Below, in pieces: positions 1 to 37,302 of a stretch of 37,302 bases of DNA. How positions within the stretch are numbered: the stretch's first letter is position 1; each line of letters begins with the position of its first letter. Source of the stretch: Flavobacteriaceae bacterium. Lineage in GTDB: Bacteria; Bacteroidota; Bacteroidia; Flavobacteriales; Flavobacteriaceae. A program made the translations under genes and the position numbers. The DNA lies in assembly GCA_026988075.1 (NCBI GenBank), contig JALSLZ010000176.1, positions 1-37,302 of the forward strand, given 5' to 3'. The notes beneath the pieces are model-generated. The model did no database searches. It was given only the letters and a program-made list of their open reading frames with translations, and was not told the origin of the DNA.

Positions 1-216
1 TTCTGCAGCAATTTTGTAAACAGACCAAGAAGCTCCGTTTAATTCAACCTCAGTTGAATCTCCATTTTCATCAGTAACTGTTACGGTATCTCCATTATGA
101 CAATATTCGGTTGTTACGCCATCAATAGTACAATCAAAACAAGAAGTTTCTTCATCTTCATTACAACTTGTAAAAGTTAGTAAACTTACTACAATAATAA
201 GTAAATAAAATTTCAT
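1..216 (-). CDS. Small lipoprotein, 3' part cut by window edge (MKFYLLIIVVSLLTFTSCNEDEETSCFDCTIDGVTTEYCHNGDTV...)
   Basis: Translated by eye from the minus strand; ATG at 216; signal peptide with lipobox-like LTFTSC; ORF open to the window edge. Confidence 0.75.
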   Translation of the reverse strand, partial: MKFYLLIIVVSLLTFTSCNEDEETSCFDCTIDGVTTEYCHNGDTVTVTDENGDSTEVELNGASWSVYKIAAE

Positions 217-264
217 TTTAATATTATTTTTTGCAAAGATATAATAAAAAACGACCTTACATTA

Positions 265-1044
265 CTAATAATCAAATAAAAATTGATTTGTTTTTTTATT
301 GAATGTAATATTATTAGATGTAAATATTTTTTGAATCTCGTTATTAGCTATTAATTTTTCTTTACTACCTTGAATAAAACTATTTTTGTTCATAAGCCAT
401 AAGTCGTTAGCGGTTTGTATGGCTAACTGCAATTCGTGTGAAGAAATAATAATTGTTTTATTTTTATTGACAACCAAGTCTTTTAAAAGTTTGAAAATTT
501 CGACTTTGTTAATAATATCTAAATGTGCTGTTGGTTCATCTAATAAAATAATGTCAGTATCTTGAGCTAAAGCTCTTGCAATCATTACTTTTTGATACTG
601 ACCATCGCTCAATTCGTCTATTTTGTCATGTAATACATGATTTATATTTACAATACTTGCGGCTTCTTTTATTATATCTTTATCATTACTGCTTAATGTA
701 CCAATCCAATTGGTGTACACTTGTCGTCCAAGGGCAATTACTTCGTAAACTGTTAAATTGCTCGATGGTATTTTTTCTGTTAAAACAAGACTTATTTTTT
801 TTGAAAATTCAGTAGCTTTATAGTCATCAATATTTTTACCGAAAATTGCTATTTTACCTTTTAAATATGGTTGAACTTTTGATATTGTTCGCAGTAAGGT
901 AGATTTTCCTATTCCGTTTATACCTATTAAAGCAATTAATTTGGGTTTATTAATTGAAACATTAATTTGCTTAGCAACAAGAGTTTCCTTTTTTTTCGAA
1001 GTATAGCCTATGCTTAAATTTTCTATATGTAAAATTTTAGTCAC
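265..1044 (-). CDS. ABC transporter ATP-binding protein, iron/siderophore/cobalamin (FecE/BtuD-like) type
   Basis: Walker A GINGIGKST, signature LSDGQYQKVMIARALAQ, Walker B DIILLDEPTAHLD; directly follows a FecCD permease. Confidence 0.93.
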   Translation of the reverse strand: MTKILHIENLSIGYTSKKKETLVAKQINVSINKPKLIALIGINGIGKSTLLRTISKVQPYLKGKIAIFGKNIDDYKATEFSKKISLVLTEKIPSSNLTVYEVIALGRQVYTNWIGTLSSNDKDIIKEAASIVNINHVLHDKIDELSDGQYQKVMIARALAQDTDIILLDEPTAHLDIINKVEIFKLLKDLVVNKNKTIIISSHELQLAIQTANDLWLMNKNSFIQGSKEKLIANNEIQKIFTSNNITFNKKTNQFLFDY

Positions 1045-2130
1045 TTATAAAACAATTTTAGATTTTCTAATTAATAGCCAAATCACAATTGGCGCTCCAA
1101 AAAACGATGTTATTGCGTTGATTGGTAAAGTAAATGCACTATTTGGTAATTGAGCAATTATATCGCTAAATAACATTACAATAGCACCAATTATAGCAGT
1201 TGCAGGTAGTAATGTTTTATGATTAGAACTATTAAAAACCAATTTAGCTAAATGCGGAACTGCCAAACCAACAAATGCTATTGGTCCTGAAAATGCAGTA
1301 ATAACACCTGTTAACATTGCCGTAATAAATAATGTGATGTTTCTTGTTTTTTTTATGTTTACACCTAAACTTTGTGCATAATTTTCTCCAAGTAATAATG
1401 AATTAAGAGGTTTAATAATAAAAATAATCGAGCTAATTGCAATAATATAAACAATAAAGAAAAGAGTTAATTCATTCCAACTTAAGTTGCCCAAATTACC
1501 AAAGCTCCAAAACATGTATTGTTGTAATTCTTCTGCCGAACTAAAATAAGCTAAAATGCTTATAATTGCAGTTGTTAAGCTACCAAACATTAAGCCAATT
1601 ATTAAAATTGACATGGTGTTTTTAACTTTTTGAGCCACAATCATTACTGCTAACAAAACTGAGAACGCACCAAAACTCGATGCTATTGCTGTGCTATAAT
1701 TAGAAACTGCAAACGCAGAAAAACCAAAAAGTGAAGATCCTAAAATTAAAATGGCAACACCTAAACTGGCTCCTGAACTAATACCTAAAACAAATGGACC
1801 AGCTAACGGATTTCTAAATAACGTTTGCATTAACAAACCACTAACAGACAAGCCACTACCAACCATAATTGCAGTCAGTGCTTTTGGCACTCGAAGATTC
1901 AATATAATAAACTTAAAATTACTTGTTACATCATTACCAGTTAAAATCATAAACACCTCTTTAAAAGGAATTGAAACAGATCCTAAACTAATGTTTAGCA
2001 TTACAAAAAAAAGTAGCGCTATAATTAGTATACTAAATTGGAATGTATATTTGGTTTTATTCAAAATGTAATTTTTAATACAAATTTCACTATCTTTAGT
2101 TTTAAAAAAATCAAAATTTAAAGCCAACAC
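1045..2130 (-). CDS. FecCD-family ABC transporter permease
   Basis: Multi-TM; LRVPKALTAIMVGSGLSVSGLLMQTLFRNPLAGPFVLGISSGASLG and FVGLAVPHLAKL motifs typical of FecCD/BtuC. Confidence 0.94.
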   Translation of the reverse strand: MLALNFDFFKTKDSEICIKNYILNKTKYTFQFSILIIALLFFVMLNISLGSVSIPFKEVFMILTGNDVTSNFKFIILNLRVPKALTAIMVGSGLSVSGLLMQTLFRNPLAGPFVLGISSGASLGVAILILGSSLFGFSAFAVSNYSTAIASSFGAFSVLLAVMIVAQKVKNTMSILIIGLMFGSLTTAIISILAYFSSAEELQQYMFWSFGNLGNLSWNELTLFFIVYIIAISSIIFIIKPLNSLLLGENYAQSLGVNIKKTRNITLFITAMLTGVITAFSGPIAFVGLAVPHLAKLVFNSSNHKTLLPATAIIGAIVMLFSDIIAQLPNSAFTLPINAITSFFGAPIVIWLLIRKSKIVL

Positions 2131-2683
2131 CTAATTGAAATCCGATTTTTGTCAATTTTTGATTATCTTCGTCCATGATAATACGAATATTAGTGTGTTT
2201 TTTAAAATTGGGAATTACATAAATAAAATATTTTTTAAAATCATATCGTCCGCCAATACCAATATTATAGCCAATTCCAGTTTGCGTAGCAATTAAACTA
2301 TTTGCACTACTTTGTACATAATATATTAAACCGCCATTGACAAAAAAGTATTTACCAAAATTATAGTTAATAAAAATAGGTATAGTAACCATCTGAAAAA
2401 TTTCTTTAATAACAATAGGATTTGGTATTATGTTTAAATGTGATAATAAATCAGCTTGTTGATAATCTAACCCAGTTTCAAAATATAGATTATTTTTTAT
2501 TTTTCTTAAATATTTTACACCAACCTCTCTAAAATTTGAAAATTGATATGATGGTTTTCCATCTAAATCGTTATTTACAAAACCTCCACCTGAAAACTCA
2601 TAATAAGTACGAAATTCATTTGAATTTTGTGAATAACTAACCAGTATCATTGATGCAAAGCCTATTAAAAATACTAATTTCAT
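2111..2683 (-). CDS. Outer-membrane beta-barrel (porin-family) protein
   Basis: Signal peptide; alternating beta pattern; ends in aromatic residue (QLGVGFKF); 20-nt overlap with the downstream permease ORF. Confidence 0.7.
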   Translation of the reverse strand: MKLVFLIGFASMILVSYSQNSNEFRTYYEFSGGGFVNNDLDGKPSYQFSNFREVGVKYLRKIKNNLYFETGLDYQQADLLSHLNIIPNPIVIKEIFQMVTIPIFINYNFGKYFFVNGGLIYYVQSSANSLIATQTGIGYNIGIGGRYDFKKYFIYVIPNFKKHTNIRIIMDEDNQKLTKIGFQLGVGFKF

Positions 2684-2699
2684 AATATTATTTTTATAA

Positions 2700-4697
2700 T
2701 TAAAACAAATTCTCTAACAAACCATCATCTACTATATTTGGTAAAGTGATTTTTAAACTTGGCGTTCTTTCCATTTCTCTTTTTATAGCAAATATAGCTT
2801 CATTATTTCTTGCCCAAGACCTACGAGCTATTCCGTTATTTACATCATAAAAAAGCATTTTTTTGAGTCTATTTTCTGCTTCTATTGTTCCGTCAAGCAA
2901 CATGCCAAAACCGCCATTAATAACTTCGCCCCAACCAACGCCACCACCATTATGGATAGAAACCCAAGTTGCGCCCCTAAAACTATCGCCAATTACATTT
3001 TGAATTGCCATATCTGCAGTAAATTTACTTCCATCATAAATATTCGAAGTTTCTCTATATGGCGAATCTGTTCCGCTAACATCATGATGATCTCTACCTA
3101 AAACAACAACGCCTATTTCTTTATTTTTAATAGCATCGTTAAATGCTTTGGCTATTTTTGCTCTTCCTTCTGCATCGGCATAAAGAATACGTGCTTGCGA
3201 ACCAACCACTAAATTATTATTTTTTGCTTCTCTAATCCAGGTTATATTATCTTGCATTTGCAACTGAATTTCTTTAGGCGATTTTTCCATTATTTCTTGT
3301 AAAACATCGCCTGCAATTTTATCTGTTTTATCTAAATCTTTAGGATTTCCAGAAGCGCAAACCCAACGAAAAGGACCAAAGCCATAATCAAAACACATTG
3401 GTCCTAAAATATCTTGCACATAAGATGGATACTTAAAATCAATCTTATTTTCTGCCATTACATCTGCACCTGCACGAGAAGCTTCTAATAAAAAAGCATT
3501 TCCGTAATCAAAAAAGTACGTTCCTTTAGCGGTGTGTTTATTGACTGCCTTTGCATGACGACGAAGCGATTCTTGCACCTTAACTTTAAACAAATCAGGC
3601 TCATTACGTATTAAACGATTCGCTTCTTCATAAGCTGTATCTACAGGATAATAACCGCCAGTCCAAGGAATATGCAATGACGTTTGATCTGATGCAACAT
3701 GAATAAAAATATTTTGTTTATCAAATTCTTCCCAAACATCAACAATATTTCCAATATAAGCAATTGATATCGTTTCATTATTTTTTTGTGCCTTTTTTAC
3801 ACGAGTTACTAAATTTTCTAAGGTTTCTACCAAAACATCTACCCAACCTTGCTCGTGCCTTTTTCTGGCTGCTTTTTCGTTTACTTCGGCTGCAACAGTT
3901 ATGCAACCAACAATATTACCTGCTTTTGGCTGTGCGCCACTCATACCGCCTAAACCAGAGGTTAAAAATATTTTTCCTTTAGGAGTTTCATTTTCCTTTA
4001 AAATATTTCTAAAAGCATTCATTACTGTAATTGTTGTTCCATGAACAATTCCTTGTGGACCAATATACATAAAAGAACCAGCAGTCATTTGACCATAAGA
4101 TGTAACGCCAATAGCATTGTATTTTTCCCAATCATCAGGTTGCGAATGGTTTGGTATCATCATGCCATTGGTAACGACAACTCTTGGTGCTTCTTTTGAC
4201 GAAGGAAATAAACCCATTGGGTGACCAGAATACATATTTAAAGTCTGCTCATTAGTCATTGTTGCCAAATATTGCATTGTTAGTAAATACTGCGCCCAAT
4301 TTTGAAATACAGCTCCATTACCACCGTAAGTGATTAATTCTTCTGGATGTTGTGCTACTGCAGGATTTAGATTGTTCTGAATCATTAACATTATAGAAGC
4401 TGCTTGTTGTGATATTGCAGGATATTCAGAAATTGGTCTTGCGTAAAAGGCGTAATTTGGTTTAAAGCGATACATGTATATTCTACCAAAGTCATTTAAT
4501 TCTTGTGCGAATTCAACTGCTAATTCTTTATGCCATTTCGTTGAAAAATATCGCAAAGCATTTCTAATTGCCAATTTTTTTTCATCTTTTGACAAAATAT
4601 CTTTTCGCTTAGGAGCTCTATTTACATCTTTAGAATACACTCTTTTTTGAGGTAATTTATCAGGTATTCCTTGAAGGATTTGTTGTTTAAAGGTCAT
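2700..4697 (-). CDS. hutU: Urocanate hydratase
   Basis: YGGNGAVFQNWAQYLLTMQYL, TNGMMIPNHS, TSGLGGMSGAQPKA, GRDHHDVSGTDSPYRETSNIYDGS motifs. Confidence 0.96.
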   Translation of the reverse strand: MTFKQQILQGIPDKLPQKRVYSKDVNRAPKRKDILSKDEKKLAIRNALRYFSTKWHKELAVEFAQELNDFGRIYMYRFKPNYAFYARPISEYPAISQQAASIMLMIQNNLNPAVAQHPEELITYGGNGAVFQNWAQYLLTMQYLATMTNEQTLNMYSGHPMGLFPSSKEAPRVVVTNGMMIPNHSQPDDWEKYNAIGVTSYGQMTAGSFMYIGPQGIVHGTTITVMNAFRNILKENETPKGKIFLTSGLGGMSGAQPKAGNIVGCITVAAEVNEKAARKRHEQGWVDVLVETLENLVTRVKKAQKNNETISIAYIGNIVDVWEEFDKQNIFIHVASDQTSLHIPWTGGYYPVDTAYEEANRLIRNEPDLFKVKVQESLRRHAKAVNKHTAKGTYFFDYGNAFLLEASRAGADVMAENKIDFKYPSYVQDILGPMCFDYGFGPFRWVCASGNPKDLDKTDKIAGDVLQEIMEKSPKEIQLQMQDNITWIREAKNNNLVVGSQARILYADAEGRAKIAKAFNDAIKNKEIGVVVLGRDHHDVSGTDSPYRETSNIYDGSKFTADMAIQNVIGDSFRGATWVSIHNGGGVGWGEVINGGFGMLLDGTIEAENRLKKMLFYDVNNGIARRSWARNNEAIFAIKREMERTPSLKITLPNIVDDGLLENLF

Positions 4698-4827
4698 GTT
4701 TTCAATAATTGTTGGTTAACCAAAAGTGGTTTATGAGTAATCATTATAATAAAATCAAAAGAACGAAGTAACGAGAAGAATGACCATAAATCAAAATATT
4801 TGGTCATCACTCACAATAACCTTGACT

Positions 4828-6318
4828 TTATTTTACCAAAAATGCTCTTTCTTTTACCAAATTAATCATATTATTTATATCGTCTTTTAAAATTCTATCT
4901 TCTTCTAATTTTTTCACTTTTTTACGGATAATTGCAAAATTCAGCTCTAATATATCTGACAATCTATTTGGTCTTCTAAACTCAATCGCCTGTGCGGCAT
5001 ACATTAATTCAATAGCTAAAATTTTTTCTAAATTACCTAATATTTGGTTGAATTTTCTACCTGAAATACTTCCCATAGAAACATGATCTTCTTGACCTAA
5101 AGAGGTAGGAATACTATCTGCTGAAGGCGGAAAACAAAGCGATTTGTTTTCAGTTACTAAAGCAGCTGTTGTGTATTGAGGTATCATAAAACCTGAATTT
5201 AAACCACCTTTATCGGTTAACAATCTTGGCAAACCAAATTTACCTTCTAATAGCAAATAACATCTTCTATCTGAAATATTACCTAATTCAGCAGTAGCTA
5301 AAGAGGCATAATCTAATGCCATTGCCAATGGCTGCCCATGAAAATTACCACCAGAAATAGCTTGAGTTTCACTTAATATTATCGGGTTATCGGTAACGGA
5401 ATTCATTTCAATTACTGCTAATTTATTTAAATGATAATAGGCATTTCTTGATGCACCATGCACTTGTGGAATACATCGCATAGAATATGGATCTTGTACT
5501 CTAGAGCAAGAGCCATGCGATTGCATGTTTTCAGAATTTTTAAATAACATTCGCATGCGTTTAGCAACTTTTACAGTTCCTTTATAAGCTCTTACTTGAT
5601 GTAACTCTTTTATGAAAGGCGAAGTACTACCTTGATAACCTTCAATACTCATAGCACCAGATAAATCGACTAAATTTAATAAATAGTTCATACTATCTAA
5701 GCCTTTTATTGCATGAGCCAAAATAAATTGCGTTCCGTTAATTAAGGCTAAACCTTCTTTTGCTTGTAAAATAATAGGTTTAAGATTGTGTTTTCTTAAA
5801 ATTTCTTTTGCTGGAATGATTTGATTATCAATCCAAAATTCGCCTTCTCCTAAAAGAGGTAAAAACAAATGAGAAAGTGGCGCTAAATCTCCCGAAGCAC
5901 CAACAGATCCTTGTTTCGGAACAACTGGCAATAAATCATTATCTATAAAGAACAAAATACGCTCAATTACACTTAATCGTATACCCGAAAAACCTTGCGA
6001 TAAAGCATGTACTTTTAAAATCATCATCATTTTAGACAATTCTTTATCGATTGGCTTTCCAACTCCAACAGCATGTGTAATTAATAAATTTTCTTGTAAT
6101 TTATTGGTTTCTTCTGGTGTAATTTGCACATCACATAAAGGTCCGAAACCTGTATTAATACCATAAACAGCTTTAGATCCACTTGCCATAATCTCAACTT
6201 TCTTTCTACAATCAGAAATTTTTTTAATCGCTTCGTTAGTCAATTCAGCTTTAAGCTTACCATTTAAAATGGAAATTATTTTTTTTACTGTTAATTTATC
6301 AATTCCGTATTTAAACAT
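4828..6318 (-). CDS. hutH: Histidine ammonia-lyase
   Basis: MIO-forming ASGD in GSVGASGDLAPLSH; INGTQFILAHA; family-wide similarity. Confidence 0.95.
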   Translation of the reverse strand: MFKYGIDKLTVKKIISILNGKLKAELTNEAIKKISDCRKKVEIMASGSKAVYGINTGFGPLCDVQITPEETNKLQENLLITHAVGVGKPIDKELSKMMMILKVHALSQGFSGIRLSVIERILFFIDNDLLPVVPKQGSVGASGDLAPLSHLFLPLLGEGEFWIDNQIIPAKEILRKHNLKPIILQAKEGLALINGTQFILAHAIKGLDSMNYLLNLVDLSGAMSIEGYQGSTSPFIKELHQVRAYKGTVKVAKRMRMLFKNSENMQSHGSCSRVQDPYSMRCIPQVHGASRNAYYHLNKLAVIEMNSVTDNPIILSETQAISGGNFHGQPLAMALDYASLATAELGNISDRRCYLLLEGKFGLPRLLTDKGGLNSGFMIPQYTTAALVTENKSLCFPPSADSIPTSLGQEDHVSMGSISGRKFNQILGNLEKILAIELMYAAQAIEFRRPNRLSDILELNFAIIRKKVKKLEEDRILKDDINNMINLVKERAFLVK

Positions 6319-6412
6319 GTTCTTTTTTAGTTTTTACAAATATAAGGTTTCTTAAAAGATTGAAAAATTAAATTATTCAAATTTTAAGAATGATAGTAAT
6401 TGGTCTAAAATA

Positions 6413-6445
6413 AAAAAAATCGCTTAATAAATAAGCGATTTTTTA
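6413..6445 (-). terminator. Intrinsic terminator downstream of dodecin
   Basis: AAAAATCGCTTA / TAAGCGATTTTT inverted repeat with flanking A/T tracts just beyond the dodecin stop. Confidence 0.7.
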
Positions 6446-6467
6446 TACTCTGTACTATTTGTTTGTG

Positions 6468-6668
6468 TTATTTTACTTCAAAAGTAATTTTAACATTTAC
6501 TCTATATTCTGCAACATCATTGTCTTTAATTACAACACTTTGAGATTGCACAAATGCAGATTTCATATGTTTTACACTTTTACTTGCATGTTTAACTGCT
6601 TTTCTTGTAGCTTCTTCCCAACTTGTATCAGAATTAGCCATTACTTCAATAACTTTCATTACTGCCAT
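6468..6668 (-). CDS. Dodecin family protein
   Basis: 66 aa; MAVMKVIEVMANSDTSWEEATRKAVKHASKSVKHMKSAFVQSQSVVIKDNDVAEYRVNVKITFEVK matches the dodecin pattern. Confidence 0.93.
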   Translation of the reverse strand: MAVMKVIEVMANSDTSWEEATRKAVKHASKSVKHMKSAFVQSQSVVIKDNDVAEYRVNVKITFEVK

Positions 6669-6797
6669 CTTTTTTCAATTTTATAGGTTAATATTTATGA
6701 CTGTAAATATACAGTATATTTTTATTAATACAAAAAAAGTAACATTAAATTAACATTGTTTTTATTAACTTCGCAGTATAATCAAAAACCAAACTAA

Positions 6798-9080
6798 ATG
6801 GAAAACCCGTATATTTTAATGATTGCTGCTTTAGCGTTACTTGCTATAGTTGATTTAATTGTTGGTGTAAGTAACGATGCTGTAAATTTTTTAAATTCAG
6901 CTATTGGCTCTAAAGTAATAAGCACGAAAAATATTTTAATAATTGCTAGTTTTGGTGTGTTTGTTGGTGCTGTAACTTCAAGCGGAATGATGGAAGTTGC
7001 TCGTAAAGGCATTTTTATACCTGCAATGTTTAATTTTCAGAACATTATGTACATTTTTATGGCTGTTATGATAACAGACATTCTTCTCTTAGATGTTTTT
7101 AACACTTTAGGCATGCCAACCTCAACAACAGTTTCTATTGTGTTTGAATTGTTAGGTGCGGCTGTTGCAATGGCTTTTATTAAAATGTCTTCCGACCCAA
7201 ATAATACGGCTACAATTTGGGAATATATAAATTACAGCAAAGCTTCAATGATTATTTTCGGAATTTTACTTTCTGTTGTAGTTGCTTTTTCAATTGGCGC
7301 TTTAGTTCAGTTTATTTCTCGTATGTTGTATTCATTTAAAATAGGCGAAAAAGATAGTATGGTAAATATTGTTTTTGGCGGATTTGCTTTAGCTGCAATT
7401 AGTTATTTTATTTTATTTAAAGGCTTCAAAGGTACTTCGTTCTATAAAACATACGATATGAAACACTATTTGGAAGATAATTTATTCCAAATTTTTGGTA
7501 TTGGTTTTATTGTATGGACTGTTATTTCCTTTTTACTATCTAAATTTACAAAAATTAATATATTACACGTAATTATTGGCGTTGGAACTTTTTCTTTAGC
7601 TTTAGCTTTCTCTGGAAATGATTTAGTAAACTTTGTTGGTGTACCAATTGCCGCCTGGAACTCTTACGAAGCTTGGCATAGTTCTGGTATACCTGCAACT
7701 GAGTTTTCTATGGAGATATTAGCAAAAAAAGTACCCTCAAATAATTTCTTATTATTAGTTGCTGGCGCTATTATGGTTTTAACAATATGGTTTTCTAAAA
7801 AAGCAAAAGAAGTTATAAAAACAGGTATTGATTTATCAAGACAAGATGCAGGTCAAGAAAGATTTCAACCAACATTTGCTTCAAGAACTGCAGTAAGATC
7901 TGCTATGTTTTTAAATAAAATTTACGAAACCATTACTCCTAAATCTTCACAAAAATGGGTTAATTCTCGTTTTGAAAGATCTGTTATTGCTTTGCCAAAG
8001 TCTAAAGAATATGAAATGCCTGCTTTTGATACTGTTAGAGCATCGGTAAATTTAGTTGTTGCTGGTATTTTAATTTCAATTGGTACATCTCAAGGTTTGC
8101 CGCTTTCTACAACTTATGTAACTTTTATGGTTGCAATGGGTACTTCGCTAGCAGATAGAGCTTGGGGAAGAGAAAGTGCCGTTTATAGAGTTGCTGGTGT
8201 TTTAAATGTTATTGGCGGTTGGTTTGCAACTGCATTTATCGCATTTATTGCTGCTGCAATTGCATTATATTTAATTAATTTGGGTGGAATTGTTGCTGTT
8301 GGCTTACTTTTAATTTTCGTAACATTCATAATTTCAAGAAACTACATTAATTACGCAAAGAAAAACAAAGAGACTCAAGCAGAACGTAAAGTCAATCGTC
8401 AAGAATTAATTTCGATTAGTGGTGTTATTGATGAAAGCACAAGTCATATATCTGAAGTTGTAAAACGTGTTAATAAACTTTATACAAGTGTTGCTAAAGA
8501 TTTAGCTTCTCATGATTTAAATAAATTAAAAAAGACAGACAAACATGTTGGTAAATTAAACCGTGAAGTAGAAAAATTAAAAGATGAAGTATTTTACTTT
8601 ATTAAAAATTTAGACGAAACTTCTGCTGAAGCAAGCAAGTTTTACATCATGGTTATTGGTTATTTACAAGACATATCGCAATCGATTAGTTATATTTCAA
8701 AATCGAGTTACAAACACGTTAATAACAATCATAAAAATTTGAAAGAAAGTCAAATTATAGAGCTTAAAAACATAGACTCTGAATTAGATAATATGCTAAC
8801 TCAAATTGAAAAAGCATTTGACACTCAAAATTTTGATAATTTAAATAAAATTATTGAAGAAAAAAATGAACTTTACAATCACGTTTCTAATGCTATTGAG
8901 CAACAAGTAAAACGTATTAGAAAAGACAAAACAGAATCAAGCCCTAAAAACACCACACTTTTCTTTGGCATTTTATTAGAAACAAAAGATCTTATTGGCG
9001 CATTAACAAGCTTATTAGAACTGTTTCAAGAGTTTGACTTAAATATTAAAAAAGCAAAAGCGCATGATAAAATGATGTAA
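6798..9080 (+). CDS. Inorganic phosphate transporter (PiT family) with C-terminal PhoU/DUF47-like helical region
   Basis: Duplicated PiT signatures (GVSNDAVNFLNSAIGS; TSQGLPLSTTYVTFMVAMGTSLADRAWGRESAVYRVAG); about 220-aa helical soluble tail. Confidence 0.9.
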   Translation: MENPYILMIAALALLAIVDLIVGVSNDAVNFLNSAIGSKVISTKNILIIASFGVFVGAVTSSGMMEVARKGIFIPAMFNFQNIMYIFMAVMITDILLLDVFNTLGMPTSTTVSIVFELLGAAVAMAFIKMSSDPNNTATIWEYINYSKASMIIFGILLSVVVAFSIGALVQFISRMLYSFKIGEKDSMVNIVFGGFALAAISYFILFKGFKGTSFYKTYDMKHYLEDNLFQIFGIGFIVWTVISFLLSKFTKINILHVIIGVGTFSLALAFSGNDLVNFVGVPIAAWNSYEAWHSSGIPATEFSMEILAKKVPSNNFLLLVAGAIMVLTIWFSKKAKEVIKTGIDLSRQDAGQERFQPTFASRTAVRSAMFLNKIYETITPKSSQKWVNSRFERSVIALPKSKEYEMPAFDTVRASVNLVVAGILISIGTSQGLPLSTTYVTFMVAMGTSLADRAWGRESAVYRVAGVLNVIGGWFATAFIAFIAAAIALYLINLGGIVAVGLLLIFVTFIISRNYINYAKKNKETQAERKVNRQELISISGVIDESTSHISEVVKRVNKLYTSVAKDLASHDLNKLKKTDKHVGKLNREVEKLKDEVFYFIKNLDETSAEASKFYIMVIGYLQDISQSISYISKSSYKHVNNNHKNLKESQIIELKNIDSELDNMLTQIEKAFDTQNFDNLNKIIEEKNELYNHVSNAIEQQVKRIRKDKTESSPKNTTLFFGILLETKDLIGALTSLLELFQEFDLNIKKAKAHDKMM

Positions 9081-9101
9081 AAATTTATATTTTACTATAA
9101 C

Positions 9102-9137
9102 AAAAGCCTTTCAAACAAAATGTTTGAAAGGCTTTTT
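9102..9137 (+). terminator. Intrinsic terminator of the PiT gene
   Basis: AAAGCCTTTCAAACA / TGTTTGAAAGGCTTT stem followed by T-run. Confidence 0.85.
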
Positions 9138-9532
9138 ATAAATTTTATTTTCTTGAAGCTAATTAACATTGAATTTTCATTGCTGAAATAAATTCAACTA
9201 TGAACTTTAAATAACGGATGAAACCAAATACACCCTATTATCACTTATGTTTTTTTGACAACGTTATTTTTTTTTAGTAATTTACTCAGCTAAATGTTCC
9301 ATAAAAGAATAACATCACTATCTACTCATTCTATTTTCTAAAATTTAGTTATTAACCTGAATACTTATTTTACTCTTACAAAAAAAAATTCTCACTAAAT
9401 ACCGCTATAACTAACTACTATCTCTTTTCATACTATTTGTGACTAAAGACAAATACCGTTAGACTTATTCGTTTATTAATCTAAGCTCAATTCATTATAA
9501 ACTATTTTAATCCCAAAATAAATCACATAAAA

Positions 9533-9559
9533 AAAGCTGCTAAAAAAATTAGCAGCTTT
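9533..9559 (-). terminator. Intrinsic terminator of the T9SS-protein gene
   Basis: AAAGCTGCTAA / TTAGCAGCTTT stem with flanking A/T tracts. Confidence 0.75.
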
Positions 9560-9578
9560 AAAATATTTATTAAAAAAA

Positions 9579-10505
9579 TTATTTAATAATTAATTTTTTA
9601 ACCAATTTAGCATCTGCTGAATTCATTTCAACAAAGTATAAACCAGAAGATAAATTTGATACATTAATCGATTTTTGACCAATTAAATTATCTAAATTAT
9701 TTGTTAATACTACTCTACCATTAACATCATATAAAGATACGCTTGTTAAAGTGATATTGCTTTGATTATTAATTGTAAAATTGTTTGTTGTAGCTGTTGG
9801 GTATATTTTAACTGAAGACGCTAAGATATTATCGTTAACTGCTGCTGTAGAATCATCTGTTACAACAAAATCATCTGTATGTAAAACAAATGCATCATTA
9901 GTTACATAGTGTATCGCAATATAAATATTAGAATTTGCATATGCAGATAAATTCGCAGTAATCTCAGTCCAATCGGTTGGAATTTCTTGATAGGCTTTTG
10001 TGTTTTGTGTATCTAAATCTTGGTCAATATCAATTACCGTAAAATCTGCGGGAGCTACACCAGTTGTAGACACTGCCATTTGAATTCTTTCTAAACCATA
10101 AGTATCTGTTAACGATTTTGCCCAAAACGATACTTGCCCATTACCTGCTATACTAATTTGAGGTGTTATAGCCCAATCATCATTTGGAGTTGTACTAGAC
10201 GAAGCACCAGAAGCAACAAAATACAAGCCTTTTGCTCCACCATGAGTATCATAAGCCGTTCCTGCTGCTGAAGGAGTTGTTGCAGATGGATTAAAAATAA
10301 TCGCACTACCTATATAGCCTTCATTGGCAAAATCATAAGTATCGAAGCCCCATGTTGTTCCTCCTTCACCATCAACAAGAGTCCAACCACCTATTGTTGC
10401 AATTTCAAAATCAGGATATGATTCAAAATCATCTGAAAAAATTGTTGTTTGCGCTGTTAAAGAAATAGTTGCAAATGCAGCTAATAAAAGTAAAGTTTTT
10501 TTCAT
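9579..10505 (-). CDS. Secreted protein, choice-of-anchor J-like domain with T9SS type A sorting tail
   Basis: Start reassigned to MKKTLLLLAAFATISLTAQ (signal peptide); FSDDFESYPDFEIATIGGWTLVDGEGGTTWGF; C-term SVSLYDVNGRVVLTN...LSSGLYFVEMNSADAKLVKKLIIK. Confidence 0.88.
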   Translation of the reverse strand: MKKTLLLLAAFATISLTAQTTIFSDDFESYPDFEIATIGGWTLVDGEGGTTWGFDTYDFANEGYIGSAIIFNPSATTPSAAGTAYDTHGGAKGLYFVASGASSSTTPNDDWAITPQISIAGNGQVSFWAKSLTDTYGLERIQMAVSTTGVAPADFTVIDIDQDLDTQNTKAYQEIPTDWTEITANLSAYANSNIYIAIHYVTNDAFVLHTDDFVVTDDSTAAVNDNILASSVKIYPTATTNNFTINNQSNITLTSVSLYDVNGRVVLTNNLDNLIGQKSINVSNLSSGLYFVEMNSADAKLVKKLIIK

Positions 10506-10590
10506 AATTAAAAGTTTTAAATTGTTAAATAATTTGTTATTCTCCAAAGATACAAATAATTATAAAAAAAAAACTAAAATATTGTTAAAT

Positions 10591-11736
10591 TCATTTTAAT
10601 TTACTTAAAATAAATTTAATTGTAGCATCAATATCTACAGTATTATCTAATGATTTGGGTTTGTAAATTGGCATTTTAGCATAATTATTTTTTATTAAAT
10701 ACGCTATTTCATTTTTATACTCTAATGTTGTTTTTCCAACCAATAACAAGTCTACATCTTTATTTAATTGAAAATAATTAAAAATCTTTACCAAACCTGT
10801 TAAATACAAATAATCTTTTGTGAAACCGCCACCTCGATGTACTCGAAGTGTAATTCCAAAAGCTTTATTTGCAGAAAGACTATAACTATTGTACAACATT
10901 TTAAATGTTTGGGTAAAATCATACCCTTTTTCTAACGATTCAACAGCAATAACTCTATATGCTAACACTTTTAAACGTTCTAAGGTAATACTATTCGACA
11001 TAAACTCATTAAATACCGCTAAACCTTCTTGAGTTTCTACATTATTTGGAAAACCATGTGAAAATATTTTTAATGGGTTTATCAAGCTATTCATCGTAGT
11101 AACCATATGAATGCCTATTTCGTGATTTATTAAAATATCAATATCGCTTTGAGAAAAAGTATGATTCTTGTTTAAAACCAAAGTTTTATCATTACTTAAA
11201 ACCATAGCTATTGCAGAAAGCTTATCAGAATGTTTAATTTGATAGCTAAAATCATATTGTTTTGAATATTCACGAAATTGTTGCTCCGTTTGATGAACAT
11301 CAAATTTAGGTTTACTTTTATTTGAATCAACCTCTTCATTAAAGTGAAGAATAAATTTAGCATTATCTACATCTTTTTCGGTTGGTGTACCAAAAGAGCG
11401 CAGTGAATTGTAATAAAATTTTTCTGCTTTACCAATAGTAGCAATACATTCTATTAAACCAGAATATTCATAAATAATGTCTTCGTATAAATTTCTAACT
11501 ACATCATCTTGAATTAATTCTATTTCTAAAGAAAATAATTCTCGCTGCAATTTAAATGCATCAAAATCTAATTTTGGATATACGAATTTTGGATTTTTAG
11601 TAAAATTAGACGCAAAGAATTTCTTTTTTTCTTCTTCTATATTTATAGGGTTAATATAATTTAACAACTCAATTTTTTTTACTAAAAAATCAAGTTTTTT
11701 ATCAATTTTAATAATTGATGATTCTATTTTCACCAT
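10591..11736 (-). CDS. DUF1704 / 'flavohemoglobin expression-modulating QEGLA motif' protein; predicted metallopeptidase
   Basis: NHEIGIHMVTTMN (HExxxH) and ETQEGLAVFNEFMS (QEGLA) motifs; RVHRGGGFTKDYLYLTGL. Confidence 0.88.
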   Translation of the reverse strand: MVKIESSIIKIDKKLDFLVKKIELLNYINPINIEEEKKKFFASNFTKNPKFVYPKLDFDAFKLQRELFSLEIELIQDDVVRNLYEDIIYEYSGLIECIATIGKAEKFYYNSLRSFGTPTEKDVDNAKFILHFNEEVDSNKSKPKFDVHQTEQQFREYSKQYDFSYQIKHSDKLSAIAMVLSNDKTLVLNKNHTFSQSDIDILINHEIGIHMVTTMNSLINPLKIFSHGFPNNVETQEGLAVFNEFMSNSITLERLKVLAYRVIAVESLEKGYDFTQTFKMLYNSYSLSANKAFGITLRVHRGGGFTKDYLYLTGLVKIFNYFQLNKDVDLLLVGKTTLEYKNEIAYLIKNNYAKMPIYKPKSLDNTVDIDATIKFILSKLK

Positions 11737-11751
11737 TTAATACTGTTATTT

Positions 11752-12585
11752 TTAATCGTTATAAAACTGAATCGCATGATTTTTTAATCTTATTTTAAGT
11801 GCCTCTTCGATTGAATTAACAACTTCGGGAAACATAATTTGATCTAACTCATCACAATAAATTTTACTTACTTCTGTCGCCAAAACTAAGGTTTCTTTAA
11901 AATTTGACATAATAAATTGTAAAAAATATCCATTTCCTTTAAAAACATCGTTTATTAAAGATGTTGATTTAATATTATGTGGCAACTTAATTTCGCTTAA
12001 TGATTGTTGCCAAGAAGTAACAAATTTACCAAATTTATTCATATCTACTTTTCCTGCACCTATATTAAAAGTAGGCACTTCTCTACTCCAACGTTTCCAA
12101 TTATATGAATGCATGTCGTACACAATTACTTTTCTATGTATTTGCTCAAGCTTACTAATTAAAGCATGCACAACCTTATAGAAATTTTCATGTTTTTTTA
12201 AGCTTTGTATCTTTGCATTTTTACTTAATGGTGATTTCCATAATTTTTTACCCCAAGCATCTTCGTAAATAGCAGCTTCTGGTGCTCTATTTAAATCGTA
12301 TTCAAATCGTGAATCGTTACCCGAAATAACAATAGGATGCGATTGTACCATCGTTAATGTTTCTGGATCTTCTTCAAACCAACGATCATATTCGGTATGC
12401 AAACAATTACTCCAAAGTGATTTTCTAAATTGATGTCCGTTATGAACAGCACCACAAACATAATGTGTATATGCTTCAACTTTCAATGTAAATGAATAAT
12501 CTTCAGCTACAGCATAAAAAACTCGTTCATTATTAATGTTTTCAATTATTTTTACTACTGATAATCTTTCCATTTTAAGCTTCAT
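11752..12585 (-). CDS. N-formylglutamate amidohydrolase-family protein
   Basis: SHPIVISGNDSRFEYDLNRAPEAA and VIVYDMHSYNWKR motifs; a second in-frame ATG at 12573 may be the true start. Confidence 0.87.
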   Translation of the reverse strand: MKLKMERLSVVKIIENINNERVFYAVAEDYSFTLKVEAYTHYVCGAVHNGHQFRKSLWSNCLHTEYDRWFEEDPETLTMVQSHPIVISGNDSRFEYDLNRAPEAAIYEDAWGKKLWKSPLSKNAKIQSLKKHENFYKVVHALISKLEQIHRKVIVYDMHSYNWKRWSREVPTFNIGAGKVDMNKFGKFVTSWQQSLSEIKLPHNIKSTSLINDVFKGNGYFLQFIMSNFKETLVLATEVSKIYCDELDQIMFPEVVNSIEEALKIRLKNHAIQFYND

Positions 12586-13609
12586 CTACTCGTTTTCTTA
12601 AAAGTGTTCTACGGTTAAAATTAGCATTCATTTCCATTACTTTACCTTCTAAAAAGTCAATTACTTTTTCTTGAAGTTTTATTTTATATGCTTTATTCAT
12701 ATATGTAATTCCACCTGGACTCATTACATTTACCTCTACTAATTTTTCACTAATCAAATCAATACCAACAAAATACAAACCGTCTTCTACTAATTTTGGA
12801 CCTATACGTTCGCATAACAACTTTTCATTTGCTGTTAATTTGTGTTTTTCAATACTTCCGCCAGCGCTTACATTAGAACGATGATCTTTTTCGCCTGGAA
12901 TTCGTCTCATAGATCCGATAGGTCTTCCGTTAAGTAATAAAACTCGAACATCTCCTTTCTCTGCACCTTTAATATATTCTTGCAAAATAACATAATCACT
13001 ACCACCAATTGCATTTTGCAAATAAAAATCTAATAAAGAATTGATATTTCCCATTGCCGATTTTTCAATTAAAATAACGCCAGATCCACCAAAACCATTT
13101 AAGGGTTTTAATATCATTTTGTCAGAATTTGACTCTTCAATAGTTTTAATTAAATATTCTTTATTTTTAGAAACATGCGTTACTGGAATAATATCATTAT
13201 TAGGATCATCAAAAACAGCAGTATATAGTTTATTATTTGCTACACGCATACCATTAATAGAGTTCATAATAAAAACATCGTCTTTAACTGAATCTAAAAA
13301 ATTCAACATTAATGGGTCTAATGGTGGTTCTGCTCTCATAAAAAGCACATCAAACCCTGCAAGAGGTAACATCTCTTCTCGTGTTGTTGCTTTTTTATGA
13401 AACGATTTTAAATTTGCTGGCACATTATCCATTCTTTCAATAATTGTACAAAATGCACTCGTAATACTATTACGAATCGTTAAATTTGCAGGTGTACAAG
13501 TTGCAACACCATGCCCACGCTTTACACACTCATTTATAAAGCTTACTGTTGAGTCGTTTTCTGGGTTTTTTATATCTTCCCAAGGATACATTAAAAAACA
13601 AATATTCAT
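12575..13609 (-). CDS. Glutathione synthase (GshB)-like ATP-grasp ligase
   Basis: MILKPLNGFGGSGVILI, YVILQEYIKGAEKGDVRVLLLNGRPIGSMRRIP, VGIDLISEKLVEVNVMSPGGI. Confidence 0.9.
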   Translation of the reverse strand: MNICFLMYPWEDIKNPENDSTVSFINECVKRGHGVATCTPANLTIRNSITSAFCTIIERMDNVPANLKSFHKKATTREEMLPLAGFDVLFMRAEPPLDPLMLNFLDSVKDDVFIMNSINGMRVANNKLYTAVFDDPNNDIIPVTHVSKNKEYLIKTIEESNSDKMILKPLNGFGGSGVILIEKSAMGNINSLLDFYLQNAIGGSDYVILQEYIKGAEKGDVRVLLLNGRPIGSMRRIPGEKDHRSNVSAGGSIEKHKLTANEKLLCERIGPKLVEDGLYFVGIDLISEKLVEVNVMSPGGITYMNKAYKIKLQEKVIDFLEGKVMEMNANFNRRTLLRKRVDEA

Positions 13610-13639
13610 AACGGTTTGGTTTTAATTAGTTAATATATT

Positions 13640-14941
13640 TTATACAGAGTAATTATCATCCCAATTTTTTACTTTTGGTTCTCCTAACTTATCAATAGAT
13701 TTTGCTACCAGCATAGAAACCGCTGCATCTCCAGTAACATTCACTGTCGTTCTACACATATCTAAAGGTCTGTCAATTGCAAATATTAATGCTAAACCTG
13801 CTTCTGGAATTCCTGCTTGCGCCAATACAATTACCAACATAACCATTCCTGCACCAGGAACAGCAGCCGATCCAATTGAAGCCAATGTAGCAGTAGCAAC
13901 AATACCCAACTGCGTACCTAAACTTAAATCCATACCAAAAGCTTGTGCAATAAAAACAGCTGCAACAGCTTGATAAAGACTTGTTCCATCCATATTAATT
14001 GTTGCGCCTATTGGCAAAACAAAACTGGTAACCTCTTCATCTACACCTAAATGCTCTGAAACTCGCTCCATAGTAACTGGCAATGTTGCCGCACTACTAC
14101 TTGTTGAGAATGCCAATAATTGAGCTGGCGAAATTCCGTTCATAAAAAATTTAGGTGTTTTTTTAGTAACCAACATGACTAATAAATTATAGAACGCAAT
14201 CATGATTAGTAAACCTAAAACTACAGTTAACGCATACCATCCTAAAGCCTTAAATAAATCTGCACTTGGCGATTCTACCACTAAAGCTGCCAATAATGCA
14301 AATACACCATAAGGAGCTGCAAGCATTATTAAGTCTATCATTTTAAGTATTACTTCGTTAAAACCATCAAAAAAGTCTTTTACTGGTTTTGATTTTTCTT
14401 CAGGAATTAATATAAGTCCTATTCCGAAAAAAACCGCAAAAAATATTACTTGTAACATATTTTTATTATTTGCTGAAGCTTTAATAATATTACTTGGCAC
14501 TAAATCAACCAAGGCTTGTAATGGACCTGAACTTTGCTGATTTTTTGCTTCATCTTTATACTTTTGTGTATTACTTGTATAATTTTGCACCAACTCTTTT
14601 CTAGTTTCTTCGGTAATAGAATTGCCTGGTTTTATAATATTTACTAGAACCAAACCTATTGAAACAGCAATTACAGTTGTTAATATATAAGTAATAATGG
14701 TTCTTCCACCCATTTTTGAAAGTTTAGAAATGTCTTTTAAATCAGATACACCTTTAATTAGCGATGCCAATATTAACGGCACAGCTATTAATTTTAAAGA
14801 ATTGATAAATATTTTACCAAATGGCTTAATCCAATCTTGAATTAATTGTTTTCCTCCTTCAAAATTTGAAAATATTACTCCAATTGCTACTCCAAGTACC
14901 ATTCCTATTAATATTTTCCAATGTAATCCTAAATTTTTCAT
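13640..14941 (-). CDS. Dicarboxylate/amino acid:cation symporter (DAACS family)
   Basis: AFSTSSSAATLPVTMERV, GATINMDGTSLYQAVAAVFIAQAFG, IDRPLDMCRTTVNVTGDA; start reassigned to MKNLGLHWKILIGMVLGV. Confidence 0.94.
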   Translation of the reverse strand: MKNLGLHWKILIGMVLGVAIGVIFSNFEGGKQLIQDWIKPFGKIFINSLKLIAVPLILASLIKGVSDLKDISKLSKMGGRTIITYILTTVIAVSIGLVLVNIIKPGNSITEETRKELVQNYTSNTQKYKDEAKNQQSSGPLQALVDLVPSNIIKASANNKNMLQVIFFAVFFGIGLILIPEEKSKPVKDFFDGFNEVILKMIDLIMLAAPYGVFALLAALVVESPSADLFKALGWYALTVVLGLLIMIAFYNLLVMLVTKKTPKFFMNGISPAQLLAFSTSSSAATLPVTMERVSEHLGVDEEVTSFVLPIGATINMDGTSLYQAVAAVFIAQAFGMDLSLGTQLGIVATATLASIGSAAVPGAGMVMLVIVLAQAGIPEAGLALIFAIDRPLDMCRTTVNVTGDAAVSMLVAKSIDKLGEPKVKNWDDNYSV

Positions 14942-15096
14942 GTGTTCTATATAAAATTGAGTCACAATATATGAAATAATATGATTCAATAATAAATTAT
15001 AATAGCAAAAATTTGGCATGGTTTTTTCTTTTGTATAAATAACAATTTTTATGTAAATTGCAAGAAAATTAATTATTAATTACTTAAAAAAGAAAA

Positions 15097-15732
15097 ATGG
15101 CAGGAATTTTAGATTTATTACAAGGTCCTATGGGACAAATGCTTATTAGTGGAGCAGGAAAACAATTAGGCTTAGGTCAAGACAAAACAAAGAGTGCTTT
15201 AAGTGCAGCAATGCCTCTTATATTGGGAGCAATGAAAAACAATGCAGCTACGCCTGAAGGCGCATCAGGGTTATTAGGAGCTTTAACTGGCGCTAAACAT
15301 GATGGCGGAATTTTAGATAGCTTAGGCAGTATTTTAGGCGGAGATAAAATTGATGATAATGTAATGCAAGATGGCGCAGGAATTTTAGGACATGTTTTTG
15401 GAGGTAAAGAAGAACATGTTGCTGCTGCGGTTAGCAAATCAAGCGGTATAGATTTAGGTTCCGCAATGAATATATTAAAAGTAGCTGGACCATTTTTAAT
15501 GGGCGCTTTAGGTAAACAAGCACGTACACAAGGTGTTTCAGATCAAAACGGATTAGGCAGTTTGCTTGGCGGAATGCTTGGTGGCGGACAACAAGAACAA
15601 CAAAGTTTAGTTAACAGATTATTAGATGCTGACGGAGATGGAAGTATTATTGATGACGTTGCTGGAATGCTTATGAGTGGAGGCAAAAAAGGTGGACTTG
15701 GAAGTTTACTTGGAGGTCTTTTTGGAAAATAA
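15097..15732 (+). CDS. DUF937 domain-containing protein
   Basis: Gly-rich repeats, LLDADGDGSIIDDVAGMLM, glycine-rich C-terminus GLGSLLGGLFGK. Confidence 0.88.
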   Translation: MAGILDLLQGPMGQMLISGAGKQLGLGQDKTKSALSAAMPLILGAMKNNAATPEGASGLLGALTGAKHDGGILDSLGSILGGDKIDDNVMQDGAGILGHVFGGKEEHVAAAVSKSSGIDLGSAMNILKVAGPFLMGALGKQARTQGVSDQNGLGSLLGGMLGGGQQEQQSLVNRLLDADGDGSIIDDVAGMLMSGGKKGGLGSLLGGLFGK

Positions 15733-15754
15733 TTTTTACTTTTCATGAAATATT

Positions 15755-15789
15755 AAAACTGTTACATTTTTTTTGTAACAGTTTTTTTT
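15755..15789 (+). terminator. Intrinsic terminator of the DUF937 gene
   Basis: AAAACTGTTACA / TGTAACAGTTTT stem plus T8 run. Confidence 0.85.
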
Positions 15790-15829
15790 ATTTTACTTTT
15801 AAGAGTATTATTATTACTATATTTGGAGT

Positions 15830-16132
15830 ATGAATAAATTAAAGAGCCGTTGGAATATATCATCGAATAGTCAACTTATACTCATCTTACTAGTATTTGC
15901 TGTAAATGGCTCTTTATCTGGTTTAATTACAAAACCTGCAATGTCATATATTGGCATTAATAGTGAGAATATTCCTTTACTAATATATTGGATTCTTTAC
16001 ATCGTAATTATTTCAATTGTATACTTTGCACTACTTATTATAATTAGTAGAATATTTGGTCAATCTACTTTTTTCAGGAGGTTTGCTAAAAAATCACTTA
16101 CTCCTTTAGGGTTTAAACGTTTTTTTAATTAA
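15830..16132 (+). CDS. Small membrane protein, DUF6787-like
   Basis: Two or more TM segments; C-term FFRRFAKKSLTPLGFKRFFN recalled from this flavobacterial family. Confidence 0.65.
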   Translation: MNKLKSRWNISSNSQLILILLVFAVNGSLSGLITKPAMSYIGINSENIPLLIYWILYIVIISIVYFALLIIISRIFGQSTFFRRFAKKSLTPLGFKRFFN

Positions 16133-16408
16133 TTATTTCTTAATTACAAATTTATAAATCCACACTAATGTAAAAGTTGGAATAACATCTGTTGATGGCA
16201 AAGCTTCTTCTATAAAAACTATAGCACCTGCAATTTTACCCAAATTACCTTTATACATTTTTGACATTAAATATCCTGATAATGGAGCCCAGATAACATC
16301 TGTAAATTCGCCTATCATTGGTATTGAAAAGGACAAATAACCAATTAAATCAAAAATGACACTTAGCACAAGTTGACTATATTTACTTAATTTTATTTCT
16401 TTATTCAT
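16133..16408 (-). CDS. Small conserved membrane protein of unknown function
   Basis: 91 aa hydrophobic ORF with TM helices, ATG start, immediately convergent with the previous gene. Confidence 0.65.
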   Translation of the reverse strand: MNKEIKLSKYSQLVLSVIFDLIGYLSFSIPMIGEFTDVIWAPLSGYLMSKMYKGNLGKIAGAIVFIEEALPSTDVIPTFTLVWIYKFVIKK

Positions 16409-16525
16409 AGTATTTATGTGACATCTAAATTACTTATTTGTTACACATTCGTTCGATTTATTTCACATTATGACATATCGAACTCAGGTTATTACTATAT
16501 CTTTGTGTTTTCAAACACTCGATAA

Positions 16526-16978
16526 ATGAAGCTAAATAAAATTCTAAAACGCAAAGGTTATATTTCAATTAAATTAAACAAAACAATCACCAATCATTAC
16601 GAAGTAAAGGCAAAAATAAACGGCAAAAAAGGCAGCTTTATTTTAGATACTGGCGCTTCTAATTCTTGTATAGATTTTAATAATGCTAATTATTTTAATT
16701 TAGACGTATTAGCATCTTCTACGCTTGCTTCTGGAGCTGGAGCTACCGATATGTTTACAAAAAAATCGCTTAAAAACAAATTATCAATTAAGAAATGGCA
16801 TTTTTTTAATTTTGATTTGGTACTTTTTGATTTGACGCATGTAAATTTAGCATTAACAAAACACAATGCAAAAGAAATTCATGGCATTATTGGTGCAGAT
16901 ATTCTTCAAAAAGGAAAAGCAATCATAGATTACAAAAACAGCAAACTGTATCTTAAAAAACTTGTTTTTATGTACTAA
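16526..16978 (+). CDS. Retropepsin-like (clan AA) aspartic protease
   Basis: FILDTGASNSCID active-site motif and HGIIGADIL; no signal peptide. Confidence 0.87.
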   Translation: MKLNKILKRKGYISIKLNKTITNHYEVKAKINGKKGSFILDTGASNSCIDFNNANYFNLDVLASSTLASGAGATDMFTKKSLKNKLSIKKWHFFNFDLVLFDLTHVNLALTKHNAKEIHGIIGADILQKGKAIIDYKNSKLYLKKLVFMY

Positions 16979-16983
16979 ACAAA

Positions 16984-17013
16984 AAAAGACTGTCATTAAA
17001 TTGACAGTCTTTT
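16984..17013. terminator. Bidirectional intrinsic terminator between convergent retropepsin and rpsA genes
   Basis: AAAAGACTGTCA / TGACAGTCTTTT perfect 12-bp stem with A/T tracts on both sides. Confidence 0.88.
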
Positions 17014-17036
17014 AAAATTTAATAGATTAGAAAATA

Positions 17037-19256
17037 TTATTTTCCTTCCATTTTCTTTTTCAAATCAGCTAAAGCAGAATTTGCTTCACCAATAGTAGTT
17101 TTCTCAGCGGTTTCTTGTTTTTTGATTGCTGTTTTAACATTTTTGTTTTCTTGCTCTCTAAAAGTAGATGTATGAGATACAACAAGTCTTCTATAGTCTT
17201 TATTAAATTCTAATACTGTAAAATTAACAGTATCTCCTTTAACTAATTTAGAACCATCTTCTTTCTCCATGTGACGTGATGGTACAAAACCTTCAACATC
17301 ACCAAAAGATACTATTGCACCTTTATCGTTCTTTTCAGTAACAGTACCTTCGTGAATACTGTCAATTGAGAATGTAGATTCATGACCATCCCAAGGGTTA
17401 TCTTGAGTTTGTTTATGACCAATGTTTAGCTTTCTGTCTTCAACATTTAATTCTAAAACAACTACTTCTAATTCATCACCAACTTTTACAAATTCAGATG
17501 GATGCTTAACTTTTTTAGTCCAAGATAGGTCCGAAATATAAATTAAACCGTCAATACCTTCTTCTAATTCAACAAACACACCAAAGTTTGTGTAATTTCT
17601 TACTGTACCTTTATGTTTAGAACCAATTGGATATTTTTTAGTAATATCAGTCCAAGGATCAACATTTAATTGTTTGATACCTAAAGACATTTTTCTATCT
17701 TCTCTGCTAATTGTTAATATTTCAGCTTCTACTTCATCACCAACTTTTACGAAATCTTGTGCAGAACGTAAATGTGTTGACCATGACATTTCAGACACGT
17801 GTATTAAACCTTCAACTCCAGGAGCTACTTCGATAAACGCACCATAATCAGCAATAATAGTAATTTTTCCTTTGATTTTATCTCCAGCTTTTAAGCCTTC
17901 GTCTAAAGCTTCCCAAGGATGTTTACTTAATTGTTTTAAACCTAATTGAATTCTTGTTTTATCTTCATCAAAGTCAAGTATTACTACATTTAATGTTTGA
18001 TCTAACTCAACCACTTCGTTTGGATGATTGATTCTTGACCAAGATAAATCTGTAATATGTACTAATCCATCAACTCCACCAAGATCAACAAATACACCGT
18101 AAGAAGTAACGTTTTTCACAACACCTTCTAATACTTGTCCTTTTTCTAATTGACCAATGATTTCTTTTTTCTGAGCTGCAATATCAGCTTCGATAAGTGC
18201 TTTGTGCGATACTACAACATTTTTAAATTCGTGGTTTATTTTTACCACTTTGAATTCCATGTTTTTATCAACATATTGATCGTAATCTCTAATTGGCTTA
18301 ACGTCAATTTGAGATCCTGGTAAGAATGCTTCGATACCGAAAACATCTACAATCATACCACCTTTAGTTCTACATTTTACTAAACCAGTAACAATTTCTC
18401 CAGAGTCATGTGCGTCATTTACTCTTCCCCAAGCTTTAATTACACGAGCTTTACGATGAGATAACACCAATTGACCTGTTGAATCTTCTAATTTATCAAC
18501 TAAAACATCAACTTTATCACCTACTTTTAATGCTGAATTATAACGGAATTCGTTTAAAGAAATTACACCTTCTGATTTTGAATTAATATCAATAATAGCT
18601 TCACGTTCAGTCATTCTCATAACTGTACCAACTAACATTTGTCTTTCTTCAACAAAACCTTCAATGCCTTCTAATTCTTTTTCAAAAGCAGCAATTTTTT
18701 CTTCGTCAACTGCCTCAATACCTTCTTCATATTTATGCCAATCAAATTCAGCTAAAAATACTTTAGGGTCTACTTTTGGTTCTTCAACAACAACAGCTTC
18801 TTCCTTTGCCTCTACTTCAACCTCAACTTTTTCTTCTTTAGCAGCTTTAACTTCTGCTTTTGGAGCTTCTGCTTTAGTTGCTTTTTCTTCTGCTTTATTC
18901 ACTTCTTCTTTTTTTGAATCTGTATAATTACCCGCTAAATCTAAATCGCTTACTAAAATATAATAAAAAATAGCACGGTATTTGTTTTTATTAGATTTTC
19001 CCATTTTTTCACATACAGCAGTAATTGCCGCATCTAATTTTTCTGAATCTTCTAAACCATGCTTTTTAATTAAGAAATTTTTCTTAACTGTTAATACTTC
19101 AGATGCATCAGAACAAGAAACTACTTCTGCATCTTTTTTAAAAATTGAAGGTCCTAAACCTTTTACTACTTTTGTAAATAAATCTTTTTCAAAATTCACT
19201 CCTAATTTTTCCATCTCTGCGATGTAAAATTCAATTTTTTCTTCTGTTTTAGTCAT
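17037..19256 (-). CDS. rpsA: 30S ribosomal protein S1 with six S1 repeats and an additional N-terminal domain
   Basis: Six OB-fold S1 repeats (e.g. GVVKNVTSYGVFVDLGGVDGLVHITDLSW); usual flavobacterial S1 N-terminal segment FLAEFDWHKYEEGI appears only at about residue 167. Confidence 0.95.
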   Translation of the reverse strand: MTKTEEKIEFYIAEMEKLGVNFEKDLFTKVVKGLGPSIFKKDAEVVSCSDASEVLTVKKNFLIKKHGLEDSEKLDAAITAVCEKMGKSNKNKYRAIFYYILVSDLDLAGNYTDSKKEEVNKAEEKATKAEAPKAEVKAAKEEKVEVEVEAKEEAVVVEEPKVDPKVFLAEFDWHKYEEGIEAVDEEKIAAFEKELEGIEGFVEERQMLVGTVMRMTEREAIIDINSKSEGVISLNEFRYNSALKVGDKVDVLVDKLEDSTGQLVLSHRKARVIKAWGRVNDAHDSGEIVTGLVKCRTKGGMIVDVFGIEAFLPGSQIDVKPIRDYDQYVDKNMEFKVVKINHEFKNVVVSHKALIEADIAAQKKEIIGQLEKGQVLEGVVKNVTSYGVFVDLGGVDGLVHITDLSWSRINHPNEVVELDQTLNVVILDFDEDKTRIQLGLKQLSKHPWEALDEGLKAGDKIKGKITIIADYGAFIEVAPGVEGLIHVSEMSWSTHLRSAQDFVKVGDEVEAEILTISREDRKMSLGIKQLNVDPWTDITKKYPIGSKHKGTVRNYTNFGVFVELEEGIDGLIYISDLSWTKKVKHPSEFVKVGDELEVVVLELNVEDRKLNIGHKQTQDNPWDGHESTFSIDSIHEGTVTEKNDKGAIVSFGDVEGFVPSRHMEKEDGSKLVKGDTVNFTVLEFNKDYRRLVVSHTSTFREQENKNVKTAIKKQETAEKTTIGEANSALADLKKKMEGK
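18942..19256 (-). other. DUF2853-like domain encoded at the N-terminus of S1 (residues ~1-105)
   Basis: EKDLFTKVVKGLGPSIFKKDAEVVSCSDASEVLTVKKNFLIKKHGLEDSEKLDAAITAVCEKMGKSNKNKYRAIFYYILV resembles remembered DUF2853 proteins; not searched. Confidence 0.65.
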
Positions 19257-19344
19257 TTGACTATTTATTTTGTATCTTATTGTTATTTAGATTATTAAGC
19301 AGTAAATAACACTAAGAGATTATTAAAATTTTCTAAATTATCTT

Positions 19345-19372
19345 CCTTTTCTAATCTATTACTGCGAAAAGG
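19345..19372 (-). promoter_or_regulatory. Possible 5'-leader hairpin of the rpsA transcript
   Basis: CCTTTTC-N14-GAAAAGG on the transcript strand, immediately downstream of the predicted promoter. Confidence 0.35.
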
Positions 19373-19376
19373 TTTG

Positions 19377-19407
19377 CAAAATTAGTTAATATTTTGGTCT
19401 TGAACAA
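19377..19407 (-). promoter_or_regulatory. Bacteroidota-type promoter for rpsA (TTG-N20-TAATTTTG)
   Basis: Minus strand TTG TTCAAGACCAAAATATTAAC TAATTTTG matches the TTG/TAnnTTTG consensus with suitable spacing. Confidence 0.6.
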
Positions 19408-19585
19408 GATAATTGACTAAAAATAGAGAAGGAAAAAAGAAATGAAAAAGGAAAATTAATTACATAGTTTGGCTTTGTAATAGAAAACTCGTAAATAATT
19501 CGGGTTAAAACTGTACTTTTTACAAAAAAAAACATTAATTCAACTTAAACACACAAATAACATATCGTATTTGTGCGTTTTTTGA

Positions 19586-20635
19586 TTAATTTATCAATAA
19601 ATTATCTAATGTTTTTTCTATCAATTTACTGGATGGTCGCTGTGCATTTGCATCAATAATATTCCCTTCTTTATCAATTAATATAAAACGAGGAATACTT
19701 CTAATACCATATTCTTTAATAAAGCTTGACCTCCAAGCATTATCTGCATATAATTGTACGCCTTTCATATTTCTGCTTTTAATCATACGCTTCCAAGCTA
19801 ACTTAGCTTGCTCCGCATCATTTTTATAACCTCTACCATTATCTACCGATATACTAACAAACTCGATTTTTTTATTTTTATACTTTTCTGTCAGCTTTTT
19901 TAAAGCAGGAATTTCTCTTTTACAAGGTCCACACCAAGTTGCCCAAATATCTATATAGACAAACTTTCCTTTAAAATTATCTAAAGATGTTTTTCCGCCT
20001 TTATAGTTTTCGTAATTTACAAATTTAGGCGAAACATTTCCTTTTTTGAATTTTAACAAGTCTTGATGCTTCTTAGCGTAATTTATTTTTAAATATTCAA
20101 TAAATTTATTGTTTCTATTAACTTCATTACTTCTTATTGTAGAATCAACATTCTTTATTGCTAATAAATCATTGAATTTTCGTTCTACACTTTTAAGTTT
20201 AGCATTGAATTCTTTTGGATTTAACTTAAAAAAAGAACTGTAATTATTTAAATTTTCTTCTTTATTTACCTTCTTTTTATTAAACAAATACTCTGTTGTT
20301 CCAGAACCGCTACCTGTAAATTGTATTGTTTTATTAAAATTTGTGTAATCGTATTGTAAATTTAATTCACCTCCATTTTTAATGTAAATTTCAACTTCAT
20401 TTTTACCATCTGTAAATCTATACTTGCCTGAATTAATTAAATGTAAGGTGTCCGAAAAACTGCCATCTAACTCAACATCAATTCGTTTATCTACAAGCTT
20501 GTTTGATACATATATAGTTTCTGTATCGTTTTTCGCTATTAAACCTTTTATAGTTATGTAATTACTATCTTGCTTATTACCACACGAAATAATTGTAAAA
20601 ACAATTAATACAGCTACTATTATTTTTTGAAACAT
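19586..20635 (-). CDS. TlpA-like thioredoxin-fold lipoprotein (N-terminal DUF4369-like domain)
   Basis: Lipobox FTIISC; GSFSDTLHL; YIDIWATWCGPCKREIPAL. Confidence 0.9.
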   Translation of the reverse strand: MFQKIIVAVLIVFTIISCGNKQDSNYITIKGLIAKNDTETIYVSNKLVDKRIDVELDGSFSDTLHLINSGKYRFTDGKNEVEIYIKNGGELNLQYDYTNFNKTIQFTGSGSGTTEYLFNKKKVNKEENLNNYSSFFKLNPKEFNAKLKSVERKFNDLLAIKNVDSTIRSNEVNRNNKFIEYLKINYAKKHQDLLKFKKGNVSPKFVNYENYKGGKTSLDNFKGKFVYIDIWATWCGPCKREIPALKKLTEKYKNKKIEFVSISVDNGRGYKNDAEQAKLAWKRMIKSRNMKGVQLYADNAWRSSFIKEYGIRSIPRFILIDKEGNIIDANAQRPSSKLIEKTLDNLLIN

Positions 20636-20636
20636 A

Positions 20637-21668
20637 CTACTTTAATAATTTAGTTAATAGTTCTTTTGTTTGTGGATTTGACGGTCGTGACATTTTATCG
20701 TTTACGACATTACCTTTTGGATCAATTAATATAAAACGTGGTATTGAATTTACTTTATAAGCTTTTATAAATGAATCGTTTTGAATTGCAAACAATTGAA
20801 TTCCACCCATTTTTTTATCAGCTATCATTTTTTTCCATTTACTCTTAGCATTTTCACGATCGATTGAGATACTTACAAAATGTATTTTTTTACCTTTAAA
20901 TGCTTCTTCTAATTTTTGCAAGTGAGGAATCTCACCAAGACAAGGTCTACACCAAGTTGCCCAAATATCTATATAAACATATTTTCCGCTTAAATCTTTC
21001 AACGATGTTTTACCACCTGAAAAATTTTCATAATTGTTAAACTCTGGTGATTTTTTTCCGTTAAATGAACTGGTAGACGAATTATTAGTTCTTGATTGCC
21101 CTTGATTGTATTGCTTATCTAACATTGCTGGTAAACCTGCTAATGCTTTTTCTTCTTCTTTATAAAACGAGTCATCAATATTATTATGTTTTTTGAGCAA
21201 GGCAGTCAATTCGCTAACTATCATAGAAGATTTAGCTTTAAAGTCCGCTTCTTTCATTTGAAACAATTCTTTTACATTGATTTTACTTTGCCATAATGTT
21301 TTTTCTGCCAAATAATTATTCGTTTCACTTCCGTTACCTGAAAATTTTATAGACTCGATAAAGTTATCAATATTTGCATTTAACTTTATATCATCGTTAT
21401 TTTTCAAATATATACGTATTGGTTTTTTAACTGAAAATAAAAAAAGGTCTCCTTTCTCGTTTAAATGAAGTGTGTCTGAAAAAGTACCGTCATCATTTAA
21501 AACAATAGTCTTAGCATAACCAGTTCGCCCTTTAATCGTAATTTTTTTTACATTGGCATTTTTAATAGTTCCAGATATTTTTGCATAATCTTTTGGAGCA
21601 TCTTCTTTGCAAGAAGTTAAAAATGTAATTAATAATATAATACTAAGTAAACCTATTTTTTTCATCAC
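20637..21668 (-). CDS. TlpA-like thioredoxin-fold lipoprotein (N-terminal DUF4369-like domain)
   Basis: Lipobox FLTSC; GTFSDTLHL; YIDIWATWCRPCLGEIPHL. Confidence 0.9.
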   Translation of the reverse strand: MMKKIGLLSIILLITFLTSCKEDAPKDYAKISGTIKNANVKKITIKGRTGYAKTIVLNDDGTFSDTLHLNEKGDLFLFSVKKPIRIYLKNNDDIKLNANIDNFIESIKFSGNGSETNNYLAEKTLWQSKINVKELFQMKEADFKAKSSMIVSELTALLKKHNNIDDSFYKEEEKALAGLPAMLDKQYNQGQSRTNNSSTSSFNGKKSPEFNNYENFSGGKTSLKDLSGKYVYIDIWATWCRPCLGEIPHLQKLEEAFKGKKIHFVSISIDRENAKSKWKKMIADKKMGGIQLFAIQNDSFIKAYKVNSIPRFILIDPKGNVVNDKMSRPSNPQTKELLTKLLK

Positions 21669-21684
21669 TTCAGTTTATTAAATG

Positions 21685-22734
21685 TTATTTTAAAATTTTA
21701 TTGAATAGCGCTGTTGTTTTAACACTTGATGGTCTTGATGCGTTCGCATCTACAATATTTCCGCTTGGATCTATCAAAATAAAACGAGGAATACCATTAA
21801 TTTCGTATTGTGTTACAAAATCAGACTTCCATGCTTTATCTGCAAACAACTGAATTCCACCCATTTGTTTTTCTTTTATCATTTTTTTCCAGCCATCTTT
21901 AGAAAGTGCTAAAGAATTGTCTTTATAACCTCTACCATTATCAACTGAGATACTTACAAATTCAATGTTTTTATCGTGATATGCCTTTTCTAACTTTTGC
22001 AAGTGTGGAATTTCAGCTTTACAAGGTCCACACCATGTAGCCCAAACATCAATATACACATATTTACCACGCAAATCTTTTAACGAAGTAACGCCACCTT
22101 TAAAATTTTCATAATTAATAAACTCTGGAGATGGTTTACCAATCAATTTAGCATAACGATTTTTTTCTTTTTTCATTTCGTAATAGCTTTTAAGCATTTG
22201 CTTTTCATTAGCTGCAAAGCTTTCTTTTTCTGCTTTTACTAAATTAGCAGCAACTCCTTTTTCTTTTGCTAAAACATTTTCAAATTGAGTCGTTATTTCT
22301 TTTGCTTTTGCTTTAAATTCTGTTTCATCAAGCTCAAATAAATTAGATGAATATGCTTTTTCTGAAAAAAGTGATTTTTTAGCTAAATAATTATTATTAA
22401 CCATTCCTTTACCTGTGTATTTTATAGTCTCATCAAACTCTTTTGTGTCTAAAGTCAATTTTAAATCATCTCCATTTTGTAAATAAACTGATGTAAACTC
22501 ATTGCCGTCAGAAAAAGTAAATAATGCACCATCATTTTTAACGTGTATTGTATCTGAAAAAACACCTTCTTTAGATATTTTAATTTCTTTTTTATAACCA
22601 TCGGTAGATATTGAACCATTCTTACCAAAATGATTTGTGATTATTCCAGAAAATGTAGCGTAATTTTGTGGTTTTTTATTACATGAAAATAATGAAACTA
22701 TTAATGCGAAAATAAATACTTTTTTAATCATCAT
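21685..22734 (-). CDS. TlpA-like thioredoxin-fold lipoprotein (N-terminal DUF4369-like domain)
   Basis: Lipobox SLFSC; GVFSDTIHV; YIDVWATWCGPCKAEIPHL. Confidence 0.9.
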   Translation of the reverse strand: MMIKKVFIFALIVSLFSCNKKPQNYATFSGIITNHFGKNGSISTDGYKKEIKISKEGVFSDTIHVKNDGALFTFSDGNEFTSVYLQNGDDLKLTLDTKEFDETIKYTGKGMVNNNYLAKKSLFSEKAYSSNLFELDETEFKAKAKEITTQFENVLAKEKGVAANLVKAEKESFAANEKQMLKSYYEMKKEKNRYAKLIGKPSPEFINYENFKGGVTSLKDLRGKYVYIDVWATWCGPCKAEIPHLQKLEKAYHDKNIEFVSISVDNGRGYKDNSLALSKDGWKKMIKEKQMGGIQLFADKAWKSDFVTQYEINGIPRFILIDPSGNIVDANASRPSSVKTTALFNKILK

Positions 22735-22909
22735 AATATTATTTAGTTAGGTATTGGCAAATATAGTATTTAAATTTTTAATTTTTAAGCTTCAACAAAC
22801 ACATTTGGCTTTGATATTTGGTCTTTTAATAAAATTACATCTCAAAAAATTAGTTTTATTAAAAATTTAATTTATATTTGATATTCCCCTTTTATTGTTA
22901 ATTGAACTT

Positions 22910-23602
22910 ATGAGATATATAATTATTTTTATACTATTGTTCTTTATAAATACGAGTTTTTCACAACAAACAAGTAAAAAACCCAATTATAAAAGGATAA
23001 AAAAAAACATTAAGAAGAAAAATTCTAATCTTTACTACTACGCTTTATTTAAAAAGTTCAACAATACAAATAGAGCAATGACCTTAGAAGAAAAAAGACA
23101 TTTGTATTTTGGCTATATTTTTCAAAAAGAGTATGCTCCTTTTGGCTTTAATAAATACAAAGACAGCCTAAATTTATACGCTCGTAAAAAACTTACAAAA
23201 AAAACAATTACAAAAATGCTCTTTTTTATAGAGTATATATTAAGTAAAAAACCCTTTGATTTAAAAGTTTTGAAATACCAAGCTTATCTTTATAAAAAAA
23301 GTAAAAACAATATTGGATATGCCACAACAAAAAAGAAAATAATGTTAGTTAAAGATGCTATTTTATCTACTGGTAATGGTCGAAGCTCTGAAACTGCATA
23401 CCATGTAATTTACAGAGATCATGAACTGGATATTTTTAAGTTATTGAAAATAAAATTTAACGGCACTCGAAAAACCATTGACAAATTTAGAATTGAACGA
23501 CTATATGCCAAACCAAATAACCAAAACATTAAAGGTTTGTTTTTTAATGTTAAAGCATTTAAATTGAATTTAAAGTCGAAAAAACAGCTCTTCATTTTTT
23601 AA
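22910..23602 (+). CDS. Exported DUF4919-like protein
   Basis: Start reassigned to MRYIIIFILLFFINTSFSQ (signal peptide); GNGRSSETAYHVIYRDHELDIFKLL. Confidence 0.65.
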   Translation: MRYIIIFILLFFINTSFSQQTSKKPNYKRIKKNIKKKNSNLYYYALFKKFNNTNRAMTLEEKRHLYFGYIFQKEYAPFGFNKYKDSLNLYARKKLTKKTITKMLFFIEYILSKKPFDLKVLKYQAYLYKKSKNNIGYATTKKKIMLVKDAILSTGNGRSSETAYHVIYRDHELDIFKLLKIKFNGTRKTIDKFRIERLYAKPNNQNIKGLFFNVKAFKLNLKSKKQLFIF

Positions 23603-24594
23603 TTTAACAAATCGGTTAATTTTTTAAATTCAGTTTTTGCATTTTTACCATTATATAGTATTTGATAAACCGTGTCTAAAATTGGTGTTTTTGTATTATT
23701 CTCTTTTTTTATTTTGTATGCTGATTTTGTTGCATAATAACCTTCTGCAACCATACTCATTTCCATCATTGCTGATTTTACTGTGTAACCTTTACCAATC
23801 ATATTACCAAACATTCTGTTTCTACTAAAAACAGAATAGCCTGTAACCAACAAATCACCCAAATAAGCTGAATGATTAATGTTTCGTTTCATTTTATGTT
23901 GTTTTTTAACAAAATTTTTCATTTCTCTAATAGAGTTACTCATCAATACAGCTTGAAAATTATCTCCATAACCTAAACCATGTGCAATACCTGCAGCAAT
24001 TGCATAAATATTTTTAAGCATTGCAGCGTATTCTGTACCAATTACATCATTACTCAGTTTTGTTTTTATAAAATCACTTGACAATAAATTTGCCATTGCT
24101 TGCGCTTTCTTTTTATCTGCACTTGCAATTGTTAGGTAAGACAATCTACCCATTGCTACTTCTTCGGCATGACAAGGACCAGTTATTACACCAATATCAT
24201 TAAATGGAATATCTAAATGTTTTATAAAATGATTACCAACGACCAAACCTGTTTCTGGCACAATACCTTTAATAGCAGAAAAAATAATTTTTCCTTTTAA
24301 ACTTGTTGTTATTTTATCTAATTCGCCTTTTACAAATGCTGAAGGAATGGCAAAAATTAAATAATCGGCATAATTAACCAATTCATTAATATCATTACTT
24401 AATTTTAATTGTTTTGGATTAAATTCTGCTGCACTTATATAGGTTGGATTATTTCCATTACGTTTAATATGTTCTATGTTATATTCGCTTCGCATATACC
24501 AACCAACTTGGTCTAAGTTTTCGCATAACATTTTTACAATTGCAGTTGCCCAAGAACCACCGCCAAAAACTGCTACTTTTATATTTGATTTCAT
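23599..24594 (-). CDS. gpsA: NAD(P)H-dependent glycerol-3-phosphate dehydrogenase
   Basis: VFGGGSWATAIVKML, GPCHAEEVAMGRLSYLTIAS, KNIYAIAAGIAHGLGYGDN. Confidence 0.95.
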   Translation of the reverse strand: MKSNIKVAVFGGGSWATAIVKMLCENLDQVGWYMRSEYNIEHIKRNGNNPTYISAAEFNPKQLKLSNDINELVNYADYLIFAIPSAFVKGELDKITTSLKGKIIFSAIKGIVPETGLVVGNHFIKHLDIPFNDIGVITGPCHAEEVAMGRLSYLTIASADKKKAQAMANLLSSDFIKTKLSNDVIGTEYAAMLKNIYAIAAGIAHGLGYGDNFQAVLMSNSIREMKNFVKKQHKMKRNINHSAYLGDLLVTGYSVFSRNRMFGNMIGKGYTVKSAMMEMSMVAEGYYATKSAYKIKKENNTKTPILDTVYQILYNGKNAKTEFKKLTDLLN

Positions 24595-24628
24595 TTTAGT
24601 ACTGTTTTTTAGTTATTACAATTTCAAT

Positions 24629-25882
24629 TTATTTTAAGATAAACTGTACTGTTTCTCTACTTATTTGCTGCAACAAAATTACTTTAGTTGCTTTTACTTT
24701 CTCTATTGATTTTTTATCGAAATGTCTAATTGTTAGCAAAGTAGTTTTATTATTGTATTTAACTTTATATTTTGCATTTAAAATTAATAAAAAATGTGCT
24801 AATTGATTGAATTTATCTTCTAAACACACAGAAAAACTTATAGCTGTATTTTGTATTAAGTTCACTTTTAATTTGTGCTTGTGTAATAATTCAAAAACTT
24901 CACTAATATTTTTTTCCATCATAAACGAAAAATCACGTGTTGCAATTGATATTAATATTTGATTCTTTTTTACGATATAGCAAGGCAATACAGGTTCTAA
25001 ATCGATACTTCTACCTATAACTGTCCCTTTTTTTAATGGATCTATAAACGATTTTACAAAAAGCGGAATTTCTTTACTCTGTAAAGGTTGCAATGTTTTA
25101 GGGTGAATTACAGAAGCTCCATAAAAAGCCATTTCAATTGCTTCTCTATATGAAATTTTTGACAGCAATTTTACCTCATCATACAATTGCGGATCTGCAT
25201 TTAAAACTCCTGCTACATCTTTAAAAACAGTTACACTTTTTGCATTTAAACAATATGCAAAAATTGCAGCAGTATAATCGGAACCTTCTCTACCTAAAGT
25301 AGTTGTATTACCAAATTGATCACTTGCAATAAAACCTTGTGTAATTATTAATTTAGAAGTATTATTAAGTTTTTGTATGTTTTTATTAGTTGTTGTCCAA
25401 TTTACATTTGCTTCTCTATAATTTCCATCCGTTTTAATGTGTTTTTTTGCATCAACCCAAGTGTTTTTTACGCCATTATGATTTAGATAAGCACTAATTA
25501 TTTTTGTGGACAGTATTTCTGCTAAAGAAACAACTTGGTCATAAACATAATTGTAATCTTTGTTTTTATTATTTATAAAATAGGAAGACAAGCCTATAAA
25601 AACCAATTCTATTTCTTTAAAAATAGGAAGTGATTTATTTTGAAATAGATTGTTTAAAATTAATTGATGAAAACTCATAACCTCATCAATATACTTTGAT
25701 AAATTTCCTTTATTATTTATATAAGAATCAACTATTTTTTCAAATGCATTGGTCATTTTCCCCATTGCTGATACAACGAGTAAAACATCTAAACTTTTGG
25801 TTTTTTTAAGAACGCTAATTACGTTTTTTACTCCATTTGCATTTTTAACCGATGCGCCACCAAATTTATAAACTTCCATCAA
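24629..25882 (-). CDS. Aspartate kinase
   Basis: VYKFGGASVKNANGVKNV; TTLGREGSDYTAAIFAYCLNAKSVTVFKDVAGVLNADPQ. Confidence 0.93.
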   Translation of the reverse strand: MMEVYKFGGASVKNANGVKNVISVLKKTKSLDVLLVVSAMGKMTNAFEKIVDSYINNKGNLSKYIDEVMSFHQLILNNLFQNKSLPIFKEIELVFIGLSSYFINNKNKDYNYVYDQVVSLAEILSTKIISAYLNHNGVKNTWVDAKKHIKTDGNYREANVNWTTTNKNIQKLNNTSKLIITQGFIASDQFGNTTTLGREGSDYTAAIFAYCLNAKSVTVFKDVAGVLNADPQLYDEVKLLSKISYREAIEMAFYGASVIHPKTLQPLQSKEIPLFVKSFIDPLKKGTVIGRSIDLEPVLPCYIVKKNQILISIATRDFSFMMEKNISEVFELLHKHKLKVNLIQNTAISFSVCLEDKFNQLAHFLLILNAKYKVKYNNKTTLLTIRHFDKKSIEKVKATKVILLQQISRETVQFILK

Positions 25883-25884
25883 GG

Positions 25885-26376
25885 TTACTTCTTGTTAATA
25901 AATTTTGATAGCTGTTGCTCGTTCATCTGAACAATTTTCCAGTCATCAAATACTGTTGCGCCAGATTTTTTATAGAAATTAATTGCATTAATATTCCAAT
26001 CTAAAACTGCCCATTCTACCCGTTTTACTTTTTTAGAGTTTGCATATTCTAAAAAATGTTTATACAATGCTTTACCTATTCCTAAATTTCTATATTCTTT
26101 TTTTACAATTAAATCTTCTAAATGTATGCTTACACCTTTCCATGTAGAAAACCTTGGATAGAACAAAGTCATGCCAATAATTTTATTGTTCATTTCTGCT
26201 ACAAAAATTTTGAATGAAGGTTTTTCTTTAAAGCCTTCTGCTTTTAAATATTCTGCATCAATAATAACAGCATTGGGTTCATTCTCAAAAATAGCCAATT
26301 CTTTTATTAAATCTAATACAGCGTGCATATCATCTTTACTAGCATCTCTAATAATATATTTTTTAATATTAGTCAT
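25885..26376 (-). CDS. GNAT family N-acetyltransferase (single domain)
   Basis: LEDLIVKKEYRNLGIGKALYKHFLEYA; EWAVLDWNINAINFYKKSGA; likely start at 26376, overlapping the upstream gene by a few nt. Confidence 0.93.
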   Translation of the reverse strand: MTNIKKYIIRDASKDDMHAVLDLIKELAIFENEPNAVIIDAEYLKAEGFKEKPSFKIFVAEMNNKIIGMTLFYPRFSTWKGVSIHLEDLIVKKEYRNLGIGKALYKHFLEYANSKKVKRVEWAVLDWNINAINFYKKSGATVFDDWKIVQMNEQQLSKFINKK

Positions 26377-27328
26377 TATATAGTTTTTTATAATCTTCTT
26401 TAACATACCAAGCTACTCGTATGTTTTCATAAGGAAAAACACCAACTTCTTTTAATGCTTCAATTTTTTCTACTTCAAATTTACTAATAGACGATTCTAC
26501 TTTAGAATAATCATTATCGTATGCATGCTTAAACAATCCGTTTAACAATGAGGTTCCGATACCTTTTGCTCTATGCTTTTTATCAACATAAACTTGATCG
26601 ACTATAAGCGATTTTCCGCTACATGTACAATACGCTTCGTAAAAAGACATAAACCCAAAAACCTCATTATCAATCAAGACTACCATAACATTGATTTTAG
26701 GCTTTGTTGAAAAAGCTGCACTCATCAACTTATAAACGTCTTGTTTTAAATCTGTCTTGGTTTCAATTGCTAAATTCTTTACACATTCAAATACATCTGG
26801 CAATTCGTATGATTTAACCAACCTAACCTCAAAGGCTTGCTTTTTATTAAAAATAGTTAGATGTTTTTTTAAATTTTCATTAGATATATTTAGTATCAAT
26901 ATATCTTTGTTTATAAAAACACCTGCTTTTTCTTCTACAGCAACCAGCTTTTCGTCTTTTAAACTTATAGCCCATTTAATTAAAAAGCTATTGTTAGCAA
27001 AAGCAACATCGATAACTTTTGAAAATAAAAAAACAGAAACACCTATATTTCGATATTCTTTCTTAACAAACACCTCTAAAATATTAATTGATGGTCCTGA
27101 GGTTATATTATACGAATGTGTATAACCACAATAACCCAAAATATTTTCTTGAAATTCTGCTATAAAAAAATGAACAATAGAATCATTGCCAAAACAATCA
27201 TTTATAAAGCTTTCTAAAGAATTTGTGAATTTACTATTTCGAATATTCACTTCTTCTTGATACAATGTAATCATTTCATAAATAATAGCTGCATCATTAA
27301 CATTTGCATTTCTAACGGTAAAACTCAT
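26369..27328 (-). CDS. Tandem (two-domain) GNAT family protein
   Basis: Two GNAT units: VFVKKEYRNIGVSVFLFSKVIDVAF and VDQVYVDKKHRAKGIGTSLLNGLFKHA. Confidence 0.88.
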   Translation of the reverse strand: MSFTVRNANVNDAAIIYEMITLYQEEVNIRNSKFTNSLESFINDCFGNDSIVHFFIAEFQENILGYCGYTHSYNITSGPSINILEVFVKKEYRNIGVSVFLFSKVIDVAFANNSFLIKWAISLKDEKLVAVEEKAGVFINKDILILNISNENLKKHLTIFNKKQAFEVRLVKSYELPDVFECVKNLAIETKTDLKQDVYKLMSAAFSTKPKINVMVVLIDNEVFGFMSFYEAYCTCSGKSLIVDQVYVDKKHRAKGIGTSLLNGLFKHAYDNDYSKVESSISKFEVEKIEALKEVGVFPYENIRVAWYVKEDYKKLYND

Positions 27329-27331
27329 AAA

Positions 27332-28285
27332 TTAACTATTAATAAAATTACACAAAGCTTGATATTCAATTCTCACTATTCTAACACCATCTTGTCGTTT
27401 TGCACCTAACTCATTACATAATTTTATATGGTTTTTATCAAAATCTGACACTAAAAATGATATTTTATTGTACTGATTTATTTTTGCATGATGTACTAAT
27501 TGCTTGTACAAAAGGCTTTCAAAATCACTACCTTTATATTCTTCTTTCACAAACGAATCGGCTATATTTAATGTTTTTTGATCCATAATAGAATATGCAT
27601 CACAAAATAATATATACCCAATTATTTTATCGTTAAACTCTAAAACAAAAGTTCCATACAATGGCGCTTCTGAAAAACCATCTGCAATAATATCGTTAAT
27701 TGTTAACGTTGTAAAAACACCTTTTTCTAAATTAGATTGAGCCATTAACAGCATGATATTATAAGCATCGTTTTGAACTCCTTCTCTAATAAAAATATCG
27801 TCTTTAAGAATTAAATCATCATCAACATCGCCGTAAATAACTTCTTTATTTATTGAAAAAGCACTTGTGGTTTCTAATATTTTTGCACCTGCTCTTTCGT
27901 AAAGTAATTTTAAACTGGGAAAACCTTCGTTATAAGCCCATTCTAATTGTTTAATTTTTTTATCATTTGCATATTCTAAATTTTTCGAAAACAAAGACAA
28001 ACCTATCCCTTTATTCTTATATGCTTTTGTAACAAATACCTCTTCTATAATCATTGACTTACCATAACGTGAATATGCTGTATGATAGATTGAAAAGCCT
28101 ATTATTTCTTCTCCTAATTCTGCTACAAAAAGATTAAAATATTCTTTATTTGAAAAACCATCTCGAATTAAATCGTAAATAGTAATTTCTGACTCTATTT
28201 TATATTCAATAACTGATAACTCTTGAATTAATTCTAAAACCTGTGCTAAATCGTTAAGTTCCCCTTTTCTTATAATAAAACTCAT
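27332..28285 (-). CDS. Tandem (two-domain) GNAT family protein
   Basis: Two GNAT units: [27 protein letters not shown] and [27 protein letters not shown]; start reassigned to MSFIIRKG. Confidence 0.88.
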
Positions 28286-28343
28286 TCTTTTATTTTTGAC
28301 ATCCCACAAATTTAACGATATTTGTAAAATAAATTATCATTTT

Positions 28344-29366
28344 ATGAAAAAATATAGCACACTAGGAGAATTTATCATCAATAATCAAAAACATTTTAAA
28401 GGCTCGTCTGGTGAATTATCAAGATTATTAAATGCTATTAGACTTGCTGCCAAAGTAGTAAACCACCAAGTAAACAGAGCTGGTTTAGTTGATATTTTAG
28501 GTAATGCTGGCGAGGTAAATATACAAGGAGAAGAACAACAAAAATTAGATGTTTATGCCAATGAAATATTTATGCATACATTAATTAATAGAGAAATTGT
28601 TTGTGGAATTGCAAGTGAAGAGGAAGATGATTTTGTGGCTATAAAAGGCAATAATGGTAAAAATGACAACAAATATATTTTATTAATGGATCCTTTAGAT
28701 GGTTCTTCAAATGTTGATGTTAATGTATCTGTTGGAACAATATTTTCAGTTTACGAACGAATTACGCCTGAAGGACAACCTGTTACAAAAGATGATTTTT
28801 TACAGAAAGGCAACAAACAAGTTGCTGCTGGCTATGTTGTTTACGGCACCTCTACAATGATAGTTTACACCACTGGTAATGGCGTAAATGGTTTTACATT
28901 AAACCCTGCAATTGGCACTTTTTATCTTTCGCACCCAAATATGAATTTTCCTAAAAAAGGAAATATTTATTCTATTAATGAAGCTAATTACATTCATTTT
29001 CCGCAAGGCGTTAAAGACTACCTTAAATACATTCAAAAACAAGTTGAAAAAGGACACAAATACACTTCGCGCTATATTGGTTCTTTGGTGTCTGACTATC
29101 ATAGAAATATGATAAAAGGTGGCATTTATATTTATCCACAAAGCACCAATAACCCTAAAGGAAAATTGCGCTTATTATACGAGTGCAATCCGATGGCATT
29201 TTTAGCGGAACAATCAAATGGAATGGCAACCGATGGTTACCAACGAATTATGGACATTAAACCAACTGAATTACACCAACGTGTGCCATTTTTTTGCGGA
29301 AGTAAAAACATGATGACTAAAGCCGCTGAATTTATGAGCAATTATGCTGGTGACGCAATGTATTAA
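28344..29366 (+). CDS. fbp: Class 1 fructose-1,6-bisphosphatase
   Basis: [58 protein letters not shown]. Confidence 0.96.
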
Positions 29367-29395
29367 CCCGAATATTTTACAACTTACTCAATCAA

Positions 29396-29430
29396 AAAAA
29401 ACCTTTTCATTTAAAATGAAAAGGTTTTTT
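29396..29430 (+). terminator. Intrinsic terminator of fbp
   Basis: AAAAAACCTTTTCATTT / AAATGAAAAGGTTTTTT perfect stem. Confidence 0.88.
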
Positions 29431-29588
29431 GCACTCTATGAAAAAGAAAAGTAATAATTATTTAATAATATGTATAATTCCCCAAAAATACATATCTAAT
29501 TATTACATCTCAAAGATACTACAAATTAAAGATGTACAGCTCGTTAATATTTTTTCGTGTCTTTTAAATATATATCCGTTAAAAAAAA

Positions 29589-30305
29589 TCACTTTTTATC
29601 TAAAAATTTATTTATTATCGATACTTTTCGTGCAGAAACAGGAACAGTTATATGGTCATTTAAATAAATAAGACGCGTTTTACTATCGAATTTATTGATA
29701 AATTTTGTATTAACAAAATAAGATTGATGTGCTCTAATAAATTGGCATTCGGTTAATTTTTTTTCAAATTCTTTTAATGGTTTTGAAGCAACGTGCTTTT
29801 TACCGTTCAACATAAAAAAAGTGGTATAACCTTTACTTGACTTGCAGTATAGTAAATTTTTCACTTCAATTATTTGAGTTTCGTTTATAAAATTAAGTGT
29901 TATTGTTTGGTTTTGTAAGGTTATTTGGCTTTGAAGTTTAGCTTCATTTTGCAACAAAAAAACTTTATCAATTGCCGCTTCTAACTCATCAATATCAATT
30001 GGTTTTAATATATAATCAACTGCTCCTGCTTTAAGTGCTCTAATTGCATAATTATCATACGAAGTAATAAATATTGTATAAAAATTTAAGTGTTTTGTTT
30101 TTTCTAAAAACTCAAAAGAGTTGCCGTCTAAAAGTTTTATATCTAACAATACTAAATTTGGCTGTAATATTTCAACCATTTTTACAGCCCTATTTATCGT
30201 AGTAAATTCACCTACAACTTCTGTATTTTTATTAAAACTATCTAAAAACGAAACAATTCCTTTTCTAATATAAAACTCATCTTCAACAATTACTATTTTA
30301 AGCAT
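29589..30305 (-). CDS. LytTR-family response regulator
   Basis: Receiver NLVLLDIKLLDGNSFEFL; LytTR region CKSSKGYTTFFMLNGKKHVASKPLKEFEKKL...FIRAHQSYFVN. Confidence 0.93.
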   Translation of the reverse strand: MLKIVIVEDEFYIRKGIVSFLDSFNKNTEVVGEFTTINRAVKMVEILQPNLVLLDIKLLDGNSFEFLEKTKHLNFYTIFITSYDNYAIRALKAGAVDYILKPIDIDELEAAIDKVFLLQNEAKLQSQITLQNQTITLNFINETQIIEVKNLLYCKSSKGYTTFFMLNGKKHVASKPLKEFEKKLTECQFIRAHQSYFVNTKFINKFDSKTRLIYLNDHITVPVSARKVSIINKFLDKK

Positions 30306-32235
30306 TTTTAATAATTTTATATGGCAAAATCAACACTACTTCAACTCCTTTTTCTCCAATTTCCTTTCTATCTTTAACGACCATACTTGCCTGTTGTTTA
30401 AATTCAGCAGCATACAATTCTAAACGCTCTTTTATTATTGTAGATGAAATGGAAGTTTTATCTTTTGTTTTTAATGTATCTTCTCTATAACCTTCACCGT
30501 TATCTGTAATTACACATTGCAGTTTAGAGTCTATCATTTTAAAATTAATTGACAGTATATAATTTTTATTCAATGCTATAAAAGCATGCTCAAAAGAGTT
30601 TTCTACTATGGGTTGTAAAATCATTGGCGGAATATAAATTTCTTCAACAATTACCTCATTATCAATCGTTACATTATACACACATTGCAAATCTTTATTA
30701 CTCATATTTCGCAATAAGATGTAATTTTCAATAAAAACCAGCTCGGTTTCTAAATTAATGGTTTCTTCTCTTGATTTTTCTAACACAACACGTAATAGTC
30801 TTGAAAATTTAGAAATATAACTTTGTGCTTTGTTAAATTCTTTTTGTAAAACAATACCTTGTAAAACGGACAGTGAATTAAAAATAAAATGAGGCTTCAT
30901 TTGTGAGTAAAGTAATCGTTGTTCTAAATTAATTTTTTGATTTTTAACAGACAGCCTTTTTAACCTTGACCTATAAGCAACTGTACTTAATGTTATTATC
31001 ACTGATAATGCAAGCAAAAAACCATATAATACATTTTTATATGTAGTGTTTAATTGATCATTCACTTTTTTTATTTTTTTATTTAATTCTAATTCTTTTT
31101 CTACACTTAATAGTTCTTCAGATTTAAATTTATATTTTAATTTTAAATCTTCTAACTTATTAATTGATTCAATATTAATAATTGAATCGTAGTACTTTTT
31201 ATAATCCATATGGTATTCTAATGCTTTTTTGTATTCTTTTTTTTCAGAATAAATATTTGCCAATACTCTTGCAACATCTTTCTGTTGATTTAATAAAGAA
31301 TACTTATTTACTATTACTTCACTTTTTTTTATGAATTTATAGGCTAAACTATATTTTTCTTGTTTAAAATACAATTCACTAACAGCTATATATAATGTAC
31401 TCAAACTTGTCGGGTTTTTAAGCCGTTTATTTATTTTTATTGCTTCCGAGTAATAATAGTATGCTTTTTTATATTTCTTTATTTTACATTGAAGAATACC
31501 CATAAAATAATACGATTCTGATAGTAAAGCATCATCATTATTTTTTATTGATAACGCTATAGACTCTTTGTATAATGCATTTGCTTTTTTATACTTTTTT
31601 TCTTCAATATAAATACCACCCATATTGTTTAATGTAACTAACATATACTTATAATTTTCATTTTTTCTATGAATTTCTAATGCTAAATTATAGTATTTTA
31701 ACGCTTCTTTTAATTCATTTTTATTGTCTAATATAATGCCTACGTTATTATAGGCATTTGCCATAATAATTTTATCATTAATTGTTTTATTAGCCTCTAT
31801 TGCTTTATAAAAATATTCTAATGCTTTATCGTAATTACTTCCATAAAAAAGAATAACTCCTTTATTGTTTATACATTTTGCAACACCTAACTTATTGTCT
31901 GTTTTTTTAAAATATGATAAGGACGTGTCGTTCTTCTCATCTGCTTTATCTAATTTAAATTCTATTGTATATACTTTTGATAATACGTAACTAGCTTCTG
32001 CTTTTCCATTTAAGTAAGTTAGACTATCTGATATAATTAGCGCTTCATTAGCAAAATTAATTGCTAATTCTTTATCGTTCTGAAAAAGATTTGACGCTAT
32101 TTTATTTAACAAGTCTACACGTACAGTATCTCTTTGTAAATTATTTTTCAATAATACATTTAAGCTGTCCAATTTTTTATTTTGTGCGAAAATTGAAACA
32201 AAACTTATTAAAACTAATAAATTAAATATTTTCAT
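30298..32235 (-). CDS. TPR-containing LytS-type sensor histidine kinase
   Basis: Signal peptide, TPR array, TM, LYSQMKPHFIFNSLSVLQG, IPPMILQPIVENSFEHA; overlaps the response regulator by 8 nt. Confidence 0.92.
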   Translation of the reverse strand: MKIFNLLVLISFVSIFAQNKKLDSLNVLLKNNLQRDTVRVDLLNKIASNLFQNDKELAINFANEALIISDSLTYLNGKAEASYVLSKVYTIEFKLDKADEKNDTSLSYFKKTDNKLGVAKCINNKGVILFYGSNYDKALEYFYKAIEANKTINDKIIMANAYNNVGIILDNKNELKEALKYYNLALEIHRKNENYKYMLVTLNNMGGIYIEEKKYKKANALYKESIALSIKNNDDALLSESYYFMGILQCKIKKYKKAYYYYSEAIKINKRLKNPTSLSTLYIAVSELYFKQEKYSLAYKFIKKSEVIVNKYSLLNQQKDVARVLANIYSEKKEYKKALEYHMDYKKYYDSIINIESINKLEDLKLKYKFKSEELLSVEKELELNKKIKKVNDQLNTTYKNVLYGFLLALSVIITLSTVAYRSRLKRLSVKNQKINLEQRLLYSQMKPHFIFNSLSVLQGIVLQKEFNKAQSYISKFSRLLRVVLEKSREETINLETELVFIENYILLRNMSNKDLQCVYNVTIDNEVIVEEIYIPPMILQPIVENSFEHAFIALNKNYILSINFKMIDSKLQCVITDNGEGYREDTLKTKDKTSISSTIIKERLELYAAEFKQQASMVVKDRKEIGEKGVEVVLILPYKIIKNA

Positions 32236-32274
32236 ATGGCAAAATACTGTTATTATATTAAATATCGCATCAAA

Positions 32275-32787
32275 CTACAAATACCTTTCTTTAAGAATTT
32301 CTAAATGATGTAATGAATGACCACTAATAATAAACCCAACTGCTCTTACCGATAAATTTAAACTACTTGCCGTGCCAACTCTAAGTAACAACTCTGCATT
32401 AAAATTGGTAAACATTACAATAATTGATTTTCTAACTAAGTCATATTCTTTTAAAAGATCTTTATACGGAATTTCATTAGCGTTTGAATTTGCTACAAAT
32501 TCATTTTCATTAAATGGCAATAAGTTAGCTGTATCGTTACGAGAAATTCGCAAAGCTCTATACGCCATAATACGCTCTGTATCTATTATATGACTTAGAA
32601 GTTCTTTAACAGTCCATTTTCCTTTTTCATAAGCATATAATTGCTTTTCATCTGAAATATTAGAAAAAGCTTTATAAACCTGATTAAAACTATGCTCCAA
32701 CGTTTTAACAATTCCCATTTCTACTTTTAAAGCTTTTGATATGTATGTTTTAAAAAAAGGTGAATATTCGTTATTTTGTAATTTCAT
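32275..32787 (-). CDS. DinB family protein
   Basis: KWTVKELLSHIIDTERIMAYRALRISRND; AVGFIISGHSLHHLEILKERY. Confidence 0.87.
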   Translation of the reverse strand: MKLQNNEYSPFFKTYISKALKVEMGIVKTLEHSFNQVYKAFSNISDEKQLYAYEKGKWTVKELLSHIIDTERIMAYRALRISRNDTANLLPFNENEFVANSNANEIPYKDLLKEYDLVRKSIIVMFTNFNAELLLRVGTASSLNLSVRAVGFIISGHSLHHLEILKERYL

Positions 32788-32789
32788 AT

Positions 32790-33344
32790 TTAAAATATTT
32801 TAGGATTGTAATTTTCAGGATATTTTGCACTAATATCTTTATAAAAATCTTGAATTTTAATCATATCATGTTCAAAATTATCGGTCAAATCTAACAATTT
32901 ACCAACGCCTGCAATTCTATTTTTATAATCTAAAAAACCTAAAGCAACTGGTACTTTTGCTTTTTGGGCAATGACGTAAAAACCTTTTCGCCATCTTTTA
33001 ACATTTTTTCTTGTTCCTTCTGCTGGCACCAATAAGATAAAACGTTCTTTTTCTAAAAACGTTTTTACCGAAATATCGACAAGTTTGTTGTTTTTACCTC
33101 GCGTTACACCAATACCTCCAAATTTCTTTATAAAATAACCTTGAATACCTTTTGTCCAATCGTCTTTAATAAAAAACTTAGCATTTACACCTTCTTTCCA
33201 ATAAAATGCCATTGCAAAAAGCAAATCCCAATTTGAAGTGTGTGGCGCTGCTATCATTACACATTTATCAACAATACATTCTTTTTTATAATCAGTTTTC
33301 CATCCAAAAATAAATAATATGAATTTACCTACTACTTTTTTCAT
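32790..33344 (-). CDS. 1-acyl-sn-glycerol-3-phosphate acyltransferase-like protein
   Basis: HX4D motif APHTSNWD and VPAEGTRKNVKRWRKGFYVIA. Confidence 0.88.
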   Translation of the reverse strand: MKKVVGKFILFIFGWKTDYKKECIVDKCVMIAAPHTSNWDLLFAMAFYWKEGVNAKFFIKDDWTKGIQGYFIKKFGGIGVTRGKNNKLVDISVKTFLEKERFILLVPAEGTRKNVKRWRKGFYVIAQKAKVPVALGFLDYKNRIAGVGKLLDLTDNFEHDMIKIQDFYKDISAKYPENYNPKIF

Positions 33345-33388
33345 TCTTAATTGATATTTATAGCCGTTTTTATTGTAATAATTACAGC

Positions 33389-34411
33389 TTATTGTTTTTG
33401 AAAATATTTTAAAATATTCTTTATAATTTTTGGACCTTCATAAATAAAACCTGTAAAAACCTGCACTAAATCAGCGCCATTTACTAATTTGTCTTGCGCA
33501 TCTTTACCGTTAAATATACCGCCTACTCCAATTATTACAAACGCTTTATTTGATTTTTCAGATAAAAAACGAACCACTTCGGTTGCTCTATCAGCAACTG
33601 GTTTACCACTTAAACCGCCAATTTCTTTGATGTTTTTAAGTGATTTTAAACCTTTTCTATCAATCGTAGTATTACTAGCTATAACGCCATCAATTTTAGT
33701 TTCTTTAACAATATCAATAATATCGAGTAATTGTTCGTTCGTTAAATCTGGTGCTATTTTTAATAATATTGGTTTTGGTTTTTCTTTTTTTAAATTTATT
33801 ACTTGCAGTGTATTTAACAATTTAGACAATGGTTTTTTATCTTGCAAAGCTCTTAAATTTGGTGTGTTTGGAGAACTGACATTTACTACAAAATAGTCTA
33901 CAAAATCAAATAATTTATTAAAGCATATTACATAATCATCTACTGCATTTTTATTTGGTGTTGTTTTATTTTTACCAATATTTCCACCAATAATAATAGT
34001 TGATTTTACTTTTTTTAATCGCTCAACAACTGCATCTGCACCATCGTTATTAAAACCCATTCTGTTAATAATGGCTTGATCTTTTTTTAATCGAAATAAT
34101 CTTTTTTTAGGATTGCCAATTTGCGGCTTAGGCGTTACTGTGCCTATTTCTATAAAACCAAAACCAAAAGCAGCTAATTCATCAATTAAAACTGCATTTT
34201 TATCAAAACCAGCCGCAAGACCAACAGGGTTTTTAAAATTAAGTCCTAATATGTTTTTATTTAACTCACTTTTTTTAACAGCGTAGCAATTCGTAACTAT
34301 TTTCTTAACAAAGGGAATTCTAAACACTCCTTTTAATAATGAAAACGTAAAGTGATGTACCTTTTCTGGGTCAAAATTAAATAATATTGGTCTAATTATT
34401 TTTTTGTACAT
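33389..34411 (-). CDS. pyrD: Quinone-dependent dihydroorotate dehydrogenase
   Basis: [68 protein letters not shown]. Confidence 0.95.
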
Positions 34412-34415
34412 AACT

Positions 34416-34483
34416 TTTTGGTCGTTAATCTTTGGTCGTTGGTCTTGGTTCGTGTTTCTTGGCTAAAATAAAACGACCAAAAA
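34416..34483. repeat. Heptanucleotide repeat array (34417-34451) within a 12-bp inverted repeat
   Basis: TTTGGTC GTTAATC TTTGGTC GTTGGTC TTGGTTC; arms TTTTTGGTCGTT (34415-34426) and AACGACCAAAAA (34472-34483). Confidence 0.7.
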
Positions 34484-36910
34484 CTATCGTAATTCTGCTT
34501 TTAGTTGTTTTTCAAAATTGGCTTGTAATTTTTTCATTATTCCATCAATCTGTTTTTCTTCTAAGGTCTTATTTTTATCTTGTAATAAAAAGCTAACAGC
34601 GTATGATTTTTTTCCTTTTGGAAGTTTATCACCTTGATAAACATCAAACAAATCAACGTCTAACAATAATTTTTGCTCTGTTTGTTTTGCTATATTATAG
34701 ATTTCTTTAAACTGCACTTTATTATCTATTAACAAAGCTAAATCGCGTTTAACAATAGGGAATTTAGGCAAACTATTTACTTTAAAATTGCCTTTTTTCA
34801 TTACCAAAAGTAAATTTTCCCAATTAAAATCAGCAAATAATACAGGTTCTTTAATTCCAAAATTCTTTAATATTTTAGCATTAACAACACCAAATTCTAC
34901 TAATTTAATTTTTCCTTTTTGAAGATTAATCCCTTCCGAAAAAATATCATTTTTAACAGGTGTTGTTTTTAAATTTTCTAAACCCAAACGTTCTAAAATA
35001 GTTGCAACAATACCTTTAAAATAGAAGAAATCGGATTTTTGTTTTGCATTACTCCAATTATCTTTATATCGATTACCCGTTACAAATAAGGTAAGGTGTT
35101 TATTTTCTTCGTACTTATCGTTGTATTTATGGTAAGTTTTACCAAATTCAAAAAACTTAATGTTTTTATTTTTTCTATTAATATTAAAAATAACTGCTTC
35201 TAAACCACTAAACAACATAGATTGACGCATAACAGATAAATCATTACTTAGCGGATTTAATATCTCTACATTAAATTCAGCTTTTAAATCATCTGACAAT
35301 GCTACATATTGAGGCTTTGTTAATGAATTAGCCATGGTTTCAGAAAAACCTTGTGCTGTTAATTGGTTAGCAATAATATTTTCAATAGTATTAGAATCGT
35401 ACTTATCAAAATAAGGAATAGAAGTATTTACTTTATCAGAAATTTTCACATTATTATACCCATAAACTCTCAAAATTTCTTCGGCAATATCTGCTTCACG
35501 TTGCACATCTACTCGGTATGCTGGCACTGTTAACCCTAAACCAGAAGCAGTAATGCTATTAATTTTAATATCTAACGAAGCTAAAATATTTTTGATGGTG
35601 TTTTCTGGTATTTTATCACCAATTAATCTATAAATATTGGCATATGAAATCAACACTTCAAAATCTTCCATTTTTTTAGGGTACACTTCTACAATATCTG
35701 AAGATATTTTTCCACCAGCAACTTGTTTAATTAACAAAGTGGCTCTTTTCAAAGCATATTTTACCATATGTGGATCGATTCCTCTTTCAAAACGAAAAGA
35801 TGCATCTGTATTTAATTGATGACGCTTTGCCGTTTTTCTAACAGAAACCGGATTAAAATAAGCCGATTCTAAAAACACACTTGATGTATTATTAGAAACA
35901 CCTGATTTTTCTCCTCCAAAAACACCAGCAATACATAAAGGATTGTTTTCAGCATCACAAATCATTAAATCATCTTGATACAATTCACGTTCAACGCCAT
36001 CTAATGTAATAAACTTAGTACCTGCTTCTAAAGTGGTAACATTAATTTTATTGCCTTTAATTTTAGAAACATCAAAAGCGTGTAAAGGCTGCCCTATATC
36101 GTGCATTACGTAATTAGTAACATCAACAATATTATTTATTGGTGTTAAACCAATTGCTTTTAACCTTGTTTTAAGCCATTTTGGAGATTCTTTTACCTCA
36201 ACGTCATTAATAGTAACACCAACATATCTTGGTGCAAGTTCTGAATTCACCTTATCAACATCAACTTTTAGCGTTCTTTCATCTACATGAAAATCACTTA
36301 CTAATTTCGGCATCAATTCTGCTTTAATTCCATTTTGCATTAAGCCTGCACGTAAATCTCGAGCAACGCCATAATGACTCATTGCATCTGCTCTATTTGG
36401 CGTTAAACCAATTTCAAAAACATGGTCTATTTCAATATTAAAAACTTTAGCCGCTTTAGTTCCTGGCAAAAGTGACTCTTCTAATACCATAATACCGCTT
36501 TTATCGTTACCAAGTCCCAATTCATCTTCACCACAAATCATACCGCTACTATCTTCGCCTCTTAATTTGCTTTTTTTTATTTTAAATGAACCTTTATCAT
36601 CATACAAAACAGCTCCGATTGTAGCAACAGGTACTTTTAAACCAGCGGCAACATTATTTGCACCACAAACTATTTGCACAGGTTTATCTGTACCAATATC
36701 AACTGTAGTCACTTTTAATTTATCCGCATTTGGATGTTGCTCACAAGTAAGTACTTTACCAACAACAATACCTTCTAAAGCGCCTTTAATAGATTCTATT
36801 CGCTCTACACCTTCAACCTCTAAACCTAAATCGGTTAACAATTCACTTATGTAATTAACTTCTAAATCAATTTCTAAAAATTGCTTTAGCCAATTATATG
36901 ATATTTTCAT
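34484..36910 (-). CDS. pheT: Phenylalanine--tRNA ligase beta subunit
   Basis: MKISYNWLKQFLEI; GLTPNRADAMSHYGVARDL; FFEFGKTYHKY; C-terminal anticodon-binding-like domain. Confidence 0.97.
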   Translation of the reverse strand: MKISYNWLKQFLEIDLEVNYISELLTDLGLEVEGVERIESIKGALEGIVVGKVLTCEQHPNADKLKVTTVDIGTDKPVQIVCGANNVAAGLKVPVATIGAVLYDDKGSFKIKKSKLRGEDSSGMICGEDELGLGNDKSGIMVLEESLLPGTKAAKVFNIEIDHVFEIGLTPNRADAMSHYGVARDLRAGLMQNGIKAELMPKLVSDFHVDERTLKVDVDKVNSELAPRYVGVTINDVEVKESPKWLKTRLKAIGLTPINNIVDVTNYVMHDIGQPLHAFDVSKIKGNKINVTTLEAGTKFITLDGVERELYQDDLMICDAENNPLCIAGVFGGEKSGVSNNTSSVFLESAYFNPVSVRKTAKRHQLNTDASFRFERGIDPHMVKYALKRATLLIKQVAGGKISSDIVEVYPKKMEDFEVLISYANIYRLIGDKIPENTIKNILASLDIKINSITASGLGLTVPAYRVDVQREADIAEEILRVYGYNNVKISDKVNTSIPYFDKYDSNTIENIIANQLTAQGFSETMANSLTKPQYVALSDDLKAEFNVEILNPLSNDLSVMRQSMLFSGLEAVIFNINRKNKNIKFFEFGKTYHKYNDKYEENKHLTLFVTGNRYKDNWSNAKQKSDFFYFKGIVATILERLGLENLKTTPVKNDIFSEGINLQKGKIKLVEFGVVNAKILKNFGIKEPVLFADFNWENLLLVMKKGNFKVNSLPKFPIVKRDLALLIDNKVQFKEIYNIAKQTEQKLLLDVDLFDVYQGDKLPKGKKSYAVSFLLQDKNKTLEEKQIDGIMKKLQANFEKQLKAELR

Positions 36911-37027
36911 TTTATTATTTTAACAAATCAAATGCAAAGATAAGCAATACTTATTAAAAAATAGTCGCTAATTTATTATCATATTAATATAAAAATTTAG
37001 TAAATTGCGAATATTAAATTATAACTA

Positions 37028-37302
37028 ATGTCAAAAACTATTACACGTTTATTCGATTTTCTTGATTATCAATTAAAAAACAAACCATTAGAGAAATCTT
37101 TAGTTACTAAAAAAGATGGCAAATGGGTTGCAACTTCTACAGAAGAATTTGTAAAGAAAGCAAATCAATTAAGTAGAGGTCTACTTAAATTAGGTGTAAA
37201 GCCAAACGATAAAATTGCGGTAATATCAAGCGCCAACAGAACTGAATGGAATATTTTAGATATTGCTATTTTACAAATAGGCGCACAAAATGTACCCATT
37301 TA
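37028..37302 (+). CDS. AMP-dependent synthetase / long-chain acyl-CoA synthetase, 5' part only
   Basis: MSKTITRLFDFLDYQLKNKPLEKSLVTKKDGKWVATSTEEFVKKANQLSRGLLKLGVKPNDKIAVISSANRTEWNILDIAILQIGAQNVPI; open to the window edge. Confidence 0.87.
   Translation, partial: MSKTITRLFDFLDYQLKNKPLEKSLVTKKDGKWVATSTEEFVKKANQLSRGLLKLGVKPNDKIAVISSANRTEWNILDIAILQIGAQNVPI

Follow-up and report, generated by a model that had tools for sequence, protein, structure and literature searches.

The gene rpsA in the 37,302-nt stretch of flavobacterial DNA analysed here (the window) encodes a ribosomal protein bS1 that carries a DUF2853 domain at its N-terminus, and this fusion is confirmed as real and not an artefact (Table 1).

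Architecture and identity of the fusion

The ORF runs through 739 codons without interruption, and its full-length product is predicted to be about 82 kDa. Its N-terminal Pfam match to DUF2853 (PF11015; hmmscan, E 4.5e-33, 114.3 bits against a cut-off of 25) covers profile positions 2-97 of 101. Residues 164-738 are recognized as a '30S ribosomal protein S1' of the Bacteroidota type (NCBIfam NF004953, 880.7 bits against a cut-off of 720) and contain six PF00575 S1 stretches. Since FLAEFDWHKYEEGI starts at residue 167, the span 18759-19256 singled out in a preliminary description is exactly the part of the ORF upstream of it. That description had read the ORF as a DUF2853 domain fused, through a low-complexity K/E/A/V linker of ~60 residues, to a six-repeat S1. 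The first ~105 residues that it quoted match the ORF N-terminus, its family assignment is right (the strong match by sequence answers the objection that no domain would be found there), the linker is 78% K/E/A/V, and the S1 part is a complete bS1. The fused ORF is the genome's bS1 and not an extra S1-domain protein; it is the only full-length bS1 in its own genome (a fragmented draft, 70% complete), and the fused-lineage genomes searched have one bS1 each.

Table 1. Features of the rpsA locus in the window.
Feature	Position	Strand	Basis
rpsA, 739-aa DUF2853-bS1 fusion ORF	17037..19256	-	uninterrupted ORF; Pfam and NCBIfam matches
DUF2853 domain, residues 1-105 (Pfam match 11-105)	18942..19256	-	PF11015, 2pyq, AF2, Foldseek
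K/E/A/V-rich acidic linker, residues 106-163, predicted disordered	18768..18941	-	composition, pLDDT
bS1 body, residues 164-739: N-terminal anchor-like segment and six S1 repeats	17040..18767	-	NF004953, PF00575
TAATTTTG, -7 promoter box (TAnnTTTG)	19377..19384	-	read in sequence
TTG (-33)	19405-19407	-	read in sequence
Structured rpsA 5' leader, about 119 nt	19257..19375	-	conserved in fused and unfused rpsA; pairing test
Leader P1: CCTTTT (19372-19367) with AAAAGG (19350-19345)	19345..19372	-	conservation
Leader P3: TCTTAGTGTTATT (19317-19305) with AATAACAATAAGA (19287-19275)	19275..19317	-	permutation test
Leader pseudoknot pairing	19289..19365	-	permutation test
Intrinsic-terminator-like hairpin just 3' of the S1 stop	16984..17013	-	consensus match only

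The sequence suggests that DUF2853 and bS1 are translated as one protein. The stretch from residue 86 to the S1 body has a single in-frame candidate start, a GTG at residue 119, and no ATG; at least nine homologous fusions have no in-frame ATG, GTG or TTG between DUF2853 and S1. An internal start ahead of the S1 body, which the preliminary description had named as the finding that would overturn its reading, was rejected as a candidate, as no start position is conserved. The linker has a net charge of -7, is 46-88 aa long among the tabulated homologues, and has a pLDDT below 50 over residues 113-158 in the full-length AF2 model (pTM 0.33), which gives no confident docking of DUF2853 on S1.

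Several other long S1 frames were examined for a second domain. Those of G020, G138, G048, G096 and others have only long K-rich or E-rich tails, and the 'insertion' in the 895-aa S1 of L056 is a run of N, a scaffold gap. At L176, L177, L179 and L180, unfused bS1 likewise begins with a low-complexity tail, rich in K or in E, that is some 100 aa long or longer.

Promoter and leader of rpsA

The fusion gene lies behind the promoter and leader of rpsA. The element TAATTTTG is taken by us to be a -7 box of the Bacteroidota type (consensus TAnnTTTG), and TTTGC is conserved at its place in 73 rpsA leaders. The same order is seen in fused and unfused rpsA: the TTTGC promoter edge, CCTTTT...AAAAGG, a downstream stem ending in AnATACAAA, and the start codon. 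No leader of this type occurs ahead of the stand-alone DUF2853 genes compared, which together with its presence in unfused rpsA indicates that the domain was added to rpsA itself, between the leader and the S1 start. Judging from this arrangement, the fused DUF2853 is made under rpsA control.

Pairing in the leader was tested per sequence by permutation because the MAFFT alignment misplaces helices. P1 is too conserved to covary; for P3 the own-pair score is 19.65 against a cross-pair score of 11.33, which was reached in 0 of 2000 permutations. The P1 loop offers two further pairings, GCAGTA (19365-19360) with TACTGC (19304-19299) and AGATT (19357-19353) with AATCT (19293-19289), and this pseudoknot scores 0 of 2000 permutations overall and is weaker within clades (4 and 1 of 2000). 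The flavobacterial rpsA leader is probably pseudoknotted, and it may be a candidate element for autogenous control by bS1. Alignment A3 holds 59 further rpsA leaders besides that of the window. Rfam 15 gave no match on 18900-19600 at E up to 1, and a 2020 survey of new r-protein leaders (PMC7247131) makes no mention of rpsA. Upstream of rpsA, three consecutive related TlpA-like thioredoxin-fold lipoproteins are encoded in tandem (19586-22734, minus strand).

Distribution and history

Frames with both DUF2853 and S1 are present in about 33 genomes, belonging to one branch of marine flavobacteria, and the frame is unbroken in all complete copies. In a genus sample of Flavobacteriaceae they occur in G025 (a one-contig genome), G059, G114, G117, G120 and the window's own genus, and 26 more genomes were reached through related loci, some of them from Lutimonas and Aureibaculum isolates and one a MAG that bears the label Urechidicola. 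Outside Flavobacteriaceae no DUF2853-S1 fusion was found in samples of 398 genomes of the order and 345 of the class. DUF2853 itself is present in 103 of 151 Flavobacteriaceae genera, almost always stand-alone; it was not found in phages, and its plasmid-borne copies are three alphaproteobacterial ones only. The question raised beforehand, whether genomes with the fusion also keep a stand-alone DUF2853, is answered with yes for most of the fused lineage, the window's genome included, and about 12 of 31 fused-lineage genomes, several of them incomplete, have the fused copy only. No description of the fusion was found in the literature, and automatic domain databases may list the architecture.

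The S1 tree places all fused S1s except the divergent one of L034 in one 42-row clade (support 99), which also holds unfused S1s of the Tenacibaculum type and the Lutibacter type. A strict clade of fused S1s was rejected (p-AU 0.011), which points to losses, and one gain followed by two losses, all within one Flavobacteriaceae clade, is the best fit to the S1 tree. The unfused S1 of G048, inside the 42-row clade, retains a long, repetitive tail rich in E and V, which fits such a loss. The DUF2853 tree, with about 100 columns only, does not resolve the deeper branches; in its best topology all fused domains come together, near stand-alone copies of Lutibacter, Tenacibaculum and Campylobacterota. 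The adjoining campylobacterotal copies are those of L060, L064-L066, L074, L083, L088 and L091, and a transfer of DUF2853 between vent bacteria is possible on this placement.

Two further loci differ from the rest. L034 (4001-6271, plus strand) combines a DUF2853 about 80% identical to the window's with a very divergent S1 body (55% overall identity); its leader is of the fused-clade type and the gene is that genome's only S1, and replacement of the S1 body or a metagenome chimera are the candidate readings. L134 (5633-7666, minus strand; G333, same order, other family) carries a second kind of DUF2853 fusion, a PF04185 phosphoesterase with a C-terminal DUF2853.

The DUF2853 domain

The family has no functional annotation. 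Its solved member 2pyq (Jann_4075 of Jannaschia) is matched by the domain at E 9.3e-23 (phmmer), and the AF2 model of residues 1-110 (pLDDT 90.7) superposes on 2pyq_A with TM 0.86/0.83 and rmsd 2.2 (Foldseek), so the structural comparison suggested earlier also bears out the assignment. Nothing except 2pyq was matched when the PDB was searched with this model. In the literature searched, DUF2853 occurs as an entry in a Bartonella table, and papers naming 2pyq deal with crystallography methods only.

Over 56 fused and stand-alone rows, M1, Y11, G35, P36, E53, K58, N60, L62, K64, K65, G86, K92, Y93, R94, Y98 and L101 are invariant, and the family-invariant residues are retained in all fused copies. 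Pairwise dN/dS (NG86) is 0.03-0.21, mostly 0.03-0.11, for the DUF2853 part of the fusions, against 0.07-0.71 for their linkers. By this measure the DUF2853 part is under purifying selection at the protein level, and the linker is drifting. The invariance of K58, N60, K64, K65, K92, Y93 and R94 suggests that these residues contact an acidic partner, for instance RNA. As the overall charge of the domain is near-neutral, RNA binding by a basic surface is a guess.

Gene neighbourhood of stand-alone DUF2853

In most Flavobacteriaceae the stand-alone DUF2853 gene is flanked by menD on one side and, on the other, by a cvfB gene, whose product has S1_2 and CvfB winged-helix domains. DUF2853 and this cvfB are on the same strand at 43 loci, with gaps mostly of 65-130 nt; in the window's genome the stand-alone DUF2853 follows menD, and cvfB is elsewhere. 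Within the menaquinone cluster (L003-L032, L089-L111) the two genes are found between menD and an enoyl-CoA-hydratase-like (menB-like) gene. Other stand-alone copies are neighbours of serine dehydratase (Tenacibaculum type) or QueF (Sulfurovum). A two-box element, (T)GTGAC-N15-(T)GTGTC, precedes 21 of 63 menD-adjacent copies (0.004 expected per 150 nt); it lies 68-95 nt before the start codon with constant spacing, e.g. in L005, L103 and L118, and is possibly an activator or ECF sigma site.

Proposed role of the fused domain

In E. coli, bS1 is attached to uS2 at the solvent side by its N-terminus and first domain, and the remainder of the protein extends round the platform to the mRNA; Bacteroidota ribosomes work without Shine-Dalgarno (SD) pairing, for which bS1 is a postulated substitute (PMC6847099). 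It is proposed, with about an even chance in our estimate, that the fused DUF2853 is a ribosome-tethered accessory domain with a ribosome- or RNA-directed role. In one Flavobacteriaceae clade, rpsA acquired DUF2853 in frame at the start codon and kept its promoter and leader ahead of the new domain, which would therefore be made 1:1 with bS1 as its N-terminal domain. By analogy with E. coli, the N-terminal segment and first S1 domain of bS1 in the fused clade would dock on uS2 and so hold the protein on the 30S subunit. The tethered DUF2853 would then be close to uS2 and to the platform, the place at which mRNA passes from bS1 to the ribosome, and the ~58 flexible residues ahead of the anchor would bring uS2, the platform and the mRNA exit within its range. 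The seven invariant basic and aromatic residues named above would form the contact site for RNA or a ribosomal partner, and this contact would tune SD-independent initiation or the state of the ribosome. The stand-alone paralogue, whose gene is often a neighbour of cvfB, would be this ribosome- or RNA-associated factor in its free form.

A tie of DUF2853 to the ribosome or mRNA binding is consistent with the selection on the domain, the kept leader, the flexible tether and the cvfB neighbours. We infer from the last of these a second, independent tie to S1-domain RNA-binding proteins, against which it can be said that the neighbourhood also has menaquinone genes, and that gaps of roughly 85 nt and upstream promoter-like elements allow separate transcription. 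Lineages with the fused copy only look as if this copy can do the job. Against a role near RNA or the ribosome is the fold, which matches only 2pyq. The loss of the fused domain in two sublineages without obvious cost indicates that DUF2853 is not essential to bS1.

A competing explanation, less probable than the proposed role but to be taken seriously, is that the domain is made as part of bS1 and has a job unrelated to translation, S1 merely supplying expression level or an anchor. The stand-alone genes beside serine dehydratase and QueF, with no ribosome link, agree with this, as do the keeping of both copies in many genomes, the fusion to a phosphoesterase and the two-box element of the men-cluster copies, which suggests separate regulation; a tether to the sole bS1, long kept under selection, would however be a costly way to gain expression only. 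It is unlikely that there is a fusion gene and no fusion product, linker cleavage or internal initiation yielding free DUF2853 and a normal bS1. The linker is indeed long, disordered and fast-evolving, in some genes it contains an in-frame GTG, TTG or ATG, and unfused S1 has a similar short K/E tail, but no position of these start codons is conserved and at least nine homologues have none, no conserved cleavage motif is seen in the linkers, and the frame stays open in every complete copy.

More improbable still is that DUF2853 is a passenger which bS1 can do without, one that sits on an S1 tail already there before it, persists by drift and is now being lost. The losses in two sublineages and the other S1s with long K/E tails and no domain would fit a passenger, yet the selection test disfavours it, the dN/dS of the domain lying below that of the linker in the same proteins, and all fused copies have kept the family-invariant residues. 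That the window's genome is a fragmented draft might raise the suspicion of an assembly or annotation artefact, which is hardly conceivable and is refuted by the same fusion in other genomes, including named isolates and the single contig of G025.

If the proposed role of a ribosome-tethered domain holds, the ribosome with fused bS1 also carries DUF2853 on a flexible tether, and free DUF2853 proteins, as they occur in Flavobacteriaceae, Campylobacterota and Alphaproteobacteria, become candidates for binding ribosomes or RNA. A conserved extra domain on a lineage's only bS1 is a natural experiment on bS1 function in Bacteroidota, and the fusion is a first handle on DUF2853, a family with a solved structure whose function is unknown. 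A more far-reaching idea, held only tentatively, is that DUF2853 is a ribosome-associated factor of a new kind, which in the fused clade would be a permanent tethered part of the 30S platform, adjusting SD-independent initiation or ribosome state, and whose free form elsewhere would bind ribosomes only when expressed, e.g. under stress.

Comparison with known systems

The DUF2853 family was known beforehand, and so were, in kind, fusions at the S1 N-terminus (IspH-S1). The fused domain shares sequence family (PF11015), fold and invariant residues with 2pyq, but 2pyq, with 114 aa, is like most of the copies found a separate protein in the range of 105-145 aa, whereas the window's copy is the N-terminal domain of bS1. 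Like other Bacteroidota-type bS1 (NF004953), the fusion has a complete six-repeat body and the rpsA leader in place; in place of the additional folded domain and long acidic linker of the fusion, other flavobacterial bS1 proteins have only a short or low-complexity N-terminal tail. IspH-bS1 (NF000907, bifunctional HMBPP reductase/30S ribosomal protein S1) likewise has another protein at the bS1 N-terminus, but there the added protein is an enzyme of metabolism and has no relation to DUF2853; NF000907 matches only the S1 part of the window's ORF (465 bits against a cut-off of 624), with no IspH domain. CvfB (PF13509 S1_2 and PF17783 winged helix) is not a ribosomal protein and has no DUF2853 fusion, but it too is an S1-domain protein tied to DUF2853, in its case by gene neighbourhood.
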